Shown here piece after piece: positions 1-64,000 of a DNA stretch of 64,000 bases; the stretch's first letter is position 1; each line of letters begins with the position of its first letter. The notes below the pieces were generated by a model that did no database searches, was not told the DNA's origin, and was given only the letters and a program-made list of their open reading frames with translations. The stretch is from Mucilaginibacter sp. KACC 22063 (lineage in GTDB: Bacteria > Bacteroidota > Bacteroidia > Sphingobacteriales > Sphingobacteriaceae). The DNA is taken from NCBI RefSeq assembly GCF_028736115.1, contig NZ_CP117877.1, positions 558,001-622,000 of the forward strand, written 5' to 3'. A program made the translations under genes and the position numbers.

Positions 1-1
1 T

Positions 2-1117
2 AGCCGGGCTAAAGATATGTTCATATCTGTAATGAGCCATGAGATACGTACGCCTTTAAATGCTGTTATCGGCATTTCGCATTTGCTGATTGATGAAAAA
101 ACAAATGACGCGCAGGACGAAAATCTTAAAATCCTTAAATTCTCAGCCGAAAACCTTTTAACGCTCATTAACGATGTGCTTGATTTTGCTAAAATAGAGA
201 CCGGAAATGTGGAGCTTGAGAAGGCTAATATCAACTTACGCGATTTAATTGGCAGTGTCATTGCTTCTATGCAATACCGCACCGGCAATAAAACGATTTA
301 TCTCAAAGAGCATATTGACGCGGACGTTCCTCAACTGATCGTTGGCGATAAAACACGCCTTACGCAGATACTGATGAACCTTATTAGCAATGCTGTAAAG
401 TTTACTGAAGAAGGTGGCGTAACGGTTGATATTAAAGTAATTGAACAGTCACAAAAAGATGTACGTATCAGATTTGCAATAACAGATACGGGCATAGGCA
501 TCGCAAAGGACAAACAAAGCACTATATTTGAATCGTTCAAGCAGGCCGAGGCTGACATTACACGCAAGTACGGCGGTACAGGTTTGGGCCTGGCTATTAC
601 CAAGCGGCTGATTGAGCTGCATGATTCGCGCATAAATATAGACAGCGTACCGGGCAAAGGCTCAACTTTTTGGTTTACCATTACATTTCCGAAAGTTGAA
701 GAGAACGGCATTAATAATAACTACCAGGTGGAAACAGGATTAAATTTGCATGCATTAGTGGTTGACGATAACCAGATCAACCGCTTATTAATTAATAAGG
801 TATTAAAAAAATGGGGCGCCACGGCTGATTTTGCCGAAAATGGCGCGGAAGCCATTGATAAAATTGATACCAATAAAAATTATGATGTGGTATTAATGGA
901 CATTCATATGCCGGTTATGGGTGGGCTGGAAGCTGCGCAAAAAATAAGAAGCAATCAGGGTAATTATTATCAAAACCTGCCTATTATAGCGTTAACGGCA
1001 TCAATGCTAAATAACCAGATGGATCAAATAGGGCGGGCAGGTATGAATGATTATGTATTAAAACCCTTTGACCCTAAAGCGCTTTTTGATAAGCTGAGCA
1101 AATATCAGAAGCAGTAA
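2..1117 (+). CDS. Hybrid sensor histidine kinase, C-terminal part (cut by window edge)
   Basis: The frame is open to the left edge, so the sensory portion lies outside the window. The visible part is a kinase core followed by a receiver domain. Seen in order: H-box SHEIRTPLN with the phospho-acceptor His about 13 codons in, N-box LMNLISNAVKFT, G1 box DTGIGI, G2 box GGTGLGLAI, then a receiver with the acidic pair VVDDN, the phospho-acceptor Asp in VVLMDIHMP and the conserved Lys in YVLKPF. The family passes phosphate from His to the internal Asp. The protein stops about 17 residues after the receiver Lys, so there is no fused output domain; an Hpt protein or separate regulator is presumably downstream. 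The ligand cannot be told from this fragment. Confidence 0.93.
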   Translation, partial: SRAKDMFISVMSHEIRTPLNAVIGISHLLIDEKTNDAQDENLKILKFSAENLLTLINDVLDFAKIETGNVELEKANINLRDLIGSVIASMQYRTGNKTIYLKEHIDADVPQLIVGDKTRLTQILMNLISNAVKFTEEGGVTVDIKVIEQSQKDVRIRFAITDTGIGIAKDKQSTIFESFKQAEADITRKYGGTGLGLAITKRLIELHDSRINIDSVPGKGSTFWFTITFPKVEENGINNNYQVETGLNLHALVVDDNQINRLLINKVLKKWGATADFAENGAEAIDKIDTNKNYDVVLMDIHMPVMGGLEAAQKIRSNQGNYYQNLPIIALTASMLNNQMDQIGRAGMNDYVLKPFDPKALFDKLSKYQKQ

Positions 1118-1125
1118 AAAAAGAA

Positions 1126-1160
1126 AGCAGAGACCCTCATTGCGATGATCCCTGCTTTAA
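1126..1160 (+). terminator. Possible terminator of the histidine kinase gene
   Basis: AAAGCAG and CTGCTTT form outer arms, with a small inner stem TCAT/ATGA. The following T-tract is weak (AACT), so termination here is only a possibility; the stronger hairpin at 1258 may do the work. Confidence 0.35.
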
Positions 1161-1257
1161 CTATCTAATAAACGCTCCATGTACTTATACGGGAGCAGTT
1201 GGGTAATAAGTTTCAACTTTTAGAAAATATTTTCAGATTTTTTTAAAATCCTTATTT

Positions 1258-1298
1258 AAAGCAAAGGGGGCATTGTTTTTTAATGCCCCCTTTGCTTT
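1258..1298. terminator. Bidirectional terminator between convergent genes
   Basis: A perfect 17-bp stem (AAAGCAAAGGGGGCATT at 1258-1274, its complement at 1282-1298) with a 7-base T-rich loop lies between the kinase gene (+) and the OmpA gene (-). The T-rich flank follows on the plus strand. Confidence 0.8.
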
Positions 1299-1319
1299 TG
1301 TCTATATCATCACAACTTA

Positions 1320-2186
1320 TTATTGTTTTGGCTGCTCGGCCGGAGCTTTGCCAATCAGTTCCATAAACTGATCTAACTTAGGTGTGATAATAATTTGTGT
1401 ACGGCGGTTCTGCGCTTTTCCGGCAGGAGTATCATTGCTGGCTATCGGGTTATATTCGCCACGGCCACCTGCGGTTAAACGTTTCGGATCAACTCCATAA
1501 TTGTTTTGCAAGCTCTGCACAACTGATGATGCACGCAGTGCACTCAGGTCCCAGTTGTTGCGAATGTTTTTCTGCGTAATAGGCACATTATCTGTATTAC
1601 CTTCAATCAGTACATCATAGGTGCTGTAATCTTTTATGATCTTGGCAATTTTGCTTAAAGTTTCACCTGCACGGTCAGATACTTCATAACTGCCCGATTT
1701 GTAAAGCATGTTATCAGCAAGTGAAATATATACTACGCCTTTAAGTACCTGTACGTTCACATCCTGCATTTCGCTTTGGCTTAATGATCGGGTAAGGTTA
1801 TTGGTTAGCACCATATTAAGCGAATCGCTTTTATTTTTAGCAGCTATCAATTCTTTAATGTACGAATTTGACCGGTTGATCTCATCAACCAGTTTAGAAA
1901 TGTTAACATTACCCTGGCTGCTGGCGTTCAAACACTTATCAAGCGCATCTTTTAAAGCCGCAGAATTTGCCCTTTCCTGTGTAAGGCGGTCATCAAGGCT
2001 TTTAATCTGGCTGTTGGCAACTGCCAAAGCACGCTCGCTATTCTGGTATTTCATACTCAGATCATTGGTGCTGTTTTGCAATTGGGTGTAATTAGCATCT
2101 AACTCTTTGTACTTTTTACTGCTAACGCAGCTTTGCCCGGCTATTGCAACAACAAGCAATACCGGTACTAATAAACGGATTTTCAT
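1320..2186 (-). CDS. OmpA-family outer membrane lipoprotein with coiled coil
   Basis: A 288-residue protein that probably ties the outer membrane to peptidoglycan. The start at 2186 gives an export signal (MKIRLLVPVLLVVAIAGQSC) ending in a Cys typical of Bacteroidota lipoproteins; a start 22 codons further upstream is possible but would bury that signal. Residues of about 25-130 are rich in heptad-like Leu/Ala/Gln and look like a coiled coil. The C-terminal third is an OmpA-like domain, with GNTDNVP, NWDLSALRA and GRGEYNPIASN, the usual peptidoglycan-binding motifs. It is convergent with the kinase gene and shares its terminator region. Confidence 0.9.
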   Translation of the reverse strand: MKIRLLVPVLLVVAIAGQSCVSSKKYKELDANYTQLQNSTNDLSMKYQNSERALAVANSQIKSLDDRLTQERANSAALKDALDKCLNASSQGNVNISKLVDEINRSNSYIKELIAAKNKSDSLNMVLTNNLTRSLSQSEMQDVNVQVLKGVVYISLADNMLYKSGSYEVSDRAGETLSKIAKIIKDYSTYDVLIEGNTDNVPITQKNIRNNWDLSALRASSVVQSLQNNYGVDPKRLTAGGRGEYNPIASNDTPAGKAQNRRTQIIITPKLDQFMELIGKAPAEQPKQ

Positions 2187-2290
2187 ACCTATTATGTTAA
2201 TTAACAGATTATTTGGTGTAAATAACGACCTGTGCAATATAAAGTTTTGCAAATAGGTATTATATGATATTTATCACATATATAAATTAC

Positions 2291-2989
2291 TTATTCTGCA
2301 TAGGCAATTGCAGCAATACTGAGTTTAACACCGGCAATGCTTAGCAGTGTTTGGGCGCACGCTTCTAATGTTGAGCCGGTAGTCATGATATCATCAACCA
2401 GTAAAATATGTTTTCCTATTAATGCATCCGGATTTTTTACCGTAAAAGCAGATTGCATATTTTCAAATCTCGAAAACCTCGATTTTTTTGTTTGAGTTGC
2501 CGTTGCCTTGGCGCGCAGCAGGTATTTTTCAGAAACAGACGCATTCAGCTTTTCGGCCAGGCCGGCTGCAAAACGGGTGCTTTGATTATATCCGCGCCTT
2601 CTGAAACGCGATGGATGCAACGGTACAGGAATAATAAGGTCAACCGTATTAAACTTTTCACTGCTTTGTAAGCGGCTGCCAGCCATGCTGCCCAGTAAAT
2701 TGCCAATTTGCGGTATGTTACGGTATTTTAAATTATGCAGCAGGCGTTGTACGTTAGTGCCTTTATTGAAATAAAGCAAAGCATAAACGGCCTCCACATC
2801 AACCTTGCCCCAAAATTGCTGTGCAGCTGCATTTTGCGGGTTTTTATCAAAGTCGGTGTATGGCAAATTATAAATACATTCAGTGCAGATCAGCTTTTCC
2901 TGACGCATTAAGTTGCGTTTACAGCTATTGCATAACTGCGGAAAAATAAGCGAAAGAAAATCGCCAAGGTAAGTATGACTGATATTCAT
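2291..2989 (-). CDS. ComF-family phosphoribosyltransferase-like protein
   Basis: A 232-residue ComF-type protein, related to competence protein ComF/GntX. It begins with two CxxC pairs (CNSC, CTEC), a likely zinc site, and ends with the phosphoribosyltransferase signature ILLVDDIMTTGST that binds PRPP. The start at 2989 is chosen because the longer in-frame start at 3064 would overlap rlmN, and MNISHTYLGDFLSLIFP matches how the family begins. It lies 26 bases after rlmN on the same strand, so cotranscription is likely. Roles in DNA uptake are known for some relatives; here the function is inferred from family only. Confidence 0.88.
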   Translation of the reverse strand: MNISHTYLGDFLSLIFPQLCNSCKRNLMRQEKLICTECIYNLPYTDFDKNPQNAAAQQFWGKVDVEAVYALLYFNKGTNVQRLLHNLKYRNIPQIGNLLGSMAGSRLQSSEKFNTVDLIIPVPLHPSRFRRRGYNQSTRFAAGLAEKLNASVSEKYLLRAKATATQTKKSRFSRFENMQSAFTVKNPDALIGKHILLVDDIMTTGSTLEACAQTLLSIAGVKLSIAAIAYAE

Positions 2990-3015
2990 TTCGCATAAGA
3001 TACAAAAAAATCTTA

Positions 3016-4083
3016 TTATGAAATATTTGCCGCAGCTTTCTCTTTGATTGCCAGCTGGCCGCATGCCGCATCAATATCTTTACCGCGGCTGCGTCTTACA
3101 TTAGTAATAATGCCCTGCTTACGCAGATAAGCGGCAAATGCATCAATTTTATCTTCGCCGGCATTTAAAAAATCAGCAAAGCTGATAGGGTTATACTCAA
3201 TAATATTTACCTTGCAGGGCAGGTGCTTGCAAAAACGCGCCAGTTCGGCGGCATCTTCCAGCTCGTCATTAAAATTATTAAATACGATGTACTCGTACGT
3301 AACCGGATTTTTTGTTTTAGTGTAGTAGTATTTTAAAGCTTCGGCAAGCGCCTTCAATGAATTTTGCTCATTGATGGGCATAATTTCATTACGCTTTTTA
3401 TCATTTGCTGCGTGTAATGAAAGTGCCAGGTTAAACTTCACCTGTTCGTCGCCCAGCTTTTTAATCATTTTAGCGATGCCAGCCGTAGATACTGTAATGC
3501 GTTTGGCTGCCATGTTAAGGCCATCCTCTGCTGTAATGCGCTCTATTGATTTTAGTACATTGGCATAATTAAGTAAAGGTTCGCCCATACCCATGTATAC
3601 AATGTTGGTAAGCGGTATGTTGTAGTTTTCGCGCGCCTGTTTGTCTATTAATACCACCTGGTCGTAAATTTCATCAGGGTTAAGGTTGCGCTTACGCTCC
3701 ATATACCCGGTTGCGCAAAATTTACAGGTTAAACTACAACCCACCTGTGATGATACGCAGGCGGTCATGCGGTCATCAGACGGAATTAAAACACCCTCAA
3801 TTAAGTGTGTATCGTGTAAAATAAAAGAATTTTTTATAGTTTTATCAGCACTAAACTGGGAGTTGTTGATTTTTACATGATTAATGGTAAAATTTGCCTC
3901 CAGTTTATTACGAAGTTCTTTTGAAATATTGCTCATGTCCTGAAAAGAAAAACATGATTTTTTCCAAAGCCATTCATAAACCTGGGTTGCTCTAAAGTTT
4001 TTCTCGCCCATAGCAACAAACACTTGTTGCAGTTCGGCAAGGTTTAAACTTCTGATGTCTGTTTTACCAGTATTACGGTTCAT
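3016..4083 (-). CDS. rlmN: Dual-specificity 23S rRNA A2503 / tRNA A37 methyltransferase RlmN
   Basis: A 355-residue radical SAM enzyme that makes 2-methyladenosine in 23S rRNA and some tRNAs. The radical SAM cluster ligands are C116, C120 and C123 in CSLTCKFC. The two mechanistic cysteines of the family are also present: C109 in TACVSSQVGC and C341 in DIDAACGQL. GMGEPLLNY, the SAM-binding GGEP-like segment, is intact. Length is normal. A TACCTTTG box ends six bases before the start codon (see promoter). It probably heads a two-gene unit with the comF-like gene. Confidence 0.96.
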   Translation of the reverse strand: MNRNTGKTDIRSLNLAELQQVFVAMGEKNFRATQVYEWLWKKSCFSFQDMSNISKELRNKLEANFTINHVKINNSQFSADKTIKNSFILHDTHLIEGVLIPSDDRMTACVSSQVGCSLTCKFCATGYMERKRNLNPDEIYDQVVLIDKQARENYNIPLTNIVYMGMGEPLLNYANVLKSIERITAEDGLNMAAKRITVSTAGIAKMIKKLGDEQVKFNLALSLHAANDKKRNEIMPINEQNSLKALAEALKYYYTKTKNPVTYEYIVFNNFNDELEDAAELARFCKHLPCKVNIIEYNPISFADFLNAGEDKIDAFAAYLRKQGIITNVRRSRGKDIDAACGQLAIKEKAAANIS

Positions 4084-4089
4084 ATATTA

Positions 4090-4097
4090 CAAAGGTA
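4090..4097 (-). promoter_or_regulatory. -7 promoter box TACCTTTG for rlmN
   Basis: The minus strand reads TACCTTTG, an exact match to the Bacteroidota TAnnTTTG element, with only six bases between it and the rlmN ATG. If transcription starts at the usual distance the mRNA has essentially no leader. I see no convincing -33 TTTG. Confidence 0.55.
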
Positions 4098-4247
4098 CAT
4101 AATTTGATAAATACCTGATTTGAAGCGCATCTTTTGAATGTAAAAATTAAAAAACAACAACTCTAAGTTAATTGTAGTGTTTTAATTATTGCAGTATATG
4201 ATTGGAATGATTTATTGGGTTTGAGATGATATTGTAAGTTAATTTAG

Positions 4248-5414
4248 ATGAAAAGTTACAGAGCCGATTACGTTTTTACTATTAATGCCGATCCGATAAA
4301 AAATGGTGTAGTTACTATTGATGATACAGGACAAATTATTGCAGTAAGTAACCAACCGCCCCATGCTGATGCCCCTGTTGAGCAGCTTACTGGTATCTTA
4401 TGCCCCGGTTTCATAAACACCCACTGCCATGTTGAACTATCTCATTTAATAGATAAGATACCGGTTGGCTGCGGATTAATTGAGTTTATACAGAATATAC
4501 AATCTTTACGAAACTCAGATCCTGAAGATATTGCAGATGCAGCTTTAAAAGCTGATGCCGAAATGTATGAAAACGGCATAGTTGCCGTGGCCGACATTGT
4601 TAACAGCCATATTACCGCCGATTTAAAATCTAAAAGCAAAGTATATTACCACAGCTTTGTTGAAGCTTTTAGTTTTTTGCCCGAAAGAGCAGGCGATGTT
4701 TTTGAAAATGCATTAAACTTATTAAAGCAGTTTAAGCCGCAGCCATGTTCTGTGGTGCCGCATGCGCCTTATTCTGTATCAAAAGAGCTGTTCAGGCTGA
4801 TACGTGATTATTCTGACCGGGGAGATAATCTGTTAAGTATACACAACCAGGAGTGCGAAGATGAAAATAAATTTTACAGGTATAAAACCGGTCGTTTCCT
4901 GGACCTTTACGAAGGATTTGGTATAGATATCACTTACTTTAAGCCGCATGCTCGTAATTCTTTGCAGAGCATAGTGCCCCTGTTAAGTAATAAACAACGG
5001 ATACTATTTGTACATAATACGTTTACTAACCTTAAGGATATTTACTTTATTAAACGTTTTGACAGGGATATATACTGGTGCTTTTGCCCTAATGCCAATA
5101 TGTATATTGAAGGCCGCTTACCCAAGGTCGACCTGTTTATTGAACAAGGGTATGATATTACATTAGGTACCGATAGCCTGGCATCAAATCATAAATTGTG
5201 TATCCTGTCTGAAATGAAAACACTTCAACAGCATTTCCCATCAATTGGTATTGATAAACTATTGGAATGGGGGACCATAAATGGCGCACGTTATTTAGGA
5301 ATAGATGACGAAAAGGGTTCGCTTGAGGTTGGGAAAAAGCCAGGGCTTAACCTGATCACTAACCTGGATGGCCTGAAACTTACGCCGGAAAGTAAAGTAG
5401 TAAGATTAGCCTAA
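4248..5414 (+). CDS. Amidohydrolase, SAH/MTA-deaminase-like (TRZ/ATZ group)
   Basis: A 388-residue metal-dependent hydrolase of the cytosine deaminase / chlorohydrolase group. The metal-binding HxH is H59 and H61 in INTHCHVEL, followed by PHAPYSV, SIHNQECEDE and LGTDSLASN, which supply the third and fourth His and the catalytic Asp. Relatives deaminate S-adenosylhomocysteine, methylthioadenosine or aminodeoxyfutalosine; the substrate cannot be decided from sequence alone. It is divergent from rlmN across 164 bases and is followed 41 bases later by the acylphosphatase gene, which has its own promoter box. Confidence 0.82.
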   Translation: MKSYRADYVFTINADPIKNGVVTIDDTGQIIAVSNQPPHADAPVEQLTGILCPGFINTHCHVELSHLIDKIPVGCGLIEFIQNIQSLRNSDPEDIADAALKADAEMYENGIVAVADIVNSHITADLKSKSKVYYHSFVEAFSFLPERAGDVFENALNLLKQFKPQPCSVVPHAPYSVSKELFRLIRDYSDRGDNLLSIHNQECEDENKFYRYKTGRFLDLYEGFGIDITYFKPHARNSLQSIVPLLSNKQRILFVHNTFTNLKDIYFIKRFDRDIYWCFCPNANMYIEGRLPKVDLFIEQGYDITLGTDSLASNHKLCILSEMKTLQQHFPSIGIDKLLEWGTINGARYLGIDDEKGSLEVGKKPGLNLITNLDGLKLTPESKVVRLA

Positions 5415-5441
5415 CCGCAGCTTTACGTAGCTTATAAATAC

Positions 5442-5449
5442 TACCTTTG
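5442..5449 (+). promoter_or_regulatory. -7 promoter box TACCTTTG for the acylphosphatase gene
   Basis: An exact TAnnTTTG match that ends six bases before the ATG at 5456, again implying a leaderless or nearly leaderless transcript. No clear -33 TTTG is seen. Confidence 0.5.
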
Positions 5450-5455
5450 TAAGCT

Positions 5456-5740
5456 ATGATAAAACATCTCGATATTACAATAAAAGGAAAGGTGCAGGGC
5501 GTTTCTTTCAGGGCGTCTACAAAAGCCGTTGCCGATCAGTTAGGCGTTAAAGGCTATATCACCAACATGCCTGATGGCGATGTGTTTATTGAGGCCGAAG
5601 CAGATGGACAGTTTATGGATATGTTTATTGACTGGTGCAATGAAGGCCCTGATGCTGCCCGTGTCAGCGAGGTGCTAACCCATGAGGGCGAACTGAAAAA
5701 CTATCGTAATTTTGAGGTTTTAAAAAAATCATTGCAATAA
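5456..5740 (+). CDS. acyP: Acylphosphatase
   Basis: A 94-residue protein that hydrolyses acyl phosphates. The family loop GKVQGVSFR contains the phosphate-binding Arg, and the catalytic Asn is in GYITNMPDGDV. The usual GVGFR is GVSFR here, a tolerated change. Length is standard. It is followed after 27 bases by the flippase gene, probably in the same transcript. Confidence 0.93.
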   Translation: MIKHLDITIKGKVQGVSFRASTKAVADQLGVKGYITNMPDGDVFIEAEADGQFMDMFIDWCNEGPDAARVSEVLTHEGELKNYRNFEVLKKSLQ

Positions 5741-5767
5741 ATTATTGCAGTTTAAACTATTACGCTA

Positions 5768-7288
5768 TTGTCAACAGCTAAAAAATTTGCCGGACAAACA
5801 GCCGTTTACGGCCTAAGCACTATAGCCTCAAGGGTACTGAATTTCTTTCTGACACCGGTGTATACCAGGGCTTATGCTCCCGGTGCATATGGTATCCTTA
5901 CCACCATGTTCAGTTATGTATCTATATTAAATGCAGTAATGGCATTTGGTATGGAGACTACCTTTTTCAGGTACCTGAACAAGCACCCTGAAAACAAGCA
6001 AAAGGTTTACAATAATGCTTTTGCCTCTATTTTTGCAATCACGATCATTTTTCTGCTGATCACTATACCTTTTATTCCTCATATTGTTGATTTTATTAAT
6101 GTAAGCAGCGCCCATAAAGTGCAGCATTTGCATGCAAAAGTTACCGATACCAGTTACAGCGATTTTGTAACCTACGTTGATTACTTTATAGCCATTTTAG
6201 TGATTGATGCCTGGTGTGTTATCCCATTTGCAAAGATCCGCGCAGAAGGCCGCCCTGGTCGGTATGGACTGATCAAGTTTATCAACATCATCTTATTCAT
6301 CACTTTGAACCTTATTTTCATCTGGGGCCTGCCTTATTGGACTGCACATCATCTTGCAGGTACCGAATGGATTAATACATGGTATACAAAAGGCTGGGTG
6401 GGATACGTTTTTCTTTCAAACCTGTTAGCCAGTATACTCACCTTTTTATTATTGCTGCCTGAGCTGATTAAGGTACGCTTTAAACTGGATATACCTATGC
6501 TGGCCAGTATGTACAGTTATAGCTGGCCGGTACTAATAGCTAACCTATCGTTTATTGTTAATGAGAACCTTGATAAGCTGCTTTTGGGTAAACTACTGCC
6601 CGAAAAAGTAGGCTTAACAGAAGTGGGTATTTATGGCGGTTGCGCTAAAATATCACTGTTCCTCAGCATTTTTGTACAGGCCTTCCGTTTAGGGGCCGAG
6701 CCTTTCTTTTTTAGTCACGCCAAGAATAAAAATGCAGGTAATACCTACGCCCGCATTATGGATTACTTTGTAATAACGGTGTGTGTGATTTTCCTTGGCA
6801 TTGTCGCTAATATTGAGATACTCAAATATTTTATACCTAATAAAAATTACTGGGTGGGCTTGCCTGTAGTGCCGCCGCTTGTGTTTGGTTATGTAAGTCT
6901 TGGTATTTATATGAATCTTTCAGTTTGGTATAAGCTGTCAGATCAAACCAAATACGGCCTGTATATATCAGGTATAGGCGCTATTGCCACTATTGTTTTA
7001 AATGTGTTATTTATTCCCAAATACAGTTACATGGCATCGGCTTGGGCATCATTTGCTGCCTACACCATCATGATGGTATTATCATACGTCTGGGGGCAAA
7101 AAAACTACCCTATCCCTTACAATTTAAAGAAGAATTTAGCGTATATCATTGCATCGCTTGTACTTGTGTTCCTGTCGTTCAGTGTTTTTCATCGTAACAT
7201 CTTTATTGGGAATGCGTTGTTAATAGCATTTGCAGGCACCGCTTTGTACTTAGAAAGAAAAGAATTAATAGCTTTACTTAAAAAATAA
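5768..7288 (+). CDS. MOP-superfamily polysaccharide flippase (Wzx-like)
   Basis: A 506-residue, very hydrophobic protein with about a dozen or more membrane segments, starting MSTAKKFAGQTAVYGLSTI as in Bacteroidota oligosaccharide flippases. It probably moves a lipid-linked sugar across the inner membrane. The initiation codon is TTG; there is no suitable ATG before the conserved N-terminal stretch. The stop codon directly abuts the dut ATG (no gap), which points to translational coupling. Glycosyltransferases are not in the neighbourhood, so the substrate is unknown. Confidence 0.85.
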   Translation: MSTAKKFAGQTAVYGLSTIASRVLNFFLTPVYTRAYAPGAYGILTTMFSYVSILNAVMAFGMETTFFRYLNKHPENKQKVYNNAFASIFAITIIFLLITIPFIPHIVDFINVSSAHKVQHLHAKVTDTSYSDFVTYVDYFIAILVIDAWCVIPFAKIRAEGRPGRYGLIKFINIILFITLNLIFIWGLPYWTAHHLAGTEWINTWYTKGWVGYVFLSNLLASILTFLLLLPELIKVRFKLDIPMLASMYSYSWPVLIANLSFIVNENLDKLLLGKLLPEKVGLTEVGIYGGCAKISLFLSIFVQAFRLGAEPFFFSHAKNKNAGNTYARIMDYFVITVCVIFLGIVANIEILKYFIPNKNYWVGLPVVPPLVFGYVSLGIYMNLSVWYKLSDQTKYGLYISGIGAIATIVLNVLFIPKYSYMASAWASFAAYTIMMVLSYVWGQKNYPIPYNLKKNLAYIIASLVLVFLSFSVFHRNIFIGNALLIAFAGTALYLERKELIALLKK

Positions 7289-7723
7289 ATGATCGTCCGG
7301 GTAATTAATAAATCTAAAAACCAGCTGCCGGGTTACGAAACCGTCCATTCTGCCGGTATGGATCTTCGTGCCGACCTGGAAGCGCCTGTAACTTTACAGC
7401 CAATGGAGCGTAAACTTGTACCAACAGGTTTACATATCGAACTACCTGAAAGCTATGAAGCGCAAATTCGCCCTCGCAGCGGATTAGCTTTTAAACATGG
7501 TATTACGGTACTTAATTCGCCCGGAACAATTGATGCCGATTACCGCGGAGAAATTAAGGTGCTGCTGGTTAACCTTTCAACTGAAACTTTTGAAATAAAC
7601 AACGGCGACCGTATTGCCCAGATGATTATTTCAAAGCACGAGAAGATTGCCTGGGAAGAAACGGAAACCTTAAATGAAACGGTACGTGGTGCCGGCGGAT
7701 ACGGGCATACAGGAGTGAATTAA
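7289..7723 (+). CDS. dut: dUTP diphosphatase
   Basis: A 144-residue trimeric-type dUTPase that converts dUTP to dUMP and keeps uracil out of DNA. All five family motifs are visible: [33 protein letters not shown] with the catalytic Asp, GDRIAQMI, and the C-terminal [10 protein letters not shown]. Motif 5 carries GYGHTG in place of the common GFGSTG. It sits directly between the flippase and a TPR protein gene (3-base gap) in a tight plus-strand cluster. Confidence 0.96.
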
Positions 7724-7726
7724 TTA

Positions 7727-9460
7727 ATGAAATTAAAGCTGACATTGGCAGGCATGGCCTTATTGCCCGCGCTGGTTTATGCACAAACCAATACGGAAGC
7801 TAACGTCATGTCCGCTCCAAAAGCCAGGGCGCTGTCATCAACAGACAGCCTGATGGTACGCCAGCTTTACTTTTCGGCCATGCGCGAAAAAACCATCGAG
7901 AATTTTTCGCAGGCTACAGAAATACTTACCCGTGTTTTACAGATAGATCCCAATAATGCAGCGGCCATGTATGAGCTGGCAGGACTTAAAAGGATAGCCA
8001 ATGATAATGCCACTGCACAACAACTGCTTGAGACGGCTACTACTATTCAGCCTGATAACGTTTGGTACTGGGTTGCCCTTGCAGGTATTTATGAAAAAAG
8101 CAATAACCTGCCGCGTCTTGATAGCGTGTTTTCGCAACTCATCAGGCTACAGCCAGATAACCCCGACTATTATTTTGATAAAGCTAATGGACTTGTTATT
8201 GAAAAAAAGTATGACGAGGCCTTAGCTGTTTATGATAGTGTAGAAAGAATAACCGGCGTTACCGATGATCTTATTGCCCGCAGGCAGCGCGTATACCTGG
8301 CGCAGGGTAAAATAGACAAAGTTACTTCGGCGCTTAAACAGGCCATTGTTGAAAACCCTAACAACATCAAATACTACCTGATGCTGGGCGAGGTTTATAA
8401 TTCAAATGGCTTAAATGAAGATGCTTTGAACGCCTTTAACAAGGCGGCTAAGCTTGACCCTCAAAATGGCGGCATACATTTAATGCTGGCTGATATTTAC
8501 CGCAACATAAAAAACTACGAAGCCAGCTTTAACGAGCTTAAGATCGCATTTGCTATACCCGATTTGCAGTTTGATCAAAAAGTGCGTATCATAATGGGAT
8601 ACCTGCCAAAGTTTCCTGATCCCAATGCAAAAGCAAGCGCGCTTGAATTGAGCCGGCTATTAGTTGCCACACACCCAACCGAAGCACGAGGCTATGCCAT
8701 TTATGGTGACATGCTGCTGCAAAATCAGAAGTTTAAAGAAGCTAAAGCCCAGTATCAAAAATCCATTGCCCTTAATGATAAAATATATGCCGTGCATGAG
8801 CAACTGGTACGGATTGATATGGGCGAAAGTGATTTTGACGGGGCCATAAAGGATGGTGAAAATGCTTTAACGCTGTTCCCTAACCAGGCATGGATGAATT
8901 ACCTTGTCGGTGTGGCCTATGCTCAGAAAAAGAACTTTACCAAAGCGCTGGGTTACCTTCAAAATGCAGCGTCATTAGAAACACAGGACAAAGAGCTGCT
9001 ATCGCAATGCTATTCTGGCATTGGCGATTGCTACCATGATATGAAAGATTTCAAGGCATCTGATGATGCTTACGATAAATCTTTAAGCTACAATCCGGAT
9101 AATGCCTATACGCTGAACAATTATGCTTACTACCTGTCTGTAAGAGGTGTTAACCTGGATAAGGCCGAGCAGATGTCTAAAAGGTCAAACGAGTTACAGC
9201 CTGCTACCGCATCATTTGAGGATACTTATGCATGGATCCTTTTTAAGCAAAAGAAATACGCAGAGGCAAAAGTGTGGATGGAAAAGGCACTGGTTAATGA
9301 TAAAGATCATAGTGCAGTGCAAACAGAACATTACGGAGATATTATGTTTTATTTAGGTAATGTAGAGGCAGCCGTACAAAACTGGAAAAAATCAAAATCG
9401 TACGGTAACCAATCTTCTGTTTTAGAACGAAAAATAAATGAAAAAAAGTATATCGAATAG
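7727..9460 (+). CDS. Secreted tetratricopeptide repeat protein
   Basis: A 577-residue protein with a signal peptide (MKLKLTLAGMALLPALVYAQ) and TPR-type helices over most of its length (for example AAAMYELAGLKRIA, AYTLNNYAYYLSVRG). TPR arrays bind partner proteins; the partner is unknown. It is cotranscribed by position with dut upstream, and its last 23 bases overlap the following DUF4292 lipoprotein gene. That pairing, with an EnvC-like protein next, suggests a cell envelope role. Confidence 0.88.
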   Translation: MKLKLTLAGMALLPALVYAQTNTEANVMSAPKARALSSTDSLMVRQLYFSAMREKTIENFSQATEILTRVLQIDPNNAAAMYELAGLKRIANDNATAQQLLETATTIQPDNVWYWVALAGIYEKSNNLPRLDSVFSQLIRLQPDNPDYYFDKANGLVIEKKYDEALAVYDSVERITGVTDDLIARRQRVYLAQGKIDKVTSALKQAIVENPNNIKYYLMLGEVYNSNGLNEDALNAFNKAAKLDPQNGGIHLMLADIYRNIKNYEASFNELKIAFAIPDLQFDQKVRIIMGYLPKFPDPNAKASALELSRLLVATHPTEARGYAIYGDMLLQNQKFKEAKAQYQKSIALNDKIYAVHEQLVRIDMGESDFDGAIKDGENALTLFPNQAWMNYLVGVAYAQKKNFTKALGYLQNAASLETQDKELLSQCYSGIGDCYHDMKDFKASDDAYDKSLSYNPDNAYTLNNYAYYLSVRGVNLDKAEQMSKRSNELQPATASFEDTYAWILFKQKKYAEAKVWMEKALVNDKDHSAVQTEHYGDIMFYLGNVEAAVQNWKKSKSYGNQSSVLERKINEKKYIE

Positions 9461-10235
9461 TTTACTGCTTTTAAGCGGTATTATTATACTGGCAAGCTGC
9501 CATTCAAAAAAACAACTGGTAAAACGCCAGGCAGATTCATCGGCTGTACGTACCGACAATGCCGCTTCGGCTGTAAAGAATAAGATCAATGCGATAAAAA
9601 GCAAACAGGTCAGCTTTACTACTTTCTCTGGCAAGGCCAAAACTAAGCTAAATGTAAATGGCAACAGTAATGACGTTACCATGAATATCCGCATTCAGAA
9701 AAATCAGAAGATCTGGGTTTCCATTACAGCGGTTATAGGTATAGAGGTTGCCCGTGCTTTAATTACTCCGGACAGTATCCTGGTGATCAATAAACTGCAA
9801 AGCGTATATATCAAAAAGCCTTTCAGCTATATTTATACTTACGCCAGCAGGCAGGTAAATTACAAAACAGTTGAATCATTGCTGGTTGGTAATGCTATTC
9901 CGGAGTTGCTGAATGAAAATGGTAAACTGGAGCCATCAAACGGAAATGTAGTTATCGACGGCCAATTACAGGATTTACTGTACAAGCTGATTATTGGTCC
10001 TGATTTAAAAGTGACCAGTACAGATTTAAGTAACCAGTCAGCAGGCCAGTCGTTGCATATCGATAACAGTGCATTTGTACAGGCGGATGGCAGGGTCATT
10101 CCATCAGAGATTGCTTTTTCATCAACAGTGAAAAACAAAACGATACAGGCAGACCTGAAATACTCAAAAACAGAGTTTGATCAGCCGCTTGATTTTCCGT
10201 TTAGCATACCATCCCGTTTTTCACAGGTAAATTAA
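9438..10235 (+). CDS. DUF4292 lipoprotein
   Basis: A 265-residue lipoprotein: MKKSISNSLLLLSGIIILASC gives a clear lipobox (LASC). The rest is mostly beta-strand-like and resembles the DUF4292 family, proteins related in fold to LolA/LolB-type lipoprotein carriers. The gene starts inside the end of the TPR gene (23-base overlap), so the two are translated from one mRNA. Substrate and partner are unknown. Confidence 0.85.
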   Translation: MKKSISNSLLLLSGIIILASCHSKKQLVKRQADSSAVRTDNAASAVKNKINAIKSKQVSFTTFSGKAKTKLNVNGNSNDVTMNIRIQKNQKIWVSITAVIGIEVARALITPDSILVINKLQSVYIKKPFSYIYTYASRQVNYKTVESLLVGNAIPELLNENGKLEPSNGNVVIDGQLQDLLYKLIIGPDLKVTSTDLSNQSAGQSLHIDNSAFVQADGRVIPSEIAFSSTVKNKTIQADLKYSKTEFDQPLDFPFSIPSRFSQVN

Positions 10236-10240
10236 AATTG

Positions 10241-10248
10241 TACTTTTG
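10241..10248 (+). promoter_or_regulatory. -7 promoter box TACTTTTG for the EnvC-like gene
   Basis: An exact TAnnTTTG match in the 18-base gap between two genes, ending five bases before the ATG at 10254. It would give the EnvC-like gene its own leaderless transcript in addition to read-through from upstream. Confidence 0.45.
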
Positions 10249-10253
10249 AATTA

Positions 10254-11552
10254 ATGAAAGTTTTAAGATACCTACTTTTCTGCACCCTTGCGCTTACAGC
10301 CCTTAATGCGTTTTCGCAAAGCAGCGCGGAATTGAAAAAACGCCGGGATAAACTGAACCAGGAACTGGAGCAACTAAACGACGAATACCAGGAAACCTTA
10401 AAAAACAAGAAAACCAATCTTAAACAGTTAAATCTGCTTAAAGCGCAGATTTCTGTACGAGAGGACAAGATCAACACTTTAAACTCTGAAGTACGTTTAC
10501 TGGGCAATCAGATCAACGAGAACACCAATACGGTGCATACCTTACAAGGCCAGCTGGATCAGTTGAAAAAGGAGTATGCCGCCATGATTGTGTTTGCTTA
10601 TCATAATCAAAGCGCATACAGTAAATTGATGTTTGTTTTTGCCGCAAAGGATTTTAATCAGGCTTATAAAAGGCTGAAATATTTGCAGCAGTTTGGTGCC
10701 TACCGCGAGCGCCAGGCGGCATCTATACAAGGCACCCAGCACGAACTGAATCACAAGATCACCCAGCTTGACCGCACTAAGAATGAGCAGGCCAATCTGT
10801 TAAAGGATCAGGAAAAAGAAAAAGAAAAACTGGGTAAAGAAAAAAATGACCAGGTGGTTGTTATCAGTACCTTATCTAAGCAACAAGGCGAACTTAAGCA
10901 ACAACTTAAAGCTGCGCAAAGGCAAAAAGCCCAGATTGAACGGCAGATACAGGTGGCTATACGCCGCGAGGTGGAAGAAGCCCGCCGAAGGGCGGAGGCC
11001 GAAGCACGCGCAGCTGCAGCTCGCCTTGCTGCTGAAAGAGCGAAAGCCGCAGCCGCAGGTAATGCTGCTCCTGTAGCCCCAAAAGCTGCTCCTGCAAAAT
11101 CTACCAATAGCGAATTGCTTAACGCGACACCAGAAGCTGCAAAACTTTCAAACGACTTTTTAGGTAACAAAGGACGCCTGCCGTGGCCGGTTGCAAATGG
11201 CATTATAACCCAGGAGTTCGGTATGACGTATATCGAAGGTATCAAAACAGATAACCCCGGTATTGATATCCGCACGGGCAGTGGTGCAGCCGTTCGTACC
11301 GTATTTTCAGGAGAAGTTACAAGCGTGAACAATATTAGTGGTACTTATCTCGTTGTAGTAAGACACGGCGAATATTTTACCGCCTATGCAAACCTAAGAT
11401 CTGTCAGTGTTTCTAAAGGAGAAAAAGTGGGCATTAAGCAATCGGTAGGTACCGTTGCTACAGATGCAGCCACCGGCGAAACACAGGTTCACTTTGAATT
11501 ATATAAAGGCCAAACGGCTGTAAATCCTAAGTTATGGCTTGCGCCTCAATAA
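10254..11552 (+). CDS. EnvC-like murein hydrolase activator, degenerate LytM (M23) domain
   Basis: A 432-residue exported protein: signal peptide, a long coiled coil (about residues 22-265) with an Ala/Arg-rich tail, a linker, then an M23/LytM domain. The zinc ligands of active LytM enzymes are HxxxD and HxH; here the corresponding positions are N334xxxD338 and Q411-V-H413, so two of the four ligands are missing. That matches EnvC/NlpD-type proteins, which do not cut peptidoglycan but activate amidases. Role in daughter-cell separation is inferred from the family. It is followed by the tatA genes. Confidence 0.88.
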   Translation: MKVLRYLLFCTLALTALNAFSQSSAELKKRRDKLNQELEQLNDEYQETLKNKKTNLKQLNLLKAQISVREDKINTLNSEVRLLGNQINENTNTVHTLQGQLDQLKKEYAAMIVFAYHNQSAYSKLMFVFAAKDFNQAYKRLKYLQQFGAYRERQAASIQGTQHELNHKITQLDRTKNEQANLLKDQEKEKEKLGKEKNDQVVVISTLSKQQGELKQQLKAAQRQKAQIERQIQVAIRREVEEARRRAEAEARAAAARLAAERAKAAAAGNAAPVAPKAAPAKSTNSELLNATPEAAKLSNDFLGNKGRLPWPVANGIITQEFGMTYIEGIKTDNPGIDIRTGSGAAVRTVFSGEVTSVNNISGTYLVVVRHGEYFTAYANLRSVSVSKGEKVGIKQSVGTVATDAATGETQVHFELYKGQTAVNPKLWLAPQ

Positions 11553-11563
11553 TTTAGTTAAAC

Positions 11564-11591
11564 TTTGTAATATAATAATTGTCTATATTTG
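11564..11591 (+). promoter_or_regulatory. Promoter of the first tatA gene
   Basis: TTTG at 11564-11567 and TATATTTG at 11584-11591, separated by 16 bases, match the Bacteroidota -33/-7 pair. The ATG is 15 bases downstream. Confidence 0.6.
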
Positions 11592-11606
11592 TAAATCATT
11601 CATAGT

Positions 11607-12044
11607 ATGTTTCACCCGGTTTTATTATTCCTGAATATTGGTACCCCAGAGATGATCCTCATCCTGTTTGTGGCTTTGTTGCTTTTTGGTGGCGAAAAAC
11701 TACCTCAGCTGGCAAGAGGTCTTGGTAAGGGTATCCGTGATTTTAAAGATGCATCTGAAGGTGTTAAACGCGAAATTCAGAATCAGATTAATACACTTGA
11801 AGAGAAAGACGAGCCTGTTGCACCAGTTGTAGCCGAAACGCCTGAACCAATTGTTGCTAATACGGCACCATTAAGCGGTACAAATTATACAGGTATAGCT
11901 CCGGTTATTGAACATGAAACCAGCCATGCTGATGTTTCTCATTTGATAAGCAACGAAGCACATGTAGAAAATAATGAGAACCATACAGCGGTTTCTGACG
12001 TACATGCAGAAACAAAGGCTGAGGATAAACAACAGTTGAGTTAA
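11607..12044 (+). CDS. tatA: TatA/TatB-family twin-arginine translocase component with long acidic tail
   Basis: A 145-residue protein with one N-terminal membrane helix ([14 protein letters not shown]), the FGGEKLP turn, and an amphipathic helix ([15 protein letters not shown]), the layout of TatA-type subunits that form the pore for folded proteins. After residue 65 comes an acidic, Pro/Val/Thr-rich tail of about 80 residues that short TatA proteins lack. A second, short TatA follows 32 bases later. The longer one may play the TatB-like role, but sequence alone does not settle that. Confidence 0.9.
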
Positions 12045-12076
12045 AAGAATTACATAAACACATAAATCAAATCATC

Positions 12077-12253
12077 ATGGGTGGATTAGGCGCACCAGAA
12101 ATTATTCTGATCATCATCGCAATTTTAATTCTGTTTGGCGGAAAGAAAATTCCTGAACTAATGAAAGGTTTAGGCAAAGGCGTGAAAGAATTTAAAGACG
12201 CACAAAACGGAGAAGGTACTGAAAACAGAACCGGCGAAAAAACCAACGCATAA
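12077..12253 (+). CDS. tatA: Short TatA-type twin-arginine translocase subunit
   Basis: A 58-residue protein that is easily missed because of its size. It reads [20 protein letters not shown] (membrane helix), then [20 protein letters not shown] (the family turn and amphipathic helix), and ends in a short polar tail. It is the minimal TatA form. It lies 32 bases after the longer tatA and is followed by a good terminator, so the two tatA genes form a unit. tatC is not in this window. Confidence 0.92.
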
Positions 12254-12294
12254 GCGTTAGGTTTAACAAAACCTCCTTATTATACCGAATTAGT

Positions 12295-12343
12295 AAACTT
12301 ATCGGTTGAAATTTACTTTCAACTGATAAGTTTTTTTATTTTT
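12295..12343 (+). terminator. Terminator after the tatA pair
   Basis: A 17-bp stem (12295-12311 with 12317-12333, one G-U pair) with a 5-base loop runs into TTTTTATTTTT. It ends only a few bases before the gatA ATG at 12349; a TATTTTTA sequence at 12337-12344, one base off a -7 box, overlaps its tail. Confidence 0.85.
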
Positions 12344-12348
12344 AGCCC

Positions 12349-13779
12349 ATGGCTATAACTTATCCTTCATACAGTGGGCTTAAAGAAGCATTGTTTTCAG
12401 GCGCTACCACTGCAGAAGAACTGGTAAATAATTATCTGCAAAAAATTAAAGCAAATGCACACCTTAATGCATTTGTGGAAGTTTTCGAGACTGAAGCAAT
12501 TGCACAGGCTAAAGCTGTTGATGCAAAGATTAAAAGTGGCAACGCAGGCCGGCTTGCCGGTATGGTGATCAGCATGAAGGATAATATCCTTTACAAAGGC
12601 CACAAGGTAACCGCCGCTTCTAAGATCCTTAATAATTATACAGCAATTTATTCGTCCACGATAGTGGAACGCCTGCTTGCCGAAGACGCCATTATTATCG
12701 GCAGCTGCAACTGTGACGAGTTTGCCATGGGTGCAGCTAATGAAAATTCATATTACGGCCCCGTTAAAAATTTTGCCGACGAAACCCGCGTTCCGGGTGG
12801 CTCGTCTGGTGGTTCAGCGGTAAGTGTACAGGCGGGTATGTGTCATGCTTCAATAGGTACAGATACGGGCGGTTCTATCCGCCAGCCTGCTTCTTTTTGT
12901 AATGCTGTTGGCTTTAAACCTACCTACGGTACCATATCACGTCACGGTATTATTGCTTATGCATCATCATTTGACCAGGTTGGTACCATTACACGTTCGG
13001 TAGAAGACGCTGCCCTGCTAACAGAAGTAATGGCCGGCCCGGATGAATACGACAGCACACTTATGCAGGCCAAGCCGGCATCGTTAAGCGCAGAGCTAAA
13101 GAAAGTAGAAGCTCCTCAAAAGATCGCTTACCTTAAAGAAGCGCTTGAACGCCCGGGTTTAGACCCCGAAATAAAGGAAGGCTTGCTAAATGCCATTGAA
13201 AAATTAAAACAGGCAGGCCATACGGTTGAGCCGGTATCATTTGAATACCTGGATTACGTAGTGCCAACTTACTATATCCTTACTATGGCAGAGGCTTCGT
13301 CAAATTTAGCCCGTTATGATGGTGTGCATTATGGTTACCGCAGCCCTAATGCGGTCGACCTGACCACTACCTATAAACGCTCACGCTCTGAAGGGTTTGG
13401 TAAAGAAGTAAAACGCCGTATTATGCTGGGTACATTTATATTAAGCGCCGGTTATTACGATGCATATTACACCAAAGCGCAGAAAATGCGCAGGCTGATC
13501 AGAGAAAAAACCTGTGAGATATTGGAGCGATTTGATTTTATCCTTACTCCCACCAGTCCAGAACTGCCACCTAAAATAGCACAGGAAGAACGTGACCCAT
13601 TGGTATCATACCTGGCTGATATTTTTACAGTGCAGGCATCACTTTCAGGGCTTCCGGCAATTTCACTTCCGGTTAAAAATAATGCTGGCAATTTGCCGTT
13701 TGGATTACAATTAACAACCAAAAGGCGTAACGAACAGGGTTTGTTAAATTTTTCTAAAACATTTTTAGATTTAAGTTAA
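12349..13779 (+). CDS. gatA: Asp-tRNA(Asn)/Glu-tRNA(Gln) amidotransferase subunit A
   Basis: A 476-residue amidase-signature enzyme that releases ammonia from glutamine for converting Glu-tRNA(Gln) to Gln-tRNA(Gln). The Ser-cisSer-Lys triad is K77 (SMKDNI), S152 (GGSSGGSA) and S176 (TDTGGSIRQP), and length is right for GatA rather than generic amidases. gatB and gatC are not adjacent, which is common in this phylum. It starts immediately after the tat terminator. Confidence 0.94.
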   Translation: MAITYPSYSGLKEALFSGATTAEELVNNYLQKIKANAHLNAFVEVFETEAIAQAKAVDAKIKSGNAGRLAGMVISMKDNILYKGHKVTAASKILNNYTAIYSSTIVERLLAEDAIIIGSCNCDEFAMGAANENSYYGPVKNFADETRVPGGSSGGSAVSVQAGMCHASIGTDTGGSIRQPASFCNAVGFKPTYGTISRHGIIAYASSFDQVGTITRSVEDAALLTEVMAGPDEYDSTLMQAKPASLSAELKKVEAPQKIAYLKEALERPGLDPEIKEGLLNAIEKLKQAGHTVEPVSFEYLDYVVPTYYILTMAEASSNLARYDGVHYGYRSPNAVDLTTTYKRSRSEGFGKEVKRRIMLGTFILSAGYYDAYYTKAQKMRRLIREKTCEILERFDFILTPTSPELPPKIAQEERDPLVSYLADIFTVQASLSGLPAISLPVKNNAGNLPFGLQLTTKRRNEQGLLNFSKTFLDLS

Positions 13780-13841
13780 TATATTTAATTTAGTGTCATT
13801 GCTTTAACCTAAGCACACAAAGTATTAAACCCTTTATTTAA

Positions 13842-15101
13842 ATGTTGAGATTTTTTACTATTGCTGCTTGTGTTTTGATGTCGAATATGGCGCTTGGTGC
13901 ATCCGAGCACATCGCTTCTTCAGATTCTGCTAACACTAACAAAGCTTACCAGGTCAGTCGCTTTCGCAGCGATACTATTCAGGTACCGGTAATTGCAACG
14001 CCAACCCAGCTAAATAATAACTATCCGGGTTCTTTTATGAAAGGCCGCTTAACGGCAATTCAAAAAGATGTACCTCTGGATTATAACGAATTTGTACAAA
14101 GCTATATAGACAATTATACCAGTCCTAACCGCCGCGATGAAATGGGCCGTATCATTGGCCTGGCTAAGTATTATTTTCCTATTTACGAAAAAGCTTTTGC
14201 CGATGCAGGTATCCCAAAGGAAATTGAATTTCTTTCAATTGTAGAATCTGCGCTAAATCCGAATGCGACTTCACGTGTTGGTGCAGCAGGTTTATGGCAG
14301 TTTATGTCTACCACGGGCCGCACGTATGGCTTAAACATTAATAATTATGTTGATGAACGCCGCGACCCTGTACAGGCAAGCTACGCCGCCGCTGCCTATT
14401 TAAAAGATGCCTACCAAGAGTTTGGCGACTGGCTGTTGGCCATTGCTGCGTATAACTGCGGTAAAGGGAGCGTAGAGCGGGCTATTGAAAAAGCAAACGC
14501 TACAGATTATTGGTCAATCCGCCCATATCTTCCGGTTGAAACCCGCGGATATGTGCCTGCTTATATTGCCGTAGCTTATGTCATGAATTATTTTGATCAG
14601 CATAAGATCACGCCGCAAACCTGCACTTTGCCTATGCAGACTGATACCGTTATGGTAAACAAGTTTGTATCGCTTGATAATATTTCACGTGTGATCAATG
14701 TTGATCTGGCGCAGCTGTCTATTCTTAACCCATCTTATCTGCGCCTTGTGGTAAATGGCACGCCAGCTGTTCCGCGCAGATTGATCATCCCGCAAATAGC
14801 GAAAGAAAAATACAGTGCTTTATATGATGCATTAAATGGCACTACCCTTACCGTTGCTGCCCAGCCGGTGGTGAATACCATTGATCCTGATGCTGGCCCG
14901 GCACAACGCATGCCATCATACCATACCGTTAAAAAGGGCGAAACCCTTGCCGGTATTGCAGACAGGTTTGGAGTTGAGGTGAGTGATCTTAAAGTATGGA
15001 ACCACATTACAGGTAACCGTGCCACTCCGGGGCAGGTACTTAAAGTAAGCGCTCCTGAAAATGTAACCGCTGCCCGCACGGCTATTGCGGCAGGTATGTA
15101 A
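13842..15101 (+). CDS. Lytic transglycosylase (SLT domain) with C-terminal LysM
   Basis: A 419-residue exported MltD-like enzyme that cuts glycan strands of peptidoglycan. After the signal peptide comes the SLT domain: IEFLSIVESALNPNA holds the catalytic Glu, followed by GAAGLWQFMSTTGR and AAYNCGKGSVERAI. The C-terminus has one LysM module (YHTVKKGETLAGIADRFGV) for binding the wall. It lies between gatA and malic enzyme, on the same strand as the EnvC-like gene, adding to the wall-related genes here. Confidence 0.93.
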   Translation: MLRFFTIAACVLMSNMALGASEHIASSDSANTNKAYQVSRFRSDTIQVPVIATPTQLNNNYPGSFMKGRLTAIQKDVPLDYNEFVQSYIDNYTSPNRRDEMGRIIGLAKYYFPIYEKAFADAGIPKEIEFLSIVESALNPNATSRVGAAGLWQFMSTTGRTYGLNINNYVDERRDPVQASYAAAAYLKDAYQEFGDWLLAIAAYNCGKGSVERAIEKANATDYWSIRPYLPVETRGYVPAYIAVAYVMNYFDQHKITPQTCTLPMQTDTVMVNKFVSLDNISRVINVDLAQLSILNPSYLRLVVNGTPAVPRRLIIPQIAKEKYSALYDALNGTTLTVAAQPVVNTIDPDAGPAQRMPSYHTVKKGETLAGIADRFGVEVSDLKVWNHITGNRATPGQVLKVSAPENVTAARTAIAAGM

Positions 15102-15183
15102 AAGCTTAATTTTGTTAGCAAACAATTATTTGCCATCTTGTTGAAAACAAGGCAAACATTCCTTTTCGAGTAAAAAAGAATTG

Positions 15184-15191
15184 TAATTTTG
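15184..15191 (+). promoter_or_regulatory. -7 promoter box TAATTTTG for malic enzyme
   Basis: An exact TAnnTTTG match. It contains the upstream in-frame TTG at 15189, so that codon cannot be the start; the ATG at 15210 lies 18 bases downstream, after AGAAGA. Confidence 0.6.
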
Positions 15192-15209
15192 TCCTTTGAC
15201 TTGAGAAGA

Positions 15210-17492
15210 ATGAATACTACTAACCGTAAGCTGGATGCGCTTAACTATCATGCTAAGGGCCGTCCGGGAAAAATTCAGGTAGTTCCAACAAAACCTACCA
15301 ATTCGCAACGCGACCTTACCATGGCTTATTCGCCCGGCGTTGCAGAACCATGTCTGAAAATTGCCGAAAATACCGACGATGTTTATAAATATACAGCAAA
15401 GGGTAACCTGGTAGCTGTAATCAGTAATGGCACTGCCGTGCTTGGCCTGGGCAACATTGGCCCCGAAGCCAGCAAGCCTGTGATGGAAGGTAAGGGCCTG
15501 CTTTTTAAAATATATGCCGATATCGATGTGTTCGACCTGGAGTTGAACACTCAGAATGTAGATGAATTTGTCAACATCGTGAAGGCGCTTGAACCCACCT
15601 TCGGTGGTGTAAACCTGGAGGATATCTCTGCACCTACCTGCTTTGAAATAGAACGCCGCCTTAAAGCGGAGATGAATATCCCTGTAATGCATGACGACCA
15701 GCATGGTACCGCTATCATTTCGGGTGCAGCGCTTATCAACGCCTGCGAAATACAGGGTAAAGATCTTAGCCAGATAAAAATGGTGGTTAACGGTGCCGGT
15801 GCCGCTGCTGTTTCCTGTTCAAAAATGTACCTTTCACTGGGGGTTAAAAAGGAAAACCTGGTGATGTTCGACATCAATGGCGTTCTTAATAACAGTCGTA
15901 CCGATCTTGACGAAACCAGGATGATGTTTGCCACTGACCGTGCAGATGTGGTTACGCTTTCTGACGCCATGAAAAACGCTGATGTTTTCATCGGTCTTTC
16001 AGCAGGTAATGTGGTAACTCCGGCAATGCTTTTAAGCATGGCCGAAAATCCTATTGTATTTGCAATGGCTAACCCTACCCCGGAGATTGATTATGAAACC
16101 GCAGTAAATACCCGCGAGGACATTATTATGGCTACCGGGCGTTCAGATTTTCCGAACCAGGTAAACAATGTACTGGGTTTCCCTTACATTTTCCGTGGTG
16201 CGCTTGATGTGAGGGCAACAGCCATTAACGAAGAAATGAAGCAGGCGGCAGCGCATGCCATTGCCGAGCTTGCTAAAAAGCCCGTACCGGAAGCGGTTAA
16301 CCTGGCCTATAATACCAAAAATCTGAAATTCGGCCGCGATTATATTATTCCGAAGCCGATGGATCAGCGCCTTATTGTAGAGGTATCAATGGCGGTGGCC
16401 AAAGCAGCCGTTGACTCTGGCGTGGCCCGTAAACAAATTACAGACTGGAATGCTTACGCGGAAGAATTGCAAAACCGTATCGGTAAGGACGACCGCCTGC
16501 TGCGCAGCATTTCTTTAAAAGCCAAGCAAAGCCCTAAACGTGTTGTTTTTGCAGAAGCAGATAATTACAAGATATTACGTGCTGCCCAGATTGTAAAAGA
16601 TGAAGGCATTGCCACACCGATATTGTTAGGGAATAAAGAACGTATAAAGCAGATCATCGAAGAAACAGAACTTGAACTTGGTGATGTGCGTATCATCGAT
16701 CCGCGAAATGAGGATTGCCCGCATGCAGATGAGTATGCCCAGTACCTGTATGAAAAAAGACAGCGCCGCGGCATTACGTTATACGAAGCTAAAAAACTGT
16801 TGACAGACCGTAACTACTATGGCGCATCAATGGTACAGTTTGGCGAGGCCGATGCTTTGATTTCCGGTTTAACTAAAAGCTATGTAAGTACTATAAAACC
16901 GGCATTGCAGATCATAGGTACTGAGCCTGGCGTAAGCCGTGTTGCCGGTATGTATATGATGATTACACAAAAGGGTCCTGTGTTCTTTGGTGATACTACC
17001 GTAAATGTAAACCCCACTGTTGAAGAGCTGGTAGATATCACCGTACTGGTTGAAAAATCTGTACGCCAGTTTAATATACAGCCACGCATTGCCCATTTAT
17101 CATATTCAAACTTTGGCTCTAATGATGGGCCAATTCCTGAGAAATCACGCGAGGCGGTACGCATTCTGCATGAGCGCTATCCGGATATGGTGGTAGATGG
17201 TGAAATGCAGGCTAACTTTGCTATTAATGCTGAACTGCTTGCCGATAATTTTCCGTTTGCAACGCTTAATGGCAAACCGGCCAATACATTGATTTTCCCT
17301 AATCTGGAATCGGGTAACGTAGCTTATAAGCTATTGCAGGAATTAGGTGGAGCTGAGGCTGTTGGCCCCATTTTGCTTGGGCTTAATAAACCTGTACACG
17401 TACTACAATTGGGCAGTTCTGTACGCGAGATCGTAAACATGGTCACCATCGCTGTTCTGGACGCACAACAAAAAGGAGAGCAAAATAAGTAA
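15210..17492 (+). CDS. maeB: NADP-dependent malic enzyme (fused to phosphotransacetylase-like domain)
   Basis: A 760-residue MaeB-type enzyme that oxidatively decarboxylates malate to pyruvate. The N-terminal ~400 residues are the malic enzyme part ([51 protein letters not shown] nucleotide fold). The C-terminal ~330 residues resemble phosphate acetyltransferase ([29 protein letters not shown]), a domain that is regulatory rather than catalytic in relatives. The start was set at 15210 because the longer TTG start lies inside the promoter. It precedes ruvA and sprA in the same direction. Confidence 0.95.
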
Positions 17493-17530
17493 CCCGGTTA
17501 AAAAAATTTCGTAGAAAGAAGTACAGGCAG

Positions 17531-18115
17531 ATGTTTGATTATATTGAAGGCAAATTAGCGTTTAAATCGCCCGCTTATGCAGTAATAGATGTAGGCGGGA
17601 TAGGTTATCACATCAATATCTCTGTGAATACCTATAGTAAACTTGGCGATGCTTTAAAATATAAATTATACACCTGGTTGCATGTAAAAGAAGATGCCCA
17701 CACGCTTTATGGCTTTGCTGATGAAGGCGAACGGCGTCTTTTTTTACATCTGATATCTGTTTCGGGCATTGGCCCCAATACGGCCCGCATGATGCTGTCG
17801 TCCATAACCCCTGAAGAAATACAGGATGCAATTGTTAAAGGCCATGTGCCAACTATACAACGCATAAAGGGTATAGGGCCCAAATCGGCTCAGCGGCTGG
17901 TGCTTGAGTTGCAGGATAAATTAAAGAAAGAAGGTTACGAGACACTTATTGCAGTGCCGCTTAACCATACAGTTAAAGATGAAGCCTTAACCGCATTGGT
18001 AATGCTGGGTTTTGCCCGTAACGTTGCCGAAAAGGTGCTGGATAATGAAATTAAAAGGCAGCCGGAGAGCTTGAATGTTGAACAGCTGATAAAAGCAGCC
18101 TTAAAAAGTTTATAG
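17531..18115 (+). CDS. ruvA: Holliday junction branch migration protein RuvA
   Basis: A 194-residue protein that binds Holliday junctions and loads RuvB. It has the N-terminal OB-fold (MFDYIEGKLAFKSPAYAVID), two helix-hairpin-helix motifs (VSGIGPNTA, IKGIGPKSAQRL) and a C-terminal helical domain III. Length is normal. The sprA gene begins 23 bases downstream, an order I remember as conserved in Bacteroidota. Confidence 0.96.
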   Translation: MFDYIEGKLAFKSPAYAVIDVGGIGYHINISVNTYSKLGDALKYKLYTWLHVKEDAHTLYGFADEGERRLFLHLISVSGIGPNTARMMLSSITPEEIQDAIVKGHVPTIQRIKGIGPKSAQRLVLELQDKLKKEGYETLIAVPLNHTVKDEALTALVMLGFARNVAEKVLDNEIKRQPESLNVEQLIKAALKSL

Positions 18116-18138
18116 TATCGTAAATATTTACTAAACGC

Positions 18139-21100
18139 TTGATTAAACCTTACACGCTAAAATTACTTGCGTTAATTTTATTTGCTGCTTTTAGCGGATA
18201 CGGTACTGCTTTTGCCCAATACAGCCAGGCAAAAAAGGATTCTATTGCTGCACAAAAGCAGGTTCGCCCTGCTGGTTCCCGAAATCAACGCCTGCGCGAA
18301 GGTGTACTTACACCTGATCCGCCAAATCTGGTGCGTACCATTACGTATGATCCTGCTACCAATTTATATATCCTTACCGAAAAGGTGGGCAACCTGTATT
18401 ACAGGCCGCCGCAATATTTAACGTTTGCCCAATACCTTACCTTACTCGAGCATCAAAATCAGCGTCAATACTTCCAGCAGTTATCTGATGCATATGCTTA
18501 CGAATCGCAACAACCGGGATTTATTCCGCAGATCAGTGTAAGAAGCAAAACCTTTGAACAGATTTTCGGGAGTTCTACTATTGATATCCGTCCGCAGGGT
18601 TCGGCCGAAATGATTTTTGCAGGTCAGGTCAACAGCAACCAAAACCCGCTTTACAATACCAAGCAGCGTAGCGTGTTCAACTTTAACTTCGATCAGAAGA
18701 TACAGATGAATATCATCGGTAATATTGGCGATAAGTTGAAAATTGCAACCAATTACAATACTGACGCTCAGTTTCAGTTTGAAAACCAGGTAAAGCTGGA
18801 TTATACCGGTCACCCTGACGAGATCATTCAAAAAATTGAAGCCGGTACGGTAAGCATGCCGCTTAACACTTCGCTGATTACAGGTAGCCAGGCATTATTC
18901 GGTGTTAAAACCAAGTTGAAATTCGGTAAACTGGATGTAACCAGTATTTTTTCTCAGCAGCGGTCCGAGTCGAAAACCATTACCATTACTAACGGGCAGC
19001 AGCAAGGCGAATTCAGGTTAACGCCGGCAGATTACGAAGCAAACAAGCACTATTTCCTCTCACAGTTTTTCAGGAATAACTACAACAAGGCGCTGGCAAA
19101 TATCCCGATCATCAATTCAAGTTTTACCATTACAAAAATTGAGGTTTGGACAACTAACCGGAGTAACACCACGCAAGACTCACGCGATATCTTAGCGTTT
19201 CTGGACTTAGCCGAAAACAGGCCATATAATACTGCTTTAGTACATGCCGCAGGGGGCACAGGCTTGCCTGCAGGGGTACCTAACAATCCTAACTTTCCGC
19301 AGCAGTCAAACGACTTATTGCGCAACCTTCCGCAAAATGCAAGGCTGACCAATTCTAATGATATCGCTGTTTATTTCCAGTCGACCGGCGCAACAGATAA
19401 CTACGCTAAACTTACTTATGCCCGTAAGCTGACTGATAAAGAATTTACCCTGCACCCGCAGTTAGGTTATATCTCGTTAAATTATCCGTTAAATAATGAC
19501 GAAGTTTTAGCGGTGGCCTATCGTTATACATACAATGGACAAGAGTACCAGGTGGGTGAGTTTTCTACAGATGTTCCGGTTGATCCGAATAACCCCAAGG
19601 TACTGTATGTAAAATTGCTGAAGAACGAATTGCTGAAAACCAATTTGCCAACCTGGGACCTGATGATGAAAAACATCTATTCGTTAGGTGCTTACCAGAT
19701 CAGCCCATCAAACTTCAGGATGCAGATTACCCGCCTTGATGAAAAATCAGGTATCGAGAAGCCAATTATGGACGAGGGTACGCGTACAAAAAGCAAGCTC
19801 TGGTTACAGCTGACCGACCTGGATAATCTGAACGCTCAAAACGACAAACAACCCGACGGTTATTTCGACTTTTTAGAAGGCATCACTATCGATTCACAGA
19901 ACGGGCGGGTGATGTTCCCGGTTGTTGAGCCATTTGGTTCGGATCTGGCCAGCCGCTTTGCCCCTGGCGAAACGGATTTGATCGGCAGGTACACCTATCA
20001 GCCTTTATATGATTCTACCAAAACCATTGCCCAGCAGTTCTTCCCGCAGCTGAACAGGTACCTCATTAAAGGTACTTATTCATCGCAGGGCGGGTCCGAG
20101 TACCAGTTAAATGCGACTAACATCCCGCAGGGTTCGGTAGTGGTAACAGCGGGTAGCCTTAAAATGGTTGAGGGTACCGACTATACCATTGATTACAATA
20201 TTGGCCGTATCCGGATTATTAACCAGGCATTGCTATCATCGGGACAACCTATCAATGTCCGTATTGAGAATAATGAACTATTCGGGGTACAGCAAAAATC
20301 GCTCTATGGTTCCCGGTTAGATTACCGGGTAAACCAGAACCTCGGCTTAGGCGCTACCATTATGCACCTTACCGAGCAGCCCATTACCCAAAAAGAAATT
20401 ATAGGAGAGGAATCCATTTCCAATACTATTTATGGTTTTGATGCCAATTATAGTTCCAATTCGAGGTTGTTAACAAGGCTGGTAGATAAGCTGCCGCTGA
20501 TTACCACCAAAGTGCCATCAACAGTAACGTTCAACGGCGAGTTTGCACAATTACTGCCAGGTAGCCCGAGTGCTTTAAATTTTGCAGGTTCCAAAAAAGG
20601 GACCGCTTATCTCGACGACTTTGAAAACAGCCGATCTATTATTGACTTAAAAAGCGCTATTGCATGGCAGCTTTCGGGTACGCCGCAAATGTTCCCCGAA
20701 TCGCAGTTATTTGATAACCTGGCTTATGGTTACAACCGGGCACGGTTAGCCTTTTATAACATCGACCCGATATTTTATACCAACACCAGCGCGGTATTAA
20801 AATCAAATGTTAGGGCAGAGTTGTCCAATCATTATGTAAGGCAGGTATTGCAAACTGAGGTATTCCCTTACAAGCAATCGGTAACTGGCCAGCCACTGAT
20901 ACTGCCAACCCTTGACCTTGCCTTTTATCCCAATACGCGTGGCCCTTACAACTATTCAATAACCGGTATAAACCCTAATGGTACTTTGCAAAACCCGCGT
21001 TCGCGCTGGGGTGGGATGTTCCGTAAACTGGAAACCAACGACTTTGAGTCGCTAAACGTAGAGTTCATTTCCTTCTGGGTGATGGATCCGTTCATTTATA

Positions 21101-24100
21101 AACCGAATTCTCCGGGTGGTGATCTTTATTTCAACTTAGGTAGTATTTCTGAGGATATTTTGAAAGACGGGCGTAAGAGTTTGGAAAACGGCTTACCTGC
21201 CGATGGTGATCTGAGCAAGGTTGACGAAACCAGTTGGGGGCGTGTGCCGAAATTGCAGCCGGTTATCAACGCTTTTGACAATAACCCCGATGCCCGCCGT
21301 TTGCAGGACGTTGGTTTGGACGGCTTGAACGACGTTGATGAGCAAAAGAAGTTTGGTCAGTACGTGCAGCAAATGAAAGCACAGCTAAGTGCACAGGCTG
21401 CCGCCGCTGTTAGTACCGACCCATCATCAGATAACTATCAGTATTACCAGGGCCCTGCGCTTGATCAGGCAAATGCAGGCATTTTACAACGTTACAGCCG
21501 CTATAATAATACCGAGGGTAACTCTAAAACCGCCGAGCAGTCGAAAGCGGAATTAGGTATCGAAACGTCTGCTTCTACTTCGCTGCCAGACGGTGAGGAC
21601 ATCAACCGCGACAATACCATGAGCCAGGCCGACCAGTACTTTGAGTACAAGGTGTCTATGCGCCCGCAGGATTTGATCGTTGGCCAAAACTTTATTACCG
21701 ATAAGATCACTTCGCAGGTGAAACTACAGGATGGTACCACTGCCGCTGTAAACTGGTATCAGTTCCGTATCCCTATTACATCGTATCAGTCAAAAGTTGG
21801 TAATATTGAAGACTTTAAGGCCATCCGCTTTATCCGGATGTTCATGACCAATTTTGCCGATACTGCAGTATTGCGTATGGCAAGTTTACAACTGGAACGA
21901 GGCGAGTGGCGTAATTATAATACAGAAAACAGTACTACTAAAGTAATAGCCGATCCTGCGCTGGTTAATCCGCCGCTTGATAATTCAAGCCTTGATGTAA
22001 GTACTGTAAATATTGAGGAGAACGGTAACCGCACGCCGATACCTTATGTCGTTCCGCCGGGTATTACGCGCCAGCGCGATTACAATAACCTGCGTACCGA
22101 TACCCGCTTAAATGAGCAATCACTTTCGGTAACGGTAAACAACCTGCGCGATGGTTATTCACGTGCCGCTTACCGAACTTTTTACAATGACCTGCGCTCA
22201 TATAAGCATATCAATATGTTTATCCACGCTGAGGGGCAATTGTTAAGGGACAATGACATCAGCGCATTTATACGTTTGGGAGTAGATTACCAGGATAACT
22301 ATTACGAGTACGAGATCCCGCTAAAGGTCACCCCGCAAAGTACCCGCGACCCGGATGCGATTTGGCCTGCCGCCAACGAGCTCGATTTAGCGCTCGATGT
22401 ATTAACCAATGCTAAGCTGGCGCGTAACAATGCAAGGCTTAACGGGCAGCCATGGCCGCTTACCACGCCGTTTGTTTATATGGACGGAAAGAACAAGGTG
22501 ACCATTAAAGGCCAGCCTGATCTTAGCCGCCTGCGTGCTATTATGTTAGGTGTGCGCAACCCGTATAAAAATGGCAGTACTACCGATGATGGTATGGATA
22601 AGAGCGCCATTGTTTGGTTTAACGAATTACGCCTTACCGATTTTGACCAACGCGGCGGTTGGGCAGCCACTGCACGCCTTAATGCAAAACTGGCCGACTT
22701 TGCCGATGTAACCATTGCAGGCAGCAAAAGCACTGTTGGCTTTGGTGCCATTGATCAAAGTGTAAGCCAGCGCAGCCGTAGCGATAACCAGGCTTATGAC
22801 GTAGCCGCAAATGTGGAGCTGGGTAAGTTGTTCCCGGATAAGAAGGGCATCCATATACCCATGTTTGTGGATGTATCTAACCAAACCAGTATGCCGCAAT
22901 TTGACCCCGCACAACCGGATATTGAATTGAAGAAAACACTGGCTGCTGCACCTGATGCTAAAGCCCGGGACTCCATTAAAAATGTAAGCGTGGATTATAC
23001 CATGCGCAAGAGCATTAACTTTACTAATATACATAAGGTAAAAACTACCGCTGCCGCGCCTAATCATGTTTGGGATATAGAAAACTTTAACCTAACGTAT
23101 GCCTACAGCGAATACGAGCACCACGACTTTATAACGCAGAGCGACCTGCAAAAAACCTATCGCGCTGCACTGGCTTATAACTACAGTAATCAGCCTAAAT
23201 ATTACAGCCCTTTCCAGAAAACATTTAAGAAAAACTGGATGACCCTATTCAGGGACTTTAACTTTAGCGTACTGCCAACCCGGTTGAACTTTAACATTAC
23301 GTTCGATCGTTTTTACTCTGAAAATACACTGCGTAACAACGACCCGAATAACTATATCCCTATCCCGACAACGTTCAACAAAAATTTCCTGATCACCCGT
23401 GTTTATGGTATTGGCTGGAACCTGACCAAAAACCTGCAAATGGATATCGACGCAACTAACCTTGCCGTGGTTGACGAGCCTGCCGGGCGTGTGAACGGGT
23501 TAAAACGCGATACCCTATGGGATAACTTGTTAAAGCTGGGCCGTACCACAAATTACAACCACACGCTTAACTTTAACTATAACGTACCGCTGAATAAAAT
23601 TCCGGGGTTTGATTTTATGAATGTGGTGGCGCGATACAGTACTAACTTTAACTGGCAAAGTCAGCCCGAGTTTGCGCTTAACCAAGCTGATTACAACGTT
23701 GGTAATACCATTCAAAACTCGCGGACGATACAGTTAAATCCAACCCTTAATATGCTGACGCTGTACAACAAATTCAGCAGCATCCGTAAAGACAATAATA
23801 AGCAGGGCGGTGGTTCGGTTTGGGTAAGCCTGCTCACCAGTATCAAAAATATCAGTGGTACTTATACGCGTACCGAAGGTACCTTCCTGCCGGGGTACCT
23901 GCCCCGCACCAATTACTTTGGTCAGGATTTCAGTTATAACGCACCGGGGCTGGGTTTCTTGTTGGGCAGCCAGGCAGACATACGCGCCAAGGCAGTTGCC
24001 AATGGCTGGATCACTACTGATACATTACAAAACCAGCTGTATTATAAAACCTTGAACGAGAACCTCAATTTCAGGGCAGTGCTGGAGCCATTCCATGACC

Positions 24101-25167
24101 TGCGTATCGAGTTAATGGCATTACGTACGCAAGACCGAAACTACCAAACTAATTTTAAATACCTGCCAGGTGTAGGCTTTAGTAATTTAGGTGCGGTAAC
24201 TTCCGGTGATTATAGTGTTTCTTATTTTTCGTTGGCAACTGCTTTTTCTAAAGCTACAGGAATTAATAATACATCAGGTGTATTTCAGCAATTTCTAAAT
24301 AACCGTACTATCATATCGCAGCGCTTAGGCCGCCAAAACCCTAACTCTACCGGCTCTGTAACTGATGGCTATGCCGATGGTTATGGGTCTAATCAGCAAA
24401 ATGTACTGATACCGGCATTCCTTGCCGCATATTCAGGTAAAAACGCATCAAGTGTAAGCCTTAATAATTTCCCAAATATCCCTATCCCTAACTGGCAGAT
24501 CACTTATAATGGTTTAAGCAGGTTGCCATTCTTCGCCGATTTGTTTGACTCGTTCGACTTACGCCACGGCTACCGGTCTACCTATACAGTTAACAGTTAT
24601 AATACTTTGATCCAATACAGGGATGTAAACGGCTCATCCTTTACCCGAGATGCCAATAATGACTTCCTGCCGTTTTACCAGTTTTCGCAGGTAACGCTGT
24701 TTGAGCAGTTTGTGCCGCTTATTGGTATCGATGTACGTTTCAGAAACAGCGTAACCTCTACCTTTGAGTATCGCAGAAGCCGTACTTTAAGCCTTAGCTT
24801 GCTGAACAGCCAGCTGGCGCAGCAAAATGAAAATATCCTGGTGTTTGGCTTTGGTTACCACACCCGTAACTTCAAGTTCCCTTTTGGTTTGTTTAACAAC
24901 ACCCTGCTTAAAAACGATATGAACTTTAAGCTGGATGTAGCCGTACGGGATAATGTTACCCTTATTTACCGTGCCGATGTACAGCAGGCCGAAATATCAT
25001 CAGGTGCAAAAAATATTACGCTAAGGCCATCTATTGACTATGTGATAAACCAACGCTTTAACCTTAGCCTTTTCTACGATAGTAATATTACTAAGCCATA
25101 CACATCGCAGGCGTTTAACACGGCTTTTACCAACTTTGGTATTAACTTAAAATTGTTGCTACAATAA
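18139..25167 (+). CDS. sprA: SprA, giant outer-membrane translocon of the type IX secretion system
   Basis: A 2342-residue exported protein, the size and composition of SprA (also called Sov), the very large outer-membrane channel through which type IX substrates leave the cell. It starts at a TTG with a signal peptide (MIKPYTLKLLALILFAAFSG...FAQ); no in-frame ATG precedes the mature part. The sequence is rich in Asn, Gln, Tyr and alternating strands typical of a beta barrel and ends with aromatic strands (FNTAFTNFGINLKLLLQ). Position after ruvA fits. Its presence means the cell has T9SS, used for gliding and/or secretion of CTD-bearing proteins, though no other T9SS gene is in the window. 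Confidence 0.93.
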   Translation: MIKPYTLKLLALILFAAFSGYGTAFAQYSQAKKDSIAAQKQVRPAGSRNQRLREGVLTPDPPNLVRTITYDPATNLYILTEKVGNLYYRPPQYLTFAQYLTLLEHQNQRQYFQQLSDAYAYESQQPGFIPQISVRSKTFEQIFGSSTIDIRPQGSAEMIFAGQVNSNQNPLYNTKQRSVFNFNFDQKIQMNIIGNIGDKLKIATNYNTDAQFQFENQVKLDYTGHPDEIIQKIEAGTVSMPLNTSLITGSQALFGVKTKLKFGKLDVTSIFSQQRSESKTITITNGQQQGEFRLTPADYEANKHYFLSQFFRNNYNKALANIPIINSSFTITKIEVWTTNRSNTTQDSRDILAFLDLAENRPYNTALVHAAGGTGLPAGVPNNPNFPQQSNDLLRNLPQNARLTNSNDIAVYFQSTGATDNYAKLTYARKLTDKEFTLHPQLGYISLNYPLNNDEVLAVAYRYTYNGQEYQVGEFSTDVPVDPNNPKVLYVKLLKNELLKTNLPTWDLMMKNIYSLGAYQISPSNFRMQITRLDEKSGIEKPIMDEGTRTKSKLWLQLTDLDNLNAQNDKQPDGYFDFLEGITIDSQNGRVMFPVVEPFGSDLASRFAPGETDLIGRYTYQPLYDSTKTIAQQFFPQLNRYLIKGTYSSQGGSEYQLNATNIPQGSVVVTAGSLKMVEGTDYTIDYNIGRIRIINQALLSSGQPINVRIENNELFGVQQKSLYGSRLDYRVNQNLGLGATIMHLTEQPITQKEIIGEESISNTIYGFDANYSSNSRLLTRLVDKLPLITTKVPSTVTFNGEFAQLLPGSPSALNFAGSKKGTAYLDDFENSRSIIDLKSAIAWQLSGTPQMFPESQLFDNLAYGYNRARLAFYNIDPIFYTNTSAVLKSNVRAELSNHYVRQVLQTEVFPYKQSVTGQPLILPTLDLAFYPNTRGPYNYSITGINPNGTLQNPRSRWGGMFRKLETNDFESLNVEFISFWVMDPFIYKPNSPGGDLYFNLGSISEDILKDGRKSLENGLPADGDLSKVDETSWGRVPKLQPVINAFDNNPDARRLQDVGLDGLNDVDEQKKFGQYVQQMKAQLSAQAAAAVSTDPSSDNYQYYQGPALDQANAGILQRYSRYNNTEGNSKTAEQSKAELGIETSASTSLPDGEDINRDNTMSQADQYFEYKVSMRPQDLIVGQNFITDKITSQVKLQDGTTAAVNWYQFRIPITSYQSKVGNIEDFKAIRFIRMFMTNFADTAVLRMASLQLERGEWRNYNTENSTTKVIADPALVNPPLDNSSLDVSTVNIEENGNRTPIPYVVPPGITRQRDYNNLRTDTRLNEQSLSVTVNNLRDGYSRAAYRTFYNDLRSYKHINMFIHAEGQLLRDNDISAFIRLGVDYQDNYYEYEIPLKVTPQSTRDPDAIWPAANELDLALDVLTNAKLARNNARLNGQPWPLTTPFVYMDGKNKVTIKGQPDLSRLRAIMLGVRNPYKNGSTTDDGMDKSAIVWFNELRLTDFDQRGGWAATARLNAKLADFADVTIAGSKSTVGFGAIDQSVSQRSRSDNQAYDVAANVELGKLFPDKKGIHIPMFVDVSNQTSMPQFDPAQPDIELKKTLAAAPDAKARDSIKNVSVDYTMRKSINFTNIHKVKTTAAAPNHVWDIENFNLTYAYSEYEHHDFITQSDLQKTYRAALAYNYSNQPKYYSPFQKTFKKNWMTLFRDFNFSVLPTRLNFNITFDRFYSENTLRNNDPNNYIPIPTTFNKNFLITRVYGIGWNLTKNLQMDIDATNLAVVDEPAGRVNGLKRDTLWDNLLKLGRTTNYNHTLNFNYNVPLNKIPGFDFMNVVARYSTNFNWQSQPEFALNQADYNVGNTIQNSRTIQLNPTLNMLTLYNKFSSIRKDNNKQGGGSVWVSLLTSIKNISGTYTRTEGTFLPGYLPRTNYFGQDFSYNAPGLGFLLGSQADIRAKAVANGWITTDTLQNQLYYKTLNENLNFRAVLEPFHDLRIELMALRTQDRNYQTNFKYLPGVGFSNLGAVTSGDYSVSYFSLATAFSKATGINNTSGVFQQFLNNRTIISQRLGRQNPNSTGSVTDGYADGYGSNQQNVLIPAFLAAYSGKNASSVSLNNFPNIPIPNWQITYNGLSRLPFFADLFDSFDLRHGYRSTYTVNSYNTLIQYRDVNGSSFTRDANNDFLPFYQFSQVTLFEQFVPLIGIDVRFRNSVTSTFEYRRSRTLSLSLLNSQLAQQNENILVFGFGYHTRNFKFPFGLFNNTLLKNDMNFKLDVAVRDNVTLIYRADVQQAEISSGAKNITLRPSIDYVINQRFNLSLFYDSNITKPYTSQAFNTAFTNFGINLKLLLQ

Positions 25168-25190
25168 AAAAGGCATCCCTAAAGGATGCC
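25164..25190 (-). terminator. Terminator of the GIN-domain gene
   Basis: GGCATCC/GGATGCC stem with a 5-base loop; on the minus strand it runs into TTTTTTATTG. It sits between convergent sprA and the GIN-domain gene and may also slow plus-strand transcription. Confidence 0.75.
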
Positions 25191-25217
25191 TCAAAAAGTG
25201 ATTTTGTCAATAATAGA

Positions 25218-25925
25218 TCAGTCTACTTTTGTAACCTTGCCTGAGCCTATTTTGCTGGTACTGATTTGTGCATTACCTGTGTAAAACACGCTGCCAGAAC
25301 CAATAAGGCTCGAGTGTATTTCTTTATCTGCATGAATGTAAGCTTCTCCCGAACCGGTAATGGTAAATTTTGCAGTAGAGGTGCTAAAATTTTTGGCTTG
25401 TAATTGACCTGATCCGCTGATCATGGCATCTACCTTTGATGCGCTGCCATCTATCTTTACACTACCTGATCCGCTGATTACCGCATGAAATTCATTTGCT
25501 TTTGCAGAAGCGCTGATGCTGCCAGAACCACTCATTACAGTAGTAAAGCTATCAGCATTAATTAATCCGTCAACCGTCATAGTGCCCGATCCGCTGTTAA
25601 CTAATGTCTTTAATGATTTGGCAGTAATGTAGACATCGATCTTCTGAACATCCTGAAAAAGTTTCCATTCTGATTTTTTGATCTTGATCTGTAGTGAACC
25701 GCCGTTTTCTACAAACGTTTCAATTTTATCCAGCAAACGCTGGTCGGCGTTAATGGTAAGGCTTTCGGTATTGCCAAGTTTAATGTGGACATTAAATGGG
25801 CCGGCAGCAGCAACACTATTAAAATCTGATACCGTGCGCGATTCTTCTTTGCTTTGTGCTGATGATGTTATTGTAGTTGCGGCTAAAGTGAAAGCAGCAA
25901 TTAATGTAAAGGCAAGTCTTTTCAT
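25218..25925 (-). CDS. Putative adhesin-like protein with head GIN domain (DUF2807)
   Basis: A 235-residue exported protein (signal peptide MKRLAFTLIAAFTLAATTITSSAQ) with repeated GSG turns (VNSGSGTMTVDG, VMSGSGSISASAKA, VISGSGSVKIDG), giving a right-handed beta-helix-like repeat typical of the DUF2807 family. Members are named putative autotransporter adhesins, but function is not established. Its promoter shares an 11-base block with the ECF sigma operon at 50.7 kb, so it is probably in the same regulon. Confidence 0.88.
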   Translation of the reverse strand: MKRLAFTLIAAFTLAATTITSSAQSKEESRTVSDFNSVAAAGPFNVHIKLGNTESLTINADQRLLDKIETFVENGGSLQIKIKKSEWKLFQDVQKIDVYITAKSLKTLVNSGSGTMTVDGLINADSFTTVMSGSGSISASAKANEFHAVISGSGSVKIDGSASKVDAMISGSGQLQAKNFSTSTAKFTITGSGEAYIHADKEIHSSLIGSGSVFYTGNAQISTSKIGSGKVTKVD

Positions 25926-25945
25926 ACTCTGATTGTTTAAGGAGT

Positions 25946-25973
25946 AGACAGTAGTTTACGGCCAAACGTTGCA
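25946..25973 (-). promoter_or_regulatory. ECF-type promoter of the GIN-domain gene
   Basis: On the minus strand TGCAACGTTTG (25973 to 25963) is followed after 12 bases by TGTCT (25950 to 25946), 21 bases before the ATG. The same 11-mer and TGTCT occur ahead of the ECF sigma gene with 11 bases between them. There is no TAnnTTTG box here. Confidence 0.65.
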
Positions 25974-25993
25974 TCATCAAAAACTTATTGCAT

Positions 25994-26020
25994 AAAAAAA
26001 CCGCCTTTATATAAGCGGCT
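25994..26020 (-). terminator. Terminator of the small conserved gene
   Basis: Imperfect stem of CCGCTT/AAGGCGG type around ATATA, followed on the minus strand by seven T residues. It lies just after the stop at 26037. Confidence 0.6.
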
Positions 26021-26036
26021 TTTATAATCTGATCAG

Positions 26037-26306
26037 TTACTTCCGCTCGATAAACTTGTGGAAAGTGCTTTTGTTGCTGTCTTCATATAGCAGATCGAGT
26101 TTATGCTTGTCAAAATTCTCAAAGAAATCGTCCCAGCTAATTTCTTCAAACTCGTCGCTTTTGCTGTGCTCTGGAAAGTGAATTCTTAACACGCCAGAAT
26201 TATCGGCCTTGCCGGTATCCTTAATTTTTGAAGGCACGCCACCGTGCGATTCAGCCCACTGCTGTATCTTTTTATGATCGTGTGTTGTTTGCGATGCGTT
26301 GCTCAT
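26037..26306 (-). CDS. Small conserved hypothetical protein
   Basis: An 89-residue soluble protein with no signal peptide, rich in Asp, Glu, Lys and His. It contains GVLRIHFPEHSKSDEFEEI and ends ISWDDFFENFDKHKLDLLYE. I recognise this type as a small conserved protein common in Bacteroidota, sometimes mislabelled as a glucan branching enzyme, but its function is not known. It has its own terminator and no TAnnTTTG box upstream. Confidence 0.75.
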   Translation of the reverse strand: MSNASQTTHDHKKIQQWAESHGGVPSKIKDTGKADNSGVLRIHFPEHSKSDEFEEISWDDFFENFDKHKLDLLYEDSNKSTFHKFIERK

Positions 26307-26355
26307 AATTCAGTTATTTAGTTTCTGAATTTAACAGCAAGTTAAATTTATTGTT

Positions 26356-28191
26356 TCAGGCGGCGGCTCTTAACTGTTCTAACCGCTTTTTTCGCTCCTT
26401 CGATAATTTTTTCAAAAGGCGCTTACGCTTACGTTCGGTTTTTTTCTTTTGTTTCTCTACCTTATTGCGTTCGTGCTCGGCCATTTTTACTTTGGTTTGC
26501 TCCTGTTTTTTGGCATCCAACCCGGCACAAGGCTTTAGCCCGTTAAATAATGAGTTCCAAACTGTTTTAAAGAACGGGAAATAAAAAGGGCGTTTAAAAT
26601 TCACATAGCCAATGCGTGGGGCATCGCCGGGATTATCCGGGTTATTATGGCTGATCATGATTGCATTGGCATACAAAGTTGCCAAAAGGTTGCGTTTCAT
26701 TTTGTCTTTTACGGTATCAGCTTTAAGCACCTGCACAACAAGCTTGTTATAAAGCATATTTACCTTGCCCTTTGTGCCTTTAAGGCTGCCGTCAAAACTA
26801 AAGTCGAGGCGGTTTAAATAACCCGATTTTACCGCTACCGATGCAAGGGGAACACTTGCCGGGTTAATATCCGACAAATCCATCGCACCCATGGTGCCAT
26901 TAAAACTGAACGGACGAGTTTTATCAGTAAGGTTAAAGCTGAAATTTACCTCAAGCGGTGCCTCTTTCATAAAGGTAGTGTTCAGCTTTACCCTGGCTGT
27001 ATTATTCTTCAGCAGTGCTGTCGAATCATTGCTGATATTGTAAAACCGACCATGTGTATTAGTAAAATCAACATGCCCGATTCGTTTGGTTTTCTTGTTG
27101 TATTCCTGGTACTCTACATTGATGTTTTTGATCTTTATGGTATCTACCTTAAATTTTGACGGTATCAGATAAATAGCTGCATTCGGGAAACTCTGCCGCT
27201 TGTCGGTAGTCAGCTTTTTGGGATCGAAAAGCGGATTGCTGAATACGATAAAGTTTCCGTTACTTAAATCAATGCTGGATGCCCTGAACGTGTTTGACTT
27301 GCTGTAGATGTTATAATCAAAATTGTTGATCTGCACAGAATCAAGCCTGATGGTAAAGCGGTCTTTTTTTGCCTTCCTGAAAAAATCAAAAGGTGCAGCA
27401 GTTGGTGTTAAGGTTATTCCGTTTATATTTAATTTCGAGGTGAACGTTGAAAACTTTATCTCCTTAACTTTATAGCTATATACACCGTTAAGCGGATAGC
27501 CGCTGTAATTATAAAGCTCGGCGGTAACATCCCGGCAAAAAAGAAAACGGCTTTTATCAAATTGCGTTGCCGAATCAATGAGCAGATCTGTTGCAGTAAG
27601 GTTTAGCTCTTTAAATTTAGATACGGCTATTTTCCCATTTTTATAGTTCTCATACCTCAGCGATACATCATTGAACATCACACTGCCAAACCTTAGCATT
27701 TTAAGCGACTTTGAAATTTGCTGATAAAGCGTTTGGTGCTTTTTATTGGTGGTATCTTTCTTTGGGTCCATGTTATGTGCTATCCGCAGATCCGGTGCAC
27801 TTAACACTAAGTCGCCTATGTTAAGTTGGTGCTTAAAATATAGCTGGAAAGGGTGCACATGCTTTAGCAGTAACTTTTTAGCATGGATTTCATAAATATT
27901 ATCGGGTGCCAGGTGATTAGCACGCAGCTGCTTGTAAACGTTTGTATCAGGGATCAATTTTACATTATAAAACACCACCCGCCCCTGCAAAATGTGGAGA
28001 TGCACATCATCATAATCAATATGGTATAGTCCTTTGCTGCCTTTTAAAACAGATTTTTTAATTTTTTCTGATAAAATGGGCTGCCAGTACCTGTTGGCAA
28101 TAAAGGCTGCTATCAAGATCAGCCCAATTAAACCAAGCAATACAGCAGCAATTATTTTTTGCCAGCGGCTTTTTAAAAAATTTACTGCCAT
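26356..28191 (-). CDS. AsmA-like inner membrane protein
   Basis: A 611-residue protein with one N-terminal membrane helix (about residues 12-32, IIAAVLLGLIGLILIAAFIAN) and a large, beta-rich periplasmic part with short repeated statements such as HVHPFQLYFK and INNFDYNIYSKS, the pattern of the AsmA/DUF748 group. The last ~55 residues are strikingly basic (runs of Lys and Arg), odd for a periplasmic tail. Relatives bridge the membranes and affect lipid transport; the role here is inferred only. Confidence 0.68.
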   Translation of the reverse strand: MAVNFLKSRWQKIIAAVLLGLIGLILIAAFIANRYWQPILSEKIKKSVLKGSKGLYHIDYDDVHLHILQGRVVFYNVKLIPDTNVYKQLRANHLAPDNIYEIHAKKLLLKHVHPFQLYFKHQLNIGDLVLSAPDLRIAHNMDPKKDTTNKKHQTLYQQISKSLKMLRFGSVMFNDVSLRYENYKNGKIAVSKFKELNLTATDLLIDSATQFDKSRFLFCRDVTAELYNYSGYPLNGVYSYKVKEIKFSTFTSKLNINGITLTPTAAPFDFFRKAKKDRFTIRLDSVQINNFDYNIYSKSNTFRASSIDLSNGNFIVFSNPLFDPKKLTTDKRQSFPNAAIYLIPSKFKVDTIKIKNINVEYQEYNKKTKRIGHVDFTNTHGRFYNISNDSTALLKNNTARVKLNTTFMKEAPLEVNFSFNLTDKTRPFSFNGTMGAMDLSDINPASVPLASVAVKSGYLNRLDFSFDGSLKGTKGKVNMLYNKLVVQVLKADTVKDKMKRNLLATLYANAIMISHNNPDNPGDAPRIGYVNFKRPFYFPFFKTVWNSLFNGLKPCAGLDAKKQEQTKVKMAEHERNKVEKQKKKTERKRKRLLKKLSKERKKRLEQLRAAA

Positions 28192-28321
28192 CAGTAAATC
28201 GGTTATTGAATTGATTTTTGATACATATATTAATTAACAGGCTTAAAATAGTAAAAGTTTATGATGCAAACTGTAGTTGTTATAATAAACAACCATTTTG
28301 TTAAAAGCTGACAAACTGTCA

Positions 28322-28349
28322 TTTGTTCAGAATATTTTATTTATTTTTG
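28322..28349 (+). promoter_or_regulatory. Promoter of miaB
   Basis: TTTG at 28322-28325 and TATTTTTG at 28342-28349, 16 bases apart, match the Bacteroidota -33/-7 pair. They lie inside the upstream part of the reading frame, showing that translation starts further down, at 28370. Confidence 0.65.
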
Positions 28350-28369
28350 CAAACATTTTATTTTATACA

Positions 28370-29863
28370 ATGATGGATTTTGTTGTTCCGGATAAAGCGC
28401 ATGATGAGAGCAGGCAGGGCGAGGCTTTAATGCTGGAAACCAAGGCTGATAAAAGCGGACGTAAGCTATATATTGAGAGTTATGGCTGCGCCATGAATTT
28501 CTCTGACAGCGAGATTGTTGCGTCTATTTTATTAGATAAGGGTTTCGAAACCACTAACGATTTTACAATTGCTGATGCAATTTTTATTAATACCTGCTCT
28601 ATCCGTGAGAACGCAGAAGTGCGCGTTCGTAACCGGCTGAAAGAGTTTAAGGTTGCCAAGCAACGCAACCCCGGCATGGTAGTAGGTGTACTGGGCTGCA
28701 TGGCCGAGCGCCTTAAAGCGAAATTTTTAGAAGAAGAAAAACTGGTAGATATTGTGGTAGGTCCAGATGCTTACCGTGATTTACCTAACCTGATTGAACA
28801 GGCCGATGGCGGCCAACGTTCGGTTAACGTATTGCTATCGCGCGAGGAAACTTATGCAGATATTAATCCCGTACGGTTAAATACAAATGGCATCAACGCC
28901 TTTGTATCCATTATGCGTGGCTGCGATAACATGTGTTCATTCTGCGTGGTGCCATTTACCCGTGGTCGCGAGCGTAGCCGTGACGCACACTCCATCGTTA
29001 AAGAATGTACAGATCTGTTTAATGCAGGTTACCGCGAAGTAACTTTATTAGGCCAGAATGTTGATTCATATAAGTGGAAACCTACCTCTCCCCAGCCCTC
29101 TCCGGAGGAGAAGGAGCTTGGTGAACAACCAGGACAATCAAAAGTCCTCCCCCTCGGGGAGGATTTAGGAGGGGTCGTCAACTTCGCCAATCTGCTCGAA
29201 ATGGTAGCACAGATCCATCCTGATCTGCGCGTACGTTTCTCTACTTCGCATCCGAAAGATATTACTGACGAAGTGTTGTACACCATGAAAAGGTACGACA
29301 ACATTTGTAAATATATTCACCTGCCGGTACAATCAGGTAATACCCGGGTACTGGACATCATGAACCGTACTTATACCCGCGAGTGGTATATGAACAGGAT
29401 CGATGCCATCAGGCATATTTTGCCGGGTTGCGCTATATCTACCGATATAATTACCGGATTTTGTACCGAGACCGAAGAAGAGCATGCCGAAACCCTGAGC
29501 ATGATGGATTATGTGAAGTATGATTTTGCTTACATGTTTATGTATTCTGAACGCCCGGGTACATTAGCTGCAAAACGCTATGCCGACGATATTCCGGAAG
29601 ACGTAAAAGCGCGCCGCCTGAACGAAGTAATTGCTAAACAACGTGAGCATGCGCATTTACGATTATTGGAAAAAGTAGGCACCGTACAGAAAGTGTTGAT
29701 TGAAGGCTACTCAAAAAAATCGACCAACGACTACTGCGGCCGAAGCGACGAAAATTCAATGGTGATTTTTCCGGTAGACGAACGCTTTAAACCAGGCCAA
29801 TATGTAAATGTATTGGCAGACCGTTGCACAACAGCAACGCTACTGGGTAGAATTGTTGAATAG
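28370..29863 (+). CDS. miaB: tRNA-2-methylthio-N6-dimethylallyladenosine synthase MiaB with an in-frame repeat insertion
   Basis: A 497-residue methylthiotransferase that adds the methylthio group to i6A37 of tRNA. It has the N-terminal UPF0004 domain with three cluster cysteines ([25 protein letters not shown]), the radical SAM motif CDNMCSFC, and a C-terminal TRAM domain. The start at 28370 is preferred because the promoter overlaps the upstream TTG at 28298. Residues 239-269 are a 31-residue insertion encoded by a palindromic DNA repeat, placed between the conserved LLGQNVDSY and NFANLLEMV, so probably a surface loop. All catalytic motifs remain, so the enzyme should work. It heads a conserved run leading to groEL. 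Confidence 0.95.
29084..29175 (+). repeat. Palindromic repeat element inserted in frame within miaB
   Basis: About 92 bases with three nested hairpins. The outer ends ACCTCTCC (29084) and GGAGGGGT (to 29175) pair with one wobble; a first inner hairpin is built around CCCTCTCCGGAGGAGA; a second, TCCTCCCC-CTC-GGGGAGGA at 29145-29163, is perfect. Encoded peptide begins [14 protein letters not shown]. Composition (CTCCCC/GGGGAG) is unlike the rest of miaB. The architecture resembles dispersed intergenic palindromic repeats of Sphingobacteriaceae. Confidence 0.7.
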
Positions 29864-29869
29864 TTTTTA

Positions 29870-29900
29870 GATACAAGAAACAAGAGCCGAGAAACAAGAC
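29870..29900 (+). repeat. ACAAGA-rich low-complexity repeat, left flank of four-helix gene
   Basis: A purine-rich run of ACAAGA and GAGAAACAAGAC-type units. Its approximate reverse complement (TCTTGTCTCTTGTTCTGG) follows the small gene, so the gene is bracketed by imperfect inverted repeats. Confidence 0.55.
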
Positions 29901-29926
29901 CTTTAATAAAGCATAATTTTAAGAAC

Positions 29927-30277
29927 TTGAAAGTATGGCAAAAGGCGATGTATCTTACAGATTTAACATATAGCTATTGCAAGGACTTACCAGCCGACGA
30001 AAGATTTAATTTGATTGATCAGATTAATCGCTGTTCGGTTTCAATAGCTTCGAATATTGCCGAAGGATCTGGAAAACGCACAAACACTCATAATGCTGAG
30101 TTTTTGTCAACGTCTTTAAGTTCATCATATGAGTTAGAGACACAACTTTTAATTTGTAGAAGAAGGGGCTACGGGCACAGTGACAAATTAGATAACTGCT
30201 TACAATTATTTGATGAAGTTCAAAAAATGATTTTTGCATTTCGGGAACACGTAATTAATAAAGCTGTTATATCTTAA
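29927..30277 (+). CDS. Four-helix-bundle protein (S23 / 23S rRNA intervening-sequence type)
   Basis: A 116-residue helical protein with the family signatures LKVWQKAM, QINRCSVSIASNIAEGSGK and SYELETQL. Relatives occur inside intervening sequences of 23S rRNA genes or alone; their function is unknown. The annotated start is a TTG. In the same frame the conserved family N-terminus continues upstream as KHNFKNLKVWQ, preceded by ATA (29906) where relatives have ATG, so the original start may be lost, or ATA/TTG may be used. It is flanked by imperfect inverted ACAAGA-type repeats and sits inside an otherwise conserved gene run, which suggests insertion. Confidence 0.8.
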   Translation: MKVWQKAMYLTDLTYSYCKDLPADERFNLIDQINRCSVSIASNIAEGSGKRTNTHNAEFLSTSLSSSYELETQLLICRRRGYGHSDKLDNCLQLFDEVQKMIFAFREHVINKAVIS

Positions 30278-30310
30278 TCTTGTCTCTTGTTCTGGTCTCT
30301 CGCTTCTTAA
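30278..30310 (+). repeat. TCTTGT-rich low-complexity repeat, right flank of four-helix gene
   Basis: Pyrimidine-rich TCTTGTCTCTTGTTC, the approximate reverse complement of the repeat at 29870-29900. It ends shortly before the start of the sigma-54 activator gene. Confidence 0.55.
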
Positions 30311-30325
30311 TTCTGCATCTGCATA

Positions 30326-31558
30326 ATGGACGTACAAGAAATAAAACAACGCTTTGGTATCATCGGTAGTTCACCGTTGCTTAACCGTGCCATTACTATT
30401 GCCAGCCAGGTTGCGCCGACTGATATTTCGGTGCTGATAACCGGTGAGAGCGGTAGTGGTAAAGAGGCTTTTTCACATATTATACATCAGTTAAGTCCAC
30501 GCAAACATGGGCCCTTTATTGCTGTAAACTGTGGCGCTATTCCTGAAGGCACGATAGACTCTGAACTTTTCGGACACGAAAAAGGTGCTTATACCGGTGC
30601 AGTAGGCGAGCGTAAAGGTTACTTTGAAACAGTTAACGGTGGTACTATATTTTTAGATGAAATTGGGGAAATGCCGCTGGGTACACAGGCAAGGCTGTTG
30701 CGGGTGCTGGAGTCGGGCCAGTTTATCAGGGTAGGGTCATCAAAGGTAGAGAAAACCAATGTGCGCGTTATTGCAGCAACAAACGTTGATGTGTATGATG
30801 CCGTAAAAGCAGGTAAATTTCGCGAGGATTTATATTATCGTTTAAATACCGTTCCGTTACGTATACCGCCTCTGCGCGACCGTAAAGAGGATATCTATCT
30901 GTTGTTTCGCAAGTTTGCTTCTGATTTTACAGATAAATACCGCACCCCGCCAATTCAGTTGGATGAAGGCGCGCAGCAGGTACTCATAAACTACTCGTGG
31001 CCGGGCAATGTACGCCAGCTTAAAAATATGGCCGAGCAGTTAGCCGTACTGGAGCGCGACCGTACCATTACGGCTCAAATGCTGCTGAATTATATCCCGG
31101 CCGAATCTGGCAGATCAAACTTACCAATGCGCCTCGACAATCAGCCCAAAGAAGATTTTTCAGAACGCGATCTGCTTTACAAGGTGCTTTTCGATATGAA
31201 ACGGGATATGGTAGAGCTTAAAAAGCTTGTAGCAGAAATTATAGAGCATGGCGGCGTATCACCAACGTATAATAACACACAGGCTATCAGCCAGCTTTAC
31301 CGCGATATTGAAATACCCCATCAGGAGACACAATTAACTATACAGCAGCCCGTTACTGTAAATAACAACACAAAAGATCCTTTTAATATTACACCGCATG
31401 ATGAGGAGGTGGAAGAATCGTTATCGTTAATTGAAAAAGAATCTGACCTGATACGCAAAGCTTTAAAAAAGCATAAAGGCAAACGTAAGCTTGCTGCTAA
31501 CGAGCTGGGCATATCAGAGCGTACATTATACAGAAAGATTAAAGAATTAAATTTATAA
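30326..31558 (+). CDS. Sigma-54-dependent transcriptional activator without receiver domain
   Basis: A 410-residue enhancer-binding protein. The AAA+ domain begins almost at the N-terminus: Walker A GESGSGKE, the sigma-54 contact loop GAYTGA (Phe to Tyr in the usual GAFTGA), Walker B GGTIFLDEIGEM and the Arg finger region LYYRLNTV. The C-terminus has a Fis-type helix-turn-helix (KRKLAANELGISERTLYRKIKEL). There is no N-terminal receiver or GAF domain, so it is not obviously signal-gated and may be controlled by a partner or by level. It is followed one base later by lptE, so it may share a transcript with envelope genes. Confidence 0.94.
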   Translation: MDVQEIKQRFGIIGSSPLLNRAITIASQVAPTDISVLITGESGSGKEAFSHIIHQLSPRKHGPFIAVNCGAIPEGTIDSELFGHEKGAYTGAVGERKGYFETVNGGTIFLDEIGEMPLGTQARLLRVLESGQFIRVGSSKVEKTNVRVIAATNVDVYDAVKAGKFREDLYYRLNTVPLRIPPLRDRKEDIYLLFRKFASDFTDKYRTPPIQLDEGAQQVLINYSWPGNVRQLKNMAEQLAVLERDRTITAQMLLNYIPAESGRSNLPMRLDNQPKEDFSERDLLYKVLFDMKRDMVELKKLVAEIIEHGGVSPTYNNTQAISQLYRDIEIPHQETQLTIQQPVTVNNNTKDPFNITPHDEEVEESLSLIEKESDLIRKALKKHKGKRKLAANELGISERTLYRKIKELNL

Positions 31559-31559
31559 G

Positions 31560-32093
31560 ATGCTAAAGCGAAAGCTCTTTATTTATGCAGCGGTTGCCAT
31601 GCTGGTCTGCATTACACAATCATGCAGCTACAGGCTTGATACCAACTCTATACCCTTAAGTTTAAAAACGATAAATATCGGTTTTTTTGAAAATAATGCG
31701 CCAATGGTGGTGGCTAACCTTAGCCAGCAGTTTACAGAAAGCCTGAAAGACCGCGTCCGCTCGCAAACCAGGTTAAGCATTGTAAGGGGCGAGGCTGATG
31801 CCATGATGACCGGTAATATTATCGGTTACAGCATTGCGCCCGTATCTGTACAGGCGCCTACCACCAACAGTGCCCCGCCTATTGCAAGCGCCAGCCGTTT
31901 AACCATCACTGTTAGTGTAAAGTTCAGCACCAACACCTCGAACAAAGAGGATAAAAAGATTGACTTTGACCAGCAGTTTAGTGAATATACCGATTTTAAT
32001 GGCGATATCGGCAACAAAGAACAAGCACTGATAGCCATTATAAACCGTAAACTGATAGACGATATTTTTAATCGTGCCTTTAATAATTGGTAA
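31560..32093 (+). CDS. LptE-family lipoprotein
   Basis: A 177-residue lipoprotein (MLKRKLFIYAAVAMLVCITQSC lipobox) followed by YRLDTNSIPLSLKTINIGFF, which resembles the LptE family that plugs the LptD barrel and helps place lipopolysaccharide in the outer membrane. The gene begins one base after the activator stop, indicating an operon. lptD is not in the window. Confidence 0.85.
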   Translation: MLKRKLFIYAAVAMLVCITQSCSYRLDTNSIPLSLKTINIGFFENNAPMVVANLSQQFTESLKDRVRSQTRLSIVRGEADAMMTGNIIGYSIAPVSVQAPTTNSAPPIASASRLTITVSVKFSTNTSNKEDKKIDFDQQFSEYTDFNGDIGNKEQALIAIINRKLIDDIFNRAFNNW

Positions 32094-32114
32094 GCAATTT
32101 GTACTTTCAACCAC

Positions 32115-34298
32115 ATGGAGCAGCAGGAAAAAGACCGTCAGGCGGAAGCATTATGGAGCGTTTTAGCCAATCCGGCCGAAAAACGCCTGCATTTATACGA
32201 CCTGCAAAACCTGGTAAATTATAATCCGCAAAGCGGTTTGCTGCATATGCTTATTGCCCGCTCAGGCAATGAGGCCTTTATTAAAAGTGCAGCAGTTTAT
32301 TATAACAGCCTTTCGCTTTTCAAACTGGTGAATGGACGCGAGCCGCTTGCTGAAGTAAAGCCTGAGCAAATCATTAACTTGGACACGCTGCAATCTGAAC
32401 AGGCGCCACCGCTTGATCCTTTGCTTACCCAGGAGTTTTCGGGTTATGAACCAACAATTGAAGACCTTGCACGGGCAGAAATTAACAAGCGCAAGTTTGG
32501 CTCTGAAACGGAATGGTCGATCTATGATGATTTAGAAGACCAGCAAAGCCCGGAGCCTGCTCATTTAAACGAGCCGGAAATAGCCACAACGCATTATACC
32601 GAACCTGTAATTGATGATGCGCCTGCCGAAAGTCCGGCAGAAGTTACCCTGAACGAGACAATAGCCACGCCAACGACTGAACTAACTCCTCTGGTAGTAA
32701 ATGAAGAAGCGGCTGCGGTTACGGATAATACTTCAGCAGAATCAGAACAGCCTTCTGTTAATTACCACGACCGTTACCGGGATTATACGGTTGCTGAAAC
32801 AGAACACGAACCGGAAGTTTTTCAAGTCCCCGAACCTATATATACAGAACAGCCCCGAGCACAAGAGCCCGTAGTGCCATTGCCTGAAGCTGACACCGTA
32901 AACACCTGGCAAACGCTTAAATATGACGAAGTAGATCAGCGTCTGCAGGAGATACAGGAGAAAAAGCCACATCAGGAACCGGTTATTGCTCCTGTTGTAT
33001 CATACGATGAACCTGCGGATCCTTTAGCAGGCGAGCCTGTTCAGCACGTTGAGCCGGCTGAAGAAAAAGTTGAGGAGTATACTAATCCGGTAGAACAGCT
33101 GCAATATCCTGAATCGGTGGAAACTGAAGATATCAGTGAGGAAATGCATCCGGACTTTGATTATCCTATAACACAAACAGCGCATACCATACCAGTACAG
33201 CTGCAGTCAGAAGAAATAAAACCGGCGTATGAACAGCCGGTGCAACAGCCGGAAAACGAAAAAGATGTTCATCAAAATAATGTTGTTGAACCAGAGCCGG
33301 TAAAAGTAGAAACAATAGACTACCAAACGGTTAAGCCTGCCTCAGAAACTGAAATAGAAGATGAGGTTTACGACGAGATCACAAGTATTGATGATTTCTT
33401 TATCAATCCGGTGCCATCAACAGCTAAATCGGCGGCTACTATTATTCCGGCATTTATACCTGTAGGTAAACAGCCCGAAGCTAATGTAGCAGAAGCGCAT
33501 AGGCCGGTACAGGCCGAAAGCAATGGTGTGCCGGCAGATGTGCAAAAGGAAGATGCTGAACAAATCCATTTTGTAACTGCGGAGCAGTTATCGGAACAGC
33601 AAAACGATGAAGCGATTATTGAAGAGGAGATTCCATATATAGTACCGGAGCCAGAGGAAGAGCCTGTTTTTGCAGCGCATATACCAGACCCTGATACTGC
33701 TGCGACTGTGAATGATATACCGGTACATAGTTCTCCGGTTGAAGAGTTTGACGATCTTATTGCTTCCAATATAGTTACGTCTGATTATTTTGCGTTCAGA
33801 AATTCGTTAAAGGAAGAACCTGTCGCTCCAAAAGCCGAACCTAAGCCTGTTCAGCCGGAGGAACCGCATATTGTATCCAAGTACCACGACGATAATATGC
33901 CCTACAGCTTTATGTGGTGGCTTGATAAAACACGTCGTGAACACGCCGGCATCTATCAGCCCTATGTGCAGCCTGTAAACCATTTCGCTAAGGCCGGCTC
34001 ATCCGCGCAGCAGCAGCCCGAGCCGAAAAAGAAAGAAGAGCAAATCATTAACCGTTTTATAAAAGAAGAGCCGCAGATTAAGCCGCCCAGCAGTGATAAG
34101 CTGGATAATGAAAACAAGGCCCGCACCAGCGCAGAAGACCGCGACGAGCTGGTAACCGAAACTTTAGCCCGGATATATATTGACCAAATGCTATTTCATA
34201 AGGCCATAGCAACATATAAAAAGTTAATAGTGAGATTTCCGGAAAAAAGTAGTTACTTTGCAAGTCAGATTGAATTGTTAGAAAACAAAATTAACTAA
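32115..34298 (+). CDS. Large acidic protein with short TPR-like C-terminus, function unknown
   Basis: A 727-residue protein without signal peptide or membrane segment. Roughly the first 100 residues (LYDLQNLVNYNPQSGLLHML, SLFKLVNGREPL) look folded; the middle ~500 residues are low-complexity and rich in Glu, Pro, Val, Gln and Thr; the last ~60 (ETLARIYIDQMLFHKAIATY) form a TPR-like hairpin. It is 8 bases from secG and 21 from lptE, so it is part of an envelope/secretion operon. Membership of the operon suggests a cytoplasmic scaffold, but no function is recognised. Confidence 0.8.
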   Translation: MEQQEKDRQAEALWSVLANPAEKRLHLYDLQNLVNYNPQSGLLHMLIARSGNEAFIKSAAVYYNSLSLFKLVNGREPLAEVKPEQIINLDTLQSEQAPPLDPLLTQEFSGYEPTIEDLARAEINKRKFGSETEWSIYDDLEDQQSPEPAHLNEPEIATTHYTEPVIDDAPAESPAEVTLNETIATPTTELTPLVVNEEAAAVTDNTSAESEQPSVNYHDRYRDYTVAETEHEPEVFQVPEPIYTEQPRAQEPVVPLPEADTVNTWQTLKYDEVDQRLQEIQEKKPHQEPVIAPVVSYDEPADPLAGEPVQHVEPAEEKVEEYTNPVEQLQYPESVETEDISEEMHPDFDYPITQTAHTIPVQLQSEEIKPAYEQPVQQPENEKDVHQNNVVEPEPVKVETIDYQTVKPASETEIEDEVYDEITSIDDFFINPVPSTAKSAATIIPAFIPVGKQPEANVAEAHRPVQAESNGVPADVQKEDAEQIHFVTAEQLSEQQNDEAIIEEEIPYIVPEPEEEPVFAAHIPDPDTAATVNDIPVHSSPVEEFDDLIASNIVTSDYFAFRNSLKEEPVAPKAEPKPVQPEEPHIVSKYHDDNMPYSFMWWLDKTRREHAGIYQPYVQPVNHFAKAGSSAQQQPEPKKKEEQIINRFIKEEPQIKPPSSDKLDNENKARTSAEDRDELVTETLARIYIDQMLFHKAIATYKKLIVRFPEKSSYFASQIELLENKIN

Positions 34299-34306
34299 AT
34301 CATAAA

Positions 34307-34672
34307 ATGTATTTTATTCTATTGATCTTAGCCATCATTGTATGTATCCTGTTAGGATTCATCGTATTGATCCAAAACCCTAAAGGCGGTGGCTTATCTT
34401 CAAACTTTTCATCGTCGTCACAATTGATGGGCGTACAAAAAACCGGTGACATCCTTGAAAAAGGTACCTGGGTATTAGCAATTGCTTTAATGGTATTATC
34501 ACTGGCTATCAACGTTGTTGTAAAAAGCGGAACTGTTAAAGGCGGTGGCGGCGCTTCAAGCGAATACCAAAACCAAATTGATAAAGCTTCTAAACCAAGC
34601 GCACCTGTAGGCGCAGCACCTGCACCAACTATGCAGCTTACGCCAAAAGCTACAGACAGCACCAAGAAATAA
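34307..34672 (+). CDS. secG: Preprotein translocase subunit SecG
   Basis: A 121-residue protein with two membrane helices (ILLILAIIVCILLGFIVLIQ and GTWVLAIALMVLSLAINVVV) and the conserved loop QNPKGGGLSSNF between them, typical of SecG, the SecYEG accessory subunit. A polar tail of about 40 residues is rich in Ala, Pro and Thr. It starts 8 bases after the acidic protein gene and is followed by a strong terminator. Confidence 0.93.
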   Translation: MYFILLILAIIVCILLGFIVLIQNPKGGGLSSNFSSSSQLMGVQKTGDILEKGTWVLAIALMVLSLAINVVVKSGTVKGGGGASSEYQNQIDKASKPSAPVGAAPAPTMQLTPKATDSTKK

Positions 34673-34690
34673 AAAGGTATAACATATTTG

Positions 34691-34726
34691 AAAAGGCTTT
34701 CTCATTCGGGAAAGCCTTTTTTATTT
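34691..34726 (+). terminator. Terminator after secG
   Basis: Perfect 11-bp stem AAAAGGCTTTC / GAAAGCCTTTT with an 8-base loop and a run of T residues. It closes the run of activator, lptE, acidic protein and secG genes. Confidence 0.9.
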
Positions 34727-34932
34727 GGCTATAAACCGGTATGCCAAGCTGCGCTGTAATTTTTTCAATCGGCTGACACGATGACATTTTAATTACATTG
34801 CCTGTACGCCGGTTAATGTTAAGTTAATATTAATTGACTGCCAATTGTACAGTGAAGGTGACAAAACTAAGGCTTGGCATAATTGCTGTTGCATTGTTAC
34901 CGGAATCATAAAACTAAATTTTTAATAGAGCT

Positions 34933-35220
34933 ATGTCAATAAACATTAAACCTATTGCCGGTACAGCCAACAGAGTTGTTGTTGAAGCTGCCGCAGCCGA
35001 GGAGAAAACTGCATCAGGTATCATTATTCCTGACACTGCAAAAGAGAAACCGCAGAAAGGAACAGTAGTATCAGTTTCAGAAGAAGATGGCGATGGTAAA
35101 AAGCCCACTGTAAAAGCTGGTGATACTGTTTTATATGGCAAATATGCAGGTACTGAAATTACCTTTGAAGGTAAAGAGTTCCTGATTATGCGCGAATCTG
35201 ATATTTACGCGGTATTATAA
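34933..35220 (+). CDS. groES: Co-chaperonin GroES
   Basis: A 95-residue cap protein of the GroEL chaperonin. It has the family core ASGIIIPDTAKEKPQKGTVV and the GDTVLYGKYAGTEI segment. The 260-base region upstream holds the secG terminator, but no CIRCE repeat and no exact TAnnTTTG box. groEL follows after 95 bases. Confidence 0.97.
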   Translation: MSINIKPIAGTANRVVVEAAAAEEKTASGIIIPDTAKEKPQKGTVVSVSEEDGDGKKPTVKAGDTVLYGKYAGTEITFEGKEFLIMRESDIYAVL

Positions 35221-35251
35221 TAATGATAGAAGGACGGAATGGCAGAAGTTA

Positions 35252-36950
<1,699 letters not shown>

Positions 36951-36989
36951 TCCATCCGCAATAAATAAAATCTCACCAGAGAATAGTTA

Positions 36990-37024
36990 CAGCCTGGGCA
37001 TTTATGCCTGGGCTGTTCTTTTTT
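36990..37024 (+). terminator. Terminator after groEL
   Basis: A 12-bp stem with two G-U pairs (CAGCCTGGGCAT / ATGCCTGGGCTG) followed by TTCTTTTTT. Confidence 0.85.
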
Positions 37025-37084
37025 ACAGTATTTCAAACTGCATTTAAGTTAAATTGTTGGTTAACCGAACTAAACTTGAAACTT

Positions 37085-38083
37085 ATGTCATCGCAGAAAT
37101 ACTCAAAAACACGCTGGAAAATTGATAGTGACCGTGTTACGGTTTATCCTTATGGTGTGTTCTATGTATTTACAATTATTATCGCCATTCTATCTTCAGG
37201 GCTATTATTTCTTTATTTCCATTATCAAAGAAGCGCCACCATTGGTAATTCTTTACCTTTAGTGTTCCTCATATTACTAATGGTCGTGTTATTTTGGCTG
37301 TTTGGCAATACCTACCTGGAGTTTGATAGCAGTAAGGGAAGGATGCGCAAAATGTTATTTGGATTTTTACCAACCAGGATAATCCCTTTTGAAAAACTGG
37401 AAGGCATAAACCTGGTAAATATTGCTGGAGGAAGTTACAATTACCGTTTGTTCAAGAAAGATGCGAGATATGGAAAAGGGATCATCGTGTCTTCGGGTTA
37501 TACAAAAAATAACGACCCTAATGCCATTGCTTTTGTAGAAGAAGTTGTCCCGATTATACATGGTTACCTGAGCCAATACACAACACCAGCCGATTATGTT
37601 GCTGAAAGGATTACCTCTTACAAGTTTTTTACTGAAGAAGCAGGTGTCTATAACGTTAAGAATAGAAAAATAGGAGCGCTGTTGTTTAGCTTGTTGTGTT
37701 TTGCCGGGGGAGTTTACTTTATGCGCCTGGATACGTATGATGGCACTATCCCGCAGATAATTATTGTAGCAGTTATGATTTTGCTCGGATTTGTGTTTAT
37801 ATACGCCGCCTTTACTAAAATAAGTTTTGACCCGGTAGCACAGACTGTGTCAAGGACAGGGCCTGTTAGTTATTGGAACCGAGAATATCCAATGAGTGCT
37901 TTTACGGGTATACAAACACTTCGCCGTTCAGTTAATTTTGTATATACCTCTACCGAGGTGAAAATGTATTTTGATATGCCTGATAAAAAAGGATATCAGC
38001 AAATGCTTACAGTGGCAACCTTAAGGCGAAGCAGCGACATCGACCGTTTTGTAAAAGAGGTTTATCAGATAATGGGTATCTGA
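37085..38083 (+). CDS. Membrane protein of unknown function
   Basis: A 332-residue protein with four predicted membrane helices (two near the N-terminus, around FTIIIAILSSGLLFLYF and LPLVFLILLMVVLFWLF, and two in the middle, around GALLFSLLCFAGGVYF and IIIVAVMILLGFVFIYAAF) and soluble parts that look beta-rich. The start is placed at 37085: an upstream in-frame ATG at 37004 lies inside the groEL terminator. I do not recognise the family. Confidence 0.7.
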   Translation: MSSQKYSKTRWKIDSDRVTVYPYGVFYVFTIIIAILSSGLLFLYFHYQRSATIGNSLPLVFLILLMVVLFWLFGNTYLEFDSSKGRMRKMLFGFLPTRIIPFEKLEGINLVNIAGGSYNYRLFKKDARYGKGIIVSSGYTKNNDPNAIAFVEEVVPIIHGYLSQYTTPADYVAERITSYKFFTEEAGVYNVKNRKIGALLFSLLCFAGGVYFMRLDTYDGTIPQIIIVAVMILLGFVFIYAAFTKISFDPVAQTVSRTGPVSYWNREYPMSAFTGIQTLRRSVNFVYTSTEVKMYFDMPDKKGYQQMLTVATLRRSSDIDRFVKEVYQIMGI

Positions 38084-38100
38084 GATGCGAGAGATACATA

Positions 38101-38136
38101 ACAAAATAGCCGGCTAAATTTAGCCGGCTATTTTGT
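38101..38136. terminator. Perfect 36-bp palindromic bidirectional terminator
   Basis: ACAAAATAGCCGGCTAAA at 38101-38118 is followed by its exact complement at 38119-38136, directly between two convergent genes. The stop codon of the aminotransferase begins at the next base. Confidence 0.9.
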
Positions 38137-39390
38137 TTATTTAAGGTTGCTTAATGCTTGCCTGATACGTGGTATCATTTCCTGTATATCTTCCAGAGTG
38201 CAGGTGCCAACAGAAGCCCTGAACCAAACTGACGAATCATCCGTACCGAAAGCCGAAAACGGCACTAAGGCTACCTTGGCTTCTTTGATAAGGTAAAAGT
38301 TGATATCAGCTGACGAATTTAAAACCTCACCGGTAGGCGTAGTTTTACCGGCATAGTCAACTTTTACAGTTAAGTAAATAGCACCCATTGGTTCAATGGC
38401 ATCAACGTTAAAGCCTTCTGACTTTAATTGTTGAAAGCCCTGGTAAAGCGTATTTAAGCTGCTTTGTATGCGGTTTTTAAAATTGCCTAAGTATTCATTA
38501 AGCGGCGCTTCATCTTTAATGTATTCTGCAGTGGCAACTTGCTCTGCTTTTGGTGCCCATGCGCCCATGTGGCCAACTATAGAACGCATTTGGCCAATAA
38601 TTTTTGATGGTCCAAATCCCCAGCCTACACGTACGCCCGTTGCGGCAAGGCATTTAGAAATACCGTCGATATAAATGGTGTAATCTTTCAGCTCAGGGTG
38701 AAGGCTAACCGGGTTAACATGCTCTTTATTAAATGTAAGCTGAGAATAGATCTGATCGTACATAATGTACAATGGCTTCTCGCCTGCACCGCGCGATTCA
38801 TTTTCTGCAATTACCAGGTCGCAAATTTCTTCCAGGTCCTTTTTATCGAACATGGTGCCGGTAGGGTTAAGCGGCGAGCATAGTGCCAGCAAGGTAGCGC
38901 CTTTTAAATGCGGGCGCAGATCATCAGCTGTAGGCATAAAATTATGCTCTGCTTTGGTTACTACCTGCACTTCTTCGGCGCCAAGCAAATGACAATAGTG
39001 GTTGTTGTTCCATGACGGTACAGGGTACACTACTTTGTCGCCTTTATCAATCAGTGCTAAGAAAGTAGAGTATATCAATGGGCGGGATCCGCTGGCAATT
39101 AGAATATCACTTGCCGGGTAATCAAGCCCAAAACTTTTTTCTAAAAAAGCAGACACTTCCTGACGCAGAGTGGCAACACCATCAGCCGGCGGATAGTTGG
39201 TCTGGTTATCGTTATAGGCATCAATAATGCCCTGCTTTAGTTCGGCAGGTATTGGATAAATGTTTGCATCAAAATCGCCGATGGTAAGATTGGCAATTTT
39301 TTGGCCTTGTCTTTTTAACTCGTTAATCTCATTGCCGATCTTGATGATCTCAGAACCCTTTAAGGTTTGGGCAAGCAGTGATGTGCTCAT
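38137..39390 (-). CDS. Class I/II pyridoxal-phosphate aminotransferase
   Basis: A 417-residue fold-type I aminotransferase. The PLP Lys is in DGISKCLAATGVRVGW; the substrate and cofactor segments SPLNPTGTMF and ASGSRPLIYS are present. The amino acid substrate cannot be assigned; members include aspartate and kynurenine aminotransferases. It ends at a shared palindromic terminator and precedes the desaturase gene by 22 bases, on the same strand, so the two may be cotranscribed from the desaturase promoter. Confidence 0.9.
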   Translation of the reverse strand: MSTSLLAQTLKGSEIIKIGNEINELKRQGQKIANLTIGDFDANIYPIPAELKQGIIDAYNDNQTNYPPADGVATLRQEVSAFLEKSFGLDYPASDILIASGSRPLIYSTFLALIDKGDKVVYPVPSWNNNHYCHLLGAEEVQVVTKAEHNFMPTADDLRPHLKGATLLALCSPLNPTGTMFDKKDLEEICDLVIAENESRGAGEKPLYIMYDQIYSQLTFNKEHVNPVSLHPELKDYTIYIDGISKCLAATGVRVGWGFGPSKIIGQMRSIVGHMGAWAPKAEQVATAEYIKDEAPLNEYLGNFKNRIQSSLNTLYQGFQQLKSEGFNVDAIEPMGAIYLTVKVDYAGKTTPTGEVLNSSADINFYLIKEAKVALVPFSAFGTDDSSVWFRASVGTCTLEDIQEMIPRIRQALSNLK

Positions 39391-39412
39391 GATGTATTGG
39401 TTATTTAAAGTA

Positions 39413-40150
39413 CTAAGCTAAAGTTGGTTTGCGCAGTTTAATAATGCGTGCCCAGTGCATCACTTTCATCACAGGGTATACAGGGTCAAACTCGAACCAA
39501 CGTGTAGCAAAGTTAGCTTTATTAGGGTGCTTGTGGTGATTATTCTGAAATAATTCGCCAAGCATCAGAAAGTCAAACGGAGTAGTATTTTTTGATTTGT
39601 CGTTGTTGTCAAAGTTAGCATAGCCGTATTTATGACCGCACCAGTTTACAATTGCACCGTGGATAGGGCCCATCATAAAATGAATAGGTAATAGCAGGTA
39701 CATCCACCATTGTGTAGCAAAGGCTACATAAAAGGCAATATAAAGCAAGCCCCATATAATGCGCGATGCAAATGTTGATCCGTAATAATCAAGCAGGTGC
39801 CATTCAGGATAATTGCCTTTGAAACGTGCTTCCGGCTCTTTTAAGCGACGCTCGTGCTCGCGGAAACTTTGTACCGTATGCCACATCATCTGTATCACAT
39901 CCTTAAAGAAGTGTGGTGAATGCGGGTCTTTTTCGGTATCGCTGTAGGCATGGTGCTCACGGTGCATAATTGCATAGGCACGCGGGTTTAGAAATGATGA
40001 TCCCTGGCAAATGAAGGTCATGACGTGGAACGTCCGCTCAAAAAACTTGTTGGTAGTAAACATTTTATGCGACGCGTAGCGGTGCAAAAAGAATGTTTGA
40101 AAGAACAACGACAGGAACCAATGGGCGAGAAAGAATATTAAAATATACAC
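39413..40150 (-). CDS. Membrane fatty acid desaturase
   Basis: A 245-residue acyl-lipid or acyl-CoA desaturase. The three histidine boxes that bind the di-iron centre are HRYASH (H23, H28), HREHHAYSD and QNNHHKHP, in the right order. Four hydrophobic helices flank them. It introduces double bases in fatty acids to keep membranes fluid. A TACCTTTG box lies 34 bases upstream. Confidence 0.92.
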   Translation of the reverse strand: MYILIFFLAHWFLSLFFQTFFLHRYASHKMFTTNKFFERTFHVMTFICQGSSFLNPRAYAIMHREHHAYSDTEKDPHSPHFFKDVIQMMWHTVQSFREHERRLKEPEARFKGNYPEWHLLDYYGSTFASRIIWGLLYIAFYVAFATQWWMYLLLPIHFMMGPIHGAIVNWCGHKYGYANFDNNDKSKNTTPFDFLMLGELFQNNHHKHPNKANFATRWFEFDPVYPVMKVMHWARIIKLRKPTLA

Positions 40151-40184
40151 TTAATTAAAACGTGGTTTTGAATTTATAATTGCG

Positions 40185-40192
40185 CAAAGGTA
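40185..40192 (-). promoter_or_regulatory. -7 promoter box TACCTTTG for the desaturase
   Basis: Exact TAnnTTTG on the minus strand, 34 bases before the ATG at 40150. No clear -33 element is seen. Confidence 0.5.
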
Positions 40193-40261
40193 CGGTTTTA
40201 AAATTTGTACTGCTACGGAGTTGTAAGGTTTGACAATCAATATTATATTATTAAACAGTTA

Positions 40262-40299
40262 ATAAAAAACAAAGCCGGTCACTTATGTAACCGGCTTTG
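40262..40299 (-). terminator. Terminator of the PA2169-type gene
   Basis: 13-bp stem with one mismatch (CAAAGCCGGTCAC / GTAACCGGCTTTG), TTAT loop, running into TTTTTTATT on the minus strand. Confidence 0.85.
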
Positions 40300-40319
40300 C
40301 CATAATCGATTAATTATAA

Positions 40320-40775
40320 TTATTTAGCGCTATCGCGTAATAATTTGATACGGTCATGTGCTGCACGGATATCCTGTGCCTGGCTTGATACGATGGTTGA
40401 AGCCTCACCTGCAAGTTCACCTTCGGTTAAGGCAGTTTCGTATGCTTTTTTAATAGCATCCTCGCCGCGCTCACATTCTGATAATATAGCTGCACGATCA
40501 TTGCCGGTAAATAAAGCTTTTACATCAATCCATGCACGGTGAATTGCGCCGCTTGCTGTGCCGCCTTTTTCGTAATCATGGCCTGTAGCTGCGATAGCTG
40601 CAGTTAATTCCTGCGTATTTTTACGGCTTTGTTGTGCATATTCCTGAAACAGTGATTTTAAATCTGCATCGCCTTCTCCAAGGTCAGCAATTGCTTTTTC
40701 AAAACCCTCAGTACGTGAGTTATTGATCTCTATTAAATCGTTTAATGTTTCTACTGTTTTTTCTAAGGTTTCCAT
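40320..40775 (-). CDS. PA2169-family four-helix-bundle protein (DUF2383)
   Basis: A 151-residue, mostly helical cytoplasmic protein: the family opening METLEKTVETLNDLIEIN, a conserved GFEKAIADL segment and the C-terminal DIRAAHDRIKLLRD. DUF2383 proteins are ferritin-like in fold and often stress-linked; function unproven. A start 21 bases upstream (40796) is possible; METLEK matches family starts better. It has its own terminator. Confidence 0.85.
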   Translation of the reverse strand: METLEKTVETLNDLIEINNSRTEGFEKAIADLGEGDADLKSLFQEYAQQSRKNTQELTAAIAATGHDYEKGGTASGAIHRAWIDVKALFTGNDRAAILSECERGEDAIKKAYETALTEGELAGEASTIVSSQAQDIRAAHDRIKLLRDSAK

Positions 40776-40851
40776 AAGATAGATATTTAAATTCATGTGT
40801 GATTTTACAATACCTATGCCAATAATTAACCAGACTGAACATTATTTATTT

Positions 40852-41862
40852 TTAGGTTAATAAAACGTCGTTTAACAACTTGTATGACAGTAAACGATCC
40901 TCAAAAGATTCTGTGATGGTAACTAAAACTATTTCATCCACATCATAATCCGCAGCAAGCTGTTCTATTTTTGCTTTCATCTGTTCAGGATTACCTGCAA
41001 TTACTCTTTTCCTGTTGTAACGCACACGTTCTTGCTCAACCAGATTATAGGTCACCTCCTTAATGTCATCATAAGAAACAGGGACCAATCCCATGCCCTT
41101 TTCCAGGCTTAAAAAGCGATAGTCCATCAATGCCTGATGCTGATGGATCTTTTCTTCATCTTCAGAGCAAAACGCAAAAATAGCCATGTTAACAAGTGGC
41201 TGTTTAAGATCTTCTGAGGGCTTAAACCTTTCCCTGTAAACTTTTACAGCCTCAGGGCCGCCATAAGGATTAATAAAATGCGCAAAGGAAAAGCCCATGC
41301 CAAAGTGTGCAGCAAATATTCCGCTTTGGCCGCTGCTGCTTAATAGCCACATATGCGGTACAGTTTTCACCATCGGGATAGCTTTCACTTTTTCATTAAT
41401 GGTGCCCGGCTCGTTACTATCATGAAAATAGTTTTGCAGATCATATAACTGCTCCACAAAATCTTTTTCGCTAAACTTGTTCGCTGGGTTAAGAACCGAA
41501 GCAGTTAAGCGGTCAGTACCAGGCGCACGGCCCATACCTAAGTCAATACGGCCGGGGGCCAGGGCTTCCAACATCCTGAAATTCTCAGCAACCTTTAATG
41601 CACTATGATTAGGCATCATTACGCCGCCTGACCCTATACGTATATTCTTGGTTTGCGCTGCCAGATTACCCAAAAGCACCTCGGGTGTAGAGCCTGCAAG
41701 GCTGCTGGTGTTATGATGTTCAGCCACCCAATAGCGGTGATAGCCTAACTCGTCGGTATATTTTGCTAATGCAATGGTTTCCTGTACAGCCTGCTCGGCG
41801 CTTACGCCTTTTCGCACAGGCGACTGATCCAGTACACTCAGTTTTAATTTTTTAGTTTCCAT
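40852..41862 (-). CDS. LLM-class flavin-dependent oxidoreductase
   Basis: A 336-residue luciferase-like TIM-barrel oxidoreductase that uses FMN or F420-like flavin. Features: YHRYWVAEHHNT near the flavin site, RIDLGMGRAPGTDRLT and MWLLSSSGQSGIFAAHFG. It resembles the MsnO8/YhbW-type group with unknown substrate. A TACTTTTG box lies 13 bases upstream. Confidence 0.9.
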   Translation of the reverse strand: METKKLKLSVLDQSPVRKGVSAEQAVQETIALAKYTDELGYHRYWVAEHHNTSSLAGSTPEVLLGNLAAQTKNIRIGSGGVMMPNHSALKVAENFRMLEALAPGRIDLGMGRAPGTDRLTASVLNPANKFSEKDFVEQLYDLQNYFHDSNEPGTINEKVKAIPMVKTVPHMWLLSSSGQSGIFAAHFGMGFSFAHFINPYGGPEAVKVYRERFKPSEDLKQPLVNMAIFAFCSEDEEKIHQHQALMDYRFLSLEKGMGLVPVSYDDIKEVTYNLVEQERVRYNRKRVIAGNPEQMKAKIEQLAADYDVDEIVLVTITESFEDRLLSYKLLNDVLLT

Positions 41863-41875
41863 ATGTTTTGTTAAG

Positions 41876-41883
41876 CAAAAGTA
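41876..41883 (-). promoter_or_regulatory. -7 promoter box TACTTTTG for the LLM oxidoreductase
   Basis: Exact TAnnTTTG on the minus strand, 13 bases before the ATG at 41862. Confidence 0.5.
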
Positions 41884-42024
41884 CAGTAATGCTATCGGCG
41901 TAGTTAATTATAGCCTGTTTTATGGCACAGGGCTTACAAAGAAGTATTACCTGCTTCTTTTAATAGTTAAAACTATTGAAAACGGTAGCTGTTGAATTTA
42001 ATAATTACTATAAATATTTAACTT

Positions 42025-42600
42025 ATGAAAAATTTAAGTGTATGTGCAATTGCTTTAGGCATGTTTGCCTTGCAGGCTTGCAACAACGGTGCAAAAAACG
42101 ATAGTACGGCTAATGCCGATAGTGCAAATAACGCTAAGGATACCTCAACTACTTCAAGGCTGGCGGTTAATACCGACGACTCTAACTTTGCTGTTGAAGC
42201 AGCAAGCGGTGGTTTAGCTGAAGTAGAATTAGGTAAGCTGGCGCAGACAAAAGCAACCAACGCACAGGTAAAAGAATTTGGTACCATGATGGTGGATGAT
42301 CACACTGCGGCAAATAACGAGCTGATGGAACTGGCAAAACTGAAGAACATATCATTACCAAGCGTTCCGGGTGAAGATGAGCAAAAAGTGAAAGACGACC
42401 TTGTACAGAAATCAGGAAAAGATTTTGACAAGGCTTATGTTGATGCCATGATCGATGATCATAAAAAGGACATCAAATTATTTAGTGATGAGATGAAAAG
42501 TGCGAAAGATCCTGATATCAAAGCCTTTGCTTCTAAAACACTACCGGTATTGCAAAAGCACCTGGATCACATTCAAAAAATTCACGATAGTATGAAGTAA
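42025..42600 (+). CDS. DUF4142 lipoprotein
   Basis: A 191-residue lipoprotein (lipobox LQAC) with a helical DUF4142 domain: KLAQTKATNAQVKEFGTMMV, DHTAANNELMELA, DAMIDDHKKDIKLF. The fold is ferritin-like; members often appear in stress responses, but the function is not known. Divergent from the LLM oxidoreductase gene. Confidence 0.9.
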   Translation: MKNLSVCAIALGMFALQACNNGAKNDSTANADSANNAKDTSTTSRLAVNTDDSNFAVEAASGGLAEVELGKLAQTKATNAQVKEFGTMMVDDHTAANNELMELAKLKNISLPSVPGEDEQKVKDDLVQKSGKDFDKAYVDAMIDDHKKDIKLFSDEMKSAKDPDIKAFASKTLPVLQKHLDHIQKIHDSMK

Positions 42601-42640
42601 TTTGTTAATTTGTCGGTTAGCTGATTTGTTATTTAAAGTA

Positions 42641-42661
42641 GCAGATTAGCGTCAAATCTGC
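42641..42661. repeat. Inverted repeat GCAGATT-N7-AATCTGC
   Basis: Perfect 7-bp arms, 13 bases before the oxidoreductase ATG. It could be an operator or a weak hairpin; no T-tract follows. Confidence 0.4.
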
Positions 42662-42674
42662 AAAATTGATACCT

Positions 42675-43691
42675 ATGAGTGATACCATAACCGCCGGGCT
42701 TTTAGCCTACGGCATGTCCGGAAGAATATTTCATGCTCCCTTCCTTAGTACTAATCCACATTTTAAATTGAAGGCCGTTGTTGAACGCCACGAAAAAAAG
42801 GCGGCGCAGCGCTATCCTGATATTGTAAGCTATAACCATAGTTTCGAATTGCTGAATGATCCGGAGATTGAACTGGTGGTTATCAATACGCCTAACCATA
42901 CTCATTATCAATTAACCAAAGAAGCCCTGGAAGCCGGCAAGCATGTCCTGCTGGAAAAGCCTGCTGCACCAACAGCCGAGCAGGTAAAGGCATTATTTGA
43001 TTTAAGTAGGGAAACCGGCAAAAAGCTGATGATCTATCAAAATCGCCGTTATGATAGCGGGTTCAGGTCGGTACGCGAAATAATTGAAAGCGGCCGCCTT
43101 GGTGAGTTGATAGAAGTACATTTCAGGTATGACCGTTACCGACTGCCCATTGGCCAGAAGGTATTTAAAGAAAGCAGCGGTTATGTAGCAAATGGGCTTA
43201 CTTATGATTTAGGGCCGCATTTGCTTGACCAGGCAATAGCCTTATTTGGCAAACCTTTAAGCTTTAATAAGGTGACCTCTACCCATAGGCCAAACTCGCA
43301 GGTGGATGATTACTTTAGTTACCAGCTAAATTATCCTAACGGATTAAATGTGTTTCTAACGGCAAGTCTGCTTGTTGCGGAGCCATCACCGGCATATATT
43401 GTACACGGAACAGTAGGTAGTTATATCAAAGGTCAGCACGATACGCAGGAAAAACAGTTAGACAGCGGCATGCTGCCAACAGATGAAAATTATGGCGTTG
43501 AAGCAGCAGGCAGCGAAGGTAAACTGGTAATAATGGGTGTGGATAATCAGAAAGAAATCAGCTATGTGCCTTCTTTAAAAGGTAATTATAATGATATATT
43601 TGATGCAGCCTACAACACCATAAGGCATGATGCGTTATTCCCAATAACCGAAGAGCAGATTGCCTGGCAAATGGAAATGCTGGAGGCCTGA
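42675..43691 (+). CDS. Gfo/Idh/MocA-family oxidoreductase
   Basis: A 338-residue NAD(P)-dependent dehydrogenase. It has a Rossmann N-terminus (GLLAYGMSGRIFHAPF), the motif LLEKPAAPTAEQV and YDLGPHLLDQAIALFG, which holds the conserved catalytic Asp/His. The start is set at the ATG at 42675; an in-frame TTG nine bases earlier is less likely. The substrate is unknown. It is followed 16 bases later by a thioredoxin-fold lipoprotein gene. Confidence 0.9.
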   Translation: MSDTITAGLLAYGMSGRIFHAPFLSTNPHFKLKAVVERHEKKAAQRYPDIVSYNHSFELLNDPEIELVVINTPNHTHYQLTKEALEAGKHVLLEKPAAPTAEQVKALFDLSRETGKKLMIYQNRRYDSGFRSVREIIESGRLGELIEVHFRYDRYRLPIGQKVFKESSGYVANGLTYDLGPHLLDQAIALFGKPLSFNKVTSTHRPNSQVDDYFSYQLNYPNGLNVFLTASLLVAEPSPAYIVHGTVGSYIKGQHDTQEKQLDSGMLPTDENYGVEAAGSEGKLVIMGVDNQKEISYVPSLKGNYNDIFDAAYNTIRHDALFPITEEQIAWQMEMLEA

Positions 43692-43707
43692 TATTATGAT
43701 TGACCGA

Positions 43708-44190
43708 ATGAAAAAACTACTTAGCTTATTTGTACTGGTGATATTGGCCAGTTGTATCCGTGCGCAGGATAAAGGTATTGAGAACCTGCCCATGTACCAT
43801 ATTGTGAACCAGGATAGCGTTAAGATGACATCATCCAACTTGAAAAAGAACAAGCCGGTGATGATCATTTATTTTTCGCCAGACTGCGGCCACTGCCAAC
43901 ACCTGATGTATGAAATGAAACCGAAGCTTAATAAAATAAGCAACGTTCAGATTGTAATGATCACTTTTACACCTTATGTAATGGTAAAGGATTTTTATAA
44001 AAGTTTTGGCTTAAAGGCTTATCCAAATATTACTGTAGGTACAGAAGGTTACACTTACGAAATGCAGCAATATTTCCATGTGAAAACAACGCCATTTATT
44101 GCGATATACAATAAGAGCGGTCACCTGGTTAAGGCTTACGAAAAAGTGCCGGATATTGACGACCTGATAGCCGCAGCACAAAAGGCATAA
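43708..44190 (+). CDS. Thioredoxin-fold lipoprotein
   Basis: A 160-residue lipoprotein (lipobox LASC) with a thioredoxin-like fold and redox motif CGHC in SPDCGHCQH, plus the cis-Pro region VKTTPFIAIY. It probably acts in disulfide or redox exchange in the periplasm. An alternative start at 43696 adds four residues. It ends at a palindromic terminator shared with the convergent TlpA-like gene. Confidence 0.88.
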   Translation: MKKLLSLFVLVILASCIRAQDKGIENLPMYHIVNQDSVKMTSSNLKKNKPVMIIYFSPDCGHCQHLMYEMKPKLNKISNVQIVMITFTPYVMVKDFYKSFGLKAYPNITVGTEGYTYEMQQYFHVKTTPFIAIYNKSGHLVKAYEKVPDIDDLIAAAQKA

Positions 44191-44226
44191 ACAAAAGGGG
44201 CCTTGCAATTTGCAAGGCCCCTTTTG
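44191..44226. terminator. Perfect 36-bp palindromic bidirectional terminator
   Basis: ACAAAAGGGGCCTTGCAA at 44191-44208 followed directly by its exact complement at 44209-44226, in the gap between convergent genes. The architecture (ACAAAA ... TTTTGT ends, no loop) matches the element at 38101. Confidence 0.9.
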
Positions 44227-44246
44227 TTATATCACGTTTTAATAGA

Positions 44247-45452
44247 TTACTTTTCAGCTAACAGATCATCAGTTATTTTCTCAAACTGATTTACAAACTC
44301 TGTATAATGTTCGCCTGTGCCGGGGCCGCTAAAGCCGGTATATATCTTGCGTACATTGCCTTTCTTGTCAATAATTAATGTGGTAGGGAACGAGAAAAAG
44401 TTAGCGATTGCTGGCAGGCTTTTAGAAACTTCAGCAGGTTTGCTTGAATATCCCGTTACCAGTATCGGATAAGGAATGTTAAAGTGTTCTTTCTCTTTTA
44501 GTAACGATGCTTTTGATTTATTAAAATCTGTGGTACGCTCATAAGCCAGATCAACTACCTCAACACCTTTTGGATGGTATTTTTTATAATACTGCACCAG
44601 GTAAGCGGTTTGGTCCATACAGTTAGGACACCATGATCCCATTATTTCAATAATCACCACTTTGTTTTTAAAGCGGCTGTCACTTAGCGATATCTTTTTG
44701 CCGTTAAGATCAGGAAATGAAAAATCCAGCTTTTCGTAACCTGGCTTTAAGGCGGTAAGTGTATACGCATCTGGCAGTTTTGCATTCTCGTCTTTTACAG
44801 CATGCCACGGTGTACGGCCGAATAGACCATCGGTTAAAGTATGGTCATCCTTTAATGTGGCAGTAAATAAAAAGGCGTGCCCACCATCAAAGCACGATAG
44901 GTAAAGTTTGTCGCCATCAACTGTGCCTTCTAAAAAGCGGTAATCGCCGGTGGTAGTTAAAAACGTACCTGTAACCTTTGCTCCCGTTTGTTTAAATTCT
45001 GCAACAGTAGTGTCGGGGTGATCAATACCTATAATGGCAGACCATCTTCCACCAACATTATATTTAGGAGCTTCAGTTGCTTTAAAACGATAGCTCACAC
45101 CCGGTTCAGCAGTAAACGGAGTAGCAGCATCGCGTTCGCCAAGGTGCTTGATCCAGCTACCTTTTAAGCCTTTGCCTTCAAACGCCAGCTTAAACTCAGA
45201 ATCAAAAAGCGGCATTTGTATAAACACCGAGTCGCCTTTAACTTTTACATCGTTTACCTTAAAGTGCTCGTTGCCGTTTATAATGGCAATTTGCTTGTGC
45301 CCTGCGGTATCCTTAACGGTAAAGTTAAAGGGCAACTCGTTATTTCCCTGGTGCAATACACCACGCCACATGCCATTGCTCAATTTATTTTGTGCAAAGC
45401 TATGGCCGGTTATAAGCAACCCGGTAAGTAGTATTAAGCTTTTAAATTTCAT
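44247..45452 (-). CDS. TlpA-family thiol-disulfide reductase
   Basis: A 401-residue exported protein (signal peptide MKFKSLILLTGLLITGHSFA). The N-terminal ~220 residues are a beta-rich domain of unknown type; the C-terminal ~150 are a TlpA/ResA thioredoxin with redox motif CPNC in GSWCPNCMDQ and cis-Pro region FFSFPTTLIIDKKG. Such proteins reduce disulfides outside the membrane. A TACCTTTG promoter box lies 25 bases upstream. Confidence 0.88.
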   Translation of the reverse strand: MKFKSLILLTGLLITGHSFAQNKLSNGMWRGVLHQGNNELPFNFTVKDTAGHKQIAIINGNEHFKVNDVKVKGDSVFIQMPLFDSEFKLAFEGKGLKGSWIKHLGERDAATPFTAEPGVSYRFKATEAPKYNVGGRWSAIIGIDHPDTTVAEFKQTGAKVTGTFLTTTGDYRFLEGTVDGDKLYLSCFDGGHAFLFTATLKDDHTLTDGLFGRTPWHAVKDENAKLPDAYTLTALKPGYEKLDFSFPDLNGKKISLSDSRFKNKVVIIEIMGSWCPNCMDQTAYLVQYYKKYHPKGVEVVDLAYERTTDFNKSKASLLKEKEHFNIPYPILVTGYSSKPAEVSKSLPAIANFFSFPTTLIIDKKGNVRKIYTGFSGPGTGEHYTEFVNQFEKITDDLLAEK

Positions 45453-45490
45453 AGCCTACTAAATTAGTCGTTTTTAACAAAGGTAGGCTA
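45452..45490 (-). promoter_or_regulatory. Promoter and inverted repeat for the TlpA-like gene
   Basis: The minus strand reads TACCTTTG at 45485-45478. Eight-base arms TAGCCTAC (45452-45459) and GTAGGCTA (45483-45490) lie at the start codon and the -7 box. They could be an operator. Confidence 0.45.
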
Positions 45491-45501
45491 TGGTAACAGT
45501 A

Positions 45502-46641
45502 TTATTTCAGAATATCGCGCGAAATTACAATGCGTTGAATTTCCGAAGTGCCTTCATATATCTGTGTGATCTTGGCATCGCGCATCATTCGCTCTACATG
45601 AAATTCTTTCACAAAACCATAACCGCCGTGTATCTGTACAGCCTCGGTAGCAACCTTCATCGCAGTTTCTGATGCAAACACCTTCGCCATTGCAGCGGCG
45701 GTTCCATACGGCTGATGATGGTCTTTAAGCCATGCGGCGCGCAGGCATAGCAGGCGTGCGGCCTCAATTTCGGTGGCCATATCGGCGAGTTTAAATTGAA
45801 TGGCCTGATGTTCGGCTATCGGTTTGCCAAATGTTTTACGCTCTTTCGAATATTGCAAAGCCAGTTCATAGGCGCCCGCAGCAATACCTAAAGCTTGTGC
45901 AGCAATACCTATGCGGCCACCTTCAAGCGTTTTCATCGCGAAGCTGAAGCCAAAGCCATCCTCGCCAATGCGGTTCTCTTTAGGCACTTTAACATCGCTG
46001 AACATTAATGAATGGGTGTCTGATCCGCGGATGCCCATTTTATTTTCTTTTGGGCCTACTGTAAAACCGGGCATGCCTTTTTCAACAATAAAAGCATTGA
46101 TACCCTTATGCTCTTTAGCAGTATCTGTTTGGGCAATTACAATATAGGTAGAAGCAGAACCGCCGTTTGTGATCCAGTTCTTGGTGCCATTAAGCAGGTA
46201 ATGGTCGCCCATGTCAATGGCGGTAGTATGTTGCGATGTCGCGTCAGAACCGGCTTCTGGCTCAGATAAACAGAATGCGCCGATCTTTTCGCCTTTGGCT
46301 AAAGGCACAAGATATTTTTCTTTCTGTTGTTCCGTTCCATATTGCTCAAGTCCGTAGCATACTAATGAATTATTTACCGAAACAACTACAGAGGCAGAGG
46401 CATCAACTTTCGATAGCTCTTCCATTGCCAGTACATAAGATATCGCATCCATGCCGCCGCCGCCGTACTGCAGAGATACCATCATGCCTAAGAAGCCAAG
46501 TTCGCCTAACTGCTTTATTTCTTCTGCCGGAAATTTTTGGTGTTCGTCGCGTTCTATTACGCCTGGCTTTAACACGTTCTGGGCAAAGTCGCGTGCAGCC
46601 TGGCGTATCATTAATTGTTCTTCGGTAAATTCAAAGTTCAT
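45502..46641 (-). CDS. Acyl-CoA dehydrogenase (short-chain type)
   Basis: A 379-residue flavoprotein that performs the first step of fatty acid beta-oxidation. It has the FAD/acyl-CoA signature FCLSEPEAGSDATSQ and WITNGG; the catalytic Glu is in QIYEGTSEIQR, the position used by short-chain and butyryl-CoA types. Length and sequence favour a butyryl-CoA-like dehydrogenase. A TATATTTG box and a palindromic operator lie just upstream. Confidence 0.94.
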   Translation of the reverse strand: MNFEFTEEQLMIRQAARDFAQNVLKPGVIERDEHQKFPAEEIKQLGELGFLGMMVSLQYGGGGMDAISYVLAMEELSKVDASASVVVSVNNSLVCYGLEQYGTEQQKEKYLVPLAKGEKIGAFCLSEPEAGSDATSQHTTAIDMGDHYLLNGTKNWITNGGSASTYIVIAQTDTAKEHKGINAFIVEKGMPGFTVGPKENKMGIRGSDTHSLMFSDVKVPKENRIGEDGFGFSFAMKTLEGGRIGIAAQALGIAAGAYELALQYSKERKTFGKPIAEHQAIQFKLADMATEIEAARLLCLRAAWLKDHHQPYGTAAAMAKVFASETAMKVATEAVQIHGGYGFVKEFHVERMMRDAKITQIYEGTSEIQRIVISRDILK

Positions 46642-46658
46642 AATTGGTTGTGTTTAGC

Positions 46659-46666
46659 CAAATATA
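46659..46666 (-). promoter_or_regulatory. -7 promoter box TATATTTG for acyl-CoA dehydrogenase
   Basis: Exact TAnnTTTG on the minus strand, 17 bases before the ATG at 46641. The palindrome at 46668-46685 lies directly upstream, over the spacer. Confidence 0.55.
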
Positions 46667-46667
46667 A

Positions 46668-46685
46668 TACTATGCTTGCATAGTA
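46668..46685. promoter_or_regulatory. Operator-like palindrome upstream of acyl-CoA dehydrogenase
   Basis: TACTATGC-TT-GCATAGTA: perfect 8-bp arms, 18 bp in all, placed between the -7 and -33 positions. This geometry fits a repressor site, for example TetR- or MarR-family; the regulator is not in the window as far as I can tell. Confidence 0.55.
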
Positions 46686-46689
46686 AAAA

Positions 46690-46872
46690 TGTATAAACAA
46701 AAAAAGAGAGCTTTTGCAAGCTCCCTTTCCCCTAATTAATTTAAACTATTGATTAAACCCAAAACAAAGAACAAAAAACCTCAGCTTGGGCGTCTGAGAA
46801 TTCAAAAACAAAGTTTTTTATAGGTAGATGTTGTTTTTATGTTATTCACAGATAAATGCAGAGTCGTGAAGA
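46690..46872 (-). ncRNA. Candidate small RNA (or long leader) in a 405-bp gene-free gap
   Basis: Between the acyl-CoA dehydrogenase and the HTH gene the minus strand shows a TACATTTG box (46886 to 46879) and, downstream on that strand, two hairpins each followed by T residues: CTCAG...CTGAG then TTTTTTG near 46775, and GAGCTT-GCAA-type stem at 46708-46723 then TTTTTTT. No reading frame of note is seen. This could be a small RNA of about 100-180 bases or a leader with attenuators for the dehydrogenase. Confidence 0.28.
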
Positions 46873-46878
46873 GTATTA

Positions 46879-46886
46879 CAAATGTA
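46879..46886 (-). promoter_or_regulatory. -7 box TACATTTG for the candidate small RNA
   Basis: Exact TAnnTTTG on the minus strand with a weak TTGT about 15 bases upstream. Confidence 0.35.
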
Positions 46887-47046
46887 AAGCCACAATTTTA
46901 ACAAGCTACTTACTTATACGTCATAATTTGTTATGTTTGTGAACTAACTGGCCTTCCTTAAATTTTCTTTATCAGAAATAGTAACTTATTAAGCGCTACG
47001 TTAATAAGTATTACCAAAGTTTTACATCTTCATTTATCTATAAAAT

Positions 47047-47289
47047 ATGTTATTAACTGATTTTGAGTATCTTAATAACTCAGAAGAGGCGTTTAAAAAG
47101 AAAGTCGCACTTCAAATTAAGCGGTTAAGGAGGCAAAACCAAGTCACCCAGGAGCGCTTTTTTAGCGAAACCAACATTAATATTGCACGCTTAGAATCGG
47201 GTAAAATAGATATACGATTGGATACTTTACGCAAAATCTGCTACTATTTTGATGTTTCATTATCCGGTTTTTTTCAAGGAATATATTAA
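47047..47289 (+). CDS. Small XRE-type helix-turn-helix regulator
   Basis: An 80-residue DNA-binding protein. The Cro/C1-type helix-turn-helix spans about residues 30-65 (VTQERFFSETNINIARLESGKID, in pieces: VTQERFF, NIARLESGK, LDTLRKICYYFDVSLS). No other domain. Repeated TGTAC motifs follow it and precede the M13 peptidase gene; they are candidates for its own operators. Confidence 0.88.
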   Translation: MLLTDFEYLNNSEEAFKKKVALQIKRLRRQNQVTQERFFSETNINIARLESGKIDIRLDTLRKICYYFDVSLSGFFQGIY

Positions 47290-47306
47290 TTTGCCTCATA
47301 ATTAAC

Positions 47307-47371
47307 TGTACATAATTTAAAACAATTCCTTTATTCTGTACAGCACCGTCTTTTTATTGTACGAAATTTAA
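47307..47371. promoter_or_regulatory. Direct repeat of TGTACnnAATTTAA and CTGTACAG palindrome
   Basis: Two near-identical 14-mers at 47307-47320 and 47358-47371 (12 of 14 alike, 51 bp apart) flank a perfect palindrome CTGTACAG at 47336-47343. They fill the 91-base gap between the HTH regulator and the M13 peptidase. Confidence 0.45.
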
Positions 47372-47380
47372 TACAACCCT

Positions 47381-49438
47381 ATGCATAAAAGAACACTCCT
47401 TACCATTGCCGTATGTACTGTTGGCACAGCTGTGCTTTTCACTGCCTGCAAAAATGGTTCATCAAGCGTAGATTATGCTGCGCACGATGCTATTTACAAA
47501 AACATGGATACCACTGTTAAGCCCGGCGAAGACTTTTTTAAGTATGCCAATGGCGGATGGTTGAAAAAGAACCCTATCCCTGCTGCTTACTCAAGCTGGG
47601 GTATTGGTAACCTGGTTACTGAAGAACTGCGCGAACGCCTCAGAAAAATTAATGAGGATGCGCTGAAGCAACATGCGCCAAAAGGCAGCAGTTCGCAAAA
47701 GATCGGCGATTTTTATTACAGCGGTATGGATACCGTTACGATTGAAAAAGAAGGCCTGTCGCCGCTGAAAGCAGAGCTGGCCAAAATAGATTCGGTAAAG
47801 GATATACCGTCTTTATTAAATGCCTTTGCACATTTTGAAGTGATCGGTGTAACGCAGCCTATCGGCGCTTACGTTGGCCAGGATGAAAAGAACAGTGAGA
47901 AAATGATGATGAACCTGTTTCAGTCTGGTATTGGTTTACCAAACCGCGACTACTACTTTAACACCGACGAGCAAAGCGTTAAAGTACGTAACGATTATCA
48001 GCAAAATCACTTACCTACACTCTTTAAACTTTCGGGCCTTGATGCTGCCGCCGCAACTGATGCTGCAAAGAAAGTTTATGCTTTAGAAAAGTTTTTGGCC
48101 GATAGTTCAAGAAAGCTGGAAGACCTGCGCGATCCTTACAAAAATTATCACAAAATGCCGGTTGCCGGATTAAGCAAGCTTGTGCCGCAAATTAACTGGA
48201 AAGACCTTTTTGATAAAATGGATTACAAAAACGTGGATAGCGTTATTGTTGGCCAGCCAGAATATTACCATGCGGTAAGCAAGGCACTAACCACTTATAG
48301 TATTGCCGACTGGAAGCTTTACCTGCGTAAAAACCTGATCAATGAATTCAGCAATGACCTTTCAAAGGCGTTTAACGACGAGGCTTTCCGTTTTTATGGC
48401 ACTGTATTATCAGGCCGTAAGCAACAGCTGCAGCGCTGGAAAAAGGTGCTTGATGCTGAAAATAGTTTAATGGGCGAAGTTTTAGGACAGCTGTTTGTTA
48501 AGGAATACTTCCCTGAAAAAACCAAGGAGCGCTATGTAAAACTGGTTGAGGCCATGAAAGGGAGCTTTAAAGATCATATTGACAAACTTGACTGGATGAG
48601 CGCCGAAACCAAGAAAAAAGCGCTGGATAAACTTTCAAAGATCAACCCTAAAGTTGGCTATCCGGATAAATGGAAAGATTTTTCATCGCTTGAAATTGTG
48701 CGTGGACCTTACGTGCAAAATATTATCAATGCCAACATCTTCTGGCATAAACGCGAAGCTGATAAATTAGGCAAACCGGTTGACCGTACCGAGTGGGATA
48801 TGACGCCACAGACTTACAATGCGTACTACAATCCATCAAACAACGAGATTGTATTGCCTGCTGCCCAGTTCATGATTCCGGGTGTTAAGGATGAAGATGT
48901 TGATGATGCTGTTGTATACGGTTACGCTGCTGCTTCAACCATCGGTCACGAAATGACACATGGTTTTGATGACCAGGGCCGTCAGTTTGATGCTAAAGGA
49001 AACCTTAAGCCTTGGTGGACAGCACAAGACTCAGCCAAATTTACCCAGCGTGCACAAAAATTAATTAACCAGTTTAACGGTTATACCGTTTATGGCCTGC
49101 ATGTAAATGGTAAGGCTACTCAGGGCGAAAACATTGCCGACTTAGGCGGTATTGCCATTGGTGTAGATGCATTTAAAAAGACCGACCAATATAAAGAAGG
49201 CAAAAAAATTAATGGTTTAACCCCACTGCAACGCTTCTTTTTAGGTTATGCACTTGGCTGGTTAGGCCAGGAACGTAAAGAAACCTTAATGAATCAGGTG
49301 CTTACTAATGAGCATGCCCCAGGCTTCTTACGTGTAAACGGTCCGTTTGGTGATGTGCCCGAATTTTATGAAGCCTTTGGTATTAAAAAAGGTGATAAAA
49401 TGTACATCGACCCGGATAAGCGTGTGAAGATCTGGTAA
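47381..49438 (+). CDS. M13-family (neprilysin-like) zinc metallopeptidase, lipoprotein
   Basis: A 685-residue extracytoplasmic endopeptidase. The signal sequence ends in the lipobox FTAC. The zinc motif is HEMTH (GHEMTHGFDDQGRQFD) with the third ligand and ENIADLGG downstream, the standard gluzincin pair of M13. Length matches bacterial PepO. It degrades peptides outside the inner membrane. Terminated by a long hairpin. Confidence 0.95.
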   Translation: MHKRTLLTIAVCTVGTAVLFTACKNGSSSVDYAAHDAIYKNMDTTVKPGEDFFKYANGGWLKKNPIPAAYSSWGIGNLVTEELRERLRKINEDALKQHAPKGSSSQKIGDFYYSGMDTVTIEKEGLSPLKAELAKIDSVKDIPSLLNAFAHFEVIGVTQPIGAYVGQDEKNSEKMMMNLFQSGIGLPNRDYYFNTDEQSVKVRNDYQQNHLPTLFKLSGLDAAAATDAAKKVYALEKFLADSSRKLEDLRDPYKNYHKMPVAGLSKLVPQINWKDLFDKMDYKNVDSVIVGQPEYYHAVSKALTTYSIADWKLYLRKNLINEFSNDLSKAFNDEAFRFYGTVLSGRKQQLQRWKKVLDAENSLMGEVLGQLFVKEYFPEKTKERYVKLVEAMKGSFKDHIDKLDWMSAETKKKALDKLSKINPKVGYPDKWKDFSSLEIVRGPYVQNIINANIFWHKREADKLGKPVDRTEWDMTPQTYNAYYNPSNNEIVLPAAQFMIPGVKDEDVDDAVVYGYAAASTIGHEMTHGFDDQGRQFDAKGNLKPWWTAQDSAKFTQRAQKLINQFNGYTVYGLHVNGKATQGENIADLGGIAIGVDAFKKTDQYKEGKKINGLTPLQRFFLGYALGWLGQERKETLMNQVLTNEHAPGFLRVNGPFGDVPEFYEAFGIKKGDKMYIDPDKRVKIW

Positions 49439-49455
49439 AATAAGATCTGAATATT

Positions 49456-49506
49456 AGCAAGTTAAAAGTGCAGATGTTTTTAAATGAATTCATCTGCACT
49501 TTTGCT
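49456..49506 (+). terminator. Terminator after the M13 peptidase
   Basis: Stem AAAAGTGCAGATG / CATCTGCACTTTT at 49464-49503 with outer AGCAA/TTGCT. The U-tract is short, so it may be moderate. TAATTTG just after it is one base short of a -7 box for pnuC. Confidence 0.7.
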
Positions 49507-49520
49507 AATTTGCCCGTTCT

Positions 49521-50147
49521 ATGTTTCATGTTTTTTTAGATTGGTGGCATCAGCAAAGCTGGGTAGAATTAATTGGTGTAATAGCCGGTTTACTTTGCGT
49601 TTACCTTGCCGCCATCAATAATATCTGGAACTGGCCTTTCGCAATAATCAATGTCATACTGTACATCTATATTTATTTTAACACACAGCTGTATGCCGAT
49701 ATGGGCTTGCAGGTGTACCTGTTAGGTGTAAATATTTATGGCTGGTATTACTGGAGCAAGCGACCCGCTGCTGAAATAAAAGTCCCGGTTATTTCCATGA
49801 GTACAAGGCAATGGTTAATTTCTGTAATTATTGTAGCTGTTTGTACGCCTCTCTTAGGATTTACTTTAGTCAGTCTTTCCCCCATTCTTCATTACAAACC
49901 TGCTGCTTATCCTTATTTAGATAGCTTTTGTACCATGTGTAGTATCATTGCACAGATTTATCTTGCCCGTAAAGTTTTACAAAACTGGCTTATCTGGGTG
50001 TTTGTGGATATTATATATGTAGGCGTTTATATTGTAAAAGATTTACATGCTACCGCATTTATGTATGCGGTATTTGCTATCATTGCAGCCAAAGGTTACC
50101 TGGATTGGCGTAAAGAATATTATGCGCAATCTAACAAGGTGTTGTAA
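49521..50147 (+). CDS. pnuC: Nicotinamide riboside transporter PnuC-family
   Basis: A 208-residue membrane protein with about seven helices and the family features NNIWNWPFAIINVILYIYIYF and YGWYYWSKRP. PnuC proteins bring in nicotinamide riboside; some relatives (PnuT) carry thiamine. The start codon is not preceded by a riboswitch, and the next gene is a ribosylnicotinamide kinase-like ATPase overlapping by one base (TAATG), both of which favour nicotinamide riboside. Confidence 0.9.
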   Translation: MFHVFLDWWHQQSWVELIGVIAGLLCVYLAAINNIWNWPFAIINVILYIYIYFNTQLYADMGLQVYLLGVNIYGWYYWSKRPAAEIKVPVISMSTRQWLISVIIVAVCTPLLGFTLVSLSPILHYKPAAYPYLDSFCTMCSIIAQIYLARKVLQNWLIWVFVDIIYVGVYIVKDLHATAFMYAVFAIIAAKGYLDWRKEYYAQSNKVL

Positions 50148-50686
50148 TGGCATTAAACGAAAACATAATTAAGATAGCGGTAGTAGGGCCCGAATCGACA
50201 GGCAAGTCAACTATGTCTGCGTACCTTGCCAATCATTTCGGGACCGTATGGGTGCCCGAATTTGCACGTGGATACTGCGAAAACCTTAATGGCGATTATA
50301 CCTGGCAGGATGAGGTCAATATGTTTTACGGACAGCTTGAGCTTGAAAAGGAAATGCTGCCAAAAGCTAAGAATGGCTTAATTATTTGCGATACTACCTT
50401 TATTACTATTAAAATATGGAGCGACCAGCTTTTCGGTAAATCTCCGCAGGAGGTTTTGGACGAACTGCCTAAGCATCCTTATGATCTTTATTTATTATTG
50501 GATATCGACCTGCCCTGGGAAGATGATCCTTTGCGCGATTTCCCCGATATGCGCGAACATTTTATGCAGGTATGGCATAACGAATTGCAAACCCTTGATG
50601 CAAATTACACCGTTGTTTCAGGCACTGGCGACGAACGTTACAGTAATGCCGTTGCTGCTGTAAATCAATTTCTTAAATCCCTTTAA
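50147..50686 (+). CDS. NadR-like nicotinamide riboside kinase
   Basis: A 179-residue P-loop ATPase resembling the C-terminal kinase of NadR. Walker A is GPESTGKST; conserved WVPEFARGYCE and DTTFITIKIWS follow, and the family's DLPWEDDPLRD is present. With PnuC it forms a two-step salvage route: uptake, then phosphorylation to nicotinamide mononucleotide, which also traps it inside. Translationally coupled to pnuC. Confidence 0.92.
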   Translation: MALNENIIKIAVVGPESTGKSTMSAYLANHFGTVWVPEFARGYCENLNGDYTWQDEVNMFYGQLELEKEMLPKAKNGLIICDTTFITIKIWSDQLFGKSPQEVLDELPKHPYDLYLLLDIDLPWEDDPLRDFPDMREHFMQVWHNELQTLDANYTVVSGTGDERYSNAVAAVNQFLKSL

Positions 50687-50702
50687 TTTTTTTAGCTTTC
50701 TG

Positions 50703-50729
50703 TGCAACGTTTGAAAAAACGCTGTGTCT
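50703..50729 (+). promoter_or_regulatory. ECF-type promoter of the sigma operon
   Basis: TGCAACGTTTG at 50703-50713, then after 11 bases TGTCT at 50725-50729, 23 bases before the TTG start. The same 11-mer with TGTCT 12 bases on occurs before the GIN-domain gene at 25.9 kb. An ECF sigma factor commonly directs its own operon, so this is likely its recognition site. Confidence 0.65.
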
Positions 50730-50752
50730 TTTAGTTTGAAAGCTAATCACAG

Positions 50753-51313
50753 TTGGAAGCAGTTTATATAGACAAACATTATAGCCTGGTGGCTGAGTGT
50801 AAGCAGGGAAGCAAAAAAGCCTGCTACGAGCTGTATCGTTTATACGCCAAAGCTATGCTTAATGTGGCCTACCGTATTGTAGGCAATGTTGAGGAGGCCG
50901 AAGATGTATTGCAGGAGGCATTCGTAGATGCTTTTGCCAAGCTCAAAGATTTCAGGCAGGAAACAACCTTTGGCCTGTGGCTTAAACAAATTGTGGTACA
51001 CCGGTCTATCAACCTTTTACGCAAACGCAAGCTGCAGCTTGTAGAAATAGGCGAAGGCGAAATAGACAATATTGCTGACGAATCAGAATACGATGATGAG
51101 GATATGCAATACCAAGTGGCCCAGGTTAAACAAGCCATACAAGAGTTGCCCGAAGGCTATAGGGTGGTACTGTCTTTATACCTGCTGGAAGGTTACGACC
51201 ACGAAGAGATAGCGCACATATTACATATTAACGAAAATACATCAAGAACCCAGTTTTTGAGAGCAAAAAGAAAATTGAGTGAAATTTTAAAGCAGAAAGG
51301 AAAAGTAGCATGA
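50753..51313 (+). CDS. ECF-type RNA polymerase sigma factor
   Basis: A 186-residue sigma-70 family protein with regions 2 (VEEAEDVLQEAFVDAF, LWLKQIVVHRSINLL) and 4 (LPEGYRVVLSLYLLEGYDHEEIA, in pieces). It starts at TTG; no in-frame ATG fits. Its stop overlaps the next gene's ATG (ATGA), the usual layout for a sigma factor and its membrane anti-sigma. The likely target sequence is seen twice in the window. Confidence 0.93.
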   Translation: MEAVYIDKHYSLVAECKQGSKKACYELYRLYAKAMLNVAYRIVGNVEEAEDVLQEAFVDAFAKLKDFRQETTFGLWLKQIVVHRSINLLRKRKLQLVEIGEGEIDNIADESEYDDEDMQYQVAQVKQAIQELPEGYRVVLSLYLLEGYDHEEIAHILHINENTSRTQFLRAKRKLSEILKQKGKVA

Positions 51314-51870
51314 GCAAGCGATTAGAAGATTTCATACACGATAACCGCGAAGAGTTTGATGATTTAACGCCAAGAGCAGCGTTATGGGATAATATAGAAA
51401 AGCAACTGTCTTTTAAGGAGATGCCTAAAAAGCGCGAAGTAAAGACATTTTCATTAGGGTTTGTACTTCGGTTGGCGGCCATGATTATCATGGTAATGGG
51501 GATTGGCTTTGTGGTTTATTTGAGAAATGAAAAGCGTACAGGTGGTGTAGATCTGGCAGCTATCAACCCCGAGTATGCGCAGCAGCAAAAACACTATGCT
51601 TCGCTTGTGAAAGAGAAACGCCACGAGCTGCTGAACGTTGCCAAAACAGACCCGCAACTATACCAGGAGTTCAGCATCGACCTTGCTAAAATGGACTCTA
51701 CCTATAAAAAGCTTACTAATGAGTTAAAAACCAGCCCTAACCAGGAACGTGTTTTACGTGCAATGATCCGGAACTTGCAGGTGCAAAGCGAGGTTTTAAA
51801 TCAGCAATTACAGATTATAGAACAGTTTAACCAGCAAAAAAATCAAGACAATGAAAATAAAAGTATTTAA
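51310..51870 (+). CDS. Probable anti-sigma factor, single-pass membrane protein
   Basis: A 186-residue protein with one membrane helix at about residues 48-70 (LRLAAMIIMVMGIGFVVYL), a cytoplasmic N-terminus that should hold the sigma factor, and a helical, Gln-rich periplasmic C-terminus. It overlaps the sigma gene by 4 bases and the next gene by 20 bases. No zinc anti-sigma motif (HxxxCxxC) is seen. Assignment rests on position and topology. Confidence 0.75.
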   Translation: MSKRLEDFIHDNREEFDDLTPRAALWDNIEKQLSFKEMPKKREVKTFSLGFVLRLAAMIIMVMGIGFVVYLRNEKRTGGVDLAAINPEYAQQQKHYASLVKEKRHELLNVAKTDPQLYQEFSIDLAKMDSTYKKLTNELKTSPNQERVLRAMIRNLQVQSEVLNQQLQIIEQFNQQKNQDNENKSI

Positions 51871-53224
51871 AAGTATGCTGCTCTACATCACCTTTATGGC
51901 TACTGCCATCAATGTGTTTGGGCAGCAGGCATTGACACTCACTCCTGACTTGTCATACTCAGCCGATGATTTCACTTACACAACAAGTACATTAAATGTA
52001 GAGGATACTACTTATCAGAAAAAGCTGCGCAAACTGCAGGATCAGATGCAGGATCTGCAAAAGCAGATGAGCAAAATACGCTCGGAGCAGTATAGGAAGA
52101 ATGCAGAGATCTATCGTAAAAACTCAGAAAAGCTACGTGAGAGCTTAAAGGGTTTTTCTAATAAAACTTATGTATTTGCCGACAGCGTGTCGGGCTTTAG
52201 CAAAGGTTTAGGTGTTACCCTGTCAAATAGTATAAGCAGGACATTTGCTTACAATGATTACGGCGACGACTATGTTAAAAAGAAACTGCAAAGCGGTGAT
52301 GCGAAAGAAAAGATCAAAAACTATTCGAAAAGCTACAGTGTAGACCGCGATGATAAGATCCAGATCGAAAATAAATTCGGTAAGGTTACTGTAAATACCT
52401 GGAACAAGAACGAAGTTAAGGTTGATATACAGATCAAAGCAGATGCTGACGATGATGATGCCGCACAAAAGCTGCTTGACCGCGTAAGCATTGGCGATTC
52501 AAAAAGCAATTCGGTAGTATCATTTAAAACTACCATTGATAACGATGATAATAATAACTGGGGTACTTGGATAAACGGCGGCCGTGGCCATGTGCGCAAG
52601 ATAGAAGTAAACTACACCATATATATGCCTGCTAAAACTTCGATAGATATTACCAATAAATATGGAAGTACGGAGCTTCCTGATCTGACAGGTAAGGTAG
52701 TTATTAATAACTCATACGGCAGCCTTTTAGCAAAGGGCTTAAGTAATCCTGATAATACAATTACGGTAAAGTATGGCAGCGCACGTATAGATAATATTGT
52801 AGGCAGTGACGTAAATGTAGCTTATGGCAACCTGGTGATTGGCGAGAGTGATAAGTTAAACGCCGATATTAGCTATGGCTCTGCAAAAATTGGCAAGATC
52901 AGGACGTCTGGTAGTATCAATGCTAAATTTAGCGGTACTGTGCAGGTTGCCGATGTAGATAAAAATGTGAAGAGCCTTTCGGTGACTACCAACTACTCTT
53001 CTGTTAAAATTGGTTTGGGTAATAATCCTAACGCCGACTTTGATGTAACCGTTAAGTATGGCAACTTCGATCATGGTAATGTACCGTTAGTGATCACTAC
53101 TTCATCTGATGACGACAAAAGGCACTATAGCACAATTAAAACCTACAAAGGGAAATTAGGTAAAGGCGATGCAGACAAGGTAATTACGGTTAAATCAACT
53201 TTTGGCAGCGTAAAATTCGACTAA
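51851..53224 (+). CDS. DUF4097-like adhesin-like exported protein
   Basis: A 457-residue exported protein. After the signal peptide comes a coiled coil (residues about 50-110, KKLRKLQDQMQDLQKQM), then a C-terminal beta-solenoid of the DUF4097 type with repeated short strands (STELPDLTGKVVINNSYGS, KYGSARIDNIVGS, SYGSAKIGKI). It resembles the distant GIN-domain protein in repeat style. The gene is the third of the sigma operon and ends with a terminator. Confidence 0.85.
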   Translation: MKIKVFKSMLLYITFMATAINVFGQQALTLTPDLSYSADDFTYTTSTLNVEDTTYQKKLRKLQDQMQDLQKQMSKIRSEQYRKNAEIYRKNSEKLRESLKGFSNKTYVFADSVSGFSKGLGVTLSNSISRTFAYNDYGDDYVKKKLQSGDAKEKIKNYSKSYSVDRDDKIQIENKFGKVTVNTWNKNEVKVDIQIKADADDDDAAQKLLDRVSIGDSKSNSVVSFKTTIDNDDNNNWGTWINGGRGHVRKIEVNYTIYMPAKTSIDITNKYGSTELPDLTGKVVINNSYGSLLAKGLSNPDNTITVKYGSARIDNIVGSDVNVAYGNLVIGESDKLNADISYGSAKIGKIRTSGSINAKFSGTVQVADVDKNVKSLSVTTNYSSVKIGLGNNPNADFDVTVKYGNFDHGNVPLVITTSSDDDKRHYSTIKTYKGKLGKGDADKVITVKSTFGSVKFD

Positions 53225-53226
53225 AT

Positions 53227-53260
53227 AAAAAGAGCCTCTGTACCGAGGCTCTTTTTATTT
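53227..53260 (+). terminator. Terminator after the sigma operon
   Basis: Perfect 12-bp stem AAAAAGAGCCTC / GAGGCTCTTTTT with 6-base loop and T-rich tail. Confidence 0.9.
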
Positions 53261-53349
53261 TAAGTGTAGATAATACAGTATTGAATAATATTATGGTTGT
53301 ATTGCCGTTATTAAAATATTGCGTTTAATTAGTTTGTTTAATGCATTGA

Positions 53350-53374
53350 CCCTGTCTGCGAGAGACGGGGTTTT
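53350..53374 (+). terminator. Orphan terminator-like hairpin
   Basis: CCCTGTCT / AGACGGGG (one G-U pair) with a 5-base loop and TTTT on the plus strand, 94 bases after the sigma-operon terminator and with no plus-strand gene between. The rest of the 190-base gap shows nothing else. Confidence 0.45.
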
Positions 53375-53414
53375 GCGTGTTAATACTATATGATATGCAA
53401 ATGAGTGATATTAT

Positions 53415-54602
53415 TTATATCACACGGCAAAGCAAACCTTTTAAATATTCTCCTTCCGGGAATGAAGCCCGCACCGGGTGATCTTCGGGCTGGCAGAACT
53501 GGTAAATAAACTGAACTTCTTTACCTGCATCAAGTGCTGCCCAGGCCAATACCTGCTTAAAGGTATCAATATCCATAGCGCCCGAACATGAATAGGTGGC
53601 CAGTAAACCACCGCTATTCAGTAACAACATAGCAATACGGTTAAGGTCTTTATAAGCCCTCGAGGCGCGGTCTAAGGCAGAGCGTGAAGGTGCATATTTC
53701 GGCGGGTCGAGTACAATCACATCAAACTTTTCACCTTCTTCTTTAAATTTGCGTAGTTGCTTATTTACGTCCGACTGTATCGCCGAGTGTTTAGCTGCAT
53801 CAAGTTTATTTAGTTCAATATTCTTTTTCAGGGTATCAATAGCCAGAGCCGAGCTATCAACGCTGGTCACATTAGCCGCCCCGAATCTTAAGCTATTTAA
53901 AGTAAAACCACCGGTATAAGAAAAGCAGTCGAGAACCTTTTTGCCAGCAGTATGTTCTGCTACGATGCGGCGGTTATCGCGCTGGTCGCAGTAAAAACCG
54001 GATTTTTGCCCTTCGGCTATATTAATACCATAAGTAAGGCCGTTTTCTTTTACTTCAACCAACTCTGGCGGTGGGCTGCCTGCTAAAACACCGCTGGTTG
54101 TTTCCAGTCCCTCATGTTCGCGGGAACCTGCATCACTTTTATCAAAAATACCTTTCGGCTTAAGCAGCTTTTGCAGTTCATCAATAATCACAGCTTTATT
54201 ATTTTCAATACCTGAAGTAAGGATCTGTAACGACAGGTAATCAGCATATTTGTCAACAATCAGTCCCGGCAGGTAGTCAGCCTCGCTAAAAATTAAACGG
54301 CAGGTGTTGGTATTGCCGTCAGCTAAAATGTTCGCACGGCCGTTAACGGCAACGCCAATCTTTTTACGGAACCAGTCATCGTTGATCTGCACATCCTCGT
54401 TCCACTCTAACAGTCTTAATGCCACCCGCGATTGGCTGTTGTAAAAGCCATAAGCTAAAAATTTGCCTTGTGCATCAACCAGGCGCACCACATCGCCATT
54501 GGCAGGTTTGCCCTTTACGCGCTCAACCGCACCTGAAAATAACCAGGGATGGCGTTGCATTACTGCCTTTTCTTTTCCTTTTTTAAGGATAACATCGATC
54601 AT
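53415..54602 (-). CDS. rlmI: Class I SAM-dependent rRNA methyltransferase, RlmI-like
   Basis: A 395-residue enzyme resembling RlmI (m5C1962 of 23S rRNA). N-terminal PUA domain (KEKAVMQRHPWLFSGAVERV), then a Rossmann methyltransferase: SAM site LDCFSYTGGFTLNSLRFGA, VLDPPKYAPSRSAL (the DPPK catalytic/cytosine loop), and ATYSCSGAMD. Length is normal. The start codon lies 4 bases after a TATCTTTG box, mirroring the divergent csaA gene. Confidence 0.92.
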   Translation of the reverse strand: MIDVILKKGKEKAVMQRHPWLFSGAVERVKGKPANGDVVRLVDAQGKFLAYGFYNSQSRVALRLLEWNEDVQINDDWFRKKIGVAVNGRANILADGNTNTCRLIFSEADYLPGLIVDKYADYLSLQILTSGIENNKAVIIDELQKLLKPKGIFDKSDAGSREHEGLETTSGVLAGSPPPELVEVKENGLTYGINIAEGQKSGFYCDQRDNRRIVAEHTAGKKVLDCFSYTGGFTLNSLRFGAANVTSVDSSALAIDTLKKNIELNKLDAAKHSAIQSDVNKQLRKFKEEGEKFDVIVLDPPKYAPSRSALDRASRAYKDLNRIAMLLLNSGGLLATYSCSGAMDIDTFKQVLAWAALDAGKEVQFIYQFCQPEDHPVRASFPEGEYLKGLLCRVI

Positions 54603-54606
54603 AACG

Positions 54607-54614
54607 CAAAGATA
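54607..54614 (-). promoter_or_regulatory. -7 promoter box TATCTTTG for rlmI-like gene
   Basis: Exact TAnnTTTG on the minus strand, ending 4 bases before the ATG. It mirrors the box of csaA on the other strand. Confidence 0.55.
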
Positions 54615-54721
54615 AGATTTGGTTGTCAGTTGTCTGTTATCAGTTACCAGTATCTGTCAATAACCAGATACTCGATTAATTTCCGACACAGACAACGGAT
54701 AACAGGAAACTGAAAAAATTT

Positions 54722-54729
54722 TATCTTTG
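54722..54729 (+). promoter_or_regulatory. -7 promoter box TATCTTTG for csaA
   Basis: Exact TAnnTTTG, five bases before the ATG at 54735. Confidence 0.55.
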
Positions 54730-54734
54730 CCGCC

Positions 54735-55070
54735 ATGGAAACTATCTCCTGGAGCGATTTTGAGAAAGTTGAATTGTGTGCCGGTACTATTTTAGAAGCG
54801 CATGATTTTCCTGAAGCACGCAAACCAGCGTTTAAGGTAAAGGTAGATTTTGGCTCGCATGGCATTAAATGGTCGAGCGCGCAGATCACCAAACATTACA
54901 CTAAAGAGGAGCTGATAGGCCGCCAGATCTTAGCTGTAGTTAACTTTCCCAAAAAACAGATCGCAAATTTTATGTCAGAATTTTTGGTTACAGGTTTAGC
55001 CGATGAAAATGGTGACATCGTGTTATCGGCAATTGACAAGCCAGTGCCAAACGGGAGCAAATTGATTTAA
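54735..55070 (+). CDS. csaA: CsaA-type tRNA-binding domain protein
   Basis: A 111-residue OB-fold protein: VELCAGTILEAHDFPEARKPAFKVK is the family core (quoted in part: VELCAGTI, FPEARKPAFK), with KQIANFMSEFLVTG. CsaA is an export chaperone in Bacillus and resembles tRNA-binding domains. Length is standard. It is followed 2 bases later by the SdpI-like gene and then tadA, so a three-gene unit is likely. Confidence 0.92.
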   Translation: METISWSDFEKVELCAGTILEAHDFPEARKPAFKVKVDFGSHGIKWSSAQITKHYTKEELIGRQILAVVNFPKKQIANFMSEFLVTGLADENGDIVLSAIDKPVPNGSKLI

Positions 55071-55071
55071 T

Positions 55072-55437
55072 ATGTTGTGGATTTTAGGTCCGCAGCTGAT
55101 TGGGTTAATTATGATTGCAATCGGCTGTGTTCAGAAAAAATTCCCTCCTAAAAGCATTAACAGCCTGTACGGATACCGTACGGCGCTTTCTATGCAAAAC
55201 CAGCAAAACTGGGACGAGGGTAACTTGTATAGCGCTAACTTACTTGTTAAAATAGGGCTTACAGCATTTATCACCGGGTTATTACTATCGGCAGGTTTAT
55301 ACATGACTGATATTGATGACCAGGCGCTTGGCATTATTCAAATGGTAACGGTATTGCTTTCGGCATTTACCATTCCATTTGTGGTGATCTACTTTACCGA
55401 GCGGCATTTAAAACACATTTTTATAAAAGCAGATTAA
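55072..55437 (+). CDS. SdpI-family membrane protein
   Basis: A 121-residue protein with three membrane helices and the SdpI family motif YGYRTALSMQNQQNWDEGN. SdpI proteins in Bacillus give immunity to a toxin and take part in signalling; members elsewhere have unknown roles. It starts two bases after csaA and ends two bases before tadA. Confidence 0.85.
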   Translation: MLWILGPQLIGLIMIAIGCVQKKFPPKSINSLYGYRTALSMQNQQNWDEGNLYSANLLVKIGLTAFITGLLLSAGLYMTDIDDQALGIIQMVTVLLSAFTIPFVVIYFTERHLKHIFIKAD

Positions 55438-55438
55438 T

Positions 55439-55918
55439 ATGCGGTATATCACCTTCGATGATGAGGCCACACTTTCGCCGGATGAGTTTTTTATGGATCA
55501 GGCGTTGTACGAAGCCAGGCAGGCTCTTGCCGAAGATGAGATACCTATTGGCGCTGTTGTGGTTTGCAAAGGCCAGATCATCGGGCGCGGGCATAACCTT
55601 ACAGAGCGGTTGAACGATGTATCTGCCCATGCCGAAATGCAGGCCTTAACCGCTGCTGCCAATTATATGGGCGGTAAATACCTGCCCGATTGTACCTTGT
55701 ATGTTACTATGGAACCCTGCGTTATGTGTGCAGGGGCGTCATACTGGTTTCAGATTGGAAAGATTGTATTTGGTGCTTATGATACCAAGCTTGGTTTCGG
55801 CAGGCTTAATCAGAAAATCACCCACCCTAAAACTATGGTAACCGGTGGCATACGTGAGAACGAATGTTCACAACTGGTTCGCGATTTTTTCAAAAATAAA
55901 CGCGCTAAAAAGCGTTGA
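55439..55918 (+). CDS. tadA: tRNA-adenosine deaminase (TadA-type)
   Basis: A 159-residue zinc deaminase that converts A34 to inosine in tRNA. The active site HAEMQAL holds the zinc His and catalytic Glu, and PCVMCAG supplies the two zinc cysteines. Length fits TadA; a nucleoside deaminase such as guanine deaminase is the alternative. Cotranscribed with the SdpI-like gene by spacing. Confidence 0.88.
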   Translation: MRYITFDDEATLSPDEFFMDQALYEARQALAEDEIPIGAVVVCKGQIIGRGHNLTERLNDVSAHAEMQALTAAANYMGGKYLPDCTLYVTMEPCVMCAGASYWFQIGKIVFGAYDTKLGFGRLNQKITHPKTMVTGGIRENECSQLVRDFFKNKRAKKR

Positions 55919-55984
55919 GCTCATATTAAATGTTACTGGTAATAAATATTGACATTAGCAGAACAAATATTTAATAGTGGGCTT

Positions 55985-55992
55985 TATATTTG
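55985..55992 (+). promoter_or_regulatory. -7 promoter box TATATTTG for superoxide dismutase
   Basis: Exact TAnnTTTG, 32 bases before the ATG at 56025. Confidence 0.55.
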
Positions 55993-56024
55993 TAATACAT
56001 TCTTTAACCTTAAAATAAAGTATT

Positions 56025-56636
56025 ATGGCATTCGAATTACCGGCGCTACCATACGCAACAGACGCTTTGGAACCACACATTGATAAAATGACTATGGAGA
56101 TTCACCATGGTAAACATCATCAGGCTTATGTTACTAACCTTAACAAAGCTTTAGAGGGCAAGCCAGAGGCGAACAGCAGCATCGAAGAAATCGTAAAAAA
56201 TATTTCAAAATTTCCTGCCGCTGTACGTAATAACGGTGGTGGCCACTATAACCACACTTTATTCTGGACTTTATTATCACCAAACGGTGGTGGTGAGCCT
56301 ACAGGCGAATTAGCGCAAGCAATTAACAGTACTTTCGGTTCATTTGCTGATTTCAAAACTAAAGTGAATGAAGCTGGTGCTACCCGTTTTGGTTCTGGCT
56401 GGGCTTGGTTAATTGTTACTCCTGAGAAAAAATTAGCGGTTACTTCTACTCCAAATCAGGATAGCCCTTTAATGGATATCGCTGAAGTAAAAGGTACACC
56501 AATCTTCGGTATCGACGTTTGGGAGCACGCTTATTATTTAAAATATCAGAACCGCCGTCCGGATTATCTGGCTGCGATCTGGAATGTGATCAACTGGAAT
56601 CACGTTGCCGAATTATACAAAAAGGCAATCGCGTAA
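56025..56636 (+). CDS. Superoxide dismutase (Fe/Mn family)
   Basis: A 203-residue enzyme converting superoxide to peroxide and oxygen. Metal ligands are H27 ([11 protein letters not shown]), the His in HYNHTLFW, and the Asp and His in DVWEHAYY. The GGHYNHTLF and NGGGEPTG segments are Mn-like, but metal use in Bacteroidota is often flexible. Codon use is strongly biased toward frequent codons, as for abundant proteins. A terminator follows. Confidence 0.95.
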
Positions 56637-56640
56637 CTAA

Positions 56641-56660
56641 ATCCTCCCCTTTAGGGAAGG
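56641..56660 (+). repeat. Short CCTCCCC-type repeat remnant
   Basis: ATCCTCCCCTTTAGGGAAGG: a small hairpin of the same TCCTCCCC/GGGGAGGA type as the second hairpin of the miaB element, between the sod stop and terminator. Confidence 0.4.
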
Positions 56661-56673
56661 CGTAGAATATTTT

Positions 56674-56706
56674 AAAAGGCCGCTGCACTTGTAGTGGCCT
56701 TTTTTT
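56674..56706 (+). terminator. Terminator after superoxide dismutase
   Basis: Stem AAAAGGCCGCT / AGTGGCCTTTT with one G-U pair, 8-base loop and a run of seven T residues. Confidence 0.9.
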
Positions 56707-56799
56707 ATTGCCAAGTTTTTCAGACTTTGCTGCCAATATTTACTTTACTTGCTAAACAATTGTGTGGTTTTACTTTTTATACTGATAAAAAAACAGATC

Positions 56800-56964
56800 A
56801 TGAAAAAGCTATTTCTTCCATCCTTATTACTTTTATTAACCACATTAGAGAGCTGCCGTGTTATAGGTGATATTTTTAAGGCAGGTGTATATGTAGGCGT
56901 TATTGTAGTGCTTGTTGTCGTATTCCTGATCTTTTGGCTGATATCAAAGTTCAGGGGTAATTAG
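56800..56964 (+). CDS. Small membrane lipoprotein of unknown function
   Basis: A 54-residue protein: MKKLFLPSLLLLLTTLESC signal and lipobox, then RVIGDIFKAGVYVG and a second hydrophobic stretch (VIVVLVVVFLIFWLISKF). The upstream in-frame ATG at 56749 would give a less plausible signal. I remember small proteins of this kind in Bacteroidota, all of unknown function. Confidence 0.7.
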   Translation: MKKLFLPSLLLLLTTLESCRVIGDIFKAGVYVGVIVVLVVVFLIFWLISKFRGN

Positions 56965-56976
56965 TTTGTTTATTTT

Positions 56977-57972
56977 ATGAAAGCAGTTGTTTTGGAAAGC
57001 GCCGAAAGGCCTGTTGTATATAAAGAGATTGATAAGCCTGTATTAGAGGCTGGTGAGGTGTTGGTGCAGGTAAAGGCTGCAGCATTAAATCGTCGCGATT
57101 ACTGGATCACTATAGGGCAGTACGCGGGGATCAGGTATCCTTCGGTATTAGGGTCTGATGGTGCAGGTATTGTAGTTGACGTTGCCGATGAAACCGATAA
57201 ACACTGGCTTAATCAGGAGGTGATAATTAATCCAAGCAACAATTGGGGCGAAAGCAATGAGGTAAAGTCTGAGGACTTTAAAATATTAGGCTTGCCTGAT
57301 TATGGCACCCTTGCCGAATACGTAAAGGTAAAAGCAGAGTATTTGCATCACAAACCGGCACATTTAAATTGGGAACAGGCAGCTGCTATTCCTTTGGCGG
57401 GTTTAACAGCCTATCGTGCCTTATTTACCAAAGGCCGGGCAAAGGCGGGTGATAAAGTGCTAATTGTTGGTGTAGGATCGGGCACAGGCACTTTTGCCTT
57501 GCAATGGGCGGTTTCTGCAGGGTGCAAAGTTTTTGTAACATCAGGTAGTGGTGATAAAATTGACCGTGCCCGCCACTTAGGTGCGGCAGCAGGTGTAAAT
57601 TATAAAGCGCAGGACTGGGCAGAGGAGTTAAAGCACCTTGCAGTCGGGTTTGATGTAGTAATTGATAGTGCTTTGGGTAATGAGTTTACAAAAATCATTG
57701 ATCTGTGTAATCCAGGTGCCCGTATTGTAACCTTTGGCGGAACAGCAGGCAATATTCCGGCATTTAATGCCCGTCCGCTATTTTGGAAACAGCTGGAGCT
57801 TTTGGGTACCACAATGGGAACTCCGCAGGAGTTTGAAGCCATGCTTAAGTTGATTAGCGACAAGCAGATCGTACCCGTTGTTGATGAGGTATTTGCCATG
57901 GCAGATGCGCAAAAAGCTTTTGATAAGATGAAAGATTCGTCGCAGTTTGGCAAGCTGGTGTTAACCAACTGA
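56977..57972 (+). CDS. Zinc-binding alcohol dehydrogenase / quinone oxidoreductase family
   Basis: A 331-residue medium-chain reductase with GroES-like N-domain and a Rossmann domain with VLIVGVGSGTGTFALQWAV. Zinc Cys/His residues are not obvious, so it is closer to the NADPH:quinone reductase group. Its stop codon overlaps the ATG of the next gene (TGATG), so it is coupled to the PaaE-like reductase. Confidence 0.88.
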   Translation: MKAVVLESAERPVVYKEIDKPVLEAGEVLVQVKAAALNRRDYWITIGQYAGIRYPSVLGSDGAGIVVDVADETDKHWLNQEVIINPSNNWGESNEVKSEDFKILGLPDYGTLAEYVKVKAEYLHHKPAHLNWEQAAAIPLAGLTAYRALFTKGRAKAGDKVLIVGVGSGTGTFALQWAVSAGCKVFVTSGSGDKIDRARHLGAAAGVNYKAQDWAEELKHLAVGFDVVIDSALGNEFTKIIDLCNPGARIVTFGGTAGNIPAFNARPLFWKQLELLGTTMGTPQEFEAMLKLISDKQIVPVVDEVFAMADAQKAFDKMKDSSQFGKLVLTN

Positions 57973-58988
57973 TGGATACCTTAAAGCTTATTGTTGAAGA
58001 TATAAAGAAAGAGACTGCTGACACGTCTACATTCTTTCTGCGCGAAGCTTCGGGTGATAAAATCAGTTACGAGGCCGGGCAATTTTTAACACTGGTGTTT
58101 AGCCATCATAACGAGGAAATAACCCGTTCTTACTCGCTGAGTTCTTCACCTGATGATGACTTACTGAGCATTACAGTGAAGCGGATACCAAATGGCGAAA
58201 TTTCCAGATTCCTGCTCACTCATGTAAAAGTCGGAGATACGCTTAACGCTATTCCACCTGCCGGGCGCTTTGTATTGCCAGCAGACTTGAAACAAAAACA
58301 GCTGATTTTCTTTGCTGCGGGTAGTGGCATTGTGCCTGTTTATGCGCAAATTAAGTATGCCTTGAACAGGTATCCTGATAAGCAATTCTTTTTAGTTTAT
58401 AGTAACCAATCGGCTGATGGTGTGATCTTTAAAACAGAACTAGATAATCTATCTGCTACAAATAAAAATTTGGCAGTACATTGTCTTATCAGTGATGAAG
58501 GTAGGCGCCTTAACAATGCAGTTGTAGAAAAACTGATCAATCAATTTAGCGTAGATTCAAACGATTCACTCTTTTACATCTGCGGGCCGTTTGCGTACAT
58601 GCGTATGGTAAGGATGAGTTTACATTACCTTGGTGTGCATGACGACCGCATAAAGCGCGAAAACTTTGTGCTGGAAACGGTGCCGGTTACCAGTCCGGTC
58701 ACAAATTTTCCACCGAGGGAAATCCGAATTAAATACAAGGGAGATTGGCATGATATCATCGTTGGCGAAAACCAATCGATATTGCAAGCTGCACTGCAAA
58801 ACAAGATATCACTGCCTTATAGCTGCCGTAGTGGGATGTGTTCAGCATGTTTTACCAAATGCACAAGCGGTAAAGTTGAAATCATTAAAAACGAAGTGCT
58901 GACACCGGATGACATCAGCAACGGTTATATCCTTACCTGTACCGGTCACCCGGTTACTGATGATGTGGTAATTGAATATAAGGATTGA
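57972..58988 (+). CDS. PaaE/ferredoxin-NADP-reductase-like flavoprotein with 2Fe-2S domain
   Basis: A 338-residue electron-transfer protein: N-terminal FAD domain (TRSYSLSSS), NAD(P)H domain (FFAAGSGIVPVYAQIK), and C-terminal plant-type ferredoxin with CRSGMCSACFTKC and LTCTGHP supplying four Cys. Resembles phenylacetyl-CoA oxygenase reductase PaaE, but no paa genes are nearby, so the partner is unknown. Overlaps the upstream gene by one base. Confidence 0.9.
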   Translation: MDTLKLIVEDIKKETADTSTFFLREASGDKISYEAGQFLTLVFSHHNEEITRSYSLSSSPDDDLLSITVKRIPNGEISRFLLTHVKVGDTLNAIPPAGRFVLPADLKQKQLIFFAAGSGIVPVYAQIKYALNRYPDKQFFLVYSNQSADGVIFKTELDNLSATNKNLAVHCLISDEGRRLNNAVVEKLINQFSVDSNDSLFYICGPFAYMRMVRMSLHYLGVHDDRIKRENFVLETVPVTSPVTNFPPREIRIKYKGDWHDIIVGENQSILQAALQNKISLPYSCRSGMCSACFTKCTSGKVEIIKNEVLTPDDISNGYILTCTGHPVTDDVVIEYKD

Positions 58989-59049
58989 TAAAAGGTGCCC
59001 TGATCGGTTGATTAGCAATTATCGCTAATAAGTTCGTTTGGTAAAGATA

Positions 59050-59107
59050 GGGATTGCTTCGTCGTGCCTCCTCGCAAAGACAATAGTTTTATAGTACGTC
59101 ATTGTGA
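59050..59107 (+). repeat. Dispersed REP-like repeat, decayed copy
   Basis: GGATTGCTTCGTCGTGCC then TCCTCGCAAAGACA (59051-59082) is a sequence I recognise as a dispersed palindromic repeat of Bacteroidota genomes; its second arm is truncated to GTCATTGTGA (59098-59107), which pairs with TCGCAAAGAC in 8 of 10 bases. It lies in the 153-base gap between the reductase and the PepSY gene. Confidence 0.5.
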
Positions 59108-59141
59108 TCAGCTTTATTAATCAGCAACAGAAACCCTTGCT

Positions 59142-60278
59142 TTACGCGTTGTTACGTGCTTTACTTTTTTGCGTTTTAGGCTTTTTGCGTTTGCCTAACC
59201 AAATGATAAAACCTGTCACCGGCAAACTGGCGCAGATTAGGCTGGCCATAAAAGCAATGATCTTTCCGGTAAGTCCCAATGCCTGCCCAACGTGGATATC
59301 GTAGTTGAGGTCATTAAGTTTTAAACCTAGGCTTTTCTTCGTATTAGGCAGAGATCTTAGCAGCTTGCCTGTATAACGGTCAAATTCATAACTATCCGAA
59401 TTGCCGTAGCGCATAGACTTTTTGTAAGCCGTTACGCCAATTGCTCCGGCTGCTGATTCATCGTCGCTGATCAGATACATTTCGGCATTAGGCGATTGCT
59501 GCTGAGCATAAAGCAATGCTTTGTCAATTACCGGGAAGTTTACGGCGTGTGCTTTTTGCAACGAGTCTGATTTTGGATAATTGGTTTCATTAGCATAGGT
59601 CTTGCCTAAATTTCCGGCCGAATAGATGCCCTTCCTAACCCATTCAAAAGAAATGGATAAACCTGTTACAGCCAGTACAATGGCAATGGCAGTGGCATAA
59701 AAACCAAGCACATTGTGCAGGTCATAATTAACACGGCGCCAGCGGCCGTTCCATTTAATATTAAAGCTGCGTTTACGGTCTGACTTCCGTTTAGGCCACC
59801 ATAGAATGATACCAGTAATCATCAGTACCACGAATATAATCACAGAAACGCCAACAATCATTCCGCCGATTTTAGGCGGCAATAGCAGGTATAAGTGAAT
59901 GTATTCTACTACTACAAAAAAGTTGCTTTGCATTAATTCTGTATGCAAAACCTTACCATTATAAGGATCTATAAAAACAGAATAGTAGCCTTTTTTAGGG
60001 ACATTAGCTAACGCACCGGCAGGGCGATCTTTACCGTAATAATAAACATAGTTTACTGCCGCACCCGGAAAAGCTTTTTTTGCGGTTTCTTTTAAAACCG
60101 ACGGATTTACATACGCTTTATTTTGCACCTCAACGTGGCGGTAGCTATGCAAAGCATCCTGTATCTCATCCTGAAAGCAGAATATACAACCAGTAATACT
60201 TACAATAAACACCACCAGCCCGGAAATAAATCCGAGCCAGCGATGTATAAATAATATGGTCTTTTTAAACTTCGTCAT
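59142..60278 (-). CDS. PepSY-domain membrane protein (PiuB-like, iron-uptake associated)
   Basis: A 378-residue protein with four membrane helices (an N-terminal IHRWLGFISGLVVFIVSITG, two in the middle, one near the end) and a large extracytoplasmic part, the layout of PepSY-TM/PiuB proteins. Relatives act with siderophore receptors, probably reducing ferric iron. It begins 8 bases after the TonB receptor stop on the same strand. Confidence 0.9.
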   Translation of the reverse strand: MTKFKKTILFIHRWLGFISGLVVFIVSITGCIFCFQDEIQDALHSYRHVEVQNKAYVNPSVLKETAKKAFPGAAVNYVYYYGKDRPAGALANVPKKGYYSVFIDPYNGKVLHTELMQSNFFVVVEYIHLYLLLPPKIGGMIVGVSVIIFVVLMITGIILWWPKRKSDRKRSFNIKWNGRWRRVNYDLHNVLGFYATAIAIVLAVTGLSISFEWVRKGIYSAGNLGKTYANETNYPKSDSLQKAHAVNFPVIDKALLYAQQQSPNAEMYLISDDESAAGAIGVTAYKKSMRYGNSDSYEFDRYTGKLLRSLPNTKKSLGLKLNDLNYDIHVGQALGLTGKIIAFMASLICASLPVTGFIIWLGKRKKPKTQKSKARNNA

Positions 60279-60286
60279 GCCAAGTA

Positions 60287-62665
60287 TTAAAACCTGTAGC
60301 CAATGCTTGCACGTATGTTACGCGGCGCTTCTGCCTGCCAGGTATAAACAGTTTTGCCTTCAGGGTTTAAGTAATCTTCGTGGCCGCCAGAGTACAGGTA
60401 TTTATTAAATACGTTATTCACTACAACCGAAAGATTAAATTTCTTCCATTGGTATGATGCACCGGCATCTGTACGGAAGTAGTTTGGCAGATCAGCAGTA
60501 CCAGAACCTAAGCTCCACGGTAAGCGGTGTAGTTGCCACTGATAACCTGCTGAAAAACCAAGCCCTTTGAGCTCTCCGTGTTGTATACGATACGTTAACC
60601 ATGTATTGGTTACATGCTTAGCAAAGCCAGGTACAGGGTTACCAACATTATTTGGATCTGTATCTTTTGAAATCTCTGAATTGGTATATGCGTAGTTAGC
60701 CATTAAACTTAACCCATTAACAATCTCACCACGTGCATCAAATTCAACACCGTGAGTTTTAGTTTGGCCTAATTGCACTACGTATGGTGTGTTAGGCCTG
60801 TCTGGGTCGGCAACCAACTGGTTGTTTTTAAGAATGCGATACACAGAAACGGAAGTGCTCCATTTTCCATCGAACCAATCGCGTTTAATACCACCTTCAA
60901 GGTTATTGCCGGTGATAGGTTTTACAGAGCCACCACCAAAAATATTACCTGTTTGTGGGATAAATGCCTGATCAAACACACCGTAAAGTGAAGTATTAGG
61001 ATCAATTGAATAACTAACACCAATACGTGGCGTTACTTTTCTGCTTGCGCTCGTTCCAGCATAAGGATCAACTACCGTGGCATGGGTAAACCTGCCTGCT
61101 AATGTTAAGCGAAGCTTTTGATCAAAAAAGCCTAATTCGTCCTGCACATAAACCGATTGATATTTTTGCGAAGTTGCAGTACCAATGCCACGTTGGCTAA
61201 GTGGCTGGCTGCGGTCAAATGCAGGCCAGTTTACAGCACTATTATCCGGGTTGAAAATATTGAAGGGAGTTGTAGGGTCAAGTGATACTGAACGGCTGTA
61301 ATCTGCAATGTAATATTTATCACCGAGGTCAACACCACCTAAAATGCGGTGCTTTAACCAGCCGGTTTGTACTTCGCCGTTAAAAAATGCCTGCAGGTTT
61401 TTAATGCGGTTGCTGGCGTCCCATAATCCAAGACTGCGGTTTACATCTCCATTGTCAAGTATGCTATTGATCCAATAGCTGTAGCCAACTTGTTTATAGT
61501 TAAAGTAAGAACCTTGCGCGGTAAATTTCCATTTGTCGCTAAACTTATGTTCGTAAGTTAAAAAGGCACTTTGGTCGTAAATGTTAGTTGCAGGGCTGTT
61601 TGCCGGCGCATTGGTAAAGTCACGTGGTAATGATGCATAGCCTTTTGTAGAGAACAGGTATGCAGTACCAAAAGCGTTCATCCGCTGAAACTGGTAAGTA
61701 TACTCAGCAGTCAGGGTGTTTTTGTTGTCAAATTTATAACGCAAAACCGGGGCAACACCAAAGTGATTTGTAAAATCATACGGCCTGTATGACTCTGCAA
61801 GCTGACCCATTAAATTTAAGCGGTATTGTAATTTGCCATCTTTAGTTAACAAACCATCCAGGTCTGCGGTTGCACGGTAGTTGTTAAAACTACCTGCGCT
61901 AAAGTCAAAAGATTGGCGGTTTACGCCTGTGGGCTTTTTAGTCACCACATTATAAAAACCCGATGGATTGCCGTTAGCTAACATAAAACCTGCCGGGCCT
62001 TTTACGTATTCTATACGATCAACAAAAGCCATATCTTCATTGAGCGGCCCCCAGCTTGCTTCCAGGTTTACGCCGTTTCTGAAAGGTGCAAGCCTGTCGC
62101 CTCGTGCATTAACACGTGCATAGTTCCCCCAATGCTCCTGCATGGTTAAACCGCTTACGTTACGCGAAGCACCTTCCAGCATGTTGTAGATCTGCTGATC
62201 TTTAATCTGATCTGCAGTTACTACCTGGATATTCTGAGGGATTTGTACTAACGGCTCATTAAGGCGCAAGGTTGGCGACGGTTCGTCAACTTTGTATTTG
62301 CGTTTTCTGTCAGAGATGGAAACTTCTTTTAAAGCGTTGGCGCTCTCTTTAAGCATAAAGTTGATGGTAACAATGCCTTTAGTTACCGTTACGGATTGTT
62401 CTTCTGTTTGTAAGCCTACGGCTGAAACACGCAAAGTATAAGTACCGGATTTTACCTTATTTAACTGATAGCGGCCTGCTTCGTTGGTAATAGTACCAAT
62501 AGAAGAGTTCATGATACCTACGGTTACTGCTTCGGCTGGCTGGCCATCTGCGGTAGTTACCGTACCTCTGATAGTACCTGTTTGCGCATAGGCTGTATGA
62601 AAGCTAAATCCCAAAAGGATTATTGATAAAAAGATGTAAAGTGGTTGGAGTCGTTGTGTTGTCAT
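60287..62665 (-). CDS. TonB-dependent siderophore receptor
   Basis: A 792-residue outer-membrane receptor. Signal peptide, N-terminal carboxypeptidase-regulatory-like domain (GTIRGTVTTADGQPAEAVTVG), plug with LVQIPQNIQVVTADQIKDQQ and the R-G-D-R stretch NARGDRLAPF, then a 22-strand barrel ending IRASIGYRF with the typical terminal Phe. Sequence in the plug (RIEYVKGPAGFML, GGGSV) fits siderophore type. The ligand is unknown. Confidence 0.93.
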   Translation of the reverse strand: MTTQRLQPLYIFLSIILLGFSFHTAYAQTGTIRGTVTTADGQPAEAVTVGIMNSSIGTITNEAGRYQLNKVKSGTYTLRVSAVGLQTEEQSVTVTKGIVTINFMLKESANALKEVSISDRKRKYKVDEPSPTLRLNEPLVQIPQNIQVVTADQIKDQQIYNMLEGASRNVSGLTMQEHWGNYARVNARGDRLAPFRNGVNLEASWGPLNEDMAFVDRIEYVKGPAGFMLANGNPSGFYNVVTKKPTGVNRQSFDFSAGSFNNYRATADLDGLLTKDGKLQYRLNLMGQLAESYRPYDFTNHFGVAPVLRYKFDNKNTLTAEYTYQFQRMNAFGTAYLFSTKGYASLPRDFTNAPANSPATNIYDQSAFLTYEHKFSDKWKFTAQGSYFNYKQVGYSYWINSILDNGDVNRSLGLWDASNRIKNLQAFFNGEVQTGWLKHRILGGVDLGDKYYIADYSRSVSLDPTTPFNIFNPDNSAVNWPAFDRSQPLSQRGIGTATSQKYQSVYVQDELGFFDQKLRLTLAGRFTHATVVDPYAGTSASRKVTPRIGVSYSIDPNTSLYGVFDQAFIPQTGNIFGGGSVKPITGNNLEGGIKRDWFDGKWSTSVSVYRILKNNQLVADPDRPNTPYVVQLGQTKTHGVEFDARGEIVNGLSLMANYAYTNSEISKDTDPNNVGNPVPGFAKHVTNTWLTYRIQHGELKGLGFSAGYQWQLHRLPWSLGSGTADLPNYFRTDAGASYQWKKFNLSVVVNNVFNKYLYSGGHEDYLNPEGKTVYTWQAEAPRNIRASIGYRF

Positions 62666-62666
62666 T

Positions 62667-62744
62667 ATTTAGACTAATTATAAACAATGCGACAAAAGTA
62701 ACCGCATTGTCATTACGATCCAAATAATTTAGACTAATTATAAA
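62667..62744. promoter_or_regulatory. Promoter and operators of the TonB receptor
   Basis: Minus-strand TTTG (62724-62721), 20-base spacer and TACTTTTG (62700-62693) form a good -33/-7 promoter. ATTTAGACTAATTATAAA occurs at 62667-62684 and again at 62727-62744, exactly 60 bp apart, on both sides. Closer in, ACAATGCG (62684-62691) and CGCATTGT (62703-62710) are perfect inverted arms around the -7 box. Both look like repressor sites, the outer pair perhaps for an iron regulator. Confidence 0.65.
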
Positions 62745-62751
62745 TAATTTG

Positions 62752-63687
62752 TTAAATCTCTATTACTTCCTTCTTTTTCTTGTTCTTTAAACGCTTGGGG
62801 ATAAAATCAAGGATCTCCGCTTTCAAAGCTTCGATCATACGGCGTTTCACAAAGTTCTTTTGAGTGACTATACTGATTTCCCGGGCGGGCTCAGGCGATT
62901 TAAAATAACGTACCTTATCCAGTTGTTTATCAGTGAGTTCAGTAATGGCGAGTTCGGGTAAAATAGTAGAGCCACTGTTTTGATCAACCATTCTTTTAAG
63001 AGTTTCTATACTACCTGTATTGTATTCAAAATGCTGGAAGCCTTTTGTGCTTTTACGGCGCTGGCAAATGTTAAGCACCTGGTCGCGCATACAATGTCCC
63101 TCATTCAATACCCATAATTCTTCTAAGTCTATGTCTTCTGATACTATGCTTTTCTTTTTAGAAAGCCTGCTGTTTTTAGATACATAAGCCACAAAGTTTT
63201 CATAAAACAAAGGCGTTTCAGTCAGCATGGGCTCATGCAAAGGGGTAGATAATATACCGCAATCTATCATTCCCAGTTTAAGTTGCTGAATGATCTGCGC
63301 TGTGGTCTGTTCCCACACAATCAGTTTCACCTGCGGATACTTTTCGATAAAGGTTGTAATGATACGGGGCAAGATATAAGGCGCTACGGTAGGTATAATA
63401 CCGATTTTCAGTTCACCGGATAATTCTTTTTGCCGGTCGGTAATGATCTCTTTAATTTTCTGATGCTCTGCTAAAAGCACCCGTGCCTGTGCAATAATAT
63501 CATTGCCTATTTCTGTAGGTATGACCGGTTGTTTGCTGCGGTCGAATATTTTAACACCAAGTGTATCTTCCAGCTTTTGTATCTGCATACTTAAGGTAGG
63601 CTGAGTAACAAAGCATTTTTCTGCTGCGGCTACAAAACTGCGGTAGGTATCAACGGCTACAATATATTCGAGTTGTACAATCGTCAT
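62752..63687 (-). CDS. oxyR: OxyR-type LysR regulator
   Basis: A 311-residue LysR-family activator of the peroxide response. N-terminal winged helix (LEYIVAVDTYRSFVAAAEKC, TQPTLSMQIQKLE); the effector domain holds GHCMRDQVLNIC with C199 and C208, exactly the spacing and numbering of the redox pair of E. coli OxyR. It is tail-to-head with the TonB operon on the same strand, with an oxidative-stress gene set (sod) 6 kb away. Confidence 0.92.
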   Translation of the reverse strand: MTIVQLEYIVAVDTYRSFVAAAEKCFVTQPTLSMQIQKLEDTLGVKIFDRSKQPVIPTEIGNDIIAQARVLLAEHQKIKEIITDRQKELSGELKIGIIPTVAPYILPRIITTFIEKYPQVKLIVWEQTTAQIIQQLKLGMIDCGILSTPLHEPMLTETPLFYENFVAYVSKNSRLSKKKSIVSEDIDLEELWVLNEGHCMRDQVLNICQRRKSTKGFQHFEYNTGSIETLKRMVDQNSGSTILPELAITELTDKQLDKVRYFKSPEPAREISIVTQKNFVKRRMIEALKAEILDFIPKRLKNKKKKEVIEI

Positions 63688-63703
63688 GAACTAAAATTTG
63701 ATG

Positions 63704-63711
63704 CAAAAATA
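63704..63711 (-). promoter_or_regulatory. -7 promoter box TATTTTTG for oxyR
   Basis: Exact TAnnTTTG on the minus strand, 16 bases before the ATG at 63687. Confidence 0.5.
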
Positions 63712-63763
63712 CGACTATAAAATTTATCTATACATTAAGAAATAATTATAGATACTCGGTTTG

Positions 63764-63798
63764 AAATAAAAAAGTCCTGCCGGGTCAATGGCAGGACT
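63764..63798 (-). terminator. Terminator of the ribonucleotide reductase gene
   Basis: Stem AGTCCTGCC / GGCAGGACT (9 bp) with an 8-base loop, running into TTTTTTATTTC on the minus strand. Confidence 0.85.
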
Positions 63799-63820
63799 CA
63801 CATCAAATTAACTATATTAT

Positions 63821-63838
63821 GCAAAGCTGCAGCTTTGC
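63821..63838. repeat. Perfect 18-bp palindrome
   Basis: GCAAAGCTGCAGCTTTGC, between the reductase stop codon and its terminator. Confidence 0.6.
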
Positions 63839-63855
63839 TTGCAGGGGCTAATTGA

Positions 63856-64000
63856 TTAACTACAACCCATAGAGTTACCGCAGTTTAAGCATTTATAACA
63901 GGTGCCGCTACGCACAGTAGTGTGTCCGCAGGTATTACATGCAGGGGCATCGCTTTGCACACCCATACTTAAATCAACACTAAGTTGTTTTTTAGCGCCG
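63856..64000 (-). CDS. nrdJ: Adenosylcobalamin-dependent ribonucleotide reductase, C-terminal end (cut by window edge)
   Basis: Only the last 48 codons are in the window. They read ...KKQLSVDLSMGVQSDAPACN, then TCGHTTVRSGTCYKCLNCG and NSMGCS: the cysteine-rich tail typical of class II (B12-dependent) ribonucleotide reductases, where CxxC pairs bind zinc and help re-reduce the active site. The rest lies to the right. Use of cobalamin is inferred from the family. Confidence 0.85.
   Translation of the reverse strand, partial: GAKKQLSVDLSMGVQSDAPACNTCGHTTVRSGTCYKCLNCGNSMGCS

Follow-up and report, generated by a model that had tools for sequence, protein, structure and literature searches.

In-frame palindromic insert in miaB of a Mucilaginibacter genome as a candidate miniature of a nuclease-bearing palindromic element

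INTRODUCTION

Three described systems come closest to the sequence arrangement examined in this report. Repetitive extragenic palindromes (REPs) are short hairpins, each with an unpaired tail, that are dispersed, mostly intergenic and often joined as inverted pairs (BIMEs), and a gene flanked by such units, encoding a RAYT, is the presumed mover. RAYTs are thought to move REPs, and a homing endonuclease copies its own gene. One survey uses GTAG and CGTC tags to define two REP superfamilies, and lists intragenic REPs of 20-30 codons in genes for tRNA synthetases, TruB and repair in several species (PMC3733652). Rickettsia palindromic elements (RPEs; summarized in PMC10969869) and these intragenic REPs are palindromic inserts of some 20-50 codons that lie in frame in conserved genes, including those for TruB and tRNA synthetases. 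Finally, Vsr-like or EDxHD homing endonucleases (solved example, 3r3p) are nucleases found inside conserved genes, and PMC9403480, in its treatment of inteins, labels a DUF559 gene of Thermosynechococcus an EDxHD homing endonuclease.

The palindromic insert in the miaB gene of Mucilaginibacter sp. KACC 22063 resembles each of these systems in part. Its units are REP-like in size, dispersal and pairing, but they carry no consistent GTAG or CGTC tag, no Y1 transposase was found in the genome, the proposed partner is a Vsr-like DUF559 nuclease, and the complete elements lie in frame within genes. It is likened to RPEs by description rather than by sequence; the phylum is different, and a nuclease-bearing complete form goes unmentioned in the accessible part of PMC10969869. 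Related nucleases are shared with the homing systems, whereas here no intron or intein was detected, hairpins often flank the nuclease, and miniature palindromes are dispersed throughout the genome.

An earlier note, made from the DNA alone, suggested that the insert might belong to an unrecorded class of repeat. Because the miaB repeat is a REP-like pair arranged as a BIME, and because intragenic REPs have already been catalogued (PMC3733652), that suggestion cannot rest on the in-frame position of the insert. In-frame REPs and RPEs are known; the unusual aspect is the full-length copies with a DUF559 nuclease inside conserved genes. Among the matches listed in a search of open-licence literature, no paper described the nuclease partner or palindrome-flanked or full-length in-frame DUF559 elements.

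RESULTS

A composite palindromic insert in miaB

The window analysed is a 64,000-nt stretch of the chromosome, and the coordinates of its relevant features are collected in Table 1. Translation of miaB likely begins at the ATG at position 28370. The product retains C40, C76, C110, C185, C189 and C192, all of which are invariant in the MiaB alignment and which we take to be the cluster ligands. The reading frame remains open through the insert, as the earlier note had stated along with the retention of these cysteines.

Table 1. Features of the miaB region (window coordinates) and genes of the source genome that carry hairpin units
Feature	Position	Strand	Remarks
miaB, tRNA methylthiotransferase	28298..29863	+	Longest ORF; TIGR01574, 423.9 bits against a cut-off of 355.3
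Composite palindromic insert (A-spacer-B) in miaB	29085..29174	none	30 codons
Unit A of miaB insert	29085..29118	-	Hairpin, tail at 5' side; covariance model 43.5 bits, E 4.9e-9 (whole genome)
Spacer between units A and B	29119..29140	none	
Unit B of miaB insert	29141..29174	+	Hairpin, tail at 3' side; covariance model 51.7 bits, E 1.5e-11 (whole genome)
Genic units, miaB			2 units
Genic units, IcmF-type fused B12-dependent acyl-CoA mutase			4 units, one at 15.5 bits only
Genic units, LeuRS			2 units
Genic unit, TruB			C-terminal tail
Genic unit, RsmF			C-terminus; frame stops at unit end
Genic unit, metallo-beta-lactamase-fold protein			C-terminus; Pfam match just below cut-off
Genic unit, tRNA pseudouridine synthase gene			Weak match, 13.5 bits

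The insert lies in frame between the MiaB blocks LLGQNVDSY and NFANLLEMV and consists of two related 34-nt hairpin units that are inverted relative to each other. Each unit has a short head, a stem of 8 bp around a 3-nt loop, and a G-rich tail of 11 nt. Unit A, which comes first, lies on the minus strand and unit B on the plus strand, and the outward-pointing tails close the structure. In the predicted folds, the perfect 8-bp stem with its CTC loop is accompanied by an inner stem that is imperfect, and the outer ends close the structure; these are the three hairpins that had been described from the sequence. As RNA, the fold is stronger than those of shuffled sequences (z -3.2; 1 of 200 shuffles equally good), and as DNA it is only mildly stronger (z -1.9; 6 of 200). 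The size originally given, 92 nt and about 31 codons, is corrected here to 90 nt and 30 codons; compared with the short loops of approximately 8 amino acids in relatives (e.g. KWSNEEGT at locus L134), about 25 codons are gained. In the AlphaFold model of MiaB, residues 251-266, which belong to the insert (about 238-268), have pLDDT values under 50, and the blocks before and after the insert average 75 and 95, respectively.

Both units have close counterparts elsewhere in the genome. Unit A is 88% identical to the unit located upstream of a nuclease domain in the gene for the fused mutase IcmF, and this unit and the one in RsmF are jointly its nearest relatives among 83 other units. Unit B is 82% identical, in the same frame, to the IcmF unit KVLSFGEDLGEA downstream of that nuclease, and its nearest relative is the TruB unit (91%). 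The miaB insert looks like a miniature, nuclease-less form of a larger element.

Several further observations concern the insert and its surroundings. The spacer peptide QPGQSKV resembles by eye the C-terminal linker of the nuclease, QQPERKV, a likeness too short to be of use, and the blastn matches of the spacer elsewhere (L022-L024) look like chance. Directly behind miaB, at window positions 29863-30315, is an ORF of 116 amino acids of the four-helix-bundle type associated with 23S rRNA intervening sequences (PF05635). This ORF is flanked by the short inverted runs AACAAGAGCCGAGA and TCTTGTCTCTTGTT, which are 86% complementary, and it may be another repeat-flanked unit. The sole other unit candidate in the window is a weak partial match on the minus strand at 56637-56660 (15.3 bits, E 1.9).

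A family of hairpin units dispersed in the genome and the phylum

The earlier note took the whole 92-mer as the repeat to be sought throughout the genome. The exact 92-mer was found a single time, and the best other match spanning the insert has 72% identity (E 8e-8); the 92-mer was thus the wrong unit, and the entity that recurs is the 34-nt unit. A covariance model was built from ten units chosen from the source genome, in which 97.5% of stem cells pair, compared with no more than 71.3% once one side is shifted. Searching the genome with this model returned 107 matches at E<=10. As 22 of them overlap a match on the other strand, 85 places remain, of which 55 reach E<=0.001. These counts are lower bounds, since scoring covered only 150 of the 1053 first-look candidates, and some of the places with E from 0.001 to 10 are weak. 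All but the partial 15.3-bit match within the window were carried forward (84 of 85). The original view that a dispersed palindromic repeat has entered a coding gene in frame, in the manner of RPEs, is correct, and the host does belong to Sphingobacteriaceae; its genus includes M. phyllosphaerae.

Neighbouring units separated by no more than 80 nt form 20 pairs, of which 17 are arranged minus/plus with tails outward and three minus/minus, with neither plus/minus nor plus/plus pairs present. The miaB composite therefore has the usual form. Units of 34 nt in tens of places, 72 of 84 outside scored ORFs and mostly paired in one inverted orientation, agree with the REP description of 20-40-nt, multicopy, mostly intergenic sequences forming inverted dimers. 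The REP tags are not a feature of the family: counted anywhere in the unit, GTAG occurs in 2, CTAC in 8, CGTC in 0 and GACG in 1 of the 84 units. Among 118 Bacteroidota genomes, 25 have a unit match at E<=1e-6, and the highest counts are in a congener (G138), a member of another family (G131) and the source genome.

The comparison of genic with intergenic copies that the earlier note proposed gives 12 of 84 units in seven genes (Table 1), picked by eye with ORFs scored by codon usage trained on the window rather than by annotation. Five of these seven genes act on tRNA or rRNA. Predicted translations remain open through the units in miaB, IcmF, LeuRS, TruB and the metallo-beta-lactamase-like gene, as is expected of RPE-like in-frame palindromic inserts in conserved genes. 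Furthermore, four plus-strand B-type units (at 88971 and in miaB, IcmF and TruB) share one frame, K-V-L-x-x-G-E-D-L-G.

Two features of the distribution can be recorded separately. The region from 1.9 to 3.8 Mb, 40% of the chromosome, holds only 7 of the 84 carried-forward places, possibly an origin/terminus effect. At five loci (L015, L017, L026, L027 and L028), part or all of a second repeat, CGTCATTGCGAGG...GAAGCAATC / GATTGCTTC...CGCAATGACG, stands beside hairpin units, and this second repeat looks like a described CGTC-type REP.

Occupancy of the miaB loop in relatives

The loop that holds the insert varies from 3 to 60 amino acids among relatives. It is short in the solved MiaB structure 7mjv, and loops of 3-15 amino acids without a repeat are seen in relatives such as those at L113, L117, L134 and L148. 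An A-B pair occupies the loop at other loci, for example L035, L036, L039, L042, L109, L119 and L387, and single or eroded units are found in further members of Mucilaginibacter and its kin, M. phyllosphaerae (L110) among them with an insert that appears eroded (best unit E 0.08). The unit model matches the loop at E<=0.01 in 19 of 100 loci searched (from 110, with L179-L188 left out) and in 6 of 20 further loci, although some genomes are represented twice in these numbers (e.g. L038/L118, L035/L115, L111/L393 and L112/L390). The miaB loop also carries a unit or a pair in three lineages from outside the genus, Pedobacter sp. BS3 (L139), a Sphingobacteriales metagenome-assembled genome (L156) and a genome of another genus (G539, L384), and these seem to be separate insertions at the same site.

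Other repeats occupy the same position, including GGAAGTC-type runs (L034, L040) and AAGTTC runs (L051). In-frame unrelated repeats of this kind (GGAAGTC, AAGACTC, GGATTTC and similar) were noticed both in the miaB loop (also L038 and L385) and at the second LeuRS site described below (L274, L275, L278, L284). Alignment of the relatives' proteins thus makes the insertion visible against short loops, as had been anticipated, but several relatives carry single units, pairs or unrelated repeats. Unrelated DNA in the same loop of most relatives had been named as an argument against the original reading; it applies in half measure, since many relatives do have unrelated DNA or other repeats there. 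A nuclease was not found in the MiaB loop of any of 149 family genomes judged by frame length (largest 591 amino acids), with 20 loops read, including the five longest. The frames of 591, 573, 566 and 559 amino acids have loops of 10-20 amino acids, and the frame of 553 contains a 60-amino-acid unit pair.

Full-length elements inside IcmF and LeuRS

The earlier interpretation was partly supported, and it missed the full-length versions, in which a DUF559 nuclease lies inside a conserved gene. The IcmF gene of the source genome (chromosome positions 1058673-1062500, minus strand) carries a DUF559 domain (PF04480, E 1.2e-31) at residues 750-853, in frame within the mutase domain, whose Pfam match is split into two stretches. 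Unit A (SPQPSPKERE) and unit B bracket the nuclease in the same order and frame as in miaB. Where this protein has 199 residues, the solved IcmF 4xc6 has five.

The IcmF site is full, with palindromes and nuclease, in seven genomes (G000, the source genome, and G004, G008, G011, G012, G016 and G021), has A-B without the nuclease in one (G001), and is empty in six (G005, G006, G010, G014, G015 and G033). These states come from 23 loci, seven of which gave no pattern match, one of which (L198) was a wrong match and two of which (L193 and L348) are one place. For LeuRS, a simple peptide rule was applied to 19 genomes, namely 18 of the 24 LeuRS genomes, with six more distant ones left out, plus G023. 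Site 1 (WNYK / EYELSTMPG) is full in 2, carries the palindrome only in 5 and is empty in 12; site 2 (NWIGKSVG / VFTTRVDTIFG) is filled by the palindrome in 5 and by other sequence in 11, with 3 empty. Site 1 of the source genome holds a single unit (26.5 bits). Full elements also occur at LeuRS sites in other families, at site 1 in G038 and at site 2 in G029 and G037, and at these sites in further genomes.

Three states, empty, palindromes only and palindromes with nuclease, are therefore found in related species at both IcmF and LeuRS site 1, and LeuRS site 2 shows part of this series. A-B and A-DUF559-B blocks stand at the same codons of host genes in some relatives, open in frame, and short loops stand there in others. 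These occupied and empty sites support the interpretation of the blocks as insertions. The LeuRS host tree is poorly resolved within the genus and is unusable for counting gains. The second DUF559 gene of the source genome (L349, 4099814-4100131) is free-standing, has one internal TAG and is flanked by units whose tails point inward, unlike those of in-gene copies.

DUF559 hosts and flanking palindromes across Bacteroidota

PF04480 was detected in 33 of 41 genomes examined, and 27 of 94 matches, among those listed, lie in open frames of at least 300 amino acids. With a profile built from 15 in-gene copies, 395 Bacteroidota genomes were searched at E<=1e-30; 44 of them contain a total of 52 matching places, 38 in frames of at least 400 amino acids and 14 in frames below 200. 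For 16 proteins the host was named by Pfam. The hosts are IcmF, LeuRS (two sites), TruB, MetH, RecG, RecJ, a UvrD-type helicase, a SpoIIE-type phosphatase, restriction subunits of type I and Eco57I type, an M23 peptidase and, with the nuclease fused at the N-terminus, a HisA/HisF-family protein. The nuclease lies between two B12-binding domains in MetH, separates the two helicase domains of RecG and sits within DHH in RecJ. Further LeuRS, MetH, RecG and HisF hosts were assigned by eye. The restriction subunits could have reasons of their own for holding a nuclease. In five genomes of the Mucilaginibacter genus (L337, L339, L340, L344 and L345), the DUF559 frame continues in frame into the start of a putative HisF, as named by Pfam for L337.

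Palindromic flanks were sought as exact inverted matches of at least 12 nt between the 160-nt flanks on either side of DUF559. The first set contained 41 places, one without a usable flank; 20 had been picked mainly for long frames, 4 were IcmF and 17 came from the PF04480 listing. Such matches were found at 22 of 40 places versus 1 of 800 controls of the same geometry, and at 8 of the 16 places that had not been picked for long frames or IcmF. In a second set, 7 of 27 places were positive versus 0 of 540 controls. Among the places that failed (18 of 40 and 20 of 27), visual inspection shows hairpins on both sides of some (e.g. L334, L341 and L343) but not of others (e.g. L328 and L316). The flanking palindromes occur in several families and belong to different subtypes.

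Sequence core, phylogeny and selection of the nuclease

In the alignment of the 15 in-gene copies, D65, E76, D78 and H82 are invariant, and the lead-in to the domain is partly conserved. A Vsr-like core is predicted from PF04480 scores over the cut-off and from profile matches to the solved structures 3hrl and 3r3p, the latter, annotated as a 'mobile intron protein', at E 6.9e-6. Presumably 3r3p is the EDxHD homing enzyme I-Bth0305I.

A tree of 41 rows separates the nucleases from IcmF, LeuRS, RecJ, TruB and the phosphatase, as a single group (89/96), from the free-standing ones, with the HsdR and HisF copies elsewhere. In a tree of 68 rows, most in-gene copies fall within a 40-row group (99/95) that includes four free ones. 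Host-site labels on the nuclease tree (36 rows) require 6 changes, versus at least 19 in 200 shuffles, and in-gene versus free labels require 5, versus at least 16 in shuffles. Grouping by site could be plain vertical inheritance. The nucleases of TruB and of LeuRS site 1 in the family lie within the IcmF group (98/97 in the 41-row tree and 98/98 in the 68-row tree), whereas the LeuRS site 1 copy of G038 lies outside it, as do the scattered copies of LeuRS site 2. This distribution suggests that the nuclease jumps between host genes, in trees of which many inner forks are weakly supported.

Purifying selection acts on the nuclease in IcmF. In 21 pairs of IcmF nuclease copies, pN is 0.06-0.25 versus a pS of 0.70-0.93, and the three computable dN/dS values are 0.03, 0.11 and 0.13, the other 18 pairs having no ratio owing to saturated dS. 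Because pS is also high in the host stretch (0.55-0.92), the nuclease is old in IcmF, and the saturation of dS allows no finer dating.

DISCUSSION

We propose, with a probability of roughly 0.7, that the miaB insert derives, as a miniature, from a mobile, nuclease-bearing palindromic element whose insertions survive in permissive protein loops. The complete element would consist of unit A, a reading frame for a Vsr-like DUF559 nuclease and unit B, with tails outward, and the miniature of A and B. The nuclease may act in trans on hairpin units or on the target and thereby promote copying to new places, and miniature forms would arise through internal deletion. Insertions would enter widely, and within genes only those in frame in tolerant loops would persist. 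No splicing would be needed, as the element would be translated along with its host protein, in which it would form a loop that is either disordered or the size of a domain. The in-frame position is best explained by such survival, since only in-frame inserts in tolerant loops would be retained, and these loops gather unrelated repeats as well. Restriction to permissive loops would likewise account for the repeated refilling of the MiaB, IcmF and two LeuRS loops and the TruB tail, unrelated repeats included. That DUF559 drives the mobility is our inference. A nuclease-driven element with hairpin ends is proposed because a RAYT was not found in the source genome, Rfam and Pfam showed no intron or intein, and the nuclease profile reaches 3r3p.

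Alternative movers and origins have to be weighed against this reading. The hairpin pairs might be moved by another, lost or unrecognized activity, with DUF559 a passenger captured between two units, and the numbers lend this some force: the source genome has 85 candidate units versus two DUF559 matches, one with an internal stop codon, and most units are far from either. It is also possible that a unit pair came first and captured the nuclease afterwards. Yet matching palindromes of different subtypes flank DUF559 in several families, and the nuclease in IcmF has been kept by selection. A RAYT or IS200-like transposase as the mover was rejected, as PF01797 had no match at E<=0.001 in the source genome and was present in 5 of 14 control genomes. 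We therefore regard a mere passenger as distinctly unlikely. Site-specific homing, in which every nuclease lineage cleaves the insert-free allele of the gene that hosts it and is copied in by repair, with dispersed A-B units as decay products, is unlikely too, but it is a serious contender. The nucleases do group by host site, including four MetH copies (f20, f29, f50 and f61) that come together with two others inside their group (81/94), the profile matches a mobile-intron protein, and the Thermosynechococcus gene has been called a homing endonuclease. Homing to a single site, on the other hand, does not provide the movement to new sites that dispersed pairs in tens of copies require, and it sits poorly with the TruB and LeuRS copies that fall inside the IcmF group and those that fall outside.

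The remaining explanations fare worse. Domestication of the nuclease for the benefit of the host protein or cell, with the palindromes as scars, would fit the conserved domain, its partly conserved lead-in and purifying selection, but patchy presence among relatives and the many sites with A-B only make it improbable. A nuclease within a conserved gene recalls the homing endonucleases of group I or II introns and of inteins, which are removed from RNA or protein. Here the miaB insert is just 90 nt and the inserts read are open in frame; no Rfam match at the gathering score was obtained for catalytic intron RNA at seven loci, and no Pfam match to an intein/Hint domain in 16 scanned host proteins with a DUF559 insert. 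We therefore rejected introns and inteins and give them very little credence. That a fast-evolving loop acquired palindromes by chance, as its variable length might suggest, is practically negligible given the genome-wide E values of the two units and the fixed geometry of the pairs.

The tolerance of the loops by itself, judged from the unrelated repeats that they contain, accounts for much of the pattern. As for the phylum, we lean, if only slightly, towards a selfish family in which a Vsr-like nuclease resides between palindromic ends, in frame in permissive loops of LeuRS, MetH, IcmF, RecG, RecJ and TruB. Such a family would be translated without splicing, would be faithful to its sites with occasional jumps, and would shed dispersed miniature palindromes like that of miaB.

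If this reading is true, in-frame palindromic repeats, an oddity since the work on Rickettsia, would gain a plausible autonomous partner. The full-length copies also point to natural sites at which enzymes such as LeuRS and methionine synthase seem able to accommodate an entire additional domain. Two questions thereby become testable: what moves repeats of this kind, and how a nuclease can persist within conserved proteins without an intron or intein.
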